This document shows positions 1-64,000 of a stretch of DNA of 64,000 bases, piece after piece. The notes under the pieces were generated by a model that was given only the letters and a program-made list of their open reading frames with translations, had not been told where the DNA came from and did not search any database. Made by a program: the position numbers and the translations under genes. Within the stretch, counting starts at the first letter, position 1. Each line of letters begins with the position of its first letter. Location: positions 1 through 64,000 of the forward strand of contig JACJNX010000031.1 in NCBI GenBank assembly GCA_014695255.1, written 5' to 3'. This stretch comes from Cyanobacteria bacterium FACHB-63. Lineage in GTDB: Bacteria > Cyanobacteriota > Cyanobacteriia > Leptolyngbyales > Leptolyngbyaceae.

Positions 1-59
1 CGCTTTAAATTGGGCGCTGTGTTGTTTCCGTTTGTTTTGGCTCATAACCTACTCCTATC

Positions 60-1241
60 ATGGATGGGATGGGTGTAGCTTATTTGCCTGTCCAGTTTTT
101 TGGTTCCACTTCAATTATCTCGAAAGCAGACGCGGAACGGTGGCTGAACGTCGAAGTAGACGAAAAGGCAAAATCAGTAACCAGCCTTTGCAAAGTCGAG
201 ATCACGCAAGGAATGTTTGACGCGCTCGTGTCCTTCACGTTTAATCTCGGCGCTGGGGCATTAGAGGGGTCTACACTTCTACGCAAGCTAAATGCGAAAG
301 ACTACGAAGGAGCAGCGCGGGAGTTCGATCGTTGGATTCATGGCGCTGGTAAAGTCCTTCCCGGCTTGGTCATTCGGCGCGATAAAGAGGAAGCCTTATT
401 CCGCCGCGATGGGTTTCCCGGTGATGATGTTGAAATTCCTGCATCTGATAATGTCGCTTCACAGGATAAGCCCTATGTAGCGCCAGAGCTTCCTTTGAAG
501 ATTAGTCGCACTTTGAAGGAAGGTTCTGCGGGTGAAGATTGTTACATCCTCAACTGTGCATTAGCAGAGCTTGGATTTCTGGCAACTGGCGACCAACCAA
601 ATCGCTACAGTACAGCAACTAAAGGGGCAGTTTCTTGGTTTCAAAGTAAAAGTAGCCTCAAAGCGGACGGGATTTTCGGGCCTAGAACAAAAGCGGCACT
701 AGCAGCCGCGATCGCCAAGTCTCGTAAACGTCAACCAGATCCGATGCTCGATCGTGCTTACTGCCGATTGACTCGGAGACATACCACAGCCCATGAGGGG
801 CTTGAGTCGTTGCTACTAGAATTCATCAGCCCTCAGGGGAATGTTCTGGATTCACTCCGAGTTGTCTCAGGCGCTCCTGGGGCGCAAAAATTTAGACTTC
901 CTGATGATCCAAAGAGTTTCCCAGGAAATCTTGAGCCGCTTCCTCAAGCGCGTTACACCATTGCTGATATTGATTGGGCAGGTGGTAAAGATGACTACAA
1001 TACTGTTCATTTTCACGAAAACAATGGGATCGGCCCGGTTTTTGTTCCATTCATTAAGACCCGTCCTGACGATCGAGGTGCCTTTGGCTTTCACGTTGAC
1101 TGGAACTACGTTGTGGAGGGGCATTCTCCAGGTAGTGCAGGATGCGTTTGTACGACGAGTATTGATGACTTGAAGAAATTAGTCAGACTGCTGCGTCTCT
1201 ATGACCCGCGTGACATTTTTGTGAATTGGGGACTGCTGTAA
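60..1241 (+). CDS. GH24 lysozyme-like + peptidoglycan-binding + L,D-transpeptidase-like protein, probably 5'-truncated
   Basis: Three cell-wall modules are visible. Residues ~20-117 match the C-terminal two thirds of phage-type lysozymes (GH24), with FNLGAGALEGSTLL and GKVLPGLVIRR. Residues ~148-215 form a peptidoglycan-binding repeat (QSKSSLKADGIFGPRTKAAL). Residues ~230-393 end in HVDWN (346-350) and GSAGC (359-363), spaced like the His and Cys of YkuD/DUF2778-type L,D-transpeptidases. The GH24 part starts about where family members carry their IGYG motif, so the catalytic Glu and Asp segment is missing. In-frame stops lie upstream at 6-8 and 45-47, and no frame of the first 59 bases resembles the missing part. 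It is therefore a 5'-disrupted gene or one with an unusual start. The transpeptidase-like module could still be active. The stated start is only the first ATG. Confidence 0.6.
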   Translation: MDGMGVAYLPVQFFGSTSIISKADAERWLNVEVDEKAKSVTSLCKVEITQGMFDALVSFTFNLGAGALEGSTLLRKLNAKDYEGAAREFDRWIHGAGKVLPGLVIRRDKEEALFRRDGFPGDDVEIPASDNVASQDKPYVAPELPLKISRTLKEGSAGEDCYILNCALAELGFLATGDQPNRYSTATKGAVSWFQSKSSLKADGIFGPRTKAALAAAIAKSRKRQPDPMLDRAYCRLTRRHTTAHEGLESLLLEFISPQGNVLDSLRVVSGAPGAQKFRLPDDPKSFPGNLEPLPQARYTIADIDWAGGKDDYNTVHFHENNGIGPVFVPFIKTRPDDRGAFGFHVDWNYVVEGHSPGSAGCVCTTSIDDLKKLVRLLRLYDPRDIFVNWGLL

Positions 1242-1256
1242 ATCGAGATAGACAGA

Positions 1257-1295
1257 TGTGATCGCCAACACAACATTGGCGATCACATTTTTTTT
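1257..1295 (+). terminator. Rho-independent terminator after the lysozyme-like gene
   Basis: A perfect 12-bp stem (1257-1268 with 1276-1287) encloses a 7-base loop and is followed by eight T residues on the plus strand. It lies 15 bases after the stop of the gene ending at 1241. Confidence 0.9.
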
Positions 1296-1353
1296 GATAT
1301 TGGTGATCTGAATTGCTATTGGATTGGCATCTACAACCCGTGCAGAGATCTAG

Positions 1354-1929
1354 TTAATCCGGCATCGCAAACCCTGTTCTTGGGTCGCGAATATACAAGC
1401 CCAACACCAGCGAATTCATCACCTCATCCCAAACAGGCGTGAGCTTTTCTGCTTGATCTGCCCAGTAATCAAACGTAATCAGGCATTGAATTCTTGAGCC
1501 AAGTCCGACACAAATTCGGGAATAGGCTTCGCGATTTTCGTTCGGGTCGATGAACTTAATCTGCACCCAAGCAATTCGAGCGGTTTGGCGTTTTAGCGTG
1601 ACGACTTCTCCCTGCTCGATCACATCGCGTTCGTCTTCGATCGCAATCTTTTTCACGGTATGCGCCAATGGAAACAAGCTCCAATCGTTTTCAGGCAGGT
1701 GGTTGTAAGAAACTTCGAGGCGACAGTCATCGTTTGGCGGTGGCGCGTCATGGAAGCAAAAAGATTTTTCAGCGGGTTCAAAATGCCAGTCTTGCGGCAC
1801 ATCAAATCGCACCGCCCCCCGCCCTGCCACAAAAATTTTGTAGCCCGGTTTGGAGTTCCAGCCGTGATTGTCGCTCATTTGCAGCGTTTCTTTGATCCAC
1901 TCTGGCTTGCCTTTTTTGCGTTTAGACAT
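1354..1929 (-). CDS. conserved hypothetical protein, 191 aa
   Basis: I do not recognise a named function. The protein is soluble, with a lysine-rich N-terminus (MSKRKKGKPEW), a central stretch like the start of PsbP/DUF1795-type folds (RFDVPQDWHFEPAEKSFCFHD) and an amphipathic C-terminus. No signal peptide or membrane segment is seen. It stands alone between a terminator and the convergent-side end of the polyamine operon, with ~74 bases to nspC. It is probably a cyanobacterial family protein; the PsbP/DUF1795 resemblance is weak and only a suggestion. Confidence 0.6.
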   Translation of the reverse strand: MSKRKKGKPEWIKETLQMSDNHGWNSKPGYKIFVAGRGAVRFDVPQDWHFEPAEKSFCFHDAPPPNDDCRLEVSYNHLPENDWSLFPLAHTVKKIAIEDERDVIEQGEVVTLKRQTARIAWVQIKFIDPNENREAYSRICVGLGSRIQCLITFDYWADQAEKLTPVWDEVMNSLVLGLYIRDPRTGFAMPD

Positions 1930-2003
1930 AAAGAAACCACGATCGCGTCAAATCACATCCTAAAACATGATTTTCACGATCGCGGCTTTATCTTCTGTAT
2001 TCT

Positions 2004-3140
2004 TCACCCAACTCTGGATCGATAATCCTCGTAGCCAAATTGCCGCCACAGTTCAAACGACCCATCTCGCTTGAGACAACCGATCGCAGGATGCGCCACC
2101 CCATTAAACATCGTGGTTTTAACCATCGTGTAGTGCATCATGTCCTCGAACTGAACGCGATCGCCGATCGAGAGGGGTTGATCGAACTGATAATCTCCGA
2201 GGAAGTCCCCTGCTAAACAGCTTGATCCACCCAAGCGATACCCGATTTTTCCAGGTTCCAGCACCGAAGCTCCCAGGATTTCAGGTTGATAGGGCATCTC
2301 TAAGCAGTCAGGCATATGAGCGCTAAAAGACACATCTAGCATGACGTGCGTCAGATCCTGAACCGGAATCAAATCTAAAACCGTACTTAACAGGAATCCG
2401 GTTTGCCAGACGATCGCAGACCCCGGCTCTAAATACAACTGCAAATGCGGATAGCGATCGTGGAATGCACAAAGAACGGCGATCGCATGATCGACATCAT
2501 AATTTTGATGCGTCATCAGATGCCCGCCCCCCAAATTCAACCACTGAATCTGAGGTAGCAAGTGACCATAATGCTGCTCAATCTGGTGCAGAGTCTTCTC
2601 CAATGCAAAGGAATCACTCTCACAGAGATTGTGCGACAAAAAGCCATTAATCCCATCAGGTAAGCGATCGCCCAATTGCTCTGGTAAAACACCTAAACGT
2701 GATCCGGGCTGACACGGATTGTAAAGCGCTGTTTTAACCGGAGAATACAACGGATTGATCCGAAGCCCGATCGATGCCGATCCTGCTAGCGGTCGCGATC
2801 GTTCCCACTGGCTTAATGAATTAAACGTCAGATGAGAAGCGCGATCGAACAATTCCGGCAAATCCTGATCCCGATATGCAGGCGAGTAAACGTGCAACGC
2901 ACCGCCAAACTCTTCTGCTGCTAACCGAGCTTCCCAGAGCGAACTAGCCGAAGCTCCCGCGAGAGACTTCCGAATCATCGGAAAACTATGAAACAGCGCA
3001 TACCCCTTCAGCGCTAGTAGCACTTTAACGGGAGCCGATCGCTGGACTCGCTCAAACACCTGTAAATTGCGTTCAAGCCGCGCTTCATCCAGCACAAAGC
3101 AAGGCGACGGAATCGCCGCCAAAGTTGTATTGTCGATCAT
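2004..3140 (-). CDS. nspC: carboxynorspermidine decarboxylase
   Basis: This is a PLP-dependent decarboxylase of the alanine-racemase/ornithine-decarboxylase fold, removing CO2 from carboxy(nor)spermidine as the last step of the alternative spermidine route. The PLP lysine is K45 in LLALKGYALF. Later family motifs are LSHNLCESD, WLNLGGGHL (phosphate-binding glycines), YLEPGSAIV and GSSCLAGD (the active-site Cys region near the C-terminus). Its 378 aa is the usual length. The start lies 2 bases after the stop of the upstream dehydrogenase gene, so the two are surely cotranscribed and perhaps translationally coupled. Confidence 0.92.
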   Translation of the reverse strand: MIDNTTLAAIPSPCFVLDEARLERNLQVFERVQRSAPVKVLLALKGYALFHSFPMIRKSLAGASASSLWEARLAAEEFGGALHVYSPAYRDQDLPELFDRASHLTFNSLSQWERSRPLAGSASIGLRINPLYSPVKTALYNPCQPGSRLGVLPEQLGDRLPDGINGFLSHNLCESDSFALEKTLHQIEQHYGHLLPQIQWLNLGGGHLMTHQNYDVDHAIAVLCAFHDRYPHLQLYLEPGSAIVWQTGFLLSTVLDLIPVQDLTHVMLDVSFSAHMPDCLEMPYQPEILGASVLEPGKIGYRLGGSSCLAGDFLGDYQFDQPLSIGDRVQFEDMMHYTMVKTTMFNGVAHPAIGCLKRDGSFELWRQFGYEDYRSRVG

Positions 3141-3142
3141 TG

Positions 3143-4342
3143 CTAGACCTCCGCAAACGGCGAGGAATGCCCGATCACTTCATGCCACGGCAAACCAAGC
3201 GCTCCGATTCGCTGCATAAAGGGATCAGGATCAAGTTGTTCAACGTTGAACACACCTGGTTTTTGCCAAGCTCCGTTCACCACCATCAAGGCTCCGAGCG
3301 CTGCCGGAACTCCTGTTGTGTAGGAGATCGCCTGCGCTCCGACTTCTTGGTATGCCTTGGTGTGATCGCAGTTGTTGTAGATGTAATACTGCTGGGGTTT
3401 GCCGTTTTTGATGCCGCGCAGATGACAGCCGATCGAAGTTTGCCCCGTGTAGTTTGCTGCTAGCGAAGACGGATCAGGCAGAAGCTTTTTCAGCAGCTTC
3501 AACGGAATCACGGGGGTTCCTTCGTAATCGATCGGATCAATCCGCGTCAAGCCCAAGTTTTGCAGCACATCAAGATAAGTGAGATAGGTCTGGGAAAAGG
3601 TCATCCAGAACCGCGCTCGCTTCAAGGTTGGAATGTGCTTGACTAGCGATTCGAGTTCTTCATGATAGAGCAAGTAAGACTCACGATCGCCAATCTCCGG
3701 ATACTCGATCGGCTGATGCACCGACAACGGCGGCACTGTGATCCATTCGCCTTTTTCGTAGTAGCGTCCGGGTTGCGTAATCTCGCGAATATTGATTTCT
3801 GGGTTAAAGTTCGTTGCAAAGGCGCGACCATGACTTCCCGCGTTGCAATCCACGATGTCGAGTTCGTGAATCTCATCAAAGTGATGTTTGAGCGCATGGG
3901 CGGTAAAGATGCCCGTCACACCGGGATCAAAGCCGCAGCCGAGAATCGCGGTGAGTCCAGCCTCAAAAAAGCGCTCTTGGTACGCCCACTGCCAGCGATA
4001 TTCAAATTTGGGATTGTCGGGAGGCTCGTAATTTGCTGTATCGAGATAGTGTACGCCTGCTTGCAGACACGCATCCATCAGCGCGAGATCTTGATAGGGC
4101 AAAGCCACGTTAATCAGAATATCGGGGCGGAACGTCTCCAGCAGCTTTAAGGTTTCGGGCACGTCATCCGCATCGAGTTGTGCGGTCTGAATGGACTTTG
4201 TAGAAATACTCTGAGCGATCTGATTACATCGCTCTAGAGTCCGGCTGGCGAGTAGAATTTCATCAAACTCTTCCAGTGCAGCAAGTTTGTGAGTAACAAC
4301 GCGGCTCACCCCACCCGCTCCAACGACCATCACTCGTGCCAT
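3143..4342 (-). CDS. carboxynorspermidine/carboxyspermidine synthase (saccharopine dehydrogenase family)
   Basis: This NADPH-dependent enzyme is expected to condense aspartate semialdehyde with a diamine (putrescine or diaminopropane) to carboxy(nor)spermidine, the substrate of the adjacent nspC product. The N-terminal Rossmann motif is GAGGVSRVVTHK (residues ~8-19), followed by saccharopine-dehydrogenase features such as the LDADD and INVALPYQD strands and the GCGFDPGVTG loop. It has 399 aa, normal for the group. It is first in a two-gene operon; a plausible Shine-Dalgarno (AAGGAG-like) precedes the ATG. Whether the product is spermidine or norspermidine cannot be told from sequence. Confidence 0.88.
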   Translation of the reverse strand: MARVMVVGAGGVSRVVTHKLAALEEFDEILLASRTLERCNQIAQSISTKSIQTAQLDADDVPETLKLLETFRPDILINVALPYQDLALMDACLQAGVHYLDTANYEPPDNPKFEYRWQWAYQERFFEAGLTAILGCGFDPGVTGIFTAHALKHHFDEIHELDIVDCNAGSHGRAFATNFNPEINIREITQPGRYYEKGEWITVPPLSVHQPIEYPEIGDRESYLLYHEELESLVKHIPTLKRARFWMTFSQTYLTYLDVLQNLGLTRIDPIDYEGTPVIPLKLLKKLLPDPSSLAANYTGQTSIGCHLRGIKNGKPQQYYIYNNCDHTKAYQEVGAQAISYTTGVPAALGALMVVNGAWQKPGVFNVEQLDPDPFMQRIGALGLPWHEVIGHSSPFAEV

Positions 4343-4467
4343 TTTTTCTCCTTAAATTAAGTCGGTTTGGGAGTGCTATCAGTTCCCCTAATTAGGTCAG
4401 ACACATCATTATGCCATGTGATTTTGTTGGATGTGGAATTTGTGTGATGCAAAGACGGAAAATACTG

Positions 4468-5232
4468 CTACGGGTCGAGTTCTCCGAAGCGATCGCTGTC
4501 GAGTGTACCGAAGGCATCACGGTACTGTTGCAGGATGACTTCTATTTCTGCGGCGCGTTGCCGTTCTTGTTCTGCCCGTTGTCGTTCTTGTTCTGCCCGT
4601 TGCCGTTCTTGTTCTGCCCGTTGTCGTTCTTGTTCTGCCCGTTGCCGTTCTTGTTCTAGCAGTTGATTAATCGCAGCAAATGAGAGAAAAGGCGCTCCAT
4701 CAGGTCGGTAAAGTTGTAGCTCGTCGCCTAACTCAAATCGAATGCCCAATCGGGGACTAACCCAGCCATCCATCGAATTAATCTGGTCTAGCAAGGGGTC
4801 TTCCGATCGACACCATCCCTCTAATCGATTTTGGTCGGGATCATAGAGATAGTATTCTTCGACTCCATAAGTGCTGTAAAACAACAATTTGCGATTCATC
4901 TCTCGCTGTGTGTTTCCAGGTGAGAGAATTTCAAACACAACTTGAGGCGGAATGTTGTCTTCTCGCCATTGCAGATAAGAGCCTCGGTCTCCCTTCGGTC
5001 GCCCAAATACAACCATTGCATCGGGAGCCGTACATAACCGATTGTTGCCCTCGACTGGATACCAGAGCAAATCGCCTGCAACGAATACAGTTGGCTCGTC
5101 GGTAAACAACCATTCTAGATTCTGCTCAATCACCACAATCCAGCGAAATTGTTTTGTATTGTCCGCCATCGGTTTGCCGTCACTTTCCGGGTAGATCACT
5201 TCGGATGAGTTGGGTTGCTGCTGAGTGACCAT
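4468..5232 (-). CDS. Uma2 family endonuclease-like protein (DUF820) with C-terminal coiled coil
   Basis: This belongs to the large cyanobacterial Uma2/DUF820 family, predicted PD-(D/E)XK nucleases of unknown role. Visible core motifs are PDAMVVFG, the VVFEILSPGNT strand-helix and YYLYDPDQNRLEGW. The C-terminal ~60 residues are a charged coiled coil made of repeated EQERQRA heptads, encoded by a 21-bp tandem repeat. I start at the ATG at 5232, preceded by AGGAGG at a good distance; an in-frame TTG 18 bases further upstream is less likely. The gene is divergent from the methyltransferase at 5440. Confidence 0.8.
   Translation of the reverse strand: MVTQQQPNSSEVIYPESDGKPMADNTKQFRWIVVIEQNLEWLFTDEPTVFVAGDLLWYPVEGNNRLCTAPDAMVVFGRPKGDRGSYLQWREDNIPPQVVFEILSPGNTQREMNRKLLFYSTYGVEEYYLYDPDQNRLEGWCRSEDPLLDQINSMDGWVSPRLGIRFELGDELQLYRPDGAPFLSFAAINQLLEQERQRAEQERQRAEQERQRAEQERQRAEQERQRAAEIEVILQQYRDAFGTLDSDRFGELDP
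4556..4657 (-). repeat. 21-bp in-frame tandem repeat with 42-bp higher-order period
   Basis: Nearly five units of a 21-base sequence encode EQERQRA heptads in the Uma2-like protein. Successive units alternate between a C and a T at one position (GCCG / GTCG on the plus strand), so the true period is 42 bases, as if a two-unit block was duplicated. The other bases are nearly invariant, including silent positions, which points to recent expansion. Confidence 0.9.
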
Positions 5233-5439
5233 CGATCGCGCCTCCTGCAACGAGATTTTCTCAATTCTTAGTATAAAAGTGCTGCTGAGAAGCGCGATCG
5301 ACTCTGGCTAAAACAGTAGATTCCCGCACTTGATTTCTTGAGGGCTTTGATTGCACCGCATTTTCACAGAGGTCACTTCTAAAGATGCAGGCATATTGGA
5401 AAGAATTTTCTGTCAGTCTTCAGTCTAGGAGAAGTCCCA

Positions 5440-6780
5440 ATGGTGATGAGCAAAGTTTCTTCAGAGCAACTTGCAAAGATTCGGCAGCAGTTTGAATTTC
5501 AGCCTTACCCACAAATGCCGATCGACTATTCTCCAAAAGATAATGCTAATGCTCTATTCATCCATAACTTGGTCACGCCCTATTATCTGAGAGATCGAAC
5601 TGTGATCGATTCGAGCAAAGCCGTGATTTTGGATGCGGGCTGTGGCAGTGGCAGTAAATGTTTGGCACTCGCGCTGGCAAATCCTGGTGCAAAGATTGTC
5701 GGGATTGATTTATCAACGCGATCGGTGGAATTTGCCCGACAGCGAATGGAGTATCACGGCATCGAGAATACTGAGTTTCATGCAATGGCGATCGAGGATT
5801 TGCCGCAGCTTGGACTGAAGTTTGACTACATCAACTGTGATGAGGTGCTTTACTTATTTCCAGACATTGCAGATGGACTCCGGGCAATGAAGTCTGTACT
5901 GAAGCCTCAAGGAATGATTCGCAGCAACCTTCATAGTGAGCTTCAACGATATTTGTATTTTCGGGCGCAAAAGCTGTTTAGTCGGATGGGGCTAATGGAC
6001 GGCAATCCAGAAGACTTGGAAATTGAACTTGCGATCGAGACTTTAAAGGCGCTCAAGCCAAATGTTCAACTAAGGCAAACGCTACGACAAAGTGTAGACG
6101 GCAAAGATCGCAATGAATGGGCACTGATGAACCTGCTTTTTCAGGAAGACAAGGGCTATACGATTCCAGATCTGTTTGATGGGCTGCGACGCGCTGGGCT
6201 GGAGTTTATCAGCATGGTGAACTGGCAGCGGTGGAATTTGATGTCATTGTTTGAGAAGCCCGATGATCTGCCGTCTTTTTTGGCAATGAGCTTACCTGGA
6301 TGTTCAATTGAGCAGCAGCTTCATCTCTATGAGCTATTCAATGCGGAACATCGATTGTTAGATTTTTGGTGTGGTCATCCAGGTCAAGCAAAGCCAAAAT
6401 TATCACTCGATGATTGGGAGATTGCAGATTGGAAAGCAACAACGGTGCATCTGCATCCCCAGTTGAATACTTCAGAAGTGCGCGAGAGCTTAGAGCGATC
6501 GATCAAACAACAAGCCCCGCTGTTGATTACGCGCTATCTGACGAGTTCGGTTCCTGAAGGCGTGAACTTCTTTGTGGATAGCACGATCGCAGCCACACTA
6601 TTGCCGCTCTGGGATAGTTCGCAACCCTTTACTGCATTAGTCGATCGCTATTTGAAGCTGAAACCTGTTGATTCGATGACGCTAGAACCTGTTTCAGTCA
6701 GTAGCGCGATCGAACAGTTAACCCTGGCGATGCACGATCTTGAATCCTATCTCTATCTTCTACTGGAGTCGTCGGACTAA
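5440..6780 (+). CDS. class I SAM-dependent methyltransferase with C-terminal extension
   Basis: Motif I is clear at residues ~62-73 (VILDAGCGSGSKCL), followed by VGIDLS (motif II acidic end) and FDYINCDEVLYLF (motif IV-like). The methyltransferase domain fills roughly residues 40-200. The remaining ~240 residues are predicted globular and match a family seen in filamentous cyanobacteria beside glycosyl- and FkbM-type transferases. The substrate is unknown. The ATG at 5440 follows AGGAGA by 8 bases. Its position just upstream of the pilin and its glycosyltransferase suggests, but does not prove, a cell-surface or glycan substrate. Confidence 0.8.
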   Translation: MVMSKVSSEQLAKIRQQFEFQPYPQMPIDYSPKDNANALFIHNLVTPYYLRDRTVIDSSKAVILDAGCGSGSKCLALALANPGAKIVGIDLSTRSVEFARQRMEYHGIENTEFHAMAIEDLPQLGLKFDYINCDEVLYLFPDIADGLRAMKSVLKPQGMIRSNLHSELQRYLYFRAQKLFSRMGLMDGNPEDLEIELAIETLKALKPNVQLRQTLRQSVDGKDRNEWALMNLLFQEDKGYTIPDLFDGLRRAGLEFISMVNWQRWNLMSLFEKPDDLPSFLAMSLPGCSIEQQLHLYELFNAEHRLLDFWCGHPGQAKPKLSLDDWEIADWKATTVHLHPQLNTSEVRESLERSIKQQAPLLITRYLTSSVPEGVNFFVDSTIAATLLPLWDSSQPFTALVDRYLKLKPVDSMTLEPVSVSSAIEQLTLAMHDLESYLYLLLESSD

Positions 6781-6886
6781 CCTCCAATTTTTTTGATGCG
6801 TGATATGAAATGCGATCGCGCTGGGCAGATTAGATTCAGGCGTTAGAAGTTCAAACAAACCGCACCTTAAAGGAGAAGCGTCTCTC

Positions 6887-7423
6887 ATGAAATCTGAATT
6901 GAAGGCAAAATTCCTCAGCCACTTGGTCTCGAAAAAAAGAGAAGGTGGTTTCACCCTGATTGAATTGCTCGTTGTAATCATCATCATCGGTATTCTGTCC
7001 GCGATCGCGCTTCCTTCATTCTTGAACCAAGCGAACAAAGGTAAGCAATCTGAAGCGAAGCAGTATGTTGGCACATTGCTCCGCACTCAGCAAGCGTTTT
7101 ACATGGAGAAGGGCAACTTTGCAAGTGACTTGACTGCGTTATCGAAGCCCGTTGCTGCCGCGACTGAAAACTACGACTACTCCACCACTGGTGGCGATAA
7201 GTCGGTCACTACCAGTTTGAGCCTTGGCACATCTAAATCGACTTCGCTTCGTTCCTATGGTGGAAGCGTGTTTTTGACAACAGACGCAGCCACGAGCGAA
7301 ACCAACACCACCGGAATCCTGTGTGAGAATAATGCTCCAGGATTGACCGCAGTTGGACTTGGCACCGCTCCTGCTGGCACTACTGCTGCTAGCTGCGCTA
7401 CTGGCTCTTCATTAGTCAAGTAG
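6887..7423 (+). CDS. pilA: type IV pilin-like protein (PilA)
   Basis: The type IV pilin signature is complete: a short basic leader, prepilin peptidase cleavage between G21 and F22, mature residues FTLIE with Glu at position +5, and a ~25-residue hydrophobic helix. The rest is a typical major-pilin globular domain (QANKGKQSEAKQYV, FYMEKGNF), rich in Ser/Thr, with two cysteines in the last ~35 residues that could form the D-loop disulfide. A strong AAAGGAGA ribosome site precedes the ATG, and a strong terminator follows. The Ser/Thr-rich body and the O-GlcNAc transferase next door suggest glycosylation. Confidence 0.92.
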   Translation: MKSELKAKFLSHLVSKKREGGFTLIELLVVIIIIGILSAIALPSFLNQANKGKQSEAKQYVGTLLRTQQAFYMEKGNFASDLTALSKPVAAATENYDYSTTGGDKSVTTSLSLGTSKSTSLRSYGGSVFLTTDAATSETNTTGILCENNAPGLTAVGLGTAPAGTTAASCATGSSLVK

Positions 7424-7452
7424 TCTAACTTAAAGCTCAAATTGTTAAAGCT

Positions 7453-7490
7453 AAAAGTGGGTAGATTCTCTCTACTCACTTTTCTTTTTC
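7453..7490 (+). terminator. Rho-independent terminator of pilA
   Basis: A 13-bp stem with one mismatch (7453-7465 with 7471-7483), a 5-base loop and a T-rich tail (CTTTTTC). It lies 30 bases after the pilin stop and ahead of the true start of the next gene, so the pilin mRNA can be made at a higher level than the glycosyltransferase mRNA. Confidence 0.88.
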
Positions 7491-7534
7491 TGCAATACCA
7501 TGTTTCAAACTGCACCCAGCCGTTGATATCTCCT

Positions 7535-9760
7535 ATGACAGCTTTCATGCCCCCCGCTAGTTTGTCACCAGAGTGGCAACAACAAGCAGCCCACTACATC
7601 AATCAAGACAAGTTCGATCGAGCTACGGCTCTATATGAACAAGCCATCGAAGCAGAGCCTTCTGAGTATTCTCACTACTGGTATTTGGGATTGCTCTTTT
7701 TGCTTCAAGGACAAGAAGAAGAAGCGCAAACGACCTGGTTGTTTGCGCTATCAGAAATTGATTCAGATCAGATTGCTGCTGCTGTTGCTGAACTGAGCCA
7801 AATTCTCCAGACGGAAGCAGAACGACGCAGCGCAAAGCAACAGCAAGCAACTGCTTGGGCAATTCGCCAACACCTTCGAGAACTCTGTCCTGGCAACATT
7901 GATAACTTGCTGTGGATTGTCTTGCTCTCGATCGGCCTCAACCTTCTAACAGACTCATTTCTCGAAGAAATCGGGCTAACTCAGCAACTTTCGGAACCTG
8001 AAGCAGAATTTTCGCCTAAACATCTTCTGCACGTCTTTGATAAACTTCTGAAGGCGGCTCCAGCCTCTAAGTCACTGCTTGAGTTTGCAGAGGTTGCAAT
8101 TACGCAGTTGCAGAACACACGTGGGTTAGCCAGAACTGTTGTAGATGGACTACTTCGCTTCGGATTCACGGCGTTCAACTACGCATTTGCTATCAAGCTT
8201 GCGGAATTTACGCTCAGAGTTGATCCGACCCAACCAGAAATTCTGGGCTTACTTGCGTCACTTCATCAGAATTCAGGAAACCACAACCAAGGGGTTGAAA
8301 TTGCGAAACTAAGATATGAATCCTCAGGCAGCTTAATTGAGCAAGTTTATTCCAACAGTTTAATCTTGCGCGGACTCCTTGGAGCGGGTGGACGTTGGCA
8401 AGAAGCTGTTCAAGTTGCTCAGCATCACTTCACTTTGTTAGAAGCAGTGGTAGAGCAGCAGCCCCCTAATCTAGTTCCTTTTCAATTGACCCGACTGCTC
8501 AATTCAGCCTTTTATCTTGTTTATCTACAAGACCAACCCAAACAATGGAGAACCCTAGAGAATCAGGTTCTGAAGTTCGCTCAATCTGAAATTCAGCGTC
8601 ATGCCGCATCGCTTGGAAAACAGTACATTCATCAAAAGCGCGATCGCACAGGTCAGCGCTTGAAAGTAGGCTACCTCTCTCACTGCATGGCAACGCATTC
8701 TGTCGGTTGGTTGGCGCGATGGTTATTCCGGCATCACGATCCTGAGCAAGTCGAAGTTCATGGATATTTTCTTGGATACCGAGAGATGTACGACCCACTA
8801 CAGGCTTGGTTTGCTAATGCAGTGGACTATGCTCACAAGTACCATGCGTATAAAGAGGAAACCTATCTAGAAATCGCAGACCAAATCTATCAAGATGAAA
8901 TTGATGTTCTGATTGATCTAGATAGCATCACGTTGGATATAAGCTGTCAGGTTCTCTCCCTCAAGCCTGCCCCGATTCAGGTGACTTGGTTGGGCTGGGA
9001 TGCGTCTGGTTTACCCACGATCGACTACTTCATCGCTGATCCCTATGTACTTCCCGATGATGCACAGAGCTACTACAGCGAAAGAATTTGGCGATTGCCT
9101 CAAACTTATATTGCCGTAGACGGATTTGAAGTCGATACTCCAACGCTACGCCGCGAAGACCTCGACATTCCTCAAGATGCGATCGTATTTCTCAGCGCTC
9201 AGCGGGGCTACAAACGCCATGAGGAGCATATCAGATCTCAGCTAAAAATCATTAAGCAAGTCCCGAATAGCTACTTGTTAATCAAAGGGCTATCGGATGC
9301 GAATTCAGTGCAAGAGTTCTTTTTCAAGCTTGCCGAAGAAGAAGGCGTATCCGGTAATCAACTTCGATTCCTCAAGGGCGATCCTTCGAGCGAAACCCAT
9401 CGCGCTAACTTACAAATTGCCGATGTCGTTCTCGACACTTTCCCCTACAACGGCGCAACGACCACCCTCGAAACACTCTGGCTGGGAGTTCCGATCGTTA
9501 CCCGCGTGGGCGAACAATTCGCTGCCCGCAACAGCTACACAATGCTAAAAAATGCGGGCATCACCGAAGGCATTGCTTGGACAGATGAAGAATACATCAA
9601 ATGGGGCGTGAAGCTGGGAACCGATGCAGCCCTTCGCCAGAAAATTCACTGGAACTTAACGCGATCGCGTCAAACAGCTCCACTTTGGAATGCGAAAGCC
9701 TTTACTCAACAAATGGAAGCTGCATATCTGGAAATGTGGCAAACCTATACAGAAGGCTAA
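7535..9760 (+). CDS. TPR protein O-GlcNAc transferase, SPINDLY/OGT family (GT41)
   Basis: The N-terminal ~330 residues are helical TPR-like repeats (first: DKFDRATALYEQAIEAEPSE). The C-terminal half is a GT41 catalytic region with VGYLSHCMATHSVGWL, IQVTWLGWDASG, AQRGYKRHEEHIR and FPYNGATTTLETLWLGVP, the last being the UDP-GlcNAc/GDP-sugar-binding loop. It should transfer GlcNAc or fucose to Ser/Thr of proteins. A homologue is reported to be needed for hormogonium motility in Nostoc punctiforme. I start at the ATG at 7535; an in-frame TTG at 7442 lies inside the pilin terminator and is rejected. The 3' end overlaps the convergent FkbM gene by 4 bases. Confidence 0.88.
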   Translation: MTAFMPPASLSPEWQQQAAHYINQDKFDRATALYEQAIEAEPSEYSHYWYLGLLFLLQGQEEEAQTTWLFALSEIDSDQIAAAVAELSQILQTEAERRSAKQQQATAWAIRQHLRELCPGNIDNLLWIVLLSIGLNLLTDSFLEEIGLTQQLSEPEAEFSPKHLLHVFDKLLKAAPASKSLLEFAEVAITQLQNTRGLARTVVDGLLRFGFTAFNYAFAIKLAEFTLRVDPTQPEILGLLASLHQNSGNHNQGVEIAKLRYESSGSLIEQVYSNSLILRGLLGAGGRWQEAVQVAQHHFTLLEAVVEQQPPNLVPFQLTRLLNSAFYLVYLQDQPKQWRTLENQVLKFAQSEIQRHAASLGKQYIHQKRDRTGQRLKVGYLSHCMATHSVGWLARWLFRHHDPEQVEVHGYFLGYREMYDPLQAWFANAVDYAHKYHAYKEETYLEIADQIYQDEIDVLIDLDSITLDISCQVLSLKPAPIQVTWLGWDASGLPTIDYFIADPYVLPDDAQSYYSERIWRLPQTYIAVDGFEVDTPTLRREDLDIPQDAIVFLSAQRGYKRHEEHIRSQLKIIKQVPNSYLLIKGLSDANSVQEFFFKLAEEEGVSGNQLRFLKGDPSSETHRANLQIADVVLDTFPYNGATTTLETLWLGVPIVTRVGEQFAARNSYTMLKNAGITEGIAWTDEEYIKWGVKLGTDAALRQKIHWNLTRSRQTAPLWNAKAFTQQMEAAYLEMWQTYTEG

Positions 9761-10725
9761 GATTGGACAGCCCTCCAAGTCTCCAGTTCAGCAATCAAAG
9801 CCATTGCTCCTGGAGACTGATCTAACTCTGGCATCTGGTTCAAAACTGTAAGAATAGTATTTGCAAAATCAAACTTAGAATCTTTTCCATGCTTCAAAGT
9901 GAGTGTCTTTAGAAGTTCGAGGGCAAAATCCGTGAACTGCAAAGCATCTGCAATACAGGCAAGCTTGAAGATTTGGTCGGGTGTTTTGAATTGCTCTGGC
10001 GTGTTCTCAGCAAACGGATCACGAAGATAAATTGCATCGCCCCACAATAATTGTCCAGGACGATTAATTGACCGGATGGGCGATCTTGCAATCTGCGCCT
10101 TCGATACATCAAACAACGTAAACCCTTGCCGTCTCAGAAAAGCATCCACATCTGCAAATAAAGGCTGATTCTCGTAGAGCGGCGAAAATTCAACCTCTGC
10201 TTGAATTGCTAGAACACTCTGATTCAGAATCTGAACTGCACCTTCCAAAACCTGAAGTTCTGCACCCTGAACATCAATCTGCAAAAAATCAATTTCGTCG
10301 ATCGACTCTACTTGGCAAAAAGTATCCAGCGTTGTCGTTTCGACTTCTGTAGTGTGGTCTAAATTGACCAAAGCAGGCAAACCGGAAAAATGCTGAAGCA
10401 GTTCTTCGTGCGGGCGATACAGAGAGCTGCACATTGGATTTTTAGTCACATACAGCGTTGCAGTTCCCGATTCTTTTGCAAGCGCGATCGGAATGTGAAA
10501 TTCATTCCAATCTGCTTCTCGTGCTTCAAACTCTAAATTCGCAGCCTCACAAGCCTCTGGATCAGCATCAAATCCATAGATGGTCAGATTGGGGGCAAAG
10601 ACCCGCCAAACTTGGCTTGCATAGTCATCTTGTGCGCTCACTTTTCTCGATCCAACATTGCAGATACTGAGGTGAATGCGATCAAGCAATCCGTTCTGCT
10701 TAAGAGCATTGAGAAAAATCGGCAT
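9757..10725 (-). CDS. FkbM family methyltransferase
   Basis: The protein carries the FkbM signature IDFLQIDVQGAELQVLEGA (residues ~150-170), the acidic SAM/substrate loop of this O-methyltransferase family, after a diverged motif I region (NVGSRK, IYGFDADPEAC). The final ~80 residues form a helical C-terminal tail. FkbM enzymes usually methylate sugar hydroxyls in glycans or lipids. It lies 11 bases downstream of a second FkbM gene on the same strand, probably one operon, and converges on the OGT gene with a 4-base overlap. Confidence 0.85.
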   Translation of the reverse strand: MPIFLNALKQNGLLDRIHLSICNVGSRKVSAQDDYASQVWRVFAPNLTIYGFDADPEACEAANLEFEAREADWNEFHIPIALAKESGTATLYVTKNPMCSSLYRPHEELLQHFSGLPALVNLDHTTEVETTTLDTFCQVESIDEIDFLQIDVQGAELQVLEGAVQILNQSVLAIQAEVEFSPLYENQPLFADVDAFLRRQGFTLFDVSKAQIARSPIRSINRPGQLLWGDAIYLRDPFAENTPEQFKTPDQIFKLACIADALQFTDFALELLKTLTLKHGKDSKFDFANTILTVLNQMPELDQSPGAMALIAELETWRAVQS

Positions 10726-10736
10726 AGTGTAATTCC

Positions 10737-12251
10737 TTAATGAGGTAGTGCAATCACATTCAGATTGCCTTGCAGATCATCGAGTGTCTCTACGGCACTT
10801 AACTCTTGAACAAACGGTTGATACCGGAACAGTCGATAGTTCTTCGCGATGAGATATTCTGCAACGGGTAAGTTCGTTGTCTTACTGCCTGCAATATTCT
10901 CGTAAAGAATGGTCGGTCTAAACTCGGACAAAATGCGATCACTTCCCTTGAGGACTTGCATTTCATGACCTTCAGCATCAATTTTGAGAAAATCAACTCG
11001 ATTGATTTGTTCTGTTTCAATCAAACTATCCAAAGTAAAGCATTTGATGACTTCAGCGTTCTCGATGTCACTTTCTGCTTCAATCACTTCATTCAGTTCG
11101 CTTGCACTTTGCAGAGAAAGCTTTGCAGTTCCTACTCGATCGCTAGCCGCTCCAGCACAGATTCGTACCTGAGAAAAATCATTAATTCGGCGTGTTTCTT
11201 CTAAGCAGCGAACACAGCCCGAAAACGGTTCAACCGCAATCACACACCCTGTTTTTCCCACTCGATCAGCCGCGCTAAACGTATACACTCCAACATTTGC
11301 GCCCACATCAATCACCGTCATTCCAGCCTGAATCTGCGATCGCCAAAACTCCATTTCTTTCTCAAACCAGTCACCCTCAGCAATTAACACGCTTGTCACA
11401 ATGCTCCGAAAGCTGGCTTCAACCGCAAGCACACTGTTCTCAAACGGTAAATAGGTAATGTCATTGTCGATCGAGGTATCAACCCATCGCCAAGCATTCA
11501 CTTTGTCCGATCGCAGAGTTTGGGCGATTTCTAGCCAGCGCGTTGCACTTTTAGGCTGTCTCAACTCCCGGTAAGCCAGGAAAAGCGCCTGTAAAACCTG
11601 TGGATGTGTGGGATCAAGCTGCTTGGCTTGATATAAAGCAGCTAAACCTTCCCACCGGAAATTGATAAAAGAGGCAACTCCTAATTTCAGAGCCGTCGAG
11701 CGGTTCGGGGGCAAAACCTGAGTTGATAAATTGAGGAATCGTAGTCCAGGGCTGTTGTAAAAAACAAGCTGCGATTGCTGCAAGACTACACTCAATAGAC
11801 ACAGTGCCTGCATTTTTCCGGTATCAGCTCGTAGAACGGTTTCTAGCAGTGATCGCTCTGGCAGATAGACTGCTCCCATTGCGAATGAATCCGCTTCAAG
11901 GGTTTGAATAAACGTTGAAAAGGCAAGATTAATTGCTTCGGATGTATTCCCAACCAAACACTGAATCAAGGCAAAATGGGCTGCACAGAGCGGATGTTCC
12001 TGAATCACTGGACTCAATAGCTCGATCGCGGTATCCAGCAGAACTCCTCGAAAGGGTGGGTCGCACTGCTCTGCCTCAATTAAAGCTGCAATCGCTACAT
12101 TATTGCGCTCTAAGGCTGATTGGGGTTGCTCCGCCTCTGTCCCTTCTAATCCTTGCTGAATGCTCTGCCGAATCTTTGGCTGCAATACAATCGCGTGATG
12201 CTCAAGATATTGGGAGTAGCGTTCGCAAAGCGAGAAAACTTGCTGAACCAT
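10737..12251 (-). CDS. TPR-like + FkbM family methyltransferase
   Basis: The N-terminal ~270 residues are helical repeats with the same composition as the TPR part of the nearby OGT (MVQQVFSLCERYSQYLEHHA start; LDPTHPQVLQALFLAYRELR). The C-terminal ~230 residues are a complete FkbM methyltransferase: TVIDVGANVGVYTFSAADRVG (SAM motif I), CVIAVEPF and VDFLKIDAEGHEMQVLKGS. I prefer the ATG at 12251 because the protein then starts at its family-like MVQQVF; an in-frame GTG at 12326 would add 25 residues. It probably heads an operon with the FkbM gene downstream. The joint helical-repeat architecture suggests it acts on the same protein as the OGT. Confidence 0.85.
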   Translation of the reverse strand: MVQQVFSLCERYSQYLEHHAIVLQPKIRQSIQQGLEGTEAEQPQSALERNNVAIAALIEAEQCDPPFRGVLLDTAIELLSPVIQEHPLCAAHFALIQCLVGNTSEAINLAFSTFIQTLEADSFAMGAVYLPERSLLETVLRADTGKMQALCLLSVVLQQSQLVFYNSPGLRFLNLSTQVLPPNRSTALKLGVASFINFRWEGLAALYQAKQLDPTHPQVLQALFLAYRELRQPKSATRWLEIAQTLRSDKVNAWRWVDTSIDNDITYLPFENSVLAVEASFRSIVTSVLIAEGDWFEKEMEFWRSQIQAGMTVIDVGANVGVYTFSAADRVGKTGCVIAVEPFSGCVRCLEETRRINDFSQVRICAGAASDRVGTAKLSLQSASELNEVIEAESDIENAEVIKCFTLDSLIETEQINRVDFLKIDAEGHEMQVLKGSDRILSEFRPTILYENIAGSKTTNLPVAEYLIAKNYRLFRYQPFVQELSAVETLDDLQGNLNVIALPH

Positions 12252-12414
12252 AAAATTTCGATCAAGACTTTCTTGTTTATCTCTTATATCACCGATATCA
12301 AAGATCAAACGTTTTTTTGGTTTCACTGTCGATCGAGCAATTCAAATTGTCACTGGCTGCTGCTCTATTGATTGCTCTTCTAAAATTGGGATACAGTTCG
12401 CGATCGTGCCTTCT

Positions 12415-12738
12415 ATGACTCACCCCGACTTACCCGAAATTTTGTCGAAGCTGCGGGATTATTTGCAGCAGCAGTATGGCGATCGATTAGCTCATATTGT
12501 TCTCTATGGTTCTCAAGCCCGAAAAGAAGCAACCGAACAATCAGATATTGATATCCTCGTTGTACTGAAAGCGCCCTTGAATGTGATGCAAGAAATCCAG
12601 CGAACCAGCGAGTTTGTAACTGATCTTTGTTTGGAAAACACAGTTTTAGTTTCTCTGGGATTCGCATCGCTCGATCGCTTTAAGCAGGAAAAGACCCCAT
12701 TTTTCCTGAATGTACGTCGTGAAGGGATTTTGGTATGA
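12415..12738 (+). CDS. MNT-type nucleotidyltransferase (antitoxin of MNT/HEPN pair)
   Basis: This is a minimal nucleotidyltransferase: IVLYGSQARKEATEQSDIDILVVL gives the GSxAR(x)nDxD metal-binding pattern. In MNT/HEPN modules this protein AMPylates or otherwise neutralises the HEPN RNase. It has ~107 aa, the family size. An in-frame GTG 9 bases upstream is a possible alternative start. Its TGA overlaps the ATG of the HEPN gene (ATGA), the usual coupling. The HEPN partner is interrupted, so the antitoxin may be an orphan. Confidence 0.87.
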   Translation: MTHPDLPEILSKLRDYLQQQYGDRLAHIVLYGSQARKEATEQSDIDILVVLKAPLNVMQEIQRTSEFVTDLCLENTVLVSLGFASLDRFKQEKTPFFLNVRREGILV

Positions 12739-13109
12739 CCCCTGAGCAGCAAAAACTTCTGAAAAAAGCAGATCGTAGTCTTCAGGCTGCTAGGTTGCTT
12801 CAGCAGCAGGAATTGTTTGAGTTTGCGATCGCGTGAGCTTACTACACGATGTTCTATGCGGCTGAAGCAATGCTCATCGGGAGAGGACTGTCTTTCTCAA
12901 CCCATTCCGGTGTGCTATCTGCCTTTGGCAAGCAATTTGTTCGATCCGGTGAAGTTCCAAAAGAGTTTCATCAAGCCCTAATTATGGCAGAACAAGCTCG
13001 AATTCAAGGCGATTACGACATTGACGAGGCATTCAGTGAAGCAGACGCTATTCGACAACTTCAGCAAGCAGAAGCGTTTCTTGAAATGGCAAAAAGTCAA
13101 ATCGGCTGA
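12735..13109 (+). pseudogene. HEPN domain toxin (UPF0332-like), interrupted by in-frame TGA
   Basis: Reading from the ATG at 12735 gives MTPEQQKLLKKADRSLQAAR... up to FEFAIA, then a TGA at 12834-12836, and continues in the same frame with AYYTMFYAAEAMLIGRG to the stop at 13109. In HEPN proteins this spot reads SRAYYAMFYAAEALL, so the TGA replaces an Arg codon, most simply CGA to TGA. The downstream part keeps the usual HEPN ending (QARIQGDYDIDEAFSEADA). A shorter product from the ATG at 12849 would lack the first helix. One nonsense mutation, a recoding event or a sequencing error are all possible. Confidence 0.8.
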
Positions 13110-13201
13110 TTGAACTCAAACTTCTTACATCGATCTAAAGACAGCAGAGATCTGGAAATTCTTCCTTTATCCTGACGAAGAAGAATTGTGAAATTGCTCT
13201 G

Positions 13202-13918
13202 ATGAATCCACAGATTGAAATCCTCGCTGATCTAAATGCGCTCGTCGATCGCACCCTCGAACTCGTGGTCGAAAAACTCCAAGCCGCGATCGCAACCCGC
13301 AACATTGCTACGATCGCCCTTTCTGGCGGTAGCACTCCCAAACCGCTCTACGAGAAACTAGCGCAGCAGAATCTCCCTTGGGACAAGCTCCACATTTTTT
13401 GGGGTGACGAACGCTATGTTCCGGCAGATCATCCCGACAGCAATCAACGCATGGCGCGTTTGGCTTGGTTAGATAAAGTGCCAATTCCCCCTGCAAATAT
13501 TCATCCGATGCCCACGGATGACGCTGATCCGGCGATCGCCGCTCAAAAACACGAAGCCGAACTGCAAACCTTTTTCAACACAGAGCCAGGAGAATTCCCC
13601 GCTTTCGATGTGATTTTGCTTGGGATCGGCGATGATGCTCACACGGCATCTCTGTTTCCTCATACCCCTGCTTTACAGGTGCGAGATCGCCTCATTACTG
13701 TCGGCAACAAAGACGGCAATCCCCGCATCACCTTCACCGCGCCGCTAATCAACGCAGCACAGACCGTCATCTTTATGGTGGCAGGCGCAAACAAGTACAA
13801 CGCTCTCGCTCAGATTTTTGCCGACCAAGCCGACGAAAACACTTATCCCGCACGATTGATCAAACCTGAAGGTGAACTCTGGTGGCTACTCGAACGATCG
13901 ACGAATTTCAGTAAATAA
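13202..13918 (+). CDS. pgl: 6-phosphogluconolactonase
   Basis: This enzyme hydrolyses 6-phosphogluconolactone in the oxidative pentose phosphate pathway. Family motifs appear in order: ALSGGSTPKPLYEKLA (residues ~40-54), FWGDERYVPADHPDSN, and LGIGDDAHTASLFP near residue 142. It has 238 aa, typical of the DevB/Pgl type. The starting ATG lies ~90 bases after the broken HEPN gene; no strong ribosome site is visible. It appears monocistronic. Confidence 0.93.
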   Translation: MNPQIEILADLNALVDRTLELVVEKLQAAIATRNIATIALSGGSTPKPLYEKLAQQNLPWDKLHIFWGDERYVPADHPDSNQRMARLAWLDKVPIPPANIHPMPTDDADPAIAAQKHEAELQTFFNTEPGEFPAFDVILLGIGDDAHTASLFPHTPALQVRDRLITVGNKDGNPRITFTAPLINAAQTVIFMVAGANKYNALAQIFADQADENTYPARLIKPEGELWWLLERSTNFSK

Positions 13919-14008
13919 TCCTGAATTTCGGAAGTCTTGGGTTTAAGATCGGCTTCACTTAAGATCTACACTCGGATTTCTCAATCGTTCAAAGGAGTTG
14001 AACCTGCC

Positions 14009-15331
14009 ATGAGTAACCTGGCTTCTCGCCCTAAACTTGGTCGCGCTCTGTCGCTGGCTGCCCTCACTCTCTCTGTGGGATTACTTGCCGCCGCTTGCCA
14101 AGAATCCGCCCCACCCACCGGACAAGGCGGAACGGCATTACCCACCGGATCAGGCGCACCGGCTGGAGGCTTAAAAATCGGTTCGCTTCTACCTTCAACG
14201 GGAGACCTCGCCTCAGTCGGACAGCAAATGGTCAATGCCGTTCCATTGCTCGTGGATACCGTGAATCAGTGTGGCGGTGTCAACGGTCAACCTGTCACCC
14301 TTGTTAGCGTGGACGACCAAACCGATCCCGCCGCAGGTGCAGAAGGCATGACGCGATTGGCAGAACGGGAAAAAGTCGCAGGCGTTGTCGGCTCGTTTGC
14401 CAGTAGCGTTTCAACCGCTGCAATCCCGATCGCTGTTCGCAATAAAGTTGTTCTCATTTCCCCCGGAAGCACCAGTCCTGTGTTCACCCAGCAAGCCAAA
14501 GAGGGCAAGTATCAAGGCTATTGGGCAAGAACTGCACCCCCAGATACCTATCAAGCGCAAGCGCTGGCAAAACTCGCCAGTGAGCGCAATCTGAAAACGG
14601 CTGGAACGATCGTGATTAACAACGATTACGGGGTTGGCTTTGAGCGCGAGTTTGTCAAATCGTTTGAAGCGCTTGGCGGCAAGGTGACGAATAAAAGCAG
14701 ACCGACTCGGTATGATCCGAAGGCGACGACTGTTGAAACCGAAGCCGCCGCAGCTTTTGCCGGAAATCCCCAAGCGGTGATGGCAGTGATGTATGCCGAT
14801 ACGGGAAGCTTGATTGCAAAATCTGCTTACGAACAAGGAAAAAGCCAGAATATGCAGTTTTTATTCACCGATGGCGTTTACTCGCAGGATTTCGTGGATA
14901 AAGTTGGCAAAGGACAGAACAATCGATCGATTGTCGCCGGAGCGCTCGGAACGGTTCCGGGTGCAAGTGGTGCAGGGTTAGCTGCCTTTACCAAACTGTG
15001 GGAAGAAAAGCAAAAACGTCCGCTTGTCGCCTATGCGCCTCATGCGTGGGATGCCGCCGCGATTTTGGCATTGGCCGCGCAAGCTGCAAAGTCAAATACG
15101 GGCGAGGCAATGAAAGATAAGCTACGTGAGGTGACGAATGCACCCGGAGAAGTAGTAACGGATGTGTGTAAGGGCTTAGAGCTACTGCGTCAAGGAAAAG
15201 ACATCAACTACCAAGGCGCGAGTGGGGATGTTGATATTGACGCAGCAGGGGATGTTATCGGGAGTTACGATGTTTGGACAGTTGAACCGGATGGAAAGCT
15301 GAAGACGATCGGTAAAGTCAATCCGAGATAA
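14009..15331 (+). CDS. ABC transporter substrate-binding lipoprotein, branched-chain amino acid (LIV) type
   Basis: A periplasmic binding protein of fold type I. The lipoprotein signal ends in LLAAAC, with lipidated Cys30, followed by a Pro/Gly-rich linker and the mature domain beginning LKIGSLLPSTGDLASVGQQM. VVGSFASSVSTAAI and VIINNDYGVGFEREFVKSFEALGG are typical ligand-binding lobes. The ligand is probably an amino acid or a related compound. I use the ATG at 14009, preceded by AAAGGAG. No permease or ATPase gene is adjacent; a LivF-type ATPase is 35 kb away. Confidence 0.88.
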   Translation: MSNLASRPKLGRALSLAALTLSVGLLAAACQESAPPTGQGGTALPTGSGAPAGGLKIGSLLPSTGDLASVGQQMVNAVPLLVDTVNQCGGVNGQPVTLVSVDDQTDPAAGAEGMTRLAEREKVAGVVGSFASSVSTAAIPIAVRNKVVLISPGSTSPVFTQQAKEGKYQGYWARTAPPDTYQAQALAKLASERNLKTAGTIVINNDYGVGFEREFVKSFEALGGKVTNKSRPTRYDPKATTVETEAAAAFAGNPQAVMAVMYADTGSLIAKSAYEQGKSQNMQFLFTDGVYSQDFVDKVGKGQNNRSIVAGALGTVPGASGAGLAAFTKLWEEKQKRPLVAYAPHAWDAAAILALAAQAAKSNTGEAMKDKLREVTNAPGEVVTDVCKGLELLRQGKDINYQGASGDVDIDAAGDVIGSYDVWTVEPDGKLKTIGKVNPR

Positions 15332-15336
15332 AACAC

Positions 15337-15374
15337 AACCCGTCGATCGCACCTTGACGATCGACGGGTTTGTT
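15337..15374. terminator. bidirectional terminator between the binding-protein gene and pgk
   Basis: A perfect 13-bp stem (15337-15349 with 15358-15370) with an 8-base loop sits between two convergent genes. The stem begins AA and ends TT, followed by TGTTC, so the T-tract is short on both strands. Confidence 0.75.
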
Positions 15375-15386
15375 CATCAGAGAATT

Positions 15387-16592
15387 CTACGCTTCATCGA
15401 GCGCTGCAATTCCCGGAAGTTCTTTGCCTTCGAGCAGTTCCAAACTCGCACCACCGCCCGTCGAAATGTGGCTCATTTGGCTTGCCAGTCCGACTTTCTC
15501 AACGGCTGCAACCGAATCGCCACCGCCAATGATCGTCGCTGTACCTTTTGGAGTCAGTTCAGCTAAAGTGTGCGCGATCGCCTCAGTTCCTTTAGCAAAT
15601 TTATCCATTTCAAATACGCCCATTGGACCATTCCAGATCACGCTCTTACAATCAGCCAGAGCCGCTTGGAAGGTTTTTACAGAGTCAGGACCAATATCTA
15701 AGCCCATCCAGCCATCAGGAATGTTTTCGACGCTCACGGTTTGAGTGTTGGCATCGGGCGCAAAGTTATCGGCAACCACAACATCGGTCGGCAGCAGCAG
15801 TTCAACGCCCTTCTCTTTCGCTTTCGCTTCCAAGGATTTCGCAAGTTCCAGCTTGTCTTCTTCCACCAAGGATTTACCAACCGCCAAGCCACGCGCTTTA
15901 TAGAACGTGAATACCATACCGCCGCCGATCAGGAGTTTGTCTACCTTATCCAGCAGCGTTTCGATTACACCAATTTTGCTAGAAACTTTCGAGCCACCGA
16001 CGATCGCGGCTAACGGACGCTGCGGATTTTCGATCGCGTTTTGCAGATATTGCAGTTCTTTCTCAATCAGCAATCCTGCAATTGAGGGCTTGAGAAATTT
16101 GGTCACACCTTCAGTCGAAGCGTGGGCGCGGTGAGCCGTCCCAAACGCATCGTTGACGTACAAATCTGCAACCGAGGCTAATTTCTCAGCAAACGCCGGA
16201 TCGTTTTTCTCTTCTTCCTTGTAGAACCGCACGTTCTCTAGCAGCAGAACATCTCCAGGCTGCATCGCATCGACTTTCGACTTCACTTCATCCCCGATAC
16301 AGTCATCGGTCTTCACTACGGGCTTACCGAGCAGTTCTGAAAGTCTTTGACCGACCGGAGTTAAGCGATATTTATCTTCGGGTCCGTTTTTCGGACGACC
16401 GAAGTGACTGGATAAAATTACTTTTGCTCCTTTTGAGGTGAGCGCATTGATCGTGGGCAATGCTGCGCGAATTCTCGTGTCATCGGTAATATTCCCTTGA
16501 TCATCCACAGGCACGTTGAAATCTGCCCGAACTAAAACACGCTTGCCTTGTAATTCAGCGGACGATAAATCATTGACAGTCTTTTTCGGCAC
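15387..16592 (-). CDS. pgk: phosphoglycerate kinase
   Basis: This enzyme interconverts 1,3-bisphosphoglycerate and 3-phosphoglycerate in glycolysis and the Calvin cycle. Motifs are [18 protein letters not shown] (substrate-binding N-terminus), [21 protein letters not shown] and the nucleotide loop [16 protein letters not shown], with the final [15 protein letters not shown]. It has 401 aa, normal length. It starts with GTG, preceded by an AGGAGC-like ribosome site. It is divergent from the universal stress gene, with ~114 bases between them. Confidence 0.96.
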
Positions 16593-16706
16593 GATCTTGG
16601 CTCCTAAATGAGTCTTTCTACCTATTTCTTATTTTTCCATTAATCGCGTCACCTATGATCGAAGTTTCTGTAATGCTGGAAATAAGTTGAGTCTGGATTT
16701 GAAATT

Positions 16707-17105
16707 ATGTTTAAGACTGTATTGTTTCCGATCGATGAAAGCCGCGATTCTCGTCAAGCTGTGGAAACGGTTGTGGATATCGTGAAAGTGCATCAAAGCC
16801 GTCTAATTTTGCTCTCAGTCGTGGAAACCGCGAGCGAGCAACCCGATGCGATGTCGTCTCCGGATACGGTGGCGAATCTGCTAGAAAATGCGCGATCGAT
16901 CTTTTCACAGCAGGGAATCGAAGCGGATGCGATCGAGCGCGAGGGCAAGCCTGCCTTTACCATTTGTGATGTTGCCGATGAGGTAGAAGCCGATTTGATT
17001 ATCATGGGATGTCGGGGTCTTGGACTCACGACCGAAGGCGCATCGGATAGCGTCACCAATCGAGTGATCAGCCTTTCTCCCTGTCCTGTCCTAGTCGTTC
17101 CTTAA
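16707..17105 (+). CDS. universal stress protein (UspA family)
   Basis: A single Usp domain: KTVLFPIDESRDSRQAVE at the N-terminus and GCRGLGLTTEGASDSVTNRVI near the C-terminus. The latter resembles the G-2x-G-9x-G-S/T ATP-binding motif in form but is altered (GRGxxGxxxxGS is not exact), so ATP binding is uncertain. It has 132 aa. It is followed after only 3 bases by a Uma2 gene and then by the GTPase gene ylqF, suggesting one transcript. Confidence 0.88.
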   Translation: MFKTVLFPIDESRDSRQAVETVVDIVKVHQSRLILLSVVETASEQPDAMSSPDTVANLLENARSIFSQQGIEADAIEREGKPAFTICDVADEVEADLIIMGCRGLGLTTEGASDSVTNRVISLSPCPVLVVP

Positions 17106-17108
17106 CCG

Positions 17109-17693
17109 ATGACTCAAGCCAAACCCAAATTTGCCACGTTTGAAGCGTACCTGGAGTTTGATGACGGTACGGGCAATCGCTATGAGTTGATCGATGAAGA
17201 GTTATTCGCTTTGCCGCCAGAATCTGAGCCAAATGATGCGATCGCTAATTTTCTCTTTCTAAAATTAGTAGAAGCAGGATTGCCCTACCGATTAGTTCGT
17301 CCTGGCAAATGTGAAATTCAGGTTCCAGTACTGCAAAGAGGGGATGCAGCAAATCGCTATCCTGATTTTCTGATTTTGGAGGAGACGCACCTCAGCCTGA
17401 CCCAAAACCGATTGACGATCAAACTGGATGCACCTCCTCCAAGGATGGTCGCTGAGGTGCTCAGTCCTGGTAGAGCAAATCGAGAGCGAGACCTGATTCG
17501 CAAACGCGCTCAATACGCCAAACGTGGCATTCCTGAATACTGGCTAATTGATCCCGACAACCGATCAGTCACAGTGCTAACGCTGCAAGGCGATGAATAC
17601 GCTGAAGTTGGGACATTTCAGGACGATCGCTCAATCCACTCCCGCCAATTTCCCCAACTCCAACTCACGCCCGCCCAACTCTTCGAGAATTAA
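17109..17693 (+). CDS. Uma2 family endonuclease-like protein (DUF820)
   Basis: The second Uma2 protein in this window. Core motifs are FEAYLEFDDGTGNRYELIDEEL at the N-terminus, YPDFLILEE, MVAEVLSPGRANRERDLIRKRAQYAKRGIPEYWLIDPDNR; the last block is the predicted PD-(D/E)XK active-site region with the E-x-LSPG and YWLIDP signatures. Its 194 aa is the common size, and it lacks the coiled-coil tail of the copy at 4.5-5.2 kb. It sits tightly between usp (3-base gap) and ylqF (6-base gap). Biological role unknown. Confidence 0.85.
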   Translation: MTQAKPKFATFEAYLEFDDGTGNRYELIDEELFALPPESEPNDAIANFLFLKLVEAGLPYRLVRPGKCEIQVPVLQRGDAANRYPDFLILEETHLSLTQNRLTIKLDAPPPRMVAEVLSPGRANRERDLIRKRAQYAKRGIPEYWLIDPDNRSVTVLTLQGDEYAEVGTFQDDRSIHSRQFPQLQLTPAQLFEN

Positions 17694-17699
17694 CCTAAG

Positions 17700-18539
17700 A
17701 TGTCTGCACCTTCCATCCAGTGGTATCCCGGTCACATTGCCAAAGCTGAAAGAGCGCTTCTAGAGCAACTCAAGCGCGTCGATGTCGTGCTGGAAGTTCG
17801 GGATGCGCGAATTCCTTTGTCCACGCATCATCCGCAGGTTGATCAGTGGATTGGGGAGAAAGGGCGGATTCTGGTCATGAATCGAGTGGATATGATTCCG
17901 CCGAAAGCTAAAGAGCAGTGGATGCAGTGGTTTCAAGACCGGGGCGAGGAGCCGCTATTTACCGATGCTCAGCATGGTAAGGGGATCGAGGCGATCGCCA
18001 AAGCCACCCAAACGGCAGGAGCGAAGATGAATCAGCGCAGGATCGATCGTGGGATGCTGCCTCGCCCCGTTCGAGCTGTGGTCATTGGCTTTCCCAATGT
18101 CGGAAAATCAGCCCTGATCAATCGGCTCCTCAAGCGGCGAGTCGTCGAAAGTGCCCGTCGTGCTGGTGTAACGCGGCAACTGAGATGGGTGAGAATTTCT
18201 GACCAAATCGAATTACTCGACGCGCCCGGAGTTTTGCCCAACAAGCTCACGGATCAGCAAGCCGCCATTAAACTAGCCATCTGTGACGATATTGGCGAAG
18301 CCGCTTACGACAATCAACGAGTCGCGGCATCGCTGGTTGATCTCTTGCAGTCCTCTTCTGGAGTATTGGAATCGCGCTATGGACTGGCGATCGCAGATTT
18401 AACCGGAGAAAGCTATGTCAAAACCTTGGCAGACCTGAATTACAAAGGTGACGCAGAACGCACCGCACGACAGATTCTCACTGATTTCCGCAAAGGAAAC
18501 CTAGGCACGATCGCGCTGGAATTGCCTCCGAATGAATAA
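17700..18539 (+). CDS. ylqF: ribosome biogenesis GTPase YlqF/RbgA
   Basis: A circularly permuted GTPase acting in late 50S subunit assembly. The N-terminus has the family WYPGHIAKAERALLEQLKRVD; the permuted order is G4 first (NRVDMI, ~residues 60-65), then G1 GFPNVGKSALINRL (~130-143), and G3 DAPGVL (~180). The C-terminal ~80 residues form the RNA-binding helical domain. It has 279 aa, normal. It is last of a close three-gene group with usp and Uma2. No terminator was seen directly after it. Confidence 0.93.
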   Translation: MSAPSIQWYPGHIAKAERALLEQLKRVDVVLEVRDARIPLSTHHPQVDQWIGEKGRILVMNRVDMIPPKAKEQWMQWFQDRGEEPLFTDAQHGKGIEAIAKATQTAGAKMNQRRIDRGMLPRPVRAVVIGFPNVGKSALINRLLKRRVVESARRAGVTRQLRWVRISDQIELLDAPGVLPNKLTDQQAAIKLAICDDIGEAAYDNQRVAASLVDLLQSSSGVLESRYGLAIADLTGESYVKTLADLNYKGDAERTARQILTDFRKGNLGTIALELPPNE

Positions 18540-18652
18540 ACTCTGATATAGAGCGGCAACCGAGGGGGGACCTAGGGAAAATTCGTACAGCTTTCCCTCA
18601 TGTTTGTATCATTTCGTTTTTTCATTCCGGATCAGCCGTCTCTTAAATGAAA

Positions 18653-18823
18653 TCAGAATGGTAGAGCAAAGTTGTTTTCAAAGTCTGGGAACATTCTCAC
18701 TTCGAATTCGTCAGGCTGCGTCAAGGCTAGTTCTGGTCTAGATTTGAACAATTTGGATAACTCAAAAAATTGTTCATTGCTATACCGCTTTTCTTGGAGA
18801 AGCTCCTCTAAGATCTCAACCAT
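18653..18823 (-). CDS. possible small protein, 56 aa
   Basis: This open frame lies in the 396-base gap between ylqF and the next gene. It would give MVEILEELLQEKRYSNEQFF..., an acidic helical protein ending FENNFALPF, with no membrane segment. An AGG lies 12 bases before the ATG, so translation support is weak. Codon use resembles neighbouring genes, and no other feature explains this gap. The rest of the gap (18540-18652 and 18824-18935) shows nothing I can name. Confidence 0.35.
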   Translation of the reverse strand: MVEILEELLQEKRYSNEQFFELSKLFKSRPELALTQPDEFEVRMFPDFENNFALPF

Positions 18824-18935
18824 CGATTTAGCCTGAAATTTCTGTCAGCCGAAAGCGTAATTCTACGGAATTGCATAAATCCTTTGGGTTGTTCGTACTG
18901 AAACTCGTTCACTTGTGGCTGTTGGGGTGTTTGAT

Positions 18936-19124
18936 ATGTCACGAATTCGCGAAGTCGTTCAACAAGCGCTAACGACCGGACTGCTCTCGATCGAAGCCGA
19001 AAATCAACTGCGGCTTCTGCTCTCCTCGAAGTACGATCAAGAGGATTTTCGCGCCTTTATGACGCTGCAAAGTGCAGCAATGGCAGGTTCTGTTAAACAA
19101 GAATCTCGCTTATGCCGGGGATAG
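18936..19124 (+). CDS. small conserved cyanobacterial protein, ~62 aa
   Basis: A short protein (MSRIREVVQQALTTGLLSIE...) of a type I recognise as widespread but uncharacterised in cyanobacteria: N-terminal helix, AENQLRLLL, and a C-terminal FRAFMTLQSAAMAGSVKQES. No signal or membrane segment. The ATG at 18936 is preferred over an in-frame GTG 21 bases upstream. A terminator follows 42 bases later, so it is transcribed separately from ispG. Confidence 0.75.
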   Translation: MSRIREVVQQALTTGLLSIEAENQLRLLLSSKYDQEDFRAFMTLQSAAMAGSVKQESRLCRG

Positions 19125-19165
19125 GCGGAAAATCCGGTTAAATGGTTCATTTCTATGGCAATCTG

Positions 19166-19205
19166 AAAGACAGAAGCTCCCATTGATGAGATTCTGTCTT
19201 TTTTG
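19166..19205 (+). terminator. Rho-independent terminator upstream of ispG
   Basis: A 10-bp stem (AAAGACAGAA with TTCTGTCTTT) and a 16-base loop, followed by a T-run. It closes the transcript of the small gene ending at 19124 and lies 25 bases ahead of the ispG start. Confidence 0.82.
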
Positions 19206-19229
19206 CTATCGACCCACCATTACCGCGTT

Positions 19230-20453
19230 ATGCAAACTCTGCCTACCCCGATCGCCTCGGCTACTCCGGTGGCTCAGTATTCCACTGACACTACGATTCA
19301 TCGTCGCAAAACTCGCTCTGTTCCTGTGGGTAGCATCTCGATCGGGAGTGATCATCCCGTCGCCGTTCAGTCGATGATCAACGAAGACACGCTCGACATT
19401 GAAGGGTCAGTCGCGGCAATTCGCCGTCTGCATGAGATTGGCTGCGAGATCGTTCGTGTCACTGTTCCTAGCCTGGCACACGCGAAAGCGATGGAAGAAA
19501 TTCGCGATCGCCTGCACAAAACTTATATGCCCGTTCCGCTCGTTGCAGATGTGCATCACAACGGCATGAAGATCGCCCTAGAAGTGGCAAATTACGTCGA
19601 TAACGTGCGGATTAATCCCGGCCTGTATGTGTTTGAAAAGCCGAAAACGACCGAATATACACAAGCTGAGTTTGACGCGATCGGCGAAAAAATTCGAGAA
19701 ACGCTTGCTCCACTGGTGATCTCCCTGCGGGATCAGAACAAATCAATGCGAATCGGCGTGAACCACGGTTCACTAGCAGAACGGATGCTGTTTACTTACG
19801 GCGATACCCCAGAAGGGATGGTAGAATCCGCGCTCGAATTTATCCGCATCTGCGAGTCGCTCAACTTTTACAACCTTGAACTCTCGCTCAAAGCCTCAAA
19901 AGTCCCGGTTATGCTGGCTGCGAATCGCTTAATGGTCAGACGCATGGACGAACTAGGAATGGCTTATCCGCTCCATCTCGGCGTGACCGAAGCGGGAGAT
20001 GGCGAATATGGTCGGATTAAATCCACGGCTGGCATTGGTACCCTTTTGGCTGAGGGCATCGGTGATACCATTCGCGTCTCTCTAACCGAGGCTCCAGAAA
20101 AAGAAATTCCCGTCTGCTATGGCATTCTGCAAGCATTGGGACTGCGGCGCACGATGGTTGAGTATGTTGCTTGCCCGTCTTGTGGCCGCACCTTGTTCAA
20201 TCTGGAAGAAGTCTTGCAAAAAGTTCGAGAAGCCACAAATCATCTAACCGGGTTAAACATTGCCGTGATGGGCTGCATCGTCAATGGCCCAGGTGAAATG
20301 GCAGATGCCGATTATGGCTATGTCGGAAAGCAAGCGGGCTACATTTCCTTGTACCGAGGACGTGATGAGATCAAGAAAGTCCCAGAACATCAAGGCGTTG
20401 CAGAACTGATTAACCTAATCAAAGCGGATGGTAAATGGATTGAGCCGCAATAG
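19230..20453 (+). CDS. ispG: 4-hydroxy-3-methylbut-2-enyl diphosphate synthase
   Basis: The penultimate enzyme of the MEP isoprenoid pathway, an iron-sulfur enzyme using ferredoxin in cyanobacteria. N-terminal TIM-barrel motifs: [37 protein letters not shown]. The [4Fe-4S] ligands are visible in the C-terminal third: CPSCGRTLF and [20 protein letters not shown]. It has 407 aa from the ATG at 19230, matching family length; an in-frame TTG at 19203 is inside the preceding terminator. It is followed after ~175 bases by a processing protease. Confidence 0.96.
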
Positions 20454-20628
20454 CAGCAAGAGAACGCGAAACAAATCTTAACGATTCAAGTTCTTTTTTT
20501 CCCGTCTTTCCTGGCGATCGCCAAATTCCTATCCAAAAACTGGGCAATAATTACGGATCGCCCTAAGTGCCTGTGTTAAATTGAGCATAACCTTTTGTCA
20601 CTTCTCCAGAACTTCAGCAGGTATAGTC

Positions 20629-21906
20629 ATGACGAAACGAGCGCTTGTCTTAGGAGCAACGGCTGCCGCCGTGACCGCAGTGACCATCACCGGAGCCGGG
20701 ATTCATCTTAATAAAGGGCAGGCGTTCTTTCGGGATAGTCCTAAAGAGCTTGTGGATGAAGTCTGGCAAGTGATCGATCGCAACTACGTCGATGCGACGT
20801 TTAATCAGGTCGATTGGAAATCGGTTCGGAGTCAATATCTCAACCGCAGCTATAAGGATAAAACCGAAGCCTATAAGTCGATTCGAGAAATGCTCAAGCG
20901 ATTGGGCGATCCCTACACGCGCTTTATGGACCCGGACGAGTTTCGCAATATGCAGATCGATACTTCCGGTGAGTTGACAGGCGTGGGAATCCAGCTTGCA
21001 GCCGATGAAAAAACCAAGAAACTCACGGTAATTTCGCCGATCGAGGGGAGTCCTGCTTCAGCCGCGGGAGTCCAAGCAAAAGACATCATCCAGCAGATCG
21101 ACGGCAAAAGCACCGAAGGAATGGACGTGAACAAAGCCGTGACGCTGATTCGCGGACCAGTGAATACGCAAGTCAAGCTCACAGTTCTACGCGGCACTCA
21201 GCAGCTAGAGTTCAACCTCAAGCGCGCCAAGATTGAAATTCATCCCGTTCGCGCTAGCGTCCAGCAATCGCCTACAGGAAAAGTTGGCTACATTCGACTC
21301 GTTCAGTTCAGCGCGAATGCCGCCCCAGAGATGCGTGAAGCCATTCAAAAGCTGGAAAAAGAGAACGTGACAGGCTACGTGCTTGACCTCCGATCGAACC
21401 CCGGTGGATTGCTCTACGCCAGCGTGGATATCGCTCGGATGTGGGTTCCCAAAGGCGGCATCGTCTCCACCGTTGATCGTCAGGGCATTTCAGATAAAGA
21501 AGAAGCCAACGGTCGCGCCTTGACCGATAAGCCGCTCGTCGTACTGGTAGATGGCGGTTCAGCCAGCGCCAGTGAAATTCTCTCTGGAGCCATCCAAGAT
21601 AACAACCGCGGCACGATCGTCGGAACGAAAACTTTTGGTAAGGGCTTAGTCCAATCGGTTCGCAGCTTGGGTGACGGATCGGGAATGGCGGTGACGATCG
21701 CGAAATATCTCACGCCCAAAGGTCGCGACATTAACAAGCATGGAATTGATCCAGATGTGGTCGTTGAGCTGAGCGAACAGCAGCGACAAGCCTTGTTAAA
21801 AGACCGCGAAAAGATCGGCACAGCTAACGATCCGCAGTACGTCAAAGCCATGCAGGTACTTAACCAAGCCATCACCGCAAAACAAGGCAACCGCGCCAAA
21901 AACTAG
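20629..21906 (+). CDS. C-terminal processing peptidase, S41 family
   Basis: A secreted serine protease of the CtpA/B/C type. After an N-terminal hydrophobic segment (residues ~5-25, signal or anchor), a PDZ domain (LTGVGIQLAADE ... GSPASAAGVQAKDIIQQIDG, ~105-185) is inserted before the S41 catalytic region. The nucleophile Ser lies in VLVDGGSASASEILSGA and the catalytic Lys in TFGKGLVQSV. It has 425 aa from the ATG at 20629. CtpA matures photosystem II D1; this paralogue could instead be CtpB or CtpC, and I cannot choose. Its 3' end overlaps the convergent small gene by 4 bases. Confidence 0.9.
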   Translation: MTKRALVLGATAAAVTAVTITGAGIHLNKGQAFFRDSPKELVDEVWQVIDRNYVDATFNQVDWKSVRSQYLNRSYKDKTEAYKSIREMLKRLGDPYTRFMDPDEFRNMQIDTSGELTGVGIQLAADEKTKKLTVISPIEGSPASAAGVQAKDIIQQIDGKSTEGMDVNKAVTLIRGPVNTQVKLTVLRGTQQLEFNLKRAKIEIHPVRASVQQSPTGKVGYIRLVQFSANAAPEMREAIQKLEKENVTGYVLDLRSNPGGLLYASVDIARMWVPKGGIVSTVDRQGISDKEEANGRALTDKPLVVLVDGGSASASEILSGAIQDNNRGTIVGTKTFGKGLVQSVRSLGDGSGMAVTIAKYLTPKGRDINKHGIDPDVVVELSEQQRQALLKDREKIGTANDPQYVKAMQVLNQAITAKQGNRAKN

Positions 21907-22100
21907 CTCGGCTGGCATTTTCCCGATCGAATCAATCCGACGCGCCGTGCGATCGCTTCTCCCTCTGAGGTAAATGGACCCCAATGCTCCACGATCTCAG
22001 AGGGATTTGTCGTTTGGCTTTTTTCTAGCTCATCCTCAGTCAAAATCTGACATTGGGCAGTGGGTCGCTTCACTACATACCAACGCTCTGACGCACTCAT
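21903..22100 (-). CDS. small conserved cyanobacterial protein, 65 aa
   Basis: An uncharacterised soluble protein with the core VEHWGPFTSEGEAIARRVGLIRSGKCQP, a pattern I know from small cyanobacterial proteins. No catalytic motif is seen. It converges on the S41 protease gene with a 4-base overlap, and its ATG is followed upstream by the ~187-base gap before pilT. Confidence 0.72.
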   Translation of the reverse strand: MSASERWYVVKRPTAQCQILTEDELEKSQTTNPSEIVEHWGPFTSEGEAIARRVGLIRSGKCQPS

Positions 22101-22287
22101 AGCTCCTCATCCCTCTTGATACTCCCCGGTGACATCGGGGAAAGCTTAGTTCATGTTAGGGGTCTGGCATTCATCGTGCCAAGGTTCAAACCGTAAAGAT
22201 TTTCCAAATCGAGCATTCATTCGCCCCCTGCCCCCGCCACTCGATTAATCCGATCCATGTACTCAGGGATTTTATCAACGTAGGCAT

Positions 22288-23688
22288 ATGACACTAGAAT
22301 CACAGCGTTCGTCCGCGCCGCCCGTCGAGACCACTGCCGCCATTCGCGACATGCCTCCGCCACCTGCTCCAAGAATGCCTCCTGCACCGCCGCCTTCCCT
22401 GCGGACGATGCCTAATGGCTCTGCGGAAGTGACTGAGCCAGCAGTGAGAAATGGCGCGACCCAAACCTTTGCAATGCCTGCAAATCGTCCGCCCGCTCCG
22501 CCTGCCCCAATTCCGGTCAGTTCGCCTTCTGCACCGTTGACAGCCCCGACTGGAGCAACTCCCCCTCCTGCAATGGGGCATCGCCCCACAACTCCGCCGT
22601 CTGCCCCAACTACGTCTCGTCGCTCTGATTCACCGACCCTAGAGCAGATCATCCGCACCGCATTCGATAAAGGATTTTCGGATGTTCATTTGGGAGTGGG
22701 TGAAGTTCCGCGCTATCGCAACCGAGGCGAAATCGAAGTAACCGAGTGGACTGAAACGGATCATGCAACGTTCATGGGTTGGCTGCGGGAAGTGCTGTCC
22801 GAAGAGGAGATCAGCCAGTTTGAAGAAAGTATGGACTTCGACGGCGCGACTCAGTACGACTTTGCACGAGTTCGGATTAATATCTTCGGTTCGCTCCATG
22901 GACCAGCGATGGTGCTGCGTTTGATCCCGCTGAAAATCTTGACGATGGAGCAGCTCAACCTGCCAGCGGTGTTTAAGGATATCTGTCACTATCACAAGGG
23001 TTTGATTTTAATCACAGGGCCTACCGGATCAGGGAAATCGACTACGCTCGCAGCGATGATCGATTACATCAATAAGGAGATGCCGAAGAATATTATTACG
23101 ATCGAAGACCCGATCGAATTTATTCACAAAAGCCGCAAAGCTTTGATTAAGCACCGCGAAGTGGGGATGCACACTCGAAAGTTTGACAATGCTCTTAAAG
23201 CCGCACTCCGGGAAGATCCAGATATTATTCTGGTCGGTGAAATGCGGGACAAAGAAACGGTGAACACGGCACTAAAAGCAGCGCAGACGGGTCACTTGGT
23301 CATGGGAACCCTACACACCAATAGCGCCGTGAAAACGATCGAGCGGGTTCTCAGCCTTTATCAACCGAATGAACAGCCAACGATGCGGGTTGCACTGGCA
23401 GAATCGCTGGTGGCAGTCGTCGCCCAAGGGCTGTGCCGGACGACAGACGGCAAGCGGGCAGCATTCCATGACATCTTGATTAATACCGATGCGATTCGAG
23501 ATTACATCCGCAAAGGAGAACTTGATGAGATTGAGGCGATTATTCCTCGCTGCGGATTTGACGGGATGTGTACGATGAATCAATCGTTATACAAGCTGTA
23601 CGAGCAAGGACAGATTACCGAAGAAGTGGCGCTGGAAATGTCGCCAAAGCAAAACGAGATGGCGCAAATGCTGCGCGGTCGAGTCTAA
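22288..23688 (+). CDS. pilT: PilT-type twitching motility ATPase
   Basis: A hexameric ATPase for pilus retraction or a related secretion role. The first ~115 residues are an unusual, nearly repeat-like Pro/Ala/Ser-rich region. The PilT core follows: SDVHLGVGEVPRYRNRGEIE, Walker A ITGPTGSGKSTTLAAMI (~residue 247), Asp box TIEDPIEFIH, Walker B ILVGEMRDKETV and the His box GHLVMGTLHTNSAVKTIERVL. The C-terminal AIRDYIRKGELDEIE is also typical. Cyanobacteria have pilT1 and pilT2; the proline-rich extension suggests the second type, but that is inference. Confidence 0.92.
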   Translation: MTLESQRSSAPPVETTAAIRDMPPPPAPRMPPAPPPSLRTMPNGSAEVTEPAVRNGATQTFAMPANRPPAPPAPIPVSSPSAPLTAPTGATPPPAMGHRPTTPPSAPTTSRRSDSPTLEQIIRTAFDKGFSDVHLGVGEVPRYRNRGEIEVTEWTETDHATFMGWLREVLSEEEISQFEESMDFDGATQYDFARVRINIFGSLHGPAMVLRLIPLKILTMEQLNLPAVFKDICHYHKGLILITGPTGSGKSTTLAAMIDYINKEMPKNIITIEDPIEFIHKSRKALIKHREVGMHTRKFDNALKAALREDPDIILVGEMRDKETVNTALKAAQTGHLVMGTLHTNSAVKTIERVLSLYQPNEQPTMRVALAESLVAVVAQGLCRTTDGKRAAFHDILINTDAIRDYIRKGELDEIEAIIPRCGFDGMCTMNQSLYKLYEQGQITEEVALEMSPKQNEMAQMLRGRV

Positions 23689-23724
23689 GCTTTTGCGTTA
23701 TTGTGCTTGCAAAATTGCGCTTAC

Positions 23725-23761
23725 AAAAAAGCTCCGACCCTTGACGGATCGGAGCTTTTTT
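23725..23761. terminator. bidirectional terminator after pilT
   Basis: A perfect 13-bp stem, including A6 on the left and T6 on the right (AAAAAAGCTCCGA with TCGGAGCTTTTTT), with an 11-base loop. The matching A and T tracts let it act on both strands: for pilT on the plus strand and for the tRNA-Pro transcript on the minus strand. Confidence 0.9.
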
Positions 23762-23812
23762 CTAGGTCGCTGAGCGATCTCTTAACGATGCTCAACCTAT
23801 GGATTAACTAAG

Positions 23813-23887
<75 letters not shown>

Positions 23888-24034
23888 CAAAGCATTTTTT
23901 GCAATGCGTATTTCATCATAATGCAAGTTTGCGCTTGCGTCGAGGAATTTGCGAAAAATTCCAGGGTTGTTAAGAAGAGTCAGGACAAATTAAGATAGAA
24001 CACGCAAAACGCGATCGCACACATAGGTAAAGCA

Positions 24035-24904
24035 GTGGTTGTTAAACCGGAATGGCTACGGGTCAAAGCTCCTCAGTGGGAGCGAGTCGGAACTGTCAAA
24101 GAAGTCTTGCGAGATTTAGCGCTGAATACCGTGTGCGAAGAGGCATCTTGCCCGAATATTGGCGAGTGCTTTAATGCAGGGACAGCGACATTTTTAATCA
24201 TGGGTCCTGCTTGTACTCGCGCTTGCCCCTATTGCGATATCGATTTTGAGAAGAAACCGCAGCCGCTTGATCCGACTGAGCCGACTCGATTAGGGGAAGC
24301 GGTGCGACGAATGCGGTTGAATCATGTCGTTGTGACTTCGGTGAATCGGGATGATTTGCCCGATGGTGGAGCGTCGCAGTTTGTTCGGTGTATTCAGGAG
24401 ATCCGATCGGTTTCACCGCAAACGACGATCGAAGTTCTGATTCCAGATTTGTGCGGCAATTGGGACGCGCTGAAGGTGATTTTAAGTGCGTCTCCTGAAG
24501 TGCTGAATCACAATACTGAAACGATTTCACGGCTGTATCGTCGGGTGCGTCCGCAAGGGAATTATGCGCGATCGCTCGAATTGCTGAAACAGGTACGCGA
24601 GATTAATCCAAGCGTTTACACTAAGTCGGGGATCATGGTGGGATTGGGTGAAACCGATGCCGAAGTGCGCGAGACGATGCAGGATTTGAGAGCGGTGAAT
24701 TGCGATATTTTGACGATCGGGCAGTATCTCCAACCGAGTCAGAAGCATTTAGGCGTGCAGGATTTTGTCAAACCAGAGCAGTTTGATGCTTGGCGCGAAT
24801 ATGGCGAATCGATCGGCTTTTTGCAGGTGGTTTCGACTCCGCTGACCCGGAGTTCCTATCATGCCGAGCAGGTTCAGGCGCTGATGAAGCAGTATCCGCG
24901 ATGA
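24035..24904 (+). CDS. lipA: lipoyl synthase
   Basis: A radical-SAM enzyme inserting sulfur into octanoyl-protein to form lipoate. Two iron-sulfur clusters are visible: the auxiliary cluster [12 protein letters not shown] (residues ~32-43) and the radical-SAM [11 protein letters not shown] (~58-68). Other motifs: [16 protein letters not shown] and LEVLIPDL-like [10 protein letters not shown]. The C-terminal SSYHAEQ serine, which ligates the auxiliary cluster, is present. The start is GTG, with AGGTAAAG upstream. It has 289 aa. Its TGA overlaps the ATG of gpsA (ATGA). Cyanobacteria often have two lipA genes. Confidence 0.96.
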
Positions 24905-25821
24905 GGATTACGGTAATTGGGGCGGGGGCTTGGGGGTCAACGCTGGCAGGATTGGTACGAGACAATGGATATGAAGCCGCAATCTGGTCGCGGCAGAGCG
25001 ATCGATCCCTCAACGAAACGATCGCCCAATCCGATCTCGTCATTTCAGCCGTATCGATGAAAGGCGTGCGATCGGTGATTGATCAAATCTCGATTGCAAT
25101 GCCGACGATCGTTACAGCGACGAAGGGATTAGATTCTGAATCGGGGAGCGAAACGGCTTTACCCTTGCTGCCCTCGCAGGTTTGGCAGGCTGCATTTCCG
25201 CAAAGTACGATCGCAGTTCTATCAGGACCCAATTTATCCAAGGAAATCCAGCAAGGGCTACCTGCTGCCAGTGTGGTTGCGAGTCGGGATCAAGCGGTTG
25301 CCGATCGCGTTCAGCAAGCGTTTTCCTCAGCGCGATTTAGGGTGTATACCAATGGTGATCCGCTTGGGGTTGAACTGGGTGGAACCTTGAAAAATGTGAT
25401 TGCGATCGCGGTTGGAGCCTGTGACGGGTTGCAGCTTGGAGCGAACGCGAAATCAGCACTAGTGACACGAGGACTGGCTGAGATGATTCGGCTGGGTACG
25501 TATTGGGGCGCGAAATCGGAGACGTTTTACGGGTTATCGGGATTGGGGGATTTGCTAGCGACTTGTAGCAGTTCGCTGAGCCGGAATTATCAAGTTGGGT
25601 ATGGACTCGCGCAAGGGAAAACGCTTTCCGAAGTTCTAGCAACACTGGAGGGAACCGCAGAAGGAATTAATACGACTCAGGTTCTAATCAAATTAGCGCA
25701 AGCTCAAGGAATTTCGATGCCGATTTCGACTCAGGTCGATCGCTTACTGCGGGGAGAAATTACGCCGCGATTAGCCGTTGGGGAATTAATGCAGCGTGAT
25801 AGTAAACCGGAAACCATCTAG
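24901..25821 (+). CDS. gpsA: glycerol-3-phosphate dehydrogenase (NAD(P)+)
   Basis: It reduces dihydroxyacetone phosphate to glycerol-3-phosphate for lipid synthesis. [19 protein letters not shown] is the NAD(P)-binding Rossmann motif; [20 protein letters not shown] and [28 protein letters not shown] include the active-site Lys residues. It has 306 aa. The ATG at 24901 shares bases with the lipA TGA, so translation is probably coupled. Confidence 0.95.
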
Positions 25822-25915
25822 AAGCTGCAATATTTAGATAATTTCTGCGAATTCCGGAATCGGCTTGGTAAATTGGACAATAGTACAACTTCCATTGATC
25901 GAGCGGAAATTCTTT

Positions 25916-27982
25916 ATGCTGAAAAAGAATCAATCAGTTTTTGCCTTTCTACTGGGCGGATTTCTTGTCTGTTCGGCTCCGCTCAGTTCGATTGAAGTTG
26001 TCCGGGCGCAGCAATCCCCGCAGCAAGAACTAACCCAACTGAAACAAGAGCAGCAAGTCCGATCGCAAGTGGAATCGGAAATCGATCGTGCCTTGACTCG
26101 CTCCAGTATGCTGCTGAATGTGGCGCTAATTACCTTAACCGTGTTTCCGATCGCGCTGCTTGTGGCGTTGTGGCGATTCAGACGGATTATTATTCGTGAA
26201 ATTGTCGAACGAGGATTAGAGCAGCTTCAGCATTTATCCGAGGTTGAGCATCAGCTCCAAGATGTTCAACAGGAAGCAGAACGCCGCATTCAGCAGTCTC
26301 GTAATGTGATCGCTCAGCTCGAAGGCGAAGTTCAGGAATTGCAGCGCCGAATTTCAGAAGATGCAGACAGTTTAACGGGCTTAACGGCTCAGTTGTCACG
26401 ATCGCAATCCGAACTGTTAGCCGGACTGGAAACGCAAGTTAATTTATCCAAACGAGAGCTAGAAAATCTTTCTTCAGGGTTCGCCGCCCATCTCATGACG
26501 TTAAAGACCGATACCGACCAGCAAAGTGCGCTTGTCGTCGATCGCTTCACGGAATTACAAAATCAATTAATCGCACAACTCGATGAAATTGGTGCATTTG
26601 CCACAGAGCAGCAACAACTCACGCAAGAACATTTAACGAAATCGCAAACTGCATTTACGACGCATCTCGATCAGCTACAATCTGACGCGCAACACCAACG
26701 CGATCAAATGTTGCAACGCTTAGCGCAATTCGAGCAAGATTACATTGCGCAACTGAGCGACGTACAGACTGACACAGAAGATCGGCGCAATCAACTGCTT
26801 GAAGATCTGCGGCATCTCAAAGCAGAATTTGCAGCCCAGCTTGTCGCATTTCAGGTTGATACCCAACAGCAACGCGATCAAGTTCGCGATCGAATTGAAC
26901 AGCTAGAAACGGAACTGTCAGGAACAGCGACGGAAGTTCGATCGCATCTAGAGGAACATCAAAAACAGGTACAGCGCAACCTCGACCAGAAAGAAACGGA
27001 AGTATTGTCGCAGCTAGAACAGCATCAAAAGCAACTGCAAGCCGATCTCGACCAGCGAGGAGCAGAAGTTTCATCTCAGTTCTCAGCGTTAGAATCGGCT
27101 GCGCTTCAAGGAAGAACCAACTTCCTCGATAAGTTGCGGCTACTCGAATCCGATGCAGTGCAGCAAAAACAAGCGATTTTCAACAAGCTTCAGCATTTAG
27201 AGCTTGAGTTTGTTTCTCAAATTTCGGGACTGCGTGAACAAGCCCAAAATCGCCGTCCTGAGCCTGCTGAAACCTCCGCTGCGGAGTCAGTAGACTCGAC
27301 TGATTTCGACCAGGCTGAGGAGTTATTTAGATCGGGTCAATTTGAGGCGGCGATCGCACACTACGATCGCACCATTAAGCAGCAATCCAACAATCCTGAA
27401 CTCTGGCTAAGACGCGGGTTAGCAATGGGACGACTGAAGCAATACAAAGACGCGATCACATCTTACGATCGTGCGATTCAACTCGATCCGGATTACTCAG
27501 AGGCGTGGTGTGATCGAGGGGTCGCATTGGGCAAATTGCAGCGCCACGAAGAAGCATTTCGATCGTTCAATCAAGCGGTGCAAATTCGTCCCGAAGACCC
27601 GATCGCGTGGCTCAACCGTGGATTAGCGCTGCAAATGTTAGGACGCTATTCCGAAGCATTAGCCTCGTTTGATGAAGCCCTCAAACTCAATTCTGAAGCG
27701 TACAAAGTCTGGAACTATCGCGGCTATCTGCTGATTCAGCTAGAGCGCGATCGTGATGCGCTTGAAAGCTTTGACTTTGCGATCGATATTCAGCCAAGCT
27801 ACGCACCCGCCTACTACAACAAAGCGATTTGCTACGCGCTTCAAGGACATACCCAGGCAGCGATCGAAAACCTCGAAGAAGCCATTCGGTTCAATCCTCG
27901 CTACCGAGAAGATGCTAAGAGCGATCCTGAGTTTGAGCAAATCATGAACGATCGTCGCTTCCGGCAACTGGTCGAGCGCTAA
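25916..27982 (+). CDS. membrane-anchored coiled-coil protein with C-terminal TPRs
   Basis: Architecture in order: signal peptide or anchor (MLKKNQSVFAFLLGGFLVCSAPLSS), a second hydrophobic segment (ALITLTVFPIALLVALWRF, ~65-85), a ~350-residue coiled coil with repeating Gln-rich units of the type QQRDQ..DRIEQLE, then about five TPR units beginning FDQAEELFRSGQFEAAIAHYDR and ending near the C-terminus. The coiled coil resembles DUF-type cell-envelope scaffold proteins. I start at the ATG at 25916; a GTG/TTG-type start 51 bases upstream would add an unlikely leader. Function unknown; a scaffolding role at the membrane is inference. Confidence 0.78.
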   Translation: MLKKNQSVFAFLLGGFLVCSAPLSSIEVVRAQQSPQQELTQLKQEQQVRSQVESEIDRALTRSSMLLNVALITLTVFPIALLVALWRFRRIIIREIVERGLEQLQHLSEVEHQLQDVQQEAERRIQQSRNVIAQLEGEVQELQRRISEDADSLTGLTAQLSRSQSELLAGLETQVNLSKRELENLSSGFAAHLMTLKTDTDQQSALVVDRFTELQNQLIAQLDEIGAFATEQQQLTQEHLTKSQTAFTTHLDQLQSDAQHQRDQMLQRLAQFEQDYIAQLSDVQTDTEDRRNQLLEDLRHLKAEFAAQLVAFQVDTQQQRDQVRDRIEQLETELSGTATEVRSHLEEHQKQVQRNLDQKETEVLSQLEQHQKQLQADLDQRGAEVSSQFSALESAALQGRTNFLDKLRLLESDAVQQKQAIFNKLQHLELEFVSQISGLREQAQNRRPEPAETSAAESVDSTDFDQAEELFRSGQFEAAIAHYDRTIKQQSNNPELWLRRGLAMGRLKQYKDAITSYDRAIQLDPDYSEAWCDRGVALGKLQRHEEAFRSFNQAVQIRPEDPIAWLNRGLALQMLGRYSEALASFDEALKLNSEAYKVWNYRGYLLIQLERDRDALESFDFAIDIQPSYAPAYYNKAICYALQGHTQAAIENLEEAIRFNPRYREDAKSDPEFEQIMNDRRFRQLVER

Positions 27983-28133
27983 GCCAGTCTCGTTCTTGTG
28001 GTAGATCCCATTCGGGCATCAACGATCGGACACTGGAGATAGCTTCAATAATGCTCCAGATAACCCTCTAAATCCTGCATGATTGGAAACTGTGAGCGTT
28101 AGGAATCTCTCTAGATTTGGGGAATCTCTTCGC

Positions 28134-28169
28134 TCAAAGTTTCCCCTCGTAAGGGATTTAGGGGGCATC
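28134..28169. repeat. ~36-bp dispersed palindromic repeat, diverged intergenic copy
   Basis: This is a diverged copy of the repeat at 62614-62651 and 63549-63585. It keeps CAAAGT at the left, GGGATTTAGGGGGC and a TCC end, with CCCTCGTAAGGG in place of the CCCCC(ACTCGT)GGGGG hairpin. It lies in the gap after the TPR gene. The same gap (27983-28229) shows nothing else I can name. Confidence 0.75.
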
Positions 28170-28229
28170 CACCCGCTCAAATCGAAGCGGATAATTTATC
28201 AACTCACGTAACATAAAAACCTTATTATT

Positions 28230-28307
28230 ATGAACCAAGCAAAATTATGGATTGGAATTATCGGAACGCTAGTGATCTATTGGATCTTGGTGAATGTTCT
28301 GCTTTAG
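28230..28307 (+). CDS. 25-aa single-pass membrane microprotein
   Basis: The frame encodes MNQAKLWIGIIGTLVIYWILVNVLL, a short N-terminus and one ~19-residue hydrophobic helix. It fits the scale of small thylakoid subunits (photosystem, cytochrome b6f, NDH-1) but matches none that I recall. A ribosome site is not clear. It stands 31 bases before the Spx/ArsC gene. Coding status needs conservation or ribosome data. Confidence 0.45.
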   Translation: MNQAKLWIGIIGTLVIYWILVNVLL

Positions 28308-28337
28308 AATCATCAAGGCAATCAAAGCTTAGAATCG

Positions 28338-28688
28338 ATGACTCTGCAAGTTTATGGCATTCCCAACTGTGGAACCTGTAAAAAAGCGTTCAAATGGCTA
28401 GACGATCGCGCGATCGCCTACGACTTTATCAACACAAAAGACAATCCGCCTGCCAAGGCTGCGATCGCCTCCTGGGTCTCAGCCTTGGGAGCAAAACCGA
28501 TGCGAAATACGTCAGGGCAGTCTTACCGCGCTTTAGGAGAAGAAAAACAAGCTTGGACGGACGATCAATGGGTGGACGCTTTTGCAAAAGATGTCATGCT
28601 GCTGAAGCGTCCTCTATTTGTGAAAGATGGAAAGGCAGTATTTGTTGGATTCAAACAAGAAGCACTCCAGCAAGCCCTGGAAAACTAA
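28338..28688 (+). CDS. ArsC/Spx/MgsR family protein
   Basis: A thioredoxin-fold protein of the arsenate reductase-related (Spx/MgsR) family. VYGIPNCGTCKKAFKWLDD carries the CxxC redox pair (Cys-Gly-Thr-Cys, residues ~11-14), and the DVMLLKRPLFVKDGKAVFVGF near the C-terminus is the family signature. It has 116 aa. In firmicutes Spx binds RNA polymerase; in cyanobacteria its role is unclear, so arsenate reduction is not assumed. Confidence 0.9.
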   Translation: MTLQVYGIPNCGTCKKAFKWLDDRAIAYDFINTKDNPPAKAAIASWVSALGAKPMRNTSGQSYRALGEEKQAWTDDQWVDAFAKDVMLLKRPLFVKDGKAVFVGFKQEALQQALEN

Positions 28689-28709
28689 TATCAATCGGGA
28701 GAACTGATC

Positions 28710-29081
28710 ATGGTTTCACGCGCTAGAAATGTTTTAGGAGAGGAACTTCAAAGCTGCTGCACCTCGCCGATGACGGGATATTATCGCGATGGATTCTGTA
28801 GCACCGGAGCTGGAGATACGGGGGTTCATGTCGTCTGCGCTCAGTTGACCGCCGAGTTCCTCGAATTCACCAAATCTCGCGGAAACGATCTCAGCACTCC
28901 GATGCCTCTTTATGATTTTCCTGGATTAAAACCGGGCGATCGCTGGTGTCTATGTGCCGCTCGCTGGAAAGAAGCGCTCGATGCAGGGGTTGCGCCTCCG
29001 GTTGTGTTGGCTTCAACTCATGCCGCAGCGCTCGAATATGCCAGCCTGACTGAGTTAAAGCAACACGCAGTCACCGAGTAG
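28710..29081 (+). CDS. DUF2237 family protein
   Basis: A cysteine-rich small protein, ~123 aa, of the DUF2237 family. Visible motifs are NVLGEELQSCCTSPMTGYYRDGFC (three Cys), HVVCAQLTAEFLEFTKSRGNDLSTPMP and GDRWCLCAARWKEAL. It is 21 bases downstream of the Spx/ArsC gene and probably cotranscribed. No function is known to me. Confidence 0.9.
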   Translation: MVSRARNVLGEELQSCCTSPMTGYYRDGFCSTGAGDTGVHVVCAQLTAEFLEFTKSRGNDLSTPMPLYDFPGLKPGDRWCLCAARWKEALDAGVAPPVVLASTHAAALEYASLTELKQHAVTE

Positions 29082-29182
29082 CATTTGTTTTTTAAGTCAT
29101 GTTAAAAAAATAATCTAGGGCAGTATCCTTAATTACCTTGTGACCCAATTGTTGTGACCAGGATTTAAGGAGATGCTCGGTT

Positions 29183-30448
29183 ATGGTTCTACCCGGAGTT
29201 TGCCAAGCCGCTGCCGCTGGAATGGCAGCGCTTCAACTGTTTTACAGTAGCTCTACAGGACTTTGGAAATCGACGGGATGGTGGAATGCAGCAAACGCAC
29301 TCGAAACGACGATCGATTATTCGCGGATGACGAATCAGCCCACCTATCGCCACATCATCTCCAACACCTACAACAAGCAAAAATCAACAGGATTCACCGA
29401 AGCCGATGTGTATGACGATCAAGGCTGGTGGGCGTTGACATGGATTAAGGCATACGATTTAACTGGCGAAAAGCGCTATCTCAACACTGCAAAAGCCATC
29501 TTCAAGGACATGACCAAAGGGTGGGATTCAAAGTGCGGCGGCGGCATGTGGTGGCGCAAAGATCGTCAGTATAAAAACGCAATTACGAATGAGTTATTCT
29601 TTACTATTGCTATCCGGTTGCATCAACGCACCGTGAATGACTACGGTAAAGGAAGTTACCTCGATTGGTCAAAGCGTGGCTGGAACTGGATCAAGCGATC
29701 GGGCATGATCAACCGCCAAAATTTAATTAATGATGGACTCGACGATCGTTGCCGCAACAACGGACAAACGACTTGGACTTACAACCAGGGCGTAGTCATT
29801 GGAGGACTGGTTGGTTTGTATAAAAGTACAAAAGACCGTTCTTACCTGAATCAAGCGCATGTGATCGCCAATGCAACGATTCAGCATCTTTCTAGAAATG
29901 GAGTGTTGCGCGAACTTTGTGAGCCAAACTGCGGAGAGGACGGACCGCAGTTTAAGGGAATTTTCATTCGCAATTTAGCTTACTTGCATCAAACTTCACC
30001 GAATTCGCGTTACAGAGACTTCATGGTGAAGAACGCGAGTTCAGTTTGGGCAAAGAGCCGCAACAATCGGCATCAGTTTGGTTTAAGTTGGGCAAAGGAG
30101 TTCGATCGCGCTGATGCAGCGCGTCAGAGCGCCGCGCTCGATGTGCTGAACGCTTCGATTCCGTTTGATTCGACTTGTATTGCAAAGGTGAGCGATAGCT
30201 CTGCTACACATGACCGTCCGACAACCCCATTATTCTTTTCATCAGTTCCTCTACAGCAGTATCAGGTGAAGCAGTTTGCTCTATCGTTTAACACCCAGCA
30301 CAATCAAGCTGCACCATCAACGCATAGCTTGCTGTCTCTTATTCCAAGTCACCAGAATCAAGTACCTCATTTTGAGCCATCCTTCCAGATTGAACCCTTG
30401 ATGCAAGGCTTGATTTCTTTTCTTGCGCTTGAACGATCGCTGCAATAG
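29183..30448 (+). CDS. glycoside hydrolase family 76 protein (alpha-1,6-mannanase-like)
   Basis: The (alpha/alpha)6-barrel family motifs are present: AMAALQLFYSSSTGLWKSTGWWNAANALE, VYDDQGWWALTWIKAYDLTGEKRYL with the Asp-Asp pair used as nucleophile and acid, and GGGMWWRKDRQYKNAITNELFF. It has 421 aa; the last ~100 residues are Gln/Pro/Ser-rich and probably not catalytic. No convincing signal peptide is seen. AAGGAG lies 10 bases before the ATG. The natural substrate in a cyanobacterium (an alpha-mannan or other polysaccharide) is unknown. Confidence 0.88.
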   Translation: MVLPGVCQAAAAGMAALQLFYSSSTGLWKSTGWWNAANALETTIDYSRMTNQPTYRHIISNTYNKQKSTGFTEADVYDDQGWWALTWIKAYDLTGEKRYLNTAKAIFKDMTKGWDSKCGGGMWWRKDRQYKNAITNELFFTIAIRLHQRTVNDYGKGSYLDWSKRGWNWIKRSGMINRQNLINDGLDDRCRNNGQTTWTYNQGVVIGGLVGLYKSTKDRSYLNQAHVIANATIQHLSRNGVLRELCEPNCGEDGPQFKGIFIRNLAYLHQTSPNSRYRDFMVKNASSVWAKSRNNRHQFGLSWAKEFDRADAARQSAALDVLNASIPFDSTCIAKVSDSSATHDRPTTPLFFSSVPLQQYQVKQFALSFNTQHNQAAPSTHSLLSLIPSHQNQVPHFEPSFQIEPLMQGLISFLALERSLQ

Positions 30449-30477
30449 AATACCGACACCGAATGATGTGACTTGAG

Positions 30478-31473
30478 ATGCGATCGCTTTATTTCTTGCT
30501 GCCTGGAACTGGGAAACGCTTTGCTTGCGGAGGCTTATGGGCAGAACTCAAAGCCTTTAACCTGGCAAAGCAGCTTTGTCCAGCAGAGATTGTCACTTAT
30601 CGACAACGTGAGAAAGGCACTTTGTTTCTTGATGATGTGCTGGAGCAGAAAGACTTGAGCAACATTATCTTTGTAATGAGTTGGGGATTTGATGTCGCAA
30701 AGTTAGCAAAGCGATTGAAAAACTATCACGCGATTTATCACGCTCATAGTGCAGGCTATGGTTTTACGTTGCCTTCTAGTGTTCCGATCGTCACGGTTAG
30801 CCGCGATACTTTAGGATATTGGGGACAGCTTTCACCGAATTCACTGATCTACTATTTGCCGAATCAAATCTCTGATGAATTTCGTGTTTTAGATTTGAAT
30901 CGCGATATTGATGTTTTGATCCACACGCGTAAATCCTCGGAGTATTTGATTAATCAATTAATTCCTGCACTTCAGCAGCGTTGTAAAGTTGAGGTTATCA
31001 ATACATTCGTTGATAGTCTCTCAACTGTTTTCAATCATACTAAAGTTTATTTATACGATTCTGCGGAGTATTGGGCACAACAGGGAGTCAGTGAGGGTTT
31101 TGGACTGCAACCGATGGAAGCAATGGCGTGTGGATGTCAAGTGTTTTCAAGCGTGAATGGTGGATTGTCGGATTACTTAGATCCAGGGTTTAATTGTCAA
31201 AAAATTGCGAGCTATTCGACCGAGTATGATGTCCAGCGAATTTTGAGAGCGATCGCTAACCCCACACCTCCTTTACCTGCTAATTTCTTTGATGAATATC
31301 GATCGCCCAACATTCTGCACCGATTAGAGGTAATTTTACGTGAGGTGAATGAGTTTTTTGACCATAAACAAACTCATCCCGCTACCATTGCACCCTTGAC
31401 CCGATCGCGCTTAACTCAGCTTGCTCTCAAACGCTTGATCGCGAAAGTGCAGAAAAAGCTCAACGCTCGTTAA
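30478..31473 (+). CDS. glycosyltransferase (GT4-like)
   Basis: The C-terminal half has the retaining GT-B signature SEGFGLQPMEAMACGCQVFSSVNGGLSDYL, which binds the nucleotide sugar. The N-terminal domain is diverged (YFLLPGTGKRFACGGLWAELKAFNLAKQL). It has 331 aa. It follows the GH76 gene by 29 bases and converges on the MscS gene, with 6 bases between stops. The donor and acceptor are not predictable. Confidence 0.82.
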   Translation: MRSLYFLLPGTGKRFACGGLWAELKAFNLAKQLCPAEIVTYRQREKGTLFLDDVLEQKDLSNIIFVMSWGFDVAKLAKRLKNYHAIYHAHSAGYGFTLPSSVPIVTVSRDTLGYWGQLSPNSLIYYLPNQISDEFRVLDLNRDIDVLIHTRKSSEYLINQLIPALQQRCKVEVINTFVDSLSTVFNHTKVYLYDSAEYWAQQGVSEGFGLQPMEAMACGCQVFSSVNGGLSDYLDPGFNCQKIASYSTEYDVQRILRAIANPTPPLPANFFDEYRSPNILHRLEVILREVNEFFDHKQTHPATIAPLTRSRLTQLALKRLIAKVQKKLNAR

Positions 31474-31479
31474 CGCAAA

Positions 31480-32937
31480 TCAAATTCCAAAGATCATTTG
31501 AATCCGTTTTCGGATCTGAATTAGCGGCGGTTCTTCCTGAGCGCCAATCCTGATGCCTAAGCGCTCTAAGCTATCTTGTCGCTTGACTAACTCTTCGGAA
31601 ATACGATCGGCAAGCTCCTGATGTTTTCGCAATAACCGTTGCAAATTGCCGCGATCGACAACAAATAAAATCGTCTCCTCTAAAGTGCGTAGTGTTGCGG
31701 TGCGAGGCGTTCCCATCAACAAAGACATTTCTCCGATAAACTCGCCAGCCACGCGGACTGCAACCTGCTTGTCGATCGACTCAACAAACACATCCACCGA
31801 ACCCGACAAGATGATATAAAACGAATCTCCGGGATCATTTTCGCGGCAGATAGTCTCACCTGTTGCAAACTTTTTCTGATATCCCTCCTCGATAATGTGT
31901 CTCAGTTCAAAATCGCTTAGAGTCGAGAAGTAGCTCACCTTGCGAAGCATCTCTTTGAGCGTGATGGCGGTCGATCGTTTCAGCTTTTGATTCGTTGCTA
32001 ACTCCTCGAATGGTGTGGCAGCCTGCTCCATGAACACAGGCATCGGATTCGGATGCTCTGTCCGAATCACAACACTCTTGCTTGGATAGATAATGCCATA
32101 TTCCTGAAACTTGGCTTGGATGCGGAAGAGTAAAGCGCTTTTAATCGAACTTCTTCGCATCGGTTGAGTAATCCAAATTTCAATCTCAAACAAAAACGAG
32201 TTATTCTCGATGCCCTTGAAAAAGACGATCGGACGCGGCGAAGACAAGATATCCGGTTCTTCATACGCTGCGGCTAGCATTGCCTCTGTGACTAACATCG
32301 AATCATTCGTATCGGCAACCGCAATCTGAAACGCAACACAGCAGGTCGGATCAAGATGCGTCCAATTGATCAAACTATTGTTTGCCAGCACACTATTGGG
32401 CACAAACACTGATAAGCCCATTCCCGTCCGAATCTGGGTCGATCGCAGCGAGATGCGTTCAACGGTTCCGAGTACAGTCCCAACTTCGACAAAATCGCCC
32501 ACGCGGATCGGCTGTTCGAGCAATAAAATGATGCCGCTAATAAAATTGTTTGCTATGTTCTGCAAGCCAATCCCAACTGCTAACCCGATCGCCCCTGCAA
32601 ACACGGTGAGAGAACTTAGGTTAATTCCGGCAGAATCGAGAACGAAGAAAAAGCCTGCGATCGCGACTATATAGCTTGCCAATGAAGAAAGGGAGTCGCG
32701 TGTCCCAAGCTCTAGTCCAAAGCTGGCTAAAATTCGCTTTTTAATCACCTGCTTAATAACGCGGGAGGCGATCGCGACACACCCAATTTGAAGAACAAGA
32801 GCCGATAGAGTCGCAAATGAAAGCCGAACCTCTCCAATCTGAATTAGCGTGAAGTTGAACAAGCTAAGGAGCGTTCTAATCAGGTCATTCAGACTTGCTT
32901 CCTCGCCGACTAATGCAAAACGAATAGCGTTGATCAT
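31480..32937 (-). CDS. MscS mechanosensitive channel with C-terminal cNMP-binding domain
   Basis: Three parts. Hydrophobic helices at residues ~20-125 include the pore helix GAIGLAVGIGLQNIANNFISGIILLLE. The MscS beta domain follows (RVGDFVEVGTVLGTVERISLRSTQIRT). The last ~150 residues are a cyclic-nucleotide-binding domain (YFSTLSDFELRHIIEEGYQ ... GEFIGEMSLLMGTPRTATLRT, the phosphate-binding cassette). Gating could thus respond to both tension and cAMP/cGMP. I give the ATG at 32937; an in-frame TTG at 32997 could add 20 residues. No ribosome site decides it. It is divergent from secG. Confidence 0.88.
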   Translation of the reverse strand: MINAIRFALVGEEASLNDLIRTLLSLFNFTLIQIGEVRLSFATLSALVLQIGCVAIASRVIKQVIKKRILASFGLELGTRDSLSSLASYIVAIAGFFFVLDSAGINLSSLTVFAGAIGLAVGIGLQNIANNFISGIILLLEQPIRVGDFVEVGTVLGTVERISLRSTQIRTGMGLSVFVPNSVLANNSLINWTHLDPTCCVAFQIAVADTNDSMLVTEAMLAAAYEEPDILSSPRPIVFFKGIENNSFLFEIEIWITQPMRRSSIKSALLFRIQAKFQEYGIIYPSKSVVIRTEHPNPMPVFMEQAATPFEELATNQKLKRSTAITLKEMLRKVSYFSTLSDFELRHIIEEGYQKKFATGETICRENDPGDSFYIILSGSVDVFVESIDKQVAVRVAGEFIGEMSLLMGTPRTATLRTLEETILFVVDRGNLQRLLRKHQELADRISEELVKRQDSLERLGIRIGAQEEPPLIQIRKRIQMIFGI

Positions 32938-33047
32938 GACATTCAGGGAAACTACGTTTTTCTGCCAGAATGCCCAATCTCGCGTAAAGCGAATCAATGT
33001 AACGGCAATGTCAATATAATGAAGGGTATGTCGATCGTATTAACCTT

Positions 33048-33281
33048 ATGACGCTACTGACAGTTTTGAGATTTATCTGGATGTTTTCTGCGGTCGGAAT
33101 TGTGATTCTGGTGCTGCTGCATAGTCCTAAAGGGGATGGTTTGGGCGGCTTAGGGGGTCAAGCTCAACTGTTTACTAGCACCAAGAGCGCAGAAACAACC
33201 TTGAATCGCGCCACTTGGTTGTTAACGATCCTCTTCATGGGAATTACAGTAATTCTGAGTGCGGGATGGCTGGGTCGCTAA
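33048..33281 (+). CDS. secG: preprotein translocase subunit SecG
   Basis: A 77-aa, two-helix SecG: MTLLTVLRFIWMFSAVGIVILVLLHSPKGDGLGGLGG (first helix and the conserved glycine-rich loop), then a Thr/Ser stretch and the second helix WLLTILFMGITVILSAGWL. It is a non-essential partner of SecYE. Its 3' end overlaps the protease gene by 16 bases. Confidence 0.95.
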   Translation: MTLLTVLRFIWMFSAVGIVILVLLHSPKGDGLGGLGGQAQLFTSTKSAETTLNRATWLLTILFMGITVILSAGWLGR

Positions 33282-33934
33282 AATTTCGCTGGTTTAAGAC
33301 GCATTCGGTTGCTCTTTTTGCAGTCGGGTGCGTTTTGTTTTGGGCAATTTCTGGCGCGGCGTTGTCTGTTCCGAAAGTTCATCCGCTTCCCCCAATTCTG
33401 GCACAGTGGACGGATCGATCGGGCGATTACTTCGATCGAGTACAGAAAACGGAACCTGAATATCTGGTCTGGTCGCGCTTTCCGGTGCGGGTCTACGTTG
33501 AGCCTGCGGATCAGTGGAGCCAAACTTGGGTCAATCTGATAACGCAAGCGGTAAACGAATGGAAAGCTTATTTTCCGTTGGAACTGGTCGATCGTCGGGA
33601 CAGTGCGGATATTCGGATTGATCGATCTTCAATTCCGCTCCGATTTCCTCCCGTTGAGCGCGTTCGATTCGCAGATGTCCGCTTTGAACTGTACGAACAA
33701 GATGGAGTATTGCAGCATCGCATGATCGTTCGAGTTCAACCGAATCGCCCAGACTTGTCAATGCTTGCGGCAGCGCGGCATGAACTTGGCCACGCTTTAG
33801 GCATTTGGGGACATAGCCCCCTTGAAACCGATGTGATGTACTTTTCGCAGGTTCGCACTCCTCCTTCAATTTCAGCGAGAGATGTCAACACCTTGAAACG
33901 AGTGTATGAACAGCCGACCCGCTTAGGCTGGTAA
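33266..33934 (+). CDS. matrixin-like zinc metalloprotease
   Basis: The metzincin zinc motif HELGHALGIWGH (three His plus catalytic Glu) lies near residue ~170, in AAARHELGHALGIWGHSPLETDVMYF; the DVMYF behaves like the Met-turn. An N-terminal hydrophobic helix (~residues 12-30) suggests secretion or anchoring. It has 222 aa from the ATG at 33266, which overlaps secG. The upstream alternative start is less likely. Its job is unknown. Confidence 0.85.
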   Translation: MAGSLKFRWFKTHSVALFAVGCVLFWAISGAALSVPKVHPLPPILAQWTDRSGDYFDRVQKTEPEYLVWSRFPVRVYVEPADQWSQTWVNLITQAVNEWKAYFPLELVDRRDSADIRIDRSSIPLRFPPVERVRFADVRFELYEQDGVLQHRMIVRVQPNRPDLSMLAAARHELGHALGIWGHSPLETDVMYFSQVRTPPSISARDVNTLKRVYEQPTRLGW

Positions 33935-33995
33935 GCAATGCAGGACGGTTCCATCAATTCATGACGGCATTTTGGAAAATGGCAGCGAACTGAAA

Positions 33996-34949
33996 TCAAC
34001 GCGGCAAAGGTTGACCAAACTCAATCACTCTCGATCGCGCTGGAACTGGAGCCTCTTCTAAGGGGCGCTGTGTCGATCGTGGCGGATCTGAGCGTCGCTC
34101 AAGCTGCGGAACAGTAACTTCTGGTTGAATAGCAGGAGCAATCACGGGCGGAAACGATCGAGGAATCTCTAGGCTGGAGTTGACTTCGGGCAATTGAAGC
34201 GGATTCGATTGCGGAAACGATCGTGCAGGGGCAGTCGGAAACAATAAGCTACTTCCTGGCTGATTGCTCGACCCAGCAGTGGGTGCGGCTGGCAACGGGC
34301 GAGACTGAGCAGGCGGCAAGGGGGGGGCAGTCACCGAAGGCGGCGTTTCTGGTGCAACGTTGATTGCAGGTGGAGCAGGCGGTAAACCAAAATCGTTGGC
34401 AGAGGCTTGGGCGATCGGAGATGCTGGTGCTGAAGTTTGAGCAATCGCAGTCTGAGGCGCTGAAGTTTGAACAGGTGCGGCTTGAGTTAGACGCACCGCA
34501 TTGAACACAGCTTTTGAATTTGTGGAAGCTGCAAGCATCGGACGGAGGGTCCAGCGAACACTTGCTGAAGTAGAGCGACTTTGCCCTTGCTCGGTGCTTT
34601 TGACGAGTTGGAGTTGAGCTTGCGGATTGCTTAATTCAGTATCGGGGGCAAGTTCTAAAACGATTCTGGCAATATTGGGCTGAAATTGCGACACTTGAAC
34701 TTCGCGAACAGCCCCTGAAAACGTTCCTCTTGGATTAACATCTGCAACCTGAGTGTCAGGAAGATCAAGCACAAGTCGGGTCGGCTGTGCCATGAGAGAA
34801 TAGCGCGGCGTAATTCCAGCGGGCACAGTAACTTCAAGCTGGTTGGTATTTGGATCGAAGCGCCAATTTTCTAAAGGAGCCGCGATCGCAGGAGTGCTGA
34901 TGAGAAGAGCGATCGCGGCAGTGAGTTCGAGTTTAAAGAATTTCAGCAT
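33996..34949 (-). CDS. AMIN domain secreted protein with Pro/Ala-rich tail
   Basis: A signal peptide (MLKFFKLELTAAIALLISTPAIAA) leads into an AMIN domain: ENWRFDPNTNQLEVTVPAGITPRYSLMAQPTRLVLDLPDT, the peptidoglycan/polysaccharide-targeting fold of AmiC and PilQ. The AMIN domain fills residues ~25-135; the rest is low complexity, rich in Pro, Ala and Ser. No amidase or secretin domain follows. It is thus an AMIN-only protein likely tethered to the cell wall. It is divergent from the GT9 gene. Confidence 0.88.
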   Translation of the reverse strand: MLKFFKLELTAAIALLISTPAIAAPLENWRFDPNTNQLEVTVPAGITPRYSLMAQPTRLVLDLPDTQVADVNPRGTFSGAVREVQVSQFQPNIARIVLELAPDTELSNPQAQLQLVKSTEQGQSRSTSASVRWTLRPMLAASTNSKAVFNAVRLTQAAPVQTSAPQTAIAQTSAPASPIAQASANDFGLPPAPPAINVAPETPPSVTAPPLPPAQSRPLPAAPTAGSSNQPGSSLLFPTAPARSFPQSNPLQLPEVNSSLEIPRSFPPVIAPAIQPEVTVPQLERRSDPPRSTQRPLEEAPVPARSRVIEFGQPLPR

Positions 34950-35189
34950 GGCGATAGAAGCAAAAAGTGCTATTGAGCGCAGCTCGAAGAGTTGGGTGGA
35001 TTATAAGCGAGTTTTGGGTGGCTGCAACGATTTTTGCTAATTTTGCTCTGTTGCTACTGAAAATTCTACGTGGCGATCGCTGCTTAAGCGGGGTTCGCAG
35101 ATACAGTCAGAGTGATTTCTCTCTTTAGAACAATGACAGCATTGCACTGCAACTGGTAGCTGATATGAAGGATTCAATTAATCGTTCAG

Positions 35190-36167
35190 ATGCAGCAAAT
35201 TCTATTTATTGAGCTATTAGGTGGGATTGGAGATGTTTTAATTGCGCTGTCTGCAATTCAAGCATTGGGGCGGAGTCATGTTCGAGCTAAGATAACCGTG
35301 CTGACGTTTGCACCAGGCGGATCATTGTTGGAGCATGATCCATTTATTGAGCGAGTTATTTATGCGGATAAACGCAATGTGAGACAGGCGATCGAGCAGC
35401 TTTTATTTGAGCAGACGTTTGACTTAATTGTTTCAGATACGAACTACGATCGCATTGATCAATTGATTTTTGATCGTGCCGATCGTGTCGTGTCGAATCT
35501 GTGGCGATCGCCGCCTCCGAATCAATTTGTGAGCGATCGATTTACTGAGATTCTGTTATCAGAAGGTTTGATCTTAGAATCTGCAATTCTGCCGCCTAAA
35601 CTGTATCTCACGCCTGAAGAGTACCAGGCTGCAAGAGAAAAACTTTCAGGTTTAGCGCGTCCTCTGGTTGTGCTTTGTCCCGATGCGGGGATGAAAATTA
35701 AACGCTGGGATGAACGGAATTTTGTTGAATTGGGGCAGAGATTAGAGGCTGCGATCGTGGTTTTAGTTGGCTCCGATCGCGAACAAGCAGCATTCATTTC
35801 AGACCAAATCAGCAACGCAAAATTATGGGAATTAGGAACATTACGAGAACTAGCTGCGATGCTTTCTCAAGCTGATCTGATGATTGCTAGTGATACTGGA
35901 GCGGCTAGAGTTGCAGCAGCGGTGGGAACGCCCACAATCACACTATTTGGCCCATCCTGGTACGAACGCTACGGACAACCAAAACCGCACGTTAATTTAC
36001 AAGGCTATTTGAACTGTCCAGAGCGCAGAATTGAAAACTTCACTATGCAATCCTGTTGGTACAGTGGCGAATGTCCAATTGCAGATTGGGCAACCTGTGT
36101 CGATGAAATTTCTGTCGATCGAGTGATGGCAGTTGCAACTCAATTGCTGGAAGCTCAGAACATTTGA
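35190..36167 (+). CDS. glycosyltransferase family 9 (heptosyltransferase-like)
   Basis: An inverting GT-B fold protein of the ADP-heptose:LPS heptosyltransferase family. LFIELLGGIGDVLIALSAIQAL at the N-terminus and LSQADLMIASDTGAARVAAAVGTPTITLFGP in the C-terminal domain are the standard signatures; VLCPDAGMKIKRWDERNFVELG lies between. It has 325 aa. Its stop overlaps the possible start of the second GT9 gene, so the pair is an operon. Cyanobacterial LPS usually lacks heptose, so the real sugar may differ. Confidence 0.9.
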   Translation: MQQILFIELLGGIGDVLIALSAIQALGRSHVRAKITVLTFAPGGSLLEHDPFIERVIYADKRNVRQAIEQLLFEQTFDLIVSDTNYDRIDQLIFDRADRVVSNLWRSPPPNQFVSDRFTEILLSEGLILESAILPPKLYLTPEEYQAAREKLSGLARPLVVLCPDAGMKIKRWDERNFVELGQRLEAAIVVLVGSDREQAAFISDQISNAKLWELGTLRELAAMLSQADLMIASDTGAARVAAAVGTPTITLFGPSWYERYGQPKPHVNLQGYLNCPERRIENFTMQSCWYSGECPIADWATCVDEISVDRVMAVATQLLEAQNI

Positions 36168-37267
36168 TAAGTGAAAATTCTGTGTTAGCTCATCCTTGGA
36201 CATCGGTTAGAAATTTGTTAGTGATGCGGTTGGACAATATTGGTGATGTGATTATGACCAGTCCAGCCTTGCGATCGATTAAAGAGAACTTGCCCGAAAC
36301 AAAGTTGACCTTGATAGCAAGCCCCGGCGGTTCGTTAGCCGCTGCCGTGTTGCCGTGGGTCGATGAGGTGCTGACGTGGCGCGTATTATGGCAGGATTTG
36401 GGGCGCTTGCCGTTTGATCCAGCGCGGGAGTGGCAGTTAGTTGAAAAGTTACGCGGATTTGATGCTGTGATTATCTTCACAAGCTTCAGCCAGTCTCCGC
36501 ATCCAGCCGCGTTCGTTTCGTGCTTGGCAGAAATTCCGCTCCGGTTAGGAGAATCAAAAGAAACAGGCGGCGCAATGCTCACTCATGAGATTGCTGCTGC
36601 GCCGGATGATCTGCATCAAGTGGAACGAAACTTGCGCTTAATCGAGTCTGTCGGGTTTGAGGTACGCGATCGTTCCCTTGAGATTCAATTTCCCAATATC
36701 AACCTAATTGATCAGCCTTACATTGTGCTGAATGCTTGGACAAGCTGCCAATCGCGCAACTATGATGCAAATCGGTTTGCGATCGCAGCGAAACAACTTG
36801 CAACTCTGACAGGCTGGAAAGTCGCTGTAACTGGAGTTGAGAAAGATCGCGATCGGGCTGGAATTGTGCTGGAAGTGTTGGGGGATTGCGCGATCGATTT
36901 GATTGGCAAAACCAGCTTGTCAGAGCTTGCCGCTTTGATTGCTGATGCAGAATTGATGTTGAGCAACAATACTTCAACGATGCACATTGCCGATGCAACC
37001 AAAACACCAAGCATCATTATGTTTGCGGGAACTGAGCTTGAATGCCAATGGGAACCACGCAGCGGATTTGCGCGATTGTTGCGGCAGCCCACCGATTGCC
37101 ATCCTTGCTATGCATTCGAGTGTCCTTACAATCTAGAGTGCTTGGATATTGAGCCGGATGAAATTGTGCGATCGGCTTTAGAACTGTTACAGCAAGTTTC
37201 ACCTAAACACCGTGGAACGCTAATCGAGATGCAAAACCGCTTTGCCGACAAATTGGCGATCGGTTAA
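36164..37267 (+). CDS. glycosyltransferase family 9 (heptosyltransferase-like)
   Basis: A second GT9 enzyme, sharing the same layout: NLLVMRLDNIGDVIMTSPALRSI, VLNAWTSCQSRNYDANRFAI and LIADAELMLSNNTSTMHIADATKTPSIIMFAGTELE, followed by a Cys-rich end CHPCYAFECPYNLEC. It has 367 aa if it starts at the TTG at 36164 overlapping the upstream stop; a GTG at 36182 is an equal alternative. Its 3' end overlaps the convergent MDR gene by 48 bases. Confidence 0.88.
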   Translation: MISENSVLAHPWTSVRNLLVMRLDNIGDVIMTSPALRSIKENLPETKLTLIASPGGSLAAAVLPWVDEVLTWRVLWQDLGRLPFDPAREWQLVEKLRGFDAVIIFTSFSQSPHPAAFVSCLAEIPLRLGESKETGGAMLTHEIAAAPDDLHQVERNLRLIESVGFEVRDRSLEIQFPNINLIDQPYIVLNAWTSCQSRNYDANRFAIAAKQLATLTGWKVAVTGVEKDRDRAGIVLEVLGDCAIDLIGKTSLSELAALIADAELMLSNNTSTMHIADATKTPSIIMFAGTELECQWEPRSGFARLLRQPTDCHPCYAFECPYNLECLDIEPDEIVRSALELLQQVSPKHRGTLIEMQNRFADKLAIG

Positions 37268-38146
37268 CTGTTGCGCGAGCGTTGCAATCTCTTTCCAGGA
37301 AGATGTGCGATCGATGTGTGGTTTCAGGGTTCCATTGGCAACGAATTGCACTAATTTCGCGAGTCCAACAGCAGCAGGTTGGCGCTTCAGTTCGTGGAAC
37401 AGAATAAAGCCGTATAAGCTTGCGCCACCCACACCGTAAAAGGATTTCGCGTCGATCGTCACCGTTCCATCTGCGGTGGTTCCATACGTGACGCAGATTC
37501 CATCGGGCGCGATCGCGCTCAACGCGTTGGAAAGCAGAATGCCGCCTGTCGAATCCAGAATCAAATCATACGGACTGAACTCTTTCAGCGATTCTCCAAC
37601 GATCGTTCGATGGGCACCTGCTTCTTTGACAAAATTGATCCAATCTGAGCGCCGCAGTTGTGCCGTAACGATCGCGCCTGCTTGCCGCGCTAACTGAACG
37701 GCAAAATATCCCACACCGCCCGATGCACCAGTAATCAGAACCGATTTTCCTAGCAGTGATCCGCCCTTTGAAAGTCCCATCAGCGCCGTTAATCCAGCAA
37801 CCGGAAGCGTTGCGGCATCGGCAAACGAAACCTGATCGGGTAAGGCTGCGATCGCATCGGTGGGCACTGCCACAAATTCTGACCAAGCCCCCGATAACAC
37901 AAATCCAACCACCCGTGTTCCAACCGGAAAGCCTGATCCATCGGCGGCAGCAGTGACGATCGTTCCTGCCAAATCCCATCCCGGTCGTGATCCTGCGGCG
38001 GCGGTTTGAGCGCGTCTTACTTCTCCCCGATTTAGCGAAATGGCTGCAACTTTGATCAAGGCTTCCGATGGCAAAAGCGAGGGTCGATCGGCTTCTCTAA
38101 GTGCCAATCGTCCCGAAACTGATGGATCAACTACTACACAACGCAT
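37220..38146 (-). CDS. MDR family NADPH:quinone reductase/alcohol dehydrogenase-like protein
   Basis: A zinc-free medium-chain dehydrogenase. GWDLAGTIV, SEFVAVPTDAIAALPDQVSFADAATLPVAGLTALM and the Rossmann motif VLITGASGGVGYFAVQLARQAGA are the quinone-oxidoreductase signature. It has 308 aa. The ATG at 38146 follows GGAGG at a good distance; 18 extra in-frame residues upstream are not needed. Convergent 48-base overlap with the GT9 gene. Confidence 0.88.
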   Translation of the reverse strand: MRCVVVDPSVSGRLALREADRPSLLPSEALIKVAAISLNRGEVRRAQTAAAGSRPGWDLAGTIVTAAADGSGFPVGTRVVGFVLSGAWSEFVAVPTDAIAALPDQVSFADAATLPVAGLTALMGLSKGGSLLGKSVLITGASGGVGYFAVQLARQAGAIVTAQLRRSDWINFVKEAGAHRTIVGESLKEFSPYDLILDSTGGILLSNALSAIAPDGICVTYGTTADGTVTIDAKSFYGVGGASLYGFILFHELKRQPAAVGLAKLVQFVANGTLKPHIDRTSSWKEIATLAQQLTDRQFVGKAVLHLD

Positions 38147-38212
38147 ATTAAGCCTCCATTCCACTTCAAAATCATAAATCGATTTGTCAGCGTGGCTCAA
38201 ACATGGGACTTA

Positions 38213-38557
38213 CTATACTTTGTCGCAATCGTTGGATATCAATTCAATCGATGCACAAAGCTGGGCAACCGTGTTTTTAATGTCAGAAATTTCATCGCTT
38301 AACTGATCTAATCGGGATTCGATCGTGTTGAGATTCGAGGGCAATTGCCACATTGAAAATTTCAACGCTGACAGTATCTTCTCAACGGTTGCAAAACTCG
38401 GCTCATACGTTGGATCATTCAAAATGCGATTGATCTGCTGTGTGTATCCTAATGCGCTTCCTCCATGCTCTTCAGCGATTCTGGCAGAGATTTGCCGAAT
38501 ACTTACACCTTGAAGTTTCATTAAATCCCGAATCACCACCACCACTCTTTCTTGCAT
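38213..38557 (-). CDS. small HTH-like protein
   Basis: MQERVVVVIRDLMKLQGVSIRQISARIAEEH reads like the helices of an XRE-type helix-turn-helix, followed by a predicted coiled-coil C-terminus (LDQLSDEISDIKNTVAQL). It has 114 aa from the ATG at 38557, 7 bases after AAAGGTGG. It is probably a DNA-binding regulator; the target is unknown. It is one of four small genes on this strand. Confidence 0.65.
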   Translation of the reverse strand: MQERVVVVIRDLMKLQGVSIRQISARIAEEHGGSALGYTQQINRILNDPTYEPSFATVEKILSALKFSMWQLPSNLNTIESRLDQLSDEISDIKNTVAQLCASIELISNDCDKV

Positions 38558-38608
38558 TCGATCCACCTTTCGATTACGCTATGCTCTGAGAACTTGAATC
38601 AACTGAAC

Positions 38609-38641
38609 GACCTTGCCGCGAGTGGTGGAGGTCTTTTTTTA
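38609..38641 (+). terminator. orphan terminator-like hairpin on the plus strand
   Basis: GACCTT pairs with GAGGTC around an inner loop, followed by eight T residues on the plus strand. No plus-strand gene ends upstream of it; the nearest, at 37267, is more than 1.3 kb away, with only minus-strand genes between. It could end an antisense RNA or a small RNA starting inside 38213-38600. Confidence 0.5.
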
Positions 38642-38648
38642 TTGGAAA

Positions 38649-38678
38649 AGCAGTAGAACTTAGAAAGGCTCTACTGCT
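38649..38678. repeat. 9-bp inverted repeat (hairpin)
   Basis: AGCAGTAGA and TCTACTGCT form a perfect 9-bp stem with a 12-base loop, 8 bases after the orphan terminator. No T-tract follows. It may be part of a structured intergenic region. Confidence 0.6.
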
Positions 38679-38697
38679 ACACATTCACCGGGCTTGC

Positions 38698-38746
38698 ATC
38701 AATCCGCCCGTACAGCGATCAATCGCGTCTGTACGGGCGGATTGAT
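38698..38746. repeat. 18-bp perfect inverted repeat
   Basis: ATCAATCCGCCCGTACAG (38698-38715) is exactly complementary to 38729-38746, with a 13-base loop. It starts 8 bases after the stop of the gene at 38754 and could act as its terminator, although the T-tract is weak. The flanking GCGTCTCTACAG resembles the repeat near 47.4 kb. Confidence 0.8.
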
Positions 38747-38753
38747 CGCGTCT

Positions 38754-39128
38754 CTACAGTCCAACCAATTCACGCGATTCTAACCCGCTCAATTGCTGTG
38801 CGATCGCTAACCGCGTCTCTAATTTGGCAACGCTAAACTCATTCCGCAACCGCTCTAAATGAGCAAACGCATTCGCCTTCTCGGTCGTCGCCCGATTGAG
38901 GGCATCGATCGCTCGCTGATACTCGGAATTCACTTGCAGCACTTCAAACCGCCGCGCCTTGCGCTGATTATCGTTCTTCAGCGCCGTCTCAAACGCCACC
39001 ACCATATCGGCATTCCCTTCTAACCGAGCGATATGATAGCGGATCTCAGCGATCTTCTGCTCTAGCTCATTCACATGCTGAGCCGATTGAGCGATCGCCG
39101 TGGGATATTGATCTAAACGAAGTTTCAT
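38754..39128 (-). CDS. small coiled-coil protein, accessory
   Basis: A 124-aa, highly helical protein (KLRLDQYPTAIAQSAQHVNELEQKIAEIRYHIARLE) with charged coiled-coil character and no recognised domain. I start at the ATG at 39128, 9 bases after AGGA; two other in-frame ATGs lie upstream. Second of four small minus-strand genes. Confidence 0.62.
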   Translation of the reverse strand: MKLRLDQYPTAIAQSAQHVNELEQKIAEIRYHIARLEGNADMVVAFETALKNDNQRKARRFEVLQVNSEYQRAIDALNRATTEKANAFAHLERLRNEFSVAKLETRLAIAQQLSGLESRELVGL

Positions 39129-39216
39129 GACTGACATTCCTGAAAATAATAAGTGGTCAGTAGCCATCGGGTCAAAATTGACAGCCGACTACGAACAGCA
39201 GCAAACCTTTCAGACA

Positions 39217-39489
39217 TTAAGCGACCATCCCTTGCAGAACAGGCGCATGAGTGGGCAACTCAGAAATCGGCGGAAGCTGTGTCTCGCGCTGAGACTGCGG
39301 TGCAGCTTGCTCTAAGACTTGCACTTCAATCTTGACGGACACAAGGTAGGAACCGGGCTGCTCACCCACGGCTTGCGCGATTAGCTCCGCAAAACCAGGG
39401 CGATCGGCAGTAATCGGATCACGAAGCGAACACCGATCCCACTCGTACTTGGCACTCGGATCAAGCTGAAGAATATAATGCTTCGTCAT
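39217..39489 (-). CDS. small hypothetical protein, accessory
   Basis: About 90 aa (MTKHYILQLDPSAKYEWDRC start). YLVSVKIEVQVLEQ looks like a beta-strand segment, followed by a Gln/Pro-rich tail. Nothing identifies its function. The ATG at 39489 is preferred over one 39 bases upstream. Third of the four small genes; a promoter-like CACTACAATAG lies upstream. Confidence 0.55.
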   Translation of the reverse strand: MTKHYILQLDPSAKYEWDRCSLRDPITADRPGFAELIAQAVGEQPGSYLVSVKIEVQVLEQAAPQSQRETQLPPISELPTHAPVLQGMVA

Positions 39490-39555
39490 GGAACAAGAAC
39501 CTGAATCACTTGTACTATTGTAGTGCATGATCGCTACGATTTCAAGGAGAGCGAT

Positions 39556-39924
39556 CTACGCCGCGATCGCGGCTTTGCGCGATGCAATCGTGGCGCGATC
39601 GTGGTCTTTGCGATCCCAATACGCGAGCCGTCGAGCCGTCTCAGTATCACCCATCAACTTGATCTCATAGGGGAACTGAGTCAGCACTTGACTCTTCTGT
39701 ACGGAGAAACGAATTCCTGAGCTAGCAAGGGATTGAGCGAATTTCTGAGCCTGACTAAACTTATCAAAGCCGAGATAACACACCTCGGACGATCGCGCAT
39801 ACCGTCGAAACGGAGTCCTCACGCTTAAAACTCTAGTCGAAAGATATTGCCCAACTCGTCCACCGCCCATCGAGAAAAACCGACCTACTGGAACGACATC
39901 TTGCATGGAGAAGGGAGAATTCAT
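39556..39924 (-). CDS. small hypothetical protein, accessory
   Basis: 122 aa, basic, with an N-terminal region rich in Arg/Gly and a helical FDKFSQAQKFAQSLASSGIRF segment. The C-terminus is rich in Ala/Lys/Arg. No function is assigned. The ATG at 39924 is directly preceded by GAGAAG with a short spacing; a downstream ATG at 39906 is possible. First of the four small genes, with the palindrome at 39935-39956 upstream. Confidence 0.55.
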   Translation of the reverse strand: MNSPFSMQDVVPVGRFFSMGGGRVGQYLSTRVLSVRTPFRRYARSSEVCYLGFDKFSQAQKFAQSLASSGIRFSVQKSQVLTQFPYEIKLMGDTETARRLAYWDRKDHDRATIASRKAAIAA

Positions 39925-39934
39925 TACTTCTCTA

Positions 39935-39956
39935 TTGTAGTGAAAATCAACTACAA
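39935..39956 (-). promoter_or_regulatory. 7-bp inverted repeat over a promoter-like element
   Basis: TTGTAGT (39935-39941) and ACTACAA (39950-39956) form an inverted repeat with an 8-base spacer. On the minus strand it contains CACTACAATAG, whose TACAAT fits a -10 box, about 11-16 bases before the ATG at 39924. The same CACTACAATAG also precedes the gene starting at 39489. It could be a regulator's operator. Confidence 0.45.
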
Positions 39957-41607
<1,651 letters not shown>

Positions 41608-41636
41608 TTGTTCCAAATTATCTGATCTACATTTCA

Positions 41637-41667
41637 GGTAGGTAGCATGAGGCTGCCTGCCTTTTTT
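41637..41667 (+). terminator. Rho-independent terminator of ahcY
   Basis: A 10-bp stem with two G-U pairs (GGTAGGTAGC with GCTGCCTGCC), a 5-base loop and six T residues, 29 bases after the ahcY stop. Confidence 0.9.
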
Positions 41668-41717
41668 GTGTAAGCTTTACAGCTGGGTAGCACTTCTAAA
41701 GCTCTAGCCAGATACAA

Positions 41718-41771
41718 AGAGAACTCCACTTCTTCAACTGCTATGTCACCGTTGAAGGAGTAGAGTTCTCT
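41718..41771. repeat. long imperfect hairpin, 21-bp arms
   Basis: Two 21-base arms (41718-41738 and 41751-41771) match at 19 of 21 positions with a 12-base loop, the two differences giving a C-A mismatch and a G-U pair. It lies between the ahcY terminator and tRNA-Lys, with no T-tract. It may be a MITE-like repeat or a structured RNA. Confidence 0.75.
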
Positions 41772-41816
41772 GATTGAATCGATTGAGACTTAAAGAATAG
41801 AAGTTCCAGAAGAATA

Positions 41817-41888
41817 TGGGTCGCCCGGGATTCGAACCCGAGACCAGTCGGTTAAAAGCCGAATGCTCTACCGCTGAGCTAGCGACCC
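41817..41888 (-). tRNA. tRNA-Lys (anticodon UUU)
   Basis: The minus strand folds as a cloverleaf: acceptor GGGTCGC/GCGACCC, D-arm GCTC/GAGC, anticodon loop CTTTTAA with anticodon TTT, and T-arm GGTTCGAATCC. The discriminator is A, CCA is not encoded. The first anticodon-stem pair (T-C) is a mismatch. Confidence 0.94.
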
Positions 41889-42043
41889 GCGGATTTCGTA
41901 ACCTTGCTTAATCTAACACACACGCTGGGTAAATTCCAAGCAAAACTATTTTTTTTTTAGAGGACGATCGCGAAAGGAAAGCGGGGAGTATGGTTGCTTG
42001 ATTCTGTGTAGACCCGACAGCTTACTCCCCACTTCTCACCCCG

Positions 42044-43711
42044 TTAATTGTGAATCGCGTGTTCTTGCTCTAGCGATGCCATCCCAGCTTCGGGGGCACG
42101 TAGCTCTTCTTCGCGGATCGTCGGTTCTTTGCTGTAAACAGAGCTAAGCAGAATGTTGATCACACCGCTAGCTTCAGCTTGCTCGATCGCTTTGTGAGTA
42201 ATGATTTCACCCACGTTCAGGATTACATTATCTTGACGATCGAGAATGACTCGATTCACCGGACGACCCAAAGCGTGCTCGACTCGATTGCGGTGAATTG
42301 CACTAGCGCTACGACCTTGGTATTCAGCGACTCGCTCTTTGAGGTCATGCCACAGCGTTTTGGCATTTTCGCGAGCGATCGCAGCTTCCTCTTGGAAGAT
42401 GGCAGCTTCTTGATGCAGTCGGCTCGATGCGATCGAGGAGTGACTTTGTAAGCGGGTGCGAACGATCGCCAAGGAATCATTGGTCGTGCCACGAACAGCT
42501 TCAGTCGGATGTAAGCCCACTGCATCTAGAAGCGCAGTTTCCTGGTTGCTGGCTTTAGCACGTTGAATCACGACATCGGTAACGATCTGACCGGGCGCAA
42601 CGATAATTGCACCATTATCAGCGCGAATCAGGCGATCGGCGCGTCGTCCTTTCGCTTGTTCGACTCCGAGTCGAGCTGTCACCGTCGAAAAGGTTTCATT
42701 CGCTCTTTGAGTTAAGGTTTGAAATCCAGTCCGGGCGCGATCGCTGGCTTCTTGAAATCCAGTTTGGACACGCTCTCCCAACTCATGAAGCTGGCGGTTA
42801 GCGGGTGCGGTTAGGCTGCCCCCTGAAGCACGGTAGAGGCTTTCTAGTTCGCCTGCGTAGCGGGCGGCTTCTGCAACGGTTAGGGTGATGACTTGATCTT
42901 TACCAATTAGCAGTTGTCCGTCATCGGTGTAGATATCGCGATCAACCGTTTTTCCAATCACATAAGCAAATTGCTCATCGGGATCAACGAGTTGATTTGT
43001 CATCGTTGCGGTGGCGCTGTGCGTTCCGTTTTCAAATCCATTCGAGACGGTGGTTGTAGCAGATTGGAGTCTTGCATTTGCGGCTTCTGCGCTGCGCTGG
43101 AGTTGCTCCTGTGTGGATTGGGCAGCGGATTGAATGCTTTGACCTGCTGCTTCTGAGCCTTCTTGAATGCGAGTTGATGCGCTTTGCATTGCACCCCGGA
43201 TGCCGCCGACTTGCTCTTCCATCAGTTCCGCCGTTTCCGGTGGAACAAAAGTGACATCCCGACCGATGCGAATCGTCTGTGGTGCAGGAATAAACGATCG
43301 TCCCGAATACGCATCTGCAAAGATACCGCCCGATGTTTCGTAGCCTTCGATCGCGCCGGTCTGCTCGTCAAAGAACAGATCGACCACAGAACCGAGATAG
43401 CGTCCGTCGGTGGTAACGATGCGGGTGCCTTTGAGAATGATATTGCGCCGAAACACTCGATGAATTTGCTCATCGTCGTGCGTAGAAATGATTGCTTCTT
43501 TAGTTGGAATGATTAGAGTGTCGCTTCCGAACGCGGAAATTGCTTCAAGCGGAACGACTTTTGCTGATTGGAATAAACCTGATTCTCGAACTAGAACACC
43601 TAGCAATTGATTGGTGTCTTGATCAAAGATGAGATCTTGCACCCGTGCCACGCGCTTGCCAGTATCAAAGGCAAGGATTGTTCTGCCGATGATATCACTT
43701 CCTTTTCTCAT
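42044..43711 (-). CDS. PRC-barrel domain protein with repeated C-terminal modules
   Basis: The N-terminus has two PRC-barrel units (GRTILAFDTGKRVARVQDLIFDQDTNQLLGVLV and GTRIVTTDGRYLGSVVDLFFDEQTGAIEGYE). The middle (~residues 160-240) is Gln/Ala-rich and helical. Three later modules repeat a common pattern: IGKTVDRDIYTDDGQLLIGKDQVIT, ADRLIRADNGAIIVAPGQIVTD and LGRPVNRVILDRQDNVILNVGEIIT. Such proteins are surface- or stress-related in cyanobacteria, but function is unknown. I start at the ATG at 43711, 7 bases after AAGAGGG. Confidence 0.82.
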   Translation of the reverse strand: MRKGSDIIGRTILAFDTGKRVARVQDLIFDQDTNQLLGVLVRESGLFQSAKVVPLEAISAFGSDTLIIPTKEAIISTHDDEQIHRVFRRNIILKGTRIVTTDGRYLGSVVDLFFDEQTGAIEGYETSGGIFADAYSGRSFIPAPQTIRIGRDVTFVPPETAELMEEQVGGIRGAMQSASTRIQEGSEAAGQSIQSAAQSTQEQLQRSAEAANARLQSATTTVSNGFENGTHSATATMTNQLVDPDEQFAYVIGKTVDRDIYTDDGQLLIGKDQVITLTVAEAARYAGELESLYRASGGSLTAPANRQLHELGERVQTGFQEASDRARTGFQTLTQRANETFSTVTARLGVEQAKGRRADRLIRADNGAIIVAPGQIVTDVVIQRAKASNQETALLDAVGLHPTEAVRGTTNDSLAIVRTRLQSHSSIASSRLHQEAAIFQEEAAIARENAKTLWHDLKERVAEYQGRSASAIHRNRVEHALGRPVNRVILDRQDNVILNVGEIITHKAIEQAEASGVINILLSSVYSKEPTIREEELRAPEAGMASLEQEHAIHN

Positions 43712-43760
43712 GATGCCCTCTTGATTAAAGTTTGGATGTAATTGATAAGAATTCAGCAAG

Positions 43761-43937
43761 TTATCTTGCGTCAAAGTTGTTATTTTGATCGAGCGGATAA
43801 GGCACAGTACGACCGAATCCGGGAACGACATTAATATATCCGTAGTATTCGAGTGAGACTCCAAGGGCAGCGGCAGCGAGAATAATCAGCGCGATCGCGG
43901 GAGTCGGATTTGAGCGTTTCCCAACTAGGCGTGGCAT
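43761..43937 (-). CDS. small membrane protein, 58 aa
   Basis: The frame encodes MPRLVGKRSNPTPAIALIIL..., a basic N-terminus, one Ala-rich transmembrane helix and a soluble tail with YYGYINVVPGFGRT. It begins with an ATG 9 bases after CTGGA and ends 50 bases before the PRC-barrel start, so the two are probably an operon. It is too short to be picked up by most gene-finding lengths. I cannot name a family. The 480-base gap it occupies (43712-44191) shows nothing else. Confidence 0.6.
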   Translation of the reverse strand: MPRLVGKRSNPTPAIALIILAAAALGVSLEYYGYINVVPGFGRTVPYPLDQNNNFDAR

Positions 43938-44191
43938 ATTAATTTCCAGTAAATAAATTACAAAAATAGAACAGCGGACTTGAGGCGATTAGCGGTTCCT
44001 GAATTTATCGTTCCGCTAATAATCAAACTGTAGATTTTTGTGAACTTATTGGCATCAATCTACCGATGTAATTCAAGTGAAGGATTAATTCTTATTTGAT
44101 TTTTGAAGACGGTTTGTTTGACGATCGTTCTTGCAGTAACACCCCCACTTCACAACTGTTTCAAAATCGCTACAGATGAAACGGCTGGTTT

Positions 44192-45490
44192 CTACAACAG
44201 CTTTAATTGCGTCTGCACAACTTCCATTTCTCCAGCATCCGATTCAATGTAAAATTCTTCCTCTGCTAGTAACGCTTTTGCTGCTTCTAAAATCGGTTCA
44301 GCTAACAGTTTCAAATCTTCGCGATTGGCTAAATAAGCCCTGAGTGCATCCAAAGGCTCGATCGCGCTTCCCACACCCAATTCTGGTAAGCGCGATCGTG
44401 ACATCTGACTGAGCAATCCTGCCTGAATCGTGTAGGTGTGCGCGATCGATAAAACTGTGTGCAAGTCGGAATCGTCGATCAGGTCAATTTGCTCAGGACG
44501 AACTTGGTAAATGACGCGAACGACGGCATCTTCAATCGGCTTGTTCTCGATCGCCGCCAATAATTCTGAATGGGGATCGTCTGATTCGGTTAAATCAAGT
44601 TCGATCGTGCAGAACGATCGCGCAGGCAGCGGACAGAATTCGAGTGTGGTCGAGCCGCGAACACCTTCGGTGAGCGAAGCACCGATTTCCACCAGAACAT
44701 ATCCTTTGTCTTCGTGTTCCTCGCTAAAATCAACGCGCTCGATGCTGCCGGGATAAACCACAAACGGGTTTTCTGACAGAATTTGATGCCGATGCACATG
44801 ACCTAATGCCACATAATCAAACGCATCGCGAGTCAGAAATTCTAATGGAATTGTGAACCCTTTACCAACCGCTAGGAATCTCTCTGCGCCATAGCTTGCA
44901 GCATCCACCATTAAATGCGCTAGCAATACAGTTGGAATTGCGGGATCGAGCCGACGGATTTCGCCTTCCATTGCCGCTCGTAATCGATCAAGTAATAGAT
45001 GCCCCACTTCCGACATCGATAACCCTTCAGTTTCAGGACGGGTTAATAGAGTTGATCGCGTTAACCACGGTAAAGTAATCACTTGAATGTCACCGTTGCG
45101 AGTTTGGATGCGATGCGTTTCTAATCGATCGCCCACAACCACATGAGGGACACCCAGCGTTCGATAAATACACAAACTTGCACCGCCCGCTCCTTGAGAA
45201 TGCTGATCGTGATTTCCAACTAAGAGAACGACAGGAATTTCCACATCGGCAAGGCGGCGAAACTGCCCTGAAAACGCTTGCTGAATGTAGGGAGGCGGGG
45301 TTGCATCTGGAAACGCATCTCCACCAAATAGCACTAAATCAACGGGTTCGGCGATCGCCCGATCAATACATTTTCCCAAAGTGGCGACAAAATCCTCTAG
45401 TCGCGTATTCAATCCAGTCTCGGGATTAATCTTGCCGTGGGCGAACCCGCTACCGAGATGAATATCAGACAAATGAAGAATTTTGATCAT
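44192..45490 (-). CDS. sbcD: DNA repair exonuclease SbcD/Mre11-like
   Basis: A metallophosphoesterase nuclease. Motifs I-V are seen: ILHLSDIHLGSG, LVLFGGDAF, LLVGNHDQHS, LLAHLMV and VALGHVHRHQ (metal-binding Asp, Asn and His). The C-terminal part has the capping domain. It has 432 aa. SbcC is not in the window. The gene converges on nothing and is divergent from the glutaredoxin-like gene. Confidence 0.88.
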   Translation of the reverse strand: MIKILHLSDIHLGSGFAHGKINPETGLNTRLEDFVATLGKCIDRAIAEPVDLVLFGGDAFPDATPPPYIQQAFSGQFRRLADVEIPVVLLVGNHDQHSQGAGGASLCIYRTLGVPHVVVGDRLETHRIQTRNGDIQVITLPWLTRSTLLTRPETEGLSMSEVGHLLLDRLRAAMEGEIRRLDPAIPTVLLAHLMVDAASYGAERFLAVGKGFTIPLEFLTRDAFDYVALGHVHRHQILSENPFVVYPGSIERVDFSEEHEDKGYVLVEIGASLTEGVRGSTTLEFCPLPARSFCTIELDLTESDDPHSELLAAIENKPIEDAVVRVIYQVRPEQIDLIDDSDLHTVLSIAHTYTIQAGLLSQMSRSRLPELGVGSAIEPLDALRAYLANREDLKLLAEPILEAAKALLAEEEFYIESDAGEMEVVQTQLKLL

Positions 45491-45608
45491 AAATTTAGCT
45501 AAGTCATACCACTGCGAATAATTGTACTAGAGCCGATCATTCTCGTCGATGCGCCTGTAATCAGAGTCGCTTTCGTCATAATATCGGGGGATGATTTGGC
45601 ACGCAGTC

Positions 45609-45863
45609 ATGAAACTTATTTTGTACAGTAAGCCCGGATGCCATTTATGTGAGGGATTGCAGGAGAAATTAGAGCAAATCCAAAGCCTTTCGTTTGATCT
45701 CGAAATTCGGGATATCACTACCCGCGACGATTGGTTTCAGGCGTATCAGTACGAGATCCCGGTTTTGTATTTGGAGGATAAAATGCTGCCACGCCCTTCT
45801 CCGAGATCGACCGTTCAACAACTGGAATCTATGTTACAGAAATATATGTCATCAAACGCTTAA
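45609..45863 (+). CDS. glutaredoxin-like protein (DUF836)
   Basis: A short thioredoxin-fold protein starting MKLILYSKPGCHLCEGLQEKLE, with the redox pair CHLC. ITTRDDWFQAYQYEIPVLYLED is the cis-Pro side (IPV). It has 84 aa from the ATG at 45609; an ATG 18 bases upstream is possible. Just 36 bases ahead of murE. Probably a redox partner, target unknown. Confidence 0.85.
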   Translation: MKLILYSKPGCHLCEGLQEKLEQIQSLSFDLEIRDITTRDDWFQAYQYEIPVLYLEDKMLPRPSPRSTVQQLESMLQKYMSSNA

Positions 45864-45899
45864 AACGTAGGCGAAGCTCGATTGGGCAAGGAGTTATCG

Positions 45900-47429
45900 A
45901 TGCAGCTTAAAGAATTATTAGCCAAGCTTCCGAACATGGGCGAGATTCCAAATCATCCCGCGCTTGATGCCGAAGTCAAACGGTTAACTACGAATTCGCT
46001 TTCCTGTCAGCAGGGCGATTTGTTTATCGGAATGCCGGGAACTCGCGTGGACGGAGGGGATTTTTGGCAAAGCGCGATCGCGGCAGGGGCGATCGCGGCG
46101 ATCGTGTCTCCGCAAGCCGCGAGTCGGGCAATGGGCGATCCGGCGTTTCAGTCCGAGCCGCCGCCGTTGGTAATTCCGGCGATCGATATGGCTCAAGTCT
46201 GCGCCGATTTAGCGGCTGCGTTTTATGAGTTTCCGGCTCAAAAGCTGAAGATGGTCGGGGTCACGGGTACGAATGGCAAAACTACGACGACGCATTTGAT
46301 CGAATATTTGCTGGTGCGATCGCAAAAACCCACCGCCCTACTGGGAACGCTCTACACACGCTGGAAAGGCTTTCAGCAAACCGCACTACATACAACTCCG
46401 TTTCCGGTGGAATTGCAGCATCAGTTAGCTTCAGCGATCGAGGCTGGCTGTAAATATGGCGTGATGGAAGTGAGTTCTCATGCGCTCGCTCAAGGTCGGG
46501 TATTAGGCTGCGAATTTGAAGTGGCAGTGTTTACGAATTTGACCCAAGATCACCTCGACTTCCATCGCGATATGGACGACTACTTTTCTGCAAAAGCGCT
46601 TCTGTTTGGTGGGAATTATTTGAAAGGGAAAGCGGGCAGCTCTGCTGTGCCGAGAGGCATCGTCAATCTCGATGATCCGTATGGGCAGAAGTTGATCAAT
46701 CAGTTGAATCGCGATTCTGTTTGGACATATAGCACTCAGCAACATGCGGATCTGTGGACAAGCAATCTGAATTATGAATCAGACGGCGTGAGCGGCACAC
46801 TGCATACTCCAAAGGGTGAGGCTGCGTTTAAGTCGCCGTTAGTCGGACAGTTTAACTTGGCGAATTTGCTGGCAGCAGTGGGAGCAGGATTGCAATTGGG
46901 TTTGGAATTGAGCGCGATCGTGGAAGCGCTACCCGGATTTACGGGAGTTCCGGGACGTATGGAACAAGTTCAAATTAAACCGGATCAAGATATCAGCGTG
47001 ATTGTAGACTATGCTCACACGCCCGATAGTTTAGAAAATATGCTGAAAGCATCACGTCCGTTTATTGGGGGACAGATGATTTGTGTGTTCGGCTGTGGGG
47101 GAGACCGCGATCGTACCAAGCGCCCAAAAATGGGGAACATTGCCGCAACGCTAGCAGATCACGTGATTGTCACTTCGGATAATCCCAGAACTGAAAATCC
47201 AGAGCAGATTCTAGAAGATGTGGTGGCTGGAATTCCAAAATCTATAAATCCGACTGTGATTAGCGATCGTGCGACTGCAATCAGAACCGCAATCTTGCAG
47301 GCGAAACCCGGAGATGGCGTGTTGATTGCGGGCAAGGGGCACGAAGATTATCAAATTTTGGGTACGGAAAAGATTCATTTTGATGATCGAGAACAGGCGC
47401 GATCGGCGTTGGTCGATCGATTCCAATAA
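45900..47429 (+). CDS. murE: UDP-MurNAc-tripeptide synthetase
   Basis: It adds the third amino acid, here most likely meso-diaminopimelate, to UDP-MurNAc-L-Ala-D-Glu. Motifs are the ATP-binding GVTGTNGKTTTTHLIEYLL (~residues 115-133), VSSHALAQGR, NLTQDHLDFH, VDYAHTPDSLENML, VFGCGGDRDRTKRPKMG and the meso-DAP-type signature SDNPRTENP. It has 509 aa. The ATG at 45900 follows AAGGAG. Confidence 0.95.
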   Translation: MQLKELLAKLPNMGEIPNHPALDAEVKRLTTNSLSCQQGDLFIGMPGTRVDGGDFWQSAIAAGAIAAIVSPQAASRAMGDPAFQSEPPPLVIPAIDMAQVCADLAAAFYEFPAQKLKMVGVTGTNGKTTTTHLIEYLLVRSQKPTALLGTLYTRWKGFQQTALHTTPFPVELQHQLASAIEAGCKYGVMEVSSHALAQGRVLGCEFEVAVFTNLTQDHLDFHRDMDDYFSAKALLFGGNYLKGKAGSSAVPRGIVNLDDPYGQKLINQLNRDSVWTYSTQQHADLWTSNLNYESDGVSGTLHTPKGEAAFKSPLVGQFNLANLLAAVGAGLQLGLELSAIVEALPGFTGVPGRMEQVQIKPDQDISVIVDYAHTPDSLENMLKASRPFIGGQMICVFGCGGDRDRTKRPKMGNIAATLADHVIVTSDNPRTENPEQILEDVVAGIPKSINPTVISDRATAIRTAILQAKPGDGVLIAGKGHEDYQILGTEKIHFDDREQARSALVDRFQ

Positions 47430-47435
47430 ATCCGG

Positions 47436-47464
47436 GTAGAGACGTTTCACCCAAACGTCTCTAC
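47436..47464. repeat. 12-bp inverted repeat, GTAGAGACG type
   Basis: GTAGAGACGTTT and AAACGTCTCTAC form a perfect 12-bp stem with a 5-base loop, 6 bases after murE. There is no T-tract, but such GTAGAGACG hairpins are frequent in cyanobacterial genomes and may serve as terminators. The 38.7-kb repeat is flanked by a related GCGTCTCTACAG. Confidence 0.75.
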
Positions 47465-47504
47465 GGTGTCGGATACACACTCATTTTCACTTAGGCGACA
47501 AATC

Positions 47505-48530
47505 ATGTCTCGATCGAGCGCGTTACGCTACTACGTTTTATCCCGATTGTTGATGGCTCCCTTGATGATTTGGTTGATCACAACGATCGTATTTCTCCTA
47601 CTCAGGGCAACTCCCGGCGATCCAGTCGATGCACTTTTAGGACCAAGAGCGCCTCAAGCCGCAAAAGATGAACTCCGCAATCAACTAGGACTCGGTAAGC
47701 CTCTATTTTTCCAATATCTCGACTACATGGGGTCGTTGCTGCGGCTCGATTTAGGTAAATCCTTAACCACTCAAGGACAAGCCGTTTGGGAAATTATCGG
47801 TAAGTTCTTCCCGGCAACGGTCGAACTGGCGATCGTATCGTTAGCGATCGCGCTCGTGGTTGGGATTACGGTAGGTGCAATCTCCGCCTCACGTCCGAAC
47901 ACCGCCTTAGATGCAGGTGGGCGGCTGTTTGGCATTATCACCTATTCCATTCCGATGTTTTGGTTCGGCATGGTGTTGCAGCTTGTATTTGCGGTTGGAT
48001 TGAAATGGTTTCCGCTGGGAACGAGATTTCCGATCACGATCGCACCTCCCCAAGCGGTCACGGGACTGTATACGATCGATAGTCTGCTTAGGGGCAATCT
48101 AAATCAGTTTCTAGTCACGCTCTACTATCTCGCGCTGCCTGCCATCACGCTGGGCGTGTTAATTAGCGGTATTTTTGAGCGAATCGTTCGCGTTAATCTG
48201 AGGCAAACTCTGCAAGCGGAATACGTCGAAGCTGCCCGCGCACGAGGAATCCCAGAACTGAAGATCCTGATCAATCATGCGTTGAAAAATGCAATGATTC
48301 CAGTGATCACAATTCTGGGGCTGACATTCGCTGCGTTGTTAGGGGGAGCAATCCTTACAGAGGTAACGTTCTCGTGGCCCGGACTTGCAAATCGCTTATA
48401 CCGAGCCATTTCTCAACGAGATTATCCAACCGTGCAAGGAATCGTTGTTTTCTTTGCGGCTATTGTTGCGATCGCTAGTATTGCGATCGACATCATTAAC
48501 GCTTACATCGATCCTCGAATTCGCTATTAA
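47505..48530 (+). CDS. ABC transporter permease, DppB/OppB type
   Basis: Inner-membrane permease of the peptide/nickel family with six hydrophobic segments. The N-terminal RLLMAPLMIWLITTIVFLLLRATPGDPVDALLG is typical of DppB. The EAA motif lies in YVEAARARGIPELKILINHALKNAMIPVITILG. It has 341 aa from the ATG at 47505. No partner permease, ATPase or binding protein is adjacent, so the substrate is open. Convergent 4-base overlap with the next gene. Confidence 0.88.
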   Translation: MSRSSALRYYVLSRLLMAPLMIWLITTIVFLLLRATPGDPVDALLGPRAPQAAKDELRNQLGLGKPLFFQYLDYMGSLLRLDLGKSLTTQGQAVWEIIGKFFPATVELAIVSLAIALVVGITVGAISASRPNTALDAGGRLFGIITYSIPMFWFGMVLQLVFAVGLKWFPLGTRFPITIAPPQAVTGLYTIDSLLRGNLNQFLVTLYYLALPAITLGVLISGIFERIVRVNLRQTLQAEYVEAARARGIPELKILINHALKNAMIPVITILGLTFAALLGGAILTEVTFSWPGLANRLYRAISQRDYPTVQGIVVFFAAIVAIASIAIDIINAYIDPRIRY

Positions 48531-49309
48531 CGAGGCGCACAAGCAACAGGCACCGACGAAGCAACTTGATTTGATCCAGCGTTAGCGATGAACGCTCTTT
48601 GACCGTACTGAAGCGCATTTAAATTCGAGATCACTTCATGACCTGCCGTTCCTGCCGGGCCGTTGTAGCGGTATGCCACTGCCGGGTTCGGGTTGTTGGC
48701 ATCAAACTGACGATTGACTGCAACAGGGCGCACACTCGAATTAGAATTGTAGGTTGTAGTTGAACCCATCATGTTCTGGTTCGCACTTGAACCCATCGTG
48801 TTCTGGTTCGCAGTTGCGCCAGCCGTGTTGGGAACGCCAATTCTCGCAGCCGCGGTGCTCGAATCTAAGTTTTGAGTATTATTCGCTGAGGTCGAGTTGA
48901 TCGAGCTGCTTGTGTTGCCATTCGTAGAAGCGCCCTGGTTCGTAGTCGTGCTGCCAATCGAACTGCTTGCGCTGTTACGGACGCTGAGGTCTGGATTCAG
49001 AGTCAAGCTACCGTTATCAACTCCAGTTCTGGCAGTGTCATAGCTCGATGGTGCAAGTCCGGTGCTGCTCGAAGTCTCGGAGTCGATTGGGCCACCCACA
49101 CCTCCGGCTACAGGTACGCAGTTATCAGAAGTGCTACCAGGGGTTTGAGTATTGAGATTTTGGTTTTCTAGGCGGTTGATGTCGCCATTGTTAACAACGC
49201 CTTGGGTAGGCACTGCTTGAGCAAATGCGGGCAATGCCATCACAGCAGCGGTTCCAGTAGCGCTCAGAATGGCGAGTGTACGTTGAGCAAGGTTCATGTG
49301 AGATTTCAT
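48527..49309 (-). CDS. secreted Asn/Ser/Thr-rich hypothetical protein
   Basis: A signal peptide ending ALPAFAQA is followed by low-complexity sequence rich in Asn, Ser, Thr and Gly (NQNTMGSSANQNMMGSTT), with short repeats of NQNTMGS type around residues ~170-190. It has ~260 aa. The ATG at 49309 follows GAGGAA. No domain is recognised. Probably a surface or matrix protein. Confidence 0.65.
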   Translation of the reverse strand: MKSHMNLAQRTLAILSATGTAAVMALPAFAQAVPTQGVVNNGDINRLENQNLNTQTPGSTSDNCVPVAGGVGGPIDSETSSSTGLAPSSYDTARTGVDNGSLTLNPDLSVRNSASSSIGSTTTNQGASTNGNTSSSINSTSANNTQNLDSSTAAARIGVPNTAGATANQNTMGSSANQNMMGSTTTYNSNSSVRPVAVNRQFDANNPNPAVAYRYNGPAGTAGHEVISNLNALQYGQRAFIANAGSNQVASSVPVACAPR

Positions 49310-49456
49310 AGGTTTCCTCAAAAGACAAAGTAGTAAATGACGTTAGAAAATCTGTGCTTTCCTATACGCCTTAACTGTAAAAAGAAAAACTACAGTCGTT
49401 CTCTGTCTTACGGGGTCACTCTCTCTCTCTCAACAGTAGGAAAGATTAATCTCTCC

Positions 49457-50185
49457 TTAACCGTGTCCTCTACCCGCGCCTAAATAAAGTTCTGCAACTT
49501 TCGGATTGTTTAACAATTCTGATCCAACTCCTTCAAACCGATCGCGCCCCGCTTCTAATACATAGCCCCGATCAGCCATTTCTAAGGCTTTACGGGCGTT
49601 TTGTTCAACCAGCACGATCGCGGTTCCATCCCGATTAATCTGTCTAATTTGATCAAAGACGCTATTCACCAAGATAGGAGACAGTGCGGCAGAGGGTTCA
49701 TCGAGTAACAGCAAATTCGGTTTGAGCATCAAAGCTTTTCCCATCGCTAACATCTGCCGTTCTCCACCGGAGAGAGTCCCGGCTCTTTGCTTACGTCGTT
49801 CTGCTAAACGAGGAAACCGCTGATAAATTTCGTCTTTCAGTGGGTCGAGCGGGACATCTCGGACAAATGCGCCCATTTCGAGATTTTCTTCGATCGTCAA
49901 AGACGGAAACACATTCGCAAGCTGTGGCACATAGGACATTCCCCGCTGCACGATTTGATCCGATCGAAGTCCTGCGATTTCATTGCCGTTGAAGCGAATA
50001 TTTCCGATATGCGGCTTCAGCAATCCGAAAATTGTTTTGGCAAGCGTTGATTTTCCGGCTCCGTTGGGTCCGATAATCGCCACCAGTTCACCTGGATAGA
50101 CGCGCATATTCGCACCTTGTAAAATGTCCAGGTCTTTGACATAGCCTGCGTGAACGTTTTCAACCTCAAGGATCGGAGCAGTCAT
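49457..50185 (-). CDS. ABC transporter ATP-binding protein, LivF type
   Basis: A single ATPase domain: Walker A GPNGAGKSTLAKT, Q-loop VPQLANVFPSLTIEENLEMG, signature LSGGERQMLAMGKAL, Walker B LLLLDEPSAALSP and H-loop-equivalent IVLVEQNARKAL. EQN in that position and MGAFVRD mark the branched-chain amino acid/urea (LivF/UrtE) subfamily. It has 242 aa. Isolated here; the LIV-type binding protein at 14-15 kb may be a partner. Confidence 0.9.
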   Translation of the reverse strand: MTAPILEVENVHAGYVKDLDILQGANMRVYPGELVAIIGPNGAGKSTLAKTIFGLLKPHIGNIRFNGNEIAGLRSDQIVQRGMSYVPQLANVFPSLTIEENLEMGAFVRDVPLDPLKDEIYQRFPRLAERRKQRAGTLSGGERQMLAMGKALMLKPNLLLLDEPSAALSPILVNSVFDQIRQINRDGTAIVLVEQNARKALEMADRGYVLEAGRDRFEGVGSELLNNPKVAELYLGAGRGHG

Positions 50186-50392
50186 AGGACAGATGAAGGA
50201 GGATATTTAGAATCAAACTGTATCATTCTGGTGTGGTTTTCTTAACAGCTTGGATCAAAGTGCTGGAGTCCGATCGAGGTTTTCGCTTTGTTTTGGGCGA
50301 CTTTTGCTTGATCGCAATCTTAGCGATTGTTGTATATCCGTGCGAGAACGTTGAACATTCGCTAAAATCGCGGCATCGATTGCATTCTTGTG

Positions 50393-51271
50393 ATGGTTAT
50401 TATGGTTCGTCGTGCGCTCCTCCTTGTCAATCGCAATGCTCGTAAAGGACAAGCTCAGCTTGAAGCTGCGATTAGCCAGTTAAACGCACTGGATTTTGAA
50501 CTGCTCGAAGCACCGACCGATCGTTCGTCTCGCTTAGCGGAAACGATTCGGGAGTATCGCGATCGTGTAGATCTAGTCATCGTCGGCGGCGGAGATGGCA
50601 CGCTGAACGCTGCCGTTGAAGGTTTGATCGAAACAAAGTTGCCGCTTGGAATTCTGCCGCTCGGAACTGCAAACGATTTGGCGAGAACGCTTGGCATTCC
50701 TTCAACTTTGCCCGAAGCCTGTCAGGTGATTGCGAACGGTAAGAAGCAACAGATTGATCTCGGTTGGGTGAATGGCAAGTATTTTTTTAATGTCGCGAGT
50801 TTGGGGTTGAGTGTTCAGATTACGCGCGGCTTAACTAAGACCGCTAAGCGGCGTTGGGGCGTATTTGCCTATGCTGCAACTGCGTTTCAGGTGTTGTGGA
50901 AGTCGCGGCGGTTTAAAGCAGAAATTGTGTGCGATGGTCGATCGCAGAAAGTGAAAACCGTTCAAATCGCTGTCGGCAATGGTCGCTATTACGGGGGCGG
51001 AATGGCGGTCGCGGAAGATGCTGCGATCGATGATGAACGCTTGGATCTCTACAGTCTAGAGATTGATCACTGGTGGCAAATGGCGCTAGCGTTGCCTGCT
51101 CTACGTCGGGGAACTCATACACAATCTCGCTGGGTACAGTCTTGGCAGGGAAAAGAGATCTTTGTGTATGTGCCAAAGGCGAAATCAATCAATACAGATG
51201 GTGAGATCACGACGACAACGCCCGCGCATTTTAAGGTTGTTCCGAAAGCGTTGACGGTTTTGATTCCTTAA
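50393..51271 (+). CDS. diacylglycerol/lipid kinase, YegS/DgkB family
   Basis: DAGK catalytic domain: LLVNRNARKGQ at the N-terminus and VIVGGGDGTLNAAVEGLIETKLPLGILPLGTANDLARTLG, with the GGGDGT nucleotide loop. The product is probably phosphorylation of diacylglycerol or another lipid. It has 292 aa from the ATG at 50393; an ATG at 50402 is also possible. It overlaps the convergent FTR1 gene by 41 bases. Confidence 0.9.
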   Translation: MVIMVRRALLLVNRNARKGQAQLEAAISQLNALDFELLEAPTDRSSRLAETIREYRDRVDLVIVGGGDGTLNAAVEGLIETKLPLGILPLGTANDLARTLGIPSTLPEACQVIANGKKQQIDLGWVNGKYFFNVASLGLSVQITRGLTKTAKRRWGVFAYAATAFQVLWKSRRFKAEIVCDGRSQKVKTVQIAVGNGRYYGGGMAVAEDAAIDDERLDLYSLEIDHWWQMALALPALRRGTHTQSRWVQSWQGKEIFVYVPKAKSINTDGEITTTTPAHFKVVPKALTVLIP

Positions 51272-52139
51272 CGGGATTTAAGCTCTGTAAATACAAACGA
51301 CCCACGATCGTTAGGAAGCTGAGATAAGCGATCGCTTCAATCCAATAGAGTTGATCGACATATCCAAACAACGTATGCAAAATTACTCCTGGAAATTGTT
51401 TTTGTGGTAGCACCTTTGAAGCATCCCAAATCAATCCACCCAAAAAGCAAGAACCTGGCTCAGAAATACATAAACTGGCATAGCGCGGATTTAGTTGAGA
51501 CAGAATTGCAAAGCTCTTATCTAAGTGCGCTAATACTCCGATTACCAATCCAGAAACAATCAGCAGTAGGAAAATTCCCATCACTTGAAAGAACTGTTTC
51601 AGATTGATTTTCACACCTAGCTTGAACAAGAGAATACCTATGACGATCGCACCCATTAATCCGCCAACTGCACCAATCACAGGCGACCACCCTTGCTGAA
51701 ATTGTGCCGCGATGAACACAACGGTTTCAAATCCTTCCCGCAGCACCGCAAAGAAAATCAATCCAAACACGCCCCAAGCTGCATTAGTCTGAATCGCCTG
51801 ATCGATTTCACGTTCGACTTCTCCTTTGAGGGATTTTGCCTGTTTCGTCATCCAGACCAGCATCCAACTGAGAAGCACGATCGCAATCAATCCAAATATC
51901 GCTTCGAGCAATGGTTTGAACACGGGTGCATACATATGATTAGAAGCATCTAAACTTCCCAATGTCGAAAGAAAGACAATTCCAACGGCAACACTAGCAA
52001 CAATACCCGCGCCAATGCCACCGTAAACCCAAGGATTGAGATTCGATCGACCCGCTTTACTCAAATAAGCCAGCACAATTCCCACGACGAGCGCCGCTTC
52101 TACGCCTTCGCGCAGGGTAATCACAAACGTTGACAGCAT
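51231..52139 (-). CDS. high-affinity iron permease, FTR1/EfeU family
   Basis: Seven hydrophobic segments with the two REGxE motifs that bind ferric iron: LREGVEAALVVGI at residues ~9-21 and VLREGFETVVFI near residue ~125. It has 302 aa. It lies on the same strand as the cytochrome oxidase genes, separated by a terminator. Overlap of 41 bases with the lipid kinase gene. Confidence 0.92.
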   Translation of the reverse strand: MLSTFVITLREGVEAALVVGIVLAYLSKAGRSNLNPWVYGGIGAGIVASVAVGIVFLSTLGSLDASNHMYAPVFKPLLEAIFGLIAIVLLSWMLVWMTKQAKSLKGEVEREIDQAIQTNAAWGVFGLIFFAVLREGFETVVFIAAQFQQGWSPVIGAVGGLMGAIVIGILLFKLGVKINLKQFFQVMGIFLLLIVSGLVIGVLAHLDKSFAILSQLNPRYASLCISEPGSCFLGGLIWDASKVLPQKQFPGVILHTLFGYVDQLYWIEAIAYLSFLTIVGRLYLQSLNPVKESKPSTLSEQP

Positions 52140-52172
52140 AAATAGATATCAAGCAAAATTTCTAATTCCAAT

Positions 52173-52204
52173 CAAAAACGGATGGAGCAATCACTCCATC
52201 CGTT
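52173..52204 (-). terminator. Rho-independent terminator of the ctaCDE operon
   Basis: An 11-bp perfect stem (AACGGATGGAG with CTCCATCCGTT) and a 6-base loop, with five T residues after it on the minus strand, 18 bases after the ctaE stop. Confidence 0.88.
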
Positions 52205-52221
52205 CTCTAAATTTATCAAAC

Positions 52222-52842
52222 TTACAGAAGGTACAGCAGCACAAACAAGATAATCCAAATGACATCGACAAAGTGCCAGTAGATTTCTGCGGCTTGGACT
52301 CCAAAATGTTTTTCGCTGCTGTAGTGGTTTGGAGTGCGCGATCGCCACAGTACCGCCAAAATCAGAATCAACCCAAAACAAACGTGCAGCCCGTGAAAGC
52401 CCGTTAGAACATAAAACGTGCTGGCAAAAATGTTTGTTTTCAGTCCGAATTCTAAATGGAAATACTCATAAAGCTGACCTGCTAAGAACACAGCACCCAT
52501 CAGTGCAGTGACCCCAAACCACAACCGCAAGCCTTTCACATCGTTTTTCTGAATCGCTTGATCCGCGTTGTGAATCACAAAGCTACTGCCGACCAGAATG
52601 ACGGTGTTAATTCCGGGCAGCAGGAGTTCAAGTTTTGGCGTGCCTGCGGGGGGCCATTCTGGGGTCACGGCGCGAAAGGCAATGTACGCCATAAATAGCC
52701 CCAAGAAGATCATGGATTCTGCTGCGAGAAACACAATGATTCCAGGAATGCGGAGATCGGGGTGTTCGGAGTGATGAGCGGGTTCTGCGATCGCTTCTTG
52801 TTGGTAGTCGCGAGAAGTTTTTGCAGGATCGATAGTCGTCAT
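52222..52842 (-). CDS. ctaE: cytochrome c oxidase subunit III
   Basis: Five-helix subunit III of the short cyanobacterial type: IPGIIVFLAAESMIFLGLFMAYIAFRAV, ILVGSSFVIHNADQAIQKND, and YWHFVDVIWIILFVLLYLL at the C-terminus. It has 206 aa from the ATG at 52842; a leader 8 residues longer is possible. Third gene of the ctaC-D-E operon. Confidence 0.93.
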   Translation of the reverse strand: MTTIDPAKTSRDYQQEAIAEPAHHSEHPDLRIPGIIVFLAAESMIFLGLFMAYIAFRAVTPEWPPAGTPKLELLLPGINTVILVGSSFVIHNADQAIQKNDVKGLRLWFGVTALMGAVFLAGQLYEYFHLEFGLKTNIFASTFYVLTGFHGLHVCFGLILILAVLWRSRTPNHYSSEKHFGVQAAEIYWHFVDVIWIILFVLLYLL

Positions 52843-52897
52843 GGGTATTGCAAGAATAAAGGACAAAAGGATGAAGTCGCTTCATCCTTACAAGGCT

Positions 52898-54658
52898 TTA
52901 TCGATTGTTGCTTTCGGTTCCCCGATCGCTCGGATTTGCAGCCACTACGGGATCAGGCTTTGCTCTGAGAGTCGAGCTAGGACCCGCCGACAGTGCAGGA
53001 TTACTGGCATCCGAGAATGGCACATCTACTTCGGTCGATCGTGGCGCTAAACCGTAATCATAAGGACCGGTTGCCAGCACTGGATCAGCGATAAAGTTCT
53101 CTGGCGGAGGGGGCGAAGTTGTCATCCATTCCAGCGTTAGGGCACGCCAGGGATTATCTCCCGCAGGCTCGCCCCGCAGCCAACTCCAGGTGACATTCAC
53201 AATGAATGGAATGGTTGAAATCGCCAGCAAAAAGGCACCGATCGTACAAATCAAATTCAGCGTTGCAAACTTGGGATCATATTCCGCAATCCGGCGGTTC
53301 ATGCCTTCTAAGCCCAACTTGTGCATCGGCATAAACGCCAGGTTAAAGCCGACAAAGCTTAACCAGAAGTGAGCCTTACCCCAAGCCTCATTCATCATGC
53401 GTCCCGTAATTTTCGGGAACCAATGATAGAACGCTCCATACAATCCGAATACACTACCGCCGAATAAGACATAGTGCAGGTGAGCGACCACAAAGTAAGT
53501 ATCGTGAACGTGAATATCAAATGGAACAGAAGCCGTCATCACACCGCTAATGCCACCGATCACGAAAAGCGCAATAAATCCCATCGCAAACAGCAATGCG
53601 GAACTATCGTCTAGTTTTCCACCCCAAAGCGTTGCCAACCAGCTAAACACTTTAATCCCAGTCGGAACGGCAATGATCATCGTTGTGATCATAAAGAACA
53701 TTCGCATCCAGGGCGGTGTTCCACTGGTAAACATATGGTGAACCCAAACGATCAAGCCCAAGCCGCAAATAGCAAGACTAGAGTAAGCGATCGCTTTGTA
53801 TCCAAAAATCGGCTTACGAGCGTGAACGGAAATCAGTTCCGAGATCATGCCGAACACAGGCAAGATCATGATGTAAACCGCAGGGTGCGAGTAGAACCAG
53901 AACAAATGCTGATAAACGATCGGGTCGCCGCCCCCCGTTGGATTGAAGAACGCTGTTCCAATCAATACATCAAACGACAGCAGAATCAATGCACCCGCCA
54001 ATACCGGGGTCGCAATCACCGCCAGAATTGAGGTAGCAAACATCGCCCAGCAAAATAGAGGCATCTGGTTCCAGCCCATGCCGGGAGTCCGCATTTTGGC
54101 GATCGTCACCAAGAAGTTAATTGCCGCCAAAATCGAAGAGGTTCCCAGAGTCAATACGCTGAGAATCCAGATCATTTCTCCGGCTTTTCCACTGACCAAA
54201 CTCAGGGGTGGATAGTTCGTCCATCCCGCACCCGGCGCACCCACCAGAAAGCTGCTCAGGAGCAGAATTCCACCCGGCGGGATCATCCAGAATGCCAGTG
54301 CGTTGAGCTTCGGAAACGCCATATCTCGCGCCCCGATCATCAGAGGCACGAGATAGTTACCAAAGCCGCCTGTTCCCGCAGGAACAATCCACAAAAAGAT
54401 CATCACCGTTGCGTGAACGGTGAACAGACTGTTATACACTTCGCGGCTGACAAAATCAGATTCTGGAGTCGCTAACTCTGTTCGCACCATCGTTGCCAAC
54501 ACACCGCCAATCAGATAAAAGACGAAGGTTGTGACAAGGTACTGAATCCCGATGACTTTGTGATCAGTGCTAAAGGTAAAGTATTGTTTCCAATCGCCCT
54601 TTTTCTCTGGATGAGCAGGGCGATTCGCTTGTTCTTGAACTTGGGCTGCTTGTGTCAT
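52898..54658 (-). CDS. ctaD: cytochrome c oxidase subunit I
   Basis: Twelve-helix catalytic subunit with haem a, haem a3 and CuB. Motifs include HATVMIFLWIVPAGTGGFGNYLVPLMIG (haem a His), FWFYSHPAVYIMILPVFG (CuB His with cross-linked Tyr) and VHDTYFVVAHLHYVLFGGSVFG (haem ligand pair). It has 586 aa; the C-terminal ~70 residues are a hydrophilic extension with DPVLATGPYDYG. Starts with ATG, 20 bases downstream of ctaC. Confidence 0.96.
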   Translation of the reverse strand: MTQAAQVQEQANRPAHPEKKGDWKQYFTFSTDHKVIGIQYLVTTFVFYLIGGVLATMVRTELATPESDFVSREVYNSLFTVHATVMIFLWIVPAGTGGFGNYLVPLMIGARDMAFPKLNALAFWMIPPGGILLLSSFLVGAPGAGWTNYPPLSLVSGKAGEMIWILSVLTLGTSSILAAINFLVTIAKMRTPGMGWNQMPLFCWAMFATSILAVIATPVLAGALILLSFDVLIGTAFFNPTGGGDPIVYQHLFWFYSHPAVYIMILPVFGMISELISVHARKPIFGYKAIAYSSLAICGLGLIVWVHHMFTSGTPPWMRMFFMITTMIIAVPTGIKVFSWLATLWGGKLDDSSALLFAMGFIALFVIGGISGVMTASVPFDIHVHDTYFVVAHLHYVLFGGSVFGLYGAFYHWFPKITGRMMNEAWGKAHFWLSFVGFNLAFMPMHKLGLEGMNRRIAEYDPKFATLNLICTIGAFLLAISTIPFIVNVTWSWLRGEPAGDNPWRALTLEWMTTSPPPPENFIADPVLATGPYDYGLAPRSTEVDVPFSDASNPALSAGPSSTLRAKPDPVVAANPSDRGTESNNR

Positions 54659-54677
54659 AGCAAAGGTGTTTAAGAGG

Positions 54678-55742
54678 TTAGCTCATCGGATGAAGTTGAT
54701 GCAGCAGATCAGGAGTTACACCCGCGTCTTGGGCATAGGGTGCGAGATACTCGGCATCTGTCATCTCGGCAGGATTCAGCGCGATCGTGCGATCGCTGGC
54801 ATTGGTCTGCGCGACCTTCAGGCTTTGTAGCCAAGTTTCATAAGCTTCGGGCGATTCCACCACGACATGAGATTTCATTGCACCGTGGTAGGCTCCACAC
54901 AGTTCCGCACAAATAATCGGATAGTCTCCTTCCTTGGTCGGAACAAAGCGAATCTCAGATTGTCTTCCTGGCACAGCATCCTGTTTCAATCGGAACTCAG
55001 GCACCCAAAACGCATGAAGCACATCATTCGCCGTGATATTCATGACCACTGGACGACCCACAGGCAAATGCAGTTCACCTGCAATAATTTCTTCAGGATA
55101 GGTAAACAGCCAAGCGTACTGCATTCCTGCGGCATTGATGACTAACGGCTCTTGTCCATTTGCAGGAATCGAACCCGCTCTGGGAGCAACGTTTCCAGCC
55201 GCAGGCGCATCTTGACGCAGGGGAATTTTCTCTTCGATCGCATCGGTTGCCGCATTCTGACGCACTTCCGCATCCTTAGCGGCGGGATCAACTTGTGCGA
55301 TCATCGGGGCTGCGATCGCGGCTCCTTTCATTTGTGCGACTTGATGCGACTGTTTCGAGTGTGCCGCCATCGAGTGATCCATCGGATTCATGCCGCTTTC
55401 AACGTTGTAAATCTCAAAGCTATACACCGAAATTCCCAACACAATCACCGCAGGAATCGCAGTCCAAAGAATTTCAAGCGGGATGTTGCCGTGGACGGGC
55501 GACCCATCGCTGAGATCGCCGGGCTGCCGACGAAAGCGGAAGGACGAATAAATCAGCACAAAGCTCACAAGGAGAAAAATGCCAGTGCCGATCGTCAACA
55601 TTGCACCAAACAACTGATCAATCAGTGGGGCTGCTTCGGAAGCAGCGACAGGGAGCAGGTTATGGTTCTGACCATACCAAAGGCTTACGAGCGTCAGAAC
55701 GATACCCGCGAGGAGAGTTGAAATTTGACTAGGAATGTTCAC
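54678..55742 (-). CDS. ctaC: cytochrome c oxidase subunit II
   Basis: Two N-terminal membrane helices and a periplasmic/lumenal CuA domain. The CuA ligands are in CAELCGAYHGAMKSHVVVE (Cys, Glu, Cys, His, Met), with the first ligand His in NDVLHAFWVPEF. A loop of ~80 residues between helix 2 and the CuA domain (~110-195) is rich in Ala, Met and His (MDHSMAAHSKQSHQ) and unusually long. The start is GTG. First gene of ctaC-D-E. Confidence 0.94.
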   Translation of the reverse strand: MNIPSQISTLLAGIVLTLVSLWYGQNHNLLPVAASEAAPLIDQLFGAMLTIGTGIFLLVSFVLIYSSFRFRRQPGDLSDGSPVHGNIPLEILWTAIPAVIVLGISVYSFEIYNVESGMNPMDHSMAAHSKQSHQVAQMKGAAIAAPMIAQVDPAAKDAEVRQNAATDAIEEKIPLRQDAPAAGNVAPRAGSIPANGQEPLVINAAGMQYAWLFTYPEEIIAGELHLPVGRPVVMNITANDVLHAFWVPEFRLKQDAVPGRQSEIRFVPTKEGDYPIICAELCGAYHGAMKSHVVVESPEAYETWLQSLKVAQTNASDRTIALNPAEMTDAEYLAPYAQDAGVTPDLLHQLHPMS

Positions 55743-56150
55743 GGCTCACCAATCTTGCCTATAACTACTTCAAGGGTTCTAGATTCTGGATATTGGGTAA
55801 ACAGCTTTTAGGTAGAGATTCGCGCTGTCTATGTTGCCGTCTTGACAATTATTCCAACGAGTAGAGAGAACAGTGTCTATTGAGAATGTTTGCTCAATCC
55901 AGTCTAGTCTTCCTCCACGGTAGGGCAGAGGAATCGAATCTGGGGGACAAAACCCTTGAACCTTAAGGTTTTCTTTGGGATCAGTCCAAGTGGGAACGCA
56001 GCGTGGACTTAATTTAAGCGAAATCCAAAGAATTTCCAAAACTCGACCCTGATTTAAGATTACGTCACTAAAGTAGAACCTAGAGCAGATGCTTCACGCT
56101 TCATGAACTTTTATTTCTAGAAAACGACTATCGGCCTTTCGGAACTAATT
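55743..56150. other. 408-base divergent gap between ctaC and ctaA
   Basis: The gap should contain the promoters of both respiratory operons, but I cannot point to clear elements. An 86-codon open frame on the minus strand here has no family features and is not counted as a gene. Confidence 0.5.
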
Positions 56151-57077
56151 ATGTCTGATTCACTGTTTAATCCCTCCACGATTTCTCATCCGACTCAGGC
56201 TCGCAGTTGGATTGCTCGCCTCGTTTTCGGTTTGGCAGTTGCCACTCTATTTTTGATGGCGCTGGGCAGTGCCACACGAGTCATGAATGCGGGATTGTCC
56301 TGCCCAGATTGGCCCCTGTGTTATGGTGAATTTGTGCCCCGCAGTCAGATGAATCTTGAAGTGTTTCTTGAATGGTTCCATCGTTTGATTGCAACCACGA
56401 TCGGATTTGGGACGATCGCATTAGTCGCCGTTTCCTGGTGGTTCCGCCGCGACCTACCAAAGTGGACGCCTTGGGCAACCTTGTTTGCCTTGTTCTTAGT
56501 TGTGTTTCAAGGCGTTTTAGGCGGTTTGACGGTCACAGAGCTACTGCGCTTTGACATTGTGACGGCGCACTTGGGAACCGGATTGTTATTTTTCAGTACG
56601 TTATTGACGATCGGCACCTTACTGATCCCGTATCAGGGCACCGGAACGGTCGGAAAGCTTCGGTTAATCGGGATTGCTGCCACTGGTTTTGTTTACTTTC
56701 AGAGCATTCTAGGCGGATTAGTGTCGTCGCAGTGGGCATTACATCAATGCTTTGGACAATCCCAACTGTGTACGATCATGAACAGCCACATTGCAGGAAT
56801 TGTGCCGCCGATTCTATTGGTTCTCACATTGGTGATTTTGGCTTGGCGCACTCCGGCATTGCATCCCCTTCTGCGTCGTCTGATCCATGTTGCCGGATTG
56901 CTTCTGGTACTGCAAATCACATTAGGGGTAGCAACTTTCCGCTTACGGCTGCAAGTTGAACCGCTAACCGTCGCTCACCAAGCAACCGGAGCCGCTTTAC
57001 TCGGAACATTACTTGTCTTTACGGTGCTAGCTTTGCGCGATTCGGCTGAAGGGCAGGTCGTAAAAGTTGAAGCTTAA
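56151..57077 (+). CDS. ctaA: haem A synthase (CtaA/COX15 family)
   Basis: It oxidises haem O to haem A for the aa3 oxidase. Eight hydrophobic segments; the first carries LFLMALGSATRVMNAGLSCPDWPLCYGEFVPRS with the conserved cysteines and EWFHRLIA with a haem-ligating His. A second His is in VTAHLGTGLLFFSTLL; AHQATGAALLGTLL holds the C-terminal one. It has 308 aa. Followed by ctaB after 49 bases. Confidence 0.94.
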   Translation: MSDSLFNPSTISHPTQARSWIARLVFGLAVATLFLMALGSATRVMNAGLSCPDWPLCYGEFVPRSQMNLEVFLEWFHRLIATTIGFGTIALVAVSWWFRRDLPKWTPWATLFALFLVVFQGVLGGLTVTELLRFDIVTAHLGTGLLFFSTLLTIGTLLIPYQGTGTVGKLRLIGIAATGFVYFQSILGGLVSSQWALHQCFGQSQLCTIMNSHIAGIVPPILLVLTLVILAWRTPALHPLLRRLIHVAGLLLVLQITLGVATFRLRLQVEPLTVAHQATGAALLGTLLVFTVLALRDSAEGQVVKVEA

Positions 57078-57126
57078 GGTCTAGATGGTTTTTGCTTACT
57101 CTCTCTACGTTTGACCGAGATAAAAA

Positions 57127-58098
57127 ATGCAAGATTCAGCAACAGGCGTAATCCGCCACAATCAAGATTTTCTTCAAGTTATTAAAAGCTATTGGCAACT
57201 CACAAAGCCGCGCATCATTCTCTTGCTCTTGATTACAACAGCAGGCGGAATGTGGATTGCGGCTCAGGGACAGGTTGACCCGGTACTGTTAATTGTGACG
57301 TTGATCAGTGGCGCATTTGCAGCAGGATCAGCGAACACAATTAACTGTTTGTACGATCGTGATATCGATTACATCATGGAGCGTACTCGCAGTCGTCCGC
57401 TTCCATCGGGTCGAGTCAGTGTTCGAGATGCCCTCATCTTTGCCGTCACCTTGGCAGTGACCTCGTTTGGGTTATTGACGTATTTCGCGAACTTGCTGAG
57501 TGCTTGTTTAGCAATGTCAGGCATCTTCTTTTATGTAGTCGTCTACACGCACTTGCTGAAGCGTCATAGCACCCAGAATATTGTGATTGGTGGGGCTGCG
57601 GGTGCGATTCCGCCGCTTGTAGGCTGGGCTGCGGTGACGGGCGAGCTGAGTTGGGCAGCTTGGGTGTTGTTTGCGATCGTTTTTCTTTGGACTCCGCCGC
57701 ATTTCTGGGCGCTGGCAATTCTGATTCGCGAAGATTACGCCAAAGTTGGTGTTCCAATGTTGCCTGTGGTGAATGGCAATGAGCCAACGAGCAAGCAGAT
57801 CTTTTACTACACTCTATCTTTGATTCCGGTGTCGCTGTTGTTGGTTTATCCGTTGCATGTGATGGGGGCAGTGTATGCTGCAATCGCGCTTCTATTGGGT
57901 GGCATCTTTGTGCAAAAATCTTGGAATTTGATGCAGGCTCCGTCAGATTTGATGGTGGCACGATCGACCTTCAAGTATTCGATTCTGTATATGATGCTGC
58001 TGTGTGCGGGAATGGGAATTGATTCACTACCTGCGACTCATCAGCTTGTCAGTGCGATCGTTCAACAAGCTCAAACCATTGTGGGAGTAGTTTTCTAG
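57127..58098 (+). CDS. ctaB: protohaem IX farnesyltransferase (CtaB/COX10 family)
   Basis: It turns haem B into haem O. Polyprenyltransferase motifs are [29 protein letters not shown] (Asp-rich Mg/diphosphate site) and the second acidic region near the C-terminal part. Nine hydrophobic segments; 323 aa. Closes the ctaA-B pair, divergent from ctaC-D-E. Confidence 0.95.
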
Positions 58099-58138
58099 TT
58101 CTTGAGTAAGCGGCTGTTGCTTAAGGGAGTTAACTACT

Positions 58139-58252
58139 ATGAACTTTCCTAAAGGAAGCTTTATTTTGACCTCAAGAGTTGCAGCATTGTGTGATGAACT
58201 ATTCCGATCGGAGGAGGTCATCCACTTCTTAAGACTGATTTTCGAGCAGTAG
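58139..58252 (+). CDS. possible 37-aa microprotein
   Basis: The frame MNFPKGSFILTSRVAALCDE... lies between ctaB and the transposon, with AAGGGAG 10 bases before its ATG, and a terminator 64 bases after its stop. Nothing about its sequence suggests a function. It may be a leftover of a mobile element. Confidence 0.3.
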   Translation: MNFPKGSFILTSRVAALCDELFRSEEVIHFLRLIFEQ

Positions 58253-58315
58253 AGCAAAATTATTCTAACGACATGGGAACTTAGATAGCCGCAACAATGC
58301 GTCTAACATAAAAGG

Positions 58316-58345
58316 CACTCCGAGGATGTGGTCGGGGTGTTTTTT
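58316..58345 (+). terminator. Rho-independent terminator
   Basis: An 8-bp stem with one G-U pair (CACTCCGA with TCGGGGTG), an 8-base loop and six T residues. It could end the ctaA-B transcript or that of the micro-frame at 58139-58252. Confidence 0.75.
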
Positions 58346-58408
58346 ATTGGGATAATACTGGGTATCAGACAATAGAAGCAAAGCCTGAAAGCTTTTATGT
58401 GACTGCAG

Positions 58409-58659
58409 CCACAAGTTGTCCAGTTTTGGAACCATAAGTTGTCTAACCCTTCGCTTCAAACCCTCATTATTTCGTGCCGACGATCGTGGGTCGCTCCTTG
58501 CTTTAGAACCATAAGTTGCCCGAAAATCGGAACTGCAAGCATAACCTGTCCAAAAGTCGAACGCTAAATCAAGGCTTTCCAACATTTTGAGACTTAGAAC
58601 GGCAAAACCAACCTCTTTTGCAACCATAAGTTGTCCAAAACAAACAACTTATGGTTGCA
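58409..58659. repeat. five direct and one inverted copies of AACCATAAGTTGTCC-type motif
   Basis: Direct copies start near 58409 (CCACAAGTTGTCC), 58430, 58507, 58537 (AAGCATAACCTGTCC) and 58622; the last is followed by an inverted copy, forming a perfect 15-bp inverted repeat (58619-58633 with 58645-58659) and an 11-base spacer. Spacings are ~21, 77, 30 and 85 bases. They lie directly outside the type V-K left end. They resemble the spaced transposase-binding repeats of a Tn7/Tn5053-like transposon end, not of the V-K type. No coding region for such a transposase is seen. Confidence 0.6.
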
Positions 58660-58666
58660 ATCACAT

Positions 58667-58836
58667 TGTACATTCACTAATTAATTGACGCTTTAACACA
58701 TTTATGTCATCGGTCTCTAAACTGCTAGAAGTTTTATCTCATGACCCTTCTAACAGCTTTTCTATAAATCGTTGTACTTCATGGCGGTTAACAAATTAGA
58801 TGTCGCAATCGTTAAAGTTAACAAACTCTATGTCGT
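58667..58836 (+). repeat. type V-K left-end TnsB-binding repeats
   Basis: The terminus begins TGTACATTCACTAATTAATT. Four similar units follow the pattern ACAAAyTxxATGTCG: 58674-58691 (terminal unit), 58695-58711 (AACACATTTATGTCATC), 58790-58806 (AACAAATTAGATGTCGC) and 58820-58836 (AACAAACTCTATGTCGT). The last two are exactly 30 bases apart. I recall the ShCAST left end beginning TGTACAGTGACAAATTATCT, with similar units. Confidence 0.7.
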
Positions 58837-58880
58837 GTTCTGTGACGAGAACATTTATTGAAAGATTTTAGATTTAACAG

Positions 58881-58924
58881 ATTGACTGTCAGTTTAGATA
58901 GCTATATTTTGTACATAGTACAAA
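58881..58924 (+). promoter_or_regulatory. tnsB promoter with overlapping palindrome
   Basis: TTGACT (58881-58886) and TATTTT (58904-58909) form a -35/-10 pair at 17 bases. A perfect palindrome TTTTGTAC-ATA-GTACAAAA (58906-58924) covers the -10 and start region. It ends 19 bases before the tnsB ATG. It could be a repressor operator; which protein binds is unknown. Confidence 0.6.
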
Positions 58925-58942
58925 AGTTCTTTGGCTAAACCT

Positions 58943-60658
58943 ATGCAGGATCCAGGCAACTCACAACATCTGAAGGAGTCTTTCTCAAAGGAAACAGAAT
59001 CTTTTCAACAAAACGCAATTGTCACAGAGCTATCGGATGAGGCGAAACTTAAGCTAGAGATTATTCAAGGCTTAATGGAACCCTGCGATCGCGCAACCTA
59101 TGGCAAGAAGCTCAAAGAAGCTGCCGCAAAATTAGGAAAGTCGGTGCGATCGGTACAAAGGCTAGTCAAGAAGTGGGAGGATGAAGGGCTAACCGGAATT
59201 ACAGGTGCTGTTAGAGCGGACAAAGGACAGTATCGAGTTGGTGAGGATTGGGAACAATTTATCATCAAGACGTTTGAAGAGGGCAATAGAGGAAGTAAAC
59301 GGCTTTCTCGTGCACAGGTTTACATGCGAGTGAGGGCACGAGCACAGCAGCTTCAAGTCGAACCCCCCAGCCACATGACGGTATATCGAATACTCAATCC
59401 GCTGATTGAGAAACAGGCGAAGGCTAAAAGTACTCGTTCTCCGGGGTGGCGCGGATCAAGGTTGTCCCTCAAAACGCGGGATGGGCAGGAGTTGATTCCA
59501 GAAGCCAGCAATCATATCTGGCAGTGTGACCATACCCGTGCGGATATTCGGTTACTTGACAAATATGGTGAAGAACTGTCCCGCCCTTGGCTCACGACAG
59601 TCGTGGATACTTACTCACGCTGCATCGTGGGTTTTAATCTGGGTTTTGATGCACCCAGTTCACAGGTTGTGGCGCTAGCTTTACGTCACGCCATTCTCCC
59701 GAAGCAATATGACCCAGATTATAAACTGCACGAGCAGTGGGGAACCTATGGGTTGCCACAACATCTGTACACGGATGGCGGGAAAGATTTTCGATCGCAA
59801 CATCTTCAACAAATCTCAGTTCAATTAGGGTTTGTTTGCCATCTACGGGATCGACCATCAGAAGGCGGTATCGTAGAACGCCCCTTCAAAACATTCAACA
59901 CAGAATTCTTTTCAACCTTGCCTGGATACACAGGTTCTAATGTTCAAGAACGACCAGGAGAGGAAGACAAAGCTCAATGGCTAACCTTGCGAGAGTTAGA
60001 GCGGTTGTTGGTGCGCTACATCGTAGACAACTACAATCAGCGCATCGATGCTCGGATGGCAGACCAAACCCGATTTCAACGGTGGGACGCTGGGCTACTC
60101 GCAATGCCGGAGATGCTCTCAGAGCGAGAGCTCGATATCTGTCTGATGAAACAAGCACGGCGGATGATCCAAAGAGGAGGATATCTTCAGTTTGAAAACG
60201 TTATGTATCAGGGTGAAAAACTTGCTGCTTATGCCGGAGAAAGCGTTGTCGTTCGATACAATCCCCGCGACATCACCATGCTTTTGGTGTATCAACGCAA
60301 AGATGATCGAGAAGAGTTCTTGACCAGGGCTTATGCTCAAGATTTGGAAAGTGAGCAACTGTCTCTGGATGAAGCACAGACAATTAACAAAAAACTGCGC
60401 TCATTGGGTAAGGCAATCAACAATCACTCAATTTTGGAGGAAATTCTGAGTCGTCACACCTTTGTAGCAAACAAGAAAACCCGCAAAGAGCGTCAGAGAG
60501 AGGAACAAGCCGAAATTCGTTCTACCAAACCAACAGGAGAAGTAGATTCTCCTGTTGATGTATGGAATCAACAACCTGACTTGTCTCAAAAGGGCAACTC
60601 TACACCAATGCCCGAAGTATTTGACTACGACCAACTACGTGATGATTACGGATGGTGA
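58943..60658 (+). CDS. tnsB: transposase TnsB of type V-K CAST
   Basis: A DDE/RNase H-fold transposase of the Mu/Tn7 TnsB family, very similar to ShCAST TnsB over its length by memory: MEPCDRATYGKKLKEAAAKL, RSPGWRGSRLSLKTRDG, SNHIWQCDHTRAD, LYTDGGKDF and RDRPSEGGIVERPFK. Catalytic residues by that alignment: D196, D278 and E312, keeping the 34-residue D-E spacing. N-terminal helix-turn-helix domains (~35-160) bind the ends; the C-terminus FDYDQLRDDYGW fits the TnsC-interacting hook. It has 571 aa from the ATG at 58943 (a TTG at 58931 is possible). It appears intact and ends 3 bases before tnsC. Confidence 0.93.
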   Translation: MQDPGNSQHLKESFSKETESFQQNAIVTELSDEAKLKLEIIQGLMEPCDRATYGKKLKEAAAKLGKSVRSVQRLVKKWEDEGLTGITGAVRADKGQYRVGEDWEQFIIKTFEEGNRGSKRLSRAQVYMRVRARAQQLQVEPPSHMTVYRILNPLIEKQAKAKSTRSPGWRGSRLSLKTRDGQELIPEASNHIWQCDHTRADIRLLDKYGEELSRPWLTTVVDTYSRCIVGFNLGFDAPSSQVVALALRHAILPKQYDPDYKLHEQWGTYGLPQHLYTDGGKDFRSQHLQQISVQLGFVCHLRDRPSEGGIVERPFKTFNTEFFSTLPGYTGSNVQERPGEEDKAQWLTLRELERLLVRYIVDNYNQRIDARMADQTRFQRWDAGLLAMPEMLSERELDICLMKQARRMIQRGGYLQFENVMYQGEKLAAYAGESVVVRYNPRDITMLLVYQRKDDREEFLTRAYAQDLESEQLSLDEAQTINKKLRSLGKAINNHSILEEILSRHTFVANKKTRKERQREEQAEIRSTKPTGEVDSPVDVWNQQPDLSQKGNSTPMPEVFDYDQLRDDYGW

Positions 60659-60661
60659 TCT

Positions 60662-61063
60662 ATGTCTACTCAAGAAGCAGAAGCGGTCGCACAACACCTG
60701 GGCTCAATTCAATTGAACGACCAGAAACTACAAGCTGAAATCGATCGCCTCAATCGTAAAAGCTTCGTCTCGCTGGAACAAGTCGAGAAATTGCATGATT
60801 GGCTGGAGGGAAAGCGTCAAGCTCGGCAGTCCTGCCGAGTCGTTGGAGAATCGAGAACCGGTAAAACGTTAGCCTGTGATGCTTACAGGCTTAGACACAA
60901 GCCGAAGCAAGAGCCAGGACAACCACCCGTTGTTCCTGTGGTTTACATCCAGATTCCGCAAGAGTGCGGTTCTAAAGAGCTATTTCGCGTGATTATTGAG
61001 CACCTGAAGTATCAGATGACAAAGGGCACGGTAGCTGAAAACATTTTAGGCACCAGTAGATAG
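60662..61063 (+). pseudogene. tnsC: truncated TnsC (AAA+ regulator) of type V-K CAST
   Basis: The first ~123 residues match ShCAST TnsC by memory: LQAEIDRLNRKSF, LEQVEKLHDWLEGKRQARQSCRVVGESRTGKTLACDAYR (Walker A, K68), VPVVYIQIPQECG, EHLKYQMTKGTV. Homology stops at about 61037; ten unrelated residues (ENILGTSR end) follow to the stop. The expected length is ~276 aa, so Walker B, sensor and arginine finger parts are missing. It cannot form a normal ATPase. Starts 3 bases after tnsB. Confidence 0.9.
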
Positions 61064-61075
61064 AGAGTTTAGAAA

Positions 61076-61157
61076 TGCGGATGAAAGGACTTGAACCTTC
61101 ACTTCTTGCGAAACCAGAACCTAAATCTGGCGCGTCTACCAATTCCGCCACATCCGC
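61076..61157 (-). tRNA. tRNA-Leu (anticodon UAG)
   Basis: The minus strand folds with acceptor GCGGATG/CATCCGC, a D-arm region GGTAGACGC, anticodon stem CCAGA/TCTGG around loop TTTAGGT with anticodon TAG, a long variable arm (TTCGCAAGAAGTGAA), and T-arm GGTTCAAGTCC. The discriminator is A, CCA not encoded. Intact, it ends 13 bases after the truncated tnsC stop. tRNA genes are known homing sites of type V-K CASTs. Confidence 0.95.
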
Positions 61158-61177
61158 TTGCGATATTTATCATACCA

Positions 61178-61208
61178 GGAGAAAGGAGAATTGACTCATC
61201 CTTTCTCC
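61178..61208. terminator. hairpin between tRNA-Leu and the RHH gene
   Basis: A perfect 10-bp stem (GGAGAAAGGA with TCCTTTCTCC) and an 11-base loop, 12 bases past the stop of the gene ending at 61221. No T-tract on either strand, so the terminator role is tentative. Confidence 0.5.
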
Positions 61209-61220
61209 CAATCGTCTGAG

Positions 61221-61553
61221 TTAAGGCATACTGCTGAGGCTGAGCGGAATAAGATTGCCCTCGATCGTCAGTCCCAGCAAAATCGGGTCTCCAGAATGTA
61301 TCGGTTTGCCAGTCAGGGCGCAGCGATCATCGGATTGGGCTGTAGCGGAGAGGGTGGCGCGAATATCGGCGGCAGAGAGTTCTGGGGTGTAGCTGCCCGA
61401 TCGCTGTTGGACGTAATTCCACAAAATTTCGCGAATGAGCGCTTGATAGCCTTGGTTGCCAGAAAGTGCTTTAAGCTGCTCCTTCAACTCACGTTCTAAA
61501 CGGATGCTCGTGACTTCCATTTCCGTTGTGCTGGTGCGAGTTAAGGTGTGCAT
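61221..61553 (-). CDS. ribbon-helix-helix protein with short C-terminal domain
   Basis: The N-terminal part has an RHH (CopG/MetJ-like) DNA-binding pattern: EVTSIRLERELKEQLKALSGNQGYQALIREILWNYV, with VTSIRL as the beta-strand. The C-terminal ~45 residues (RCALTGKPIHSGDPILLGLTIEGNLIPLS) suggest a small beta-domain with one Cys. It has 110 aa, AAGGAG 8 bases before the ATG at 61553. Probably a transcription regulator; the target is unknown. Confidence 0.78.
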   Translation of the reverse strand: MHTLTRTSTTEMEVTSIRLERELKEQLKALSGNQGYQALIREILWNYVQQRSGSYTPELSAADIRATLSATAQSDDRCALTGKPIHSGDPILLGLTIEGNLIPLSLSSMP

Positions 61554-61633
61554 GATGGTCTCCTTGTATAAGTGTGGACAGGTTTATAATACAAGTGTAG
61601 TATGCGGTTTCGTCAACGGTGAAATCTTTCGGA

Positions 61634-62938
61634 TCATTTGAGAATTTCTTCGATGCGATCGCGCTGGATTTTTCCCTGAGCCGTTCGCGGAATTTGATCA
61701 ACTTTGACCCAGCGCTTCGGATGCTTGAACGCGGTGAGGCGAGGTTTTAGAGCGGTTTTGAGTTGGGCGATCGTAATGGTTTCATCACTTGGAACGAAAA
61801 CTGCCGTTACGCTCTGTCCCCAAATTGGATCAGGTGTGCCTAAAACATGAACATCCTGAACAAGGTTGGTCGATCGAACTGCCGCTTCAACTTCAATTGG
61901 GAAAATATTTTCGCCGCCACTGATGATTTTGTTGCTGTCTCGTCCGATCAGATGCAGAAAGCCGCGATCGTCAAAATACCCTAAGTCATCGGGATCAAGT
62001 TTCGGCTCGGTAAGCAAATTCGGGTAGTAACCGAGCATTAAGGATTTGGCTTGAATGCTGAGTTTGTGATCGACGATTGTGATTTCAGCGTGAGGCAGAA
62101 CGCGCCCACAGCATTGAATTCCGCTGAGGAAATCGGCAGGTTTGAGGGTGGCAATTTGCGAAGCCGTTTCGGTCATACCGTAGGTGGGCGCGATCGGTAA
62201 GCTCCTTGATCGCGCTTGTTGCAGTAAATCTGACCACGCAGGCGCACCCCCTAACAAAATCGTTTTGAATCTCGCTAACCAGTCCCAATGACGTATCAAT
62301 TGCTGAAGCTGAGTTGGAACGAGCGAGATAAAAAAGTCTTGCGGATCGAATTGGGTTTCTAACGTTTTCCAGGATTGAGTGATGAAGGTGCCGCCTGTGA
62401 GGAACGATCGCATAAATTGCATCAGTCCGCTCACATGATAAAGCGGCAGGACGCAAAGAGAATGGATCGATTCGACCTCAAAATAGTGACAAAATCCTTG
62501 CACCGATGCGCTGAGCGTTTCCCATGTGTGCATTGCAAATCGGATTCTGCCTGAAGTGCCGCCTGTGGGAATCATGACGAGTGTTTTCGCCTCCAAAAGT
62601 TGGCGATTGAAATCAAAGTCCCCCACTCGTAGGGGATTTAGGGGGCTTTCCAAAGTTTCTGCAACCTCCGAAGCTCCCCAAATTAGGGTTGGTGCAACAA
62701 GTGCAAACACCTGCTGCCACTCCGTCTCACCCCAATCTGGATTGCACAGAAACAGTTGACACGGAGCCGAGCAAGCCGCAACAAACCCCGCAAGAAACTG
62801 CACCGGATCGCGATCGCACAGCAAAACGACTGGCTGATCCAACTCCAGCAATTCCCGATGCCGATGTTCAGCGAATTTCACTAATCTCTCAATATCAGCA
62901 AACCGGAATTGCTCTAATCGGCTGAGAGGCTGTTCCAT
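61634..62938 (-). CDS. menE: 2-succinylbenzoate-CoA ligase
   Basis: An ANL-family enzyme activating o-succinylbenzoate for phylloquinone synthesis. AMP-binding P-loop: MIPTGGTSGRIRF (~158-170); further motifs TYGMTETASQ, LGYFDDRGFLHLIGRDSNKIISGGENIFPIEVE and the C-terminal Lys in PRTAQGKIQR. It has 434 aa. It carries an inserted peptide SPLNPLRVGDF just before the P-loop, encoded by a dispersed repeat. The start overlaps menC by 25 bases. Confidence 0.92.
   Translation of the reverse strand: MEQPLSRLEQFRFADIERLVKFAEHRHRELLELDQPVVLLCDRDPVQFLAGFVAACSAPCQLFLCNPDWGETEWQQVFALVAPTLIWGASEVAETLESPLNPLRVGDFDFNRQLLEAKTLVMIPTGGTSGRIRFAMHTWETLSASVQGFCHYFEVESIHSLCVLPLYHVSGLMQFMRSFLTGGTFITQSWKTLETQFDPQDFFISLVPTQLQQLIRHWDWLARFKTILLGGAPAWSDLLQQARSRSLPIAPTYGMTETASQIATLKPADFLSGIQCCGRVLPHAEITIVDHKLSIQAKSLMLGYYPNLLTEPKLDPDDLGYFDDRGFLHLIGRDSNKIISGGENIFPIEVEAAVRSTNLVQDVHVLGTPDPIWGQSVTAVFVPSDETITIAQLKTALKPRLTAFKHPKRWVKVDQIPRTAQGKIQRDRIEEILK
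62614..62651 (-). repeat. ~38-bp dispersed repeat inside menE
   Basis: The plus strand reads CAAAGTCCCCCACTCGTAGGGGATTTAGGGGGC..., with an inner hairpin CCCC(ACTCGT)GGGG. On the coding strand it gives SPLNPLRVGDF. It matches the copy in menC at 63549-63585 apart from a few bases. Confidence 0.88.
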
Positions 62939-63873
62939 AGCTCCTCAAAATTCTCGCTGTTTAACTCATCAAACCAGTGGGTTGTACCGTATCCCACGGC
63001 TCGATCGCTCAGTTCTGCTGCAAGTTGCAATCCCATCTGTCGCCCGATCGCGGTTTCAAACACGGTCGAAAACACGCTATCAATCTGATGTTGCTGGCAG
63101 AATTTACGAAGCTGTGAAGGAAATCCAGCGATCGCAGGTTTAATCACAAAAATTCCGCGCCAGCCGCGATCGTAGCAATCTCGAAACTGTCCAAGCGTTG
63201 CAACCGATTCATCTAGTGCAATTGGAGTTCGATATTGATGGCTTAATTCCAACATAATTTCAAAATCATCTTCCAGCATTGGCTGCTCTATGAATTCGAT
63301 ATTGCTATAGCCATCACAAAACTCTAACCATTGGCGTAGTTGAGATTCATCCAATCCCATATTGGCATCGAGTCTTAAAGCTGCATCTTTTGGTAATTGA
63401 TTTAGTAATGATGCGATCGTTGTAATTTCTGTTTCAATCGGTGCAATTGCAATTTTCAATTTAAACGTTTGATACCCCTGATTCCAGAGTGTCTCCCAGT
63501 CTTCCACCTTAGAAAGTAATCCACTGTGTTGCAGCACTTTCCCACTTTCAAAGTCCCCCACTCGTGGGGGATTTAGGGGGCTTCCCACCGCCATCAACGC
63601 AGCCGATTCAAACCCAAATTGACAAGCAGGAAGGGGAATATCTCGAATCCAATCAGAATCAATCACTATCGGAGCATTTCGACAAAATGCGATCGCATCC
63701 TTGATCGATTCCGAGCCAAACCACTCCAACGGCGCAATCTCCCCGAACCCAACTCGCCCCGCCTCGTCTTCTAATCGAATCAGAATTCCCTCGCGTACCG
63801 TCCAAACTCCATGATGCGTTTTCAAGGGCTGACGAAATCGCCGACGATACGGGCGAAACTCAAATTTAATCAC
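62914..63873 (-). CDS. menC: o-succinylbenzoate synthase
   Basis: A muconate-cycloisomerase-type enolase-superfamily enzyme dehydrating SHCHC to o-succinylbenzoate. Catalytic and metal residues are in order: FKLKIA (Lys), RLDANMG (Asp), EFIEQPM (Glu), IALDESV (Asp-Glu) and FVIKPAIAGF (Lys). It has 319 aa. I choose the GTG at 63873: it shares bases with the menA TGA (GTGA), and the sequence then begins MIKFEFRPYRRRF. It has an inserted SPLNPPRVGDF in the N-terminal part from a dispersed repeat. Confidence 0.92.
   Translation of the reverse strand: MIKFEFRPYRRRFRQPLKTHHGVWTVREGILIRLEDEAGRVGFGEIAPLEWFGSESIKDAIAFCRNAPIVIDSDWIRDIPLPACQFGFESAALMAVGSPLNPPRVGDFESGKVLQHSGLLSKVEDWETLWNQGYQTFKLKIAIAPIETEITTIASLLNQLPKDAALRLDANMGLDESQLRQWLEFCDGYSNIEFIEQPMLEDDFEIMLELSHQYRTPIALDESVATLGQFRDCYDRGWRGIFVIKPAIAGFPSQLRKFCQQHQIDSVFSTVFETAIGRQMGLQLAAELSDRAVGYGTTHWFDELNSENFEELWNSLSAD
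63549..63585 (-). repeat. ~37-bp dispersed repeat inside menC
   Basis: The copy has a perfect 5-bp inner hairpin, CCCCC(ACTCGT)GGGGG, and GGATTTAGGGGGC. It codes for SPLNPPRVGDF in the reading frame of menC, the same frame as in menE. Confidence 0.88.
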
Positions 63874-64000
63874 GGAAGCAGGAATCCTAAGCCAAACAGC
63901 AAGCCGTACCAAAAGTGCAACTTAACCGCAATTAATCGACAACGCAAAAGTTTATGGGGTTGTTCATATTGCGATCCAATCACTTGACATAACTGTTTTG
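63870..64000 (-). CDS. menA: C-terminus of 1,4-dihydroxy-2-naphthoate phytyltransferase (menA), partial
   Basis: The frame on the minus strand gives 43 residues ending WYGLLFGLGFLLP and the TGA at 63870-63872. The sequence KQLCQVIGSQYEQPHKLL and RLIAVKLHFWYGLLFG resembles the MenA C-terminal end by memory. It continues beyond the window edge. Its TGA overlaps the menC GTG. The order menA-menC-menE in one transcript is common in cyanobacteria. Confidence 0.75.
   Translation of the reverse strand, partial: KQLCQVIGSQYEQPHKLLRCRLIAVKLHFWYGLLFGLGFLLP

Follow-up and report, generated by a model that had tools for sequence, protein, structure and literature searches.

Within the window, a 64,000-nucleotide stretch of cyanobacterial DNA, ctaB is followed by a 268-bp segment (58398-58665), a CAST remnant and, on the minus strand at 61076-61157, a tRNA-Leu (UAG) identified by tRNA scan, which we propose as a shared attachment site. 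The CAST left end starts with TGTACATTC at 58667, one base after the end of the 268-bp segment at 58665, the lone base at 58666 having been placed by script. It extends on the plus strand to 58835, bears its own distinct repeats and agrees in 85 of its first 90 bases with the CAST left end of a sister species. Next on the plus strand are tnsB (58931-60658, 575 aa), with Pfam rve and Mu-transpos_C domains and a score of 794 bits to TnsB chains 7svw/8rdu, which we take to be type V-K (ShCAST protein), and a truncated tnsC (60662-61063, 133 aa) covering positions 20-101 of 189 of the TniB profile. Everything past the truncated tnsC is deleted, Cas12k, TniQ and guide included, up to a surviving 21-nt tRNA-Leu 3′ flank (61055-61075) that is colinear with the sister species. 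Judged by these features, the neighbor is a probable type V-K CAST remnant, with tnsB and a broken tnsC, lying between the 268-bp segment and tRNA-Leu. The sequence-only reading had placed a CAST directly beside a second, unrelated element; that arrangement was confirmed, with one base separating the two.

Allowing up to three mismatches, AACCATAAGTTGTCC occurs six times across the 64-kb window, and all copies fall at 58407-58656. Five are on the plus strand (58407, 58430, 58507, 58537 and 58622) and one is on the minus strand (58642), as the sequence-only reading had counted them; copy 58537 carries three mismatches and the inverted copy 58642 carries two. Start-to-start spacings were measured as 23, 77, 30 and 85, so that the last three of the values given earlier were recovered and the first, given as 21, was not. 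The last copy ends 10 bases short of the CAST terminus instead of the 8 claimed. Shuffling the 64 kb 100 times gave 1.15 AACCATAAGTTGTCC matches on average and never more than 5, compared with the observed 6. In 60 first-order Markov simulations, the biggest cluster per 260 bp held 2 copies, compared with 6 in the window. The motif had been described as different from the CAST repeats, and it is: those of the CAST are GTTAACAAATTAGATGTCG and GTTAACAAACTCTATGTCG. Extra repeats of the V-K CAST were ruled out as an identity for the motif because it is absent within the CAST.

The repeats had been taken for a single left-over transposon end. Instead, the terminal inverted repeat and the register of the sites define both ends of a miniature element, complete and without genes, that spans 268 bp. 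Its boundaries were set by script at TGTGA termini, from TGTGACTG at 58398 to CAATCACA at 58665, with the right terminus toward the tRNA. Positions 58397-58419 and 58644-58666 form the 23-nt terminal inverted repeat, which is 87% complementary. Sites were scanned using a 12-base model, CATAANNTGNCC, and offsets were counted from the element termini. The left end (LE), on the plus strand, consists of terminus TGTGACTGCAGCC with site 1 (58398-58421, 12-mer at 58410-58421), site 2 (58433-58444), site 3 (58510-58521) and site 4 (58540-58551), for offsets of 12/35/112/142. The right end (RE) has an inner plus-strand site (58625-58636), at offset 29 from the RE terminus, and in the opposite orientation a terminal site on the minus strand (58642-58665, 12-mer CATAAGTTGTTT at 58642-58653) with terminus TGTGATTGCAAC. 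Note that CATAAGTTGTTT scored below the site-scan cut-off and was taken from the AACCATAAGTTGTCC motif search. The six motif copies are thus four LE and two RE transposase-type sites. They belong to the TnsAB-fusion branch of Tn7-like elements, and TnsAB binding is predicted from their position. The element's flanks, TTTTA and TTGTA, form no 5-bp duplication, and the right flank is CAST sequence.

Two other features overlap the element. Its inverted RE sites form a hairpin with a perfect 17-bp stem (58618-58660, z −8.6), for which a role as transcription terminator was rejected after no terminator-like site was scored in 58000-59000. A 120-aa open reading frame on the minus strand (58265-58627) has no Pfam match and on that ground was rejected as a gene.

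Public genomes were checked for the motif near tnsB-type genes, as the sequence-only reading had proposed, and genome G216 was found to hold a TnsAB element whose ends and site register are those of the window element. This 4,894-bp element encodes a 907-aa TnsA-TnsB fusion, a 378-aa TnsC and a 275-aa TniQ. The fusion protein contains TnsA N- and C-terminal, rve and Mu-transpos_C domains and is 100% identical to the TnsAB of Nostoc sp. UHCC 0926. It scored 931 bits against PDB chain 9bw1_M, which we take to be the TnsAB of PmcCAST (type I-B2); the TniQ matches chains 8v32_J (TnsD) and 8fcu_P (TniQ), presumably also type I-B2 PmcCAST proteins. Tn5053/Tn402-like elements are without TnsA. A Tn5053-like parent is ruled out by the TnsA domains of the autonomous element that shares these ends, and of the Tn7/Tn5053-like affiliation suggested earlier only the Tn7-like part was retained.

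Site offsets in the G216 element are 12/35/113/143 for LE and 12/29 for RE. Identical values were obtained for a gene-less 292-bp element of N. punctiforme NIES-2108 (L023), and a gene-less 291-bp element of Nostoc sp. XA010 (L025) has 12/35/112/142 and 12/29; the window's offsets are within 1 bp of all three. A 406-bp element in G024 has LE sites at 12 and 112 and RE sites at 12 and 29, with an extra match at 42. Matches in G174 and L026 were left out of the comparison because they have no clear partner end. Among ten elements whose flanks were compared, 5-bp duplications were seen in four (CGATC in L023, GTGCG in L025, TTGTG in L027 and TCAGC in L146) and not in the other six, which are the window element, the G024 and G216:C5 copies (L024, L028), L144, L145 and L147.

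Several further members show how varied these ends are. Plasmid p057_J of Nostoc sp. C057 carries a gene-less 292-bp element (L146:1501-1792) with TTTGCC-type sites and TCAGC on both flanks, which is a further mini-element subfamily. Plasmids of Tolypothrix PCC 7601 and PCC 7712 hold TnsAB-TnsC-TniQ elements of 4,909 bp (L144:3827-8735) and 4,904 bp (L145:3827-8730), which, judged by length, are probably Tn5469; the PCC 7601 annotation splits the genes into several pieces, and a second copy of ∼20 bp of the right terminus lies immediately beyond that element. In G216:C7 (L027:13720-13770), the duplication TTGTG of the autonomous element includes the first bases of another terminus (TGTGACTGTAACCATAAGTTTGCC), so that one family member is inserted across the boundary of another. 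In G025:C8 (L061:5694-10644), a TnsAB broken into two frames lies between CATAAGTTGAGC sites, and these ends are another variant within the same TnsAB branch.

Termini of this kind were also found downstream of tRNA-Leu(UAG), at 31 nt in G024 and G009 and at 32 nt in G518 and G012. The class scan required the tRNA-Leu 3′ end, 30-58 nt and then CCATAAGTTG; it returned 4 of 338 genomes, the denominator being all genomes scanned whether or not they contain the exact tRNA 3′ end, and a narrower tRNA-end pattern returned 2 of 388 class genomes. At this tRNA, the 406-bp mini-element of G024 is complete, and G009 and G012 have TnsAB, TnsC and two TniQ-family proteins, with sites reading GTTGGAC as opposed to GTTGTCC in the window. 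In G518, a TGTGACTGTAACCATAAGTTGTCC end is joined to a TnsD-like fragment, a 91-aa frame with 61-62% identity to the C-terminal parts of the large TniQ proteins in G009 and G012. Within the genus, the 3′ flank of tRNA-Leu was readable in seven of eight genomes, G003 being dropped because the tRNA was not found in the locus. The site is polymorphic: it is occupied in the window and in G006, and the first 90 nt in the other five contain no TGTGA, TGTACA or CCATAAG apart from one weak two-mismatch match in G001. The flanks of those five are mutually dissimilar and provide no clean empty site. CyCAST is described in PMC10293859 as homing 30-33 nt downstream of a tRNA-Leu, and the review PMC11406308 states that the I-B2/I-D branch reaches tRNA genes via TnsD and that V-K attachment sites are mostly tRNA genes.

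The closest genus-mate at the tRNA-Leu locus is G006, the sister species mentioned above, at 96% DNA identity. A CAST remnant of ∼740 bp lies there at the same tRNA-Leu (L135:19172-19912, in G006:C28) and was assigned to the same kind as the window CAST because of the 85 identical bases among the first 90 of the left end. It retains both ends along with CRISPR repeats; a separate repeat-spacer unit contains 17 nt of tRNA-Leu as its spacer, and the interior of the remnant has no open reading frame of at least 90 aa. GTG stands before the protospacer. Measured from the protospacer start, the right end lies at 58 bp, and its distance to the tRNA is 34 nt; ShCAST has a GTN PAM and an insertion distance of 60-66 bp. 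The remnant is flanked by TGTGATTGT on the tRNA side and GTCCAACTTATGGTTAA on the far side without a clean 5-bp duplication. We read these two flanks as one TnsAB-type terminus that was probably split by the G006 CAST. The older terminus is 25 nt from the tRNA, compared with 31-32 nt in the four relatives, which speaks for some looseness in spacing. In the window, the original spacing from tRNA to mini-element was lost through CAST insertion and deletion. V-K-type right ends at tRNA-Leu were found in one of 319 genomes, namely G006, again counted over every genome scanned and not over those with the exact tRNA 3′ end.

When the window DNA was searched in 58 genomes, four matched, its own genome counted, and a terminus-pattern search in the phylum gave 4 of 386 genomes; a comparison with plasmids gave no match to the window element. 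The best match outside the window, 160 bp at 76%, is in G009:C37, which is another genus and another place. This copy runs from LE sites 3 and 4 through the shared interior into the RE, and is truncated at its 5′ side. No second complete copy of the 268-bp form was found in these searches, and the Nostoc gene-less forms are a separate subfamily. Genomes of the family with a 40-53% identical TnsAB yielded single two-mismatch matches and no GTTGTCC cluster; two of these genomes are G009 and G012, in which the tRNA scan revealed the GTTGGAC-type elements at tRNA-Leu.

For the window's own genome, the sequence-only reading had proposed looking for a second motif cluster with a transposase nearby. 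A lone right end does exist at G000:C13:50447-50504, with a terminal site, an inverted site and a third site, but no TnsAB accompanies it: the genome has no TnsAB match at 1e-90, a level reached in 32 of 388 class genomes. Its three TnsB-like matches are at 1.4e-17 or weaker, and one of them is the window's CAST. The mini-element is an orphan in its own genome, unless the draft assembly (179 contigs, 99.98% complete) lacks its helper. Scanning 20 kb around the C13 right end revealed no tRNA, nor did the scanned stretches around G009:C37, L023, L025 and L146, so not all family members home. Repeats apart from any transposase had been thought to speak against a mobile element, and they do occur, in the form of the C13 right end in a genome without TnsAB; relatives had also been put forward as a check, and five of the seven readable genus genomes are without such an end in the tRNA-Leu flank. 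Because an autonomous element elsewhere is bordered by the same ends at matching offsets, we read the former as probable non-autonomous copies and the latter as a polymorphic site.

The explanation that best accounts for the locus as a whole, and that we hold with considerable confidence, is that a MITE-like mini-element of the TnsAB branch came to lie near tRNA-Leu and that a V-K CAST then inserted between the two. Positions 58398-58665 would be a non-autonomous transposon in which a four-site LE is fused to an inverted-pair RE with no genes, and which would have been mobilized in trans by a TnsAB-TnsC-TniQ/TnsD machine. A homing TnsD most likely brought it to tRNA-Leu(UAG), as in the relatives 31-32 nt downstream. 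A V-K CAST, of a kind that in the sister species has a guide matching this tRNA, would then have inserted on the tRNA side, one base from the terminus, and would afterwards have decayed from inside tnsC through its right end. Mini-element and CAST most likely aim at one tRNA, and a shared landing site explains their adjacency better than chance. The two distance rules, ∼31 nt from the tRNA and ∼58 bp from the start of the protospacer, lead to nearly the same base, so that no coincidence is needed. If the window CAST used the G006 offset and a 5-bp duplication, the mini-element would have been ∼30 nt from the tRNA.

Synteny around ctaB adds one event to this history. The neighbor of ctaB in G006 is tRNA-Thr and not tRNA-Leu; in the window, the mini-element and tRNA-Leu come after it. 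Aligned by eye, synteny with G006 breaks at 58392-58397, within ∼6 bp of the left terminus of the mini-element. Because the position of ctaB differs, a rearrangement near 58392-58397 also took place. A long open frame resembling a phage-type integrase comes after the tRNA-Thr locus of the window's own genome (G000:C148, L119:2950-4116).

That break bears on the order of events. With the CAST present first, the mini-element would have been inserted later by the CAST left end or would have come with the ctaB rearrangement, and the break within ∼6 bp of the left terminus, together with ctaB being elsewhere in G006, speaks for such an order; family members also do insert at each other's ends, as in G216:C7 with its duplication TTGTG. 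However, a later insertion homing to the tRNA should fall between the tRNA and the CAST, not past the CAST, and in G006 the CAST sits within a pre-existing terminus of the TnsAB type. We consider this order rather unlikely. More improbable is that the 268 bp were never a mobile mini-element and represent a full TnsABCD-type element that homed to tRNA-Leu at this locus and whose genes were then removed on the spot by an internal deletion. Two family genomes (G009 and G012) do have elements with TnsAB, TnsC and two TniQ-family proteins at the same tRNA, and of the G518 element a right end plus a TnsD-like fragment is left, which makes such decay possible; it is made less likely by the recurrence of the same LE-RE junction and interior, 5′-truncated, in a different genus and place (G009:C37), and by gene-less 291-292-bp Nostoc versions with duplications at three different sites.

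A host origin of the repeats, as a terminator, an iteron-like series or a protein-binding array unrelated to transposition, would suit the perfect 17-bp hairpin at 58618-58660 (z −8.6). It is nonetheless very hard to credit: 58000-59000 has no terminator-like site, the inverted pair that makes the hairpin is the RE layout of the other four elements compared, and the array keeps the fixed register of transposon ends.

Among the closest known systems are Tn5469-type elements of Nostocales (TnsAB fusion, TnsC, one TniQ, ∼4.9 kb), the G216 termini and offsets being those of the window. The window element differs in being 268 bp long and gene-less and in residing in a host of another family, and its sites end in GTTGTCC whereas those of Tolypothrix end in TTTGCC. 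The comparison with the type I-B2/I-D CAST branch (PmcCAST, CyCAST, McCAST) draws on the TnsAB of the G216 element, with its 931-bit match to 9bw1_M, and on the homing of CyCAST downstream of a tRNA-Leu. Unlike those CASTs, G009 has four transposition genes only, with no cas gene among them, in the stretch from the tRNA to the tnsAB start, and the window element has no gene at all. Like a MITE, the window element is short and gene-less with terminal inverted repeats, and 5-bp duplications border the 291-292-bp relatives in Nostoc; in contrast to a MITE, it has an asymmetric pair of ends (LE and RE) with several sites each, as in Tn7, and it may be aimed by a target selector. The ends and repeats of the neighboring V-K CAST (58667-61063), whose TnsB matches the V-K TnsB chains at 794 bits, are unrelated to those of the mini-element. 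Tn5469 is named in PMC11406308.

The branch of transposons is known, as are homing to tRNA genes and V-K targeting. Gene-less mini-elements and the stacking of two elements at one tRNA appeared in no title or abstract opening found by literature search. MITE-sized derivatives that lack genes and have a full LE and RE exist in the TnsAB branch, which is also the source of the I-B2/I-D CASTs, and they offer candidate minimal donor ends of ∼155 bp (LE) and ∼41 bp (RE). Two kinds of target selection meet at one tRNA, the RNA-guided element lying one base beside the end of the other in the window and inside it in the sister species, and competition for attachment sites thereby becomes testable. We suggest only tentatively that TnsD-guided and V-K RNA-guided elements aim at the same few base pairs, where gene-less mini-elements also occur, and that a CAST arriving at tRNA-Leu(UAG) therefore falls next to or within the terminus of a resident TnsAB-type element and can sever that terminus from its transposase, which would amount to rivalry through the point of insertion.
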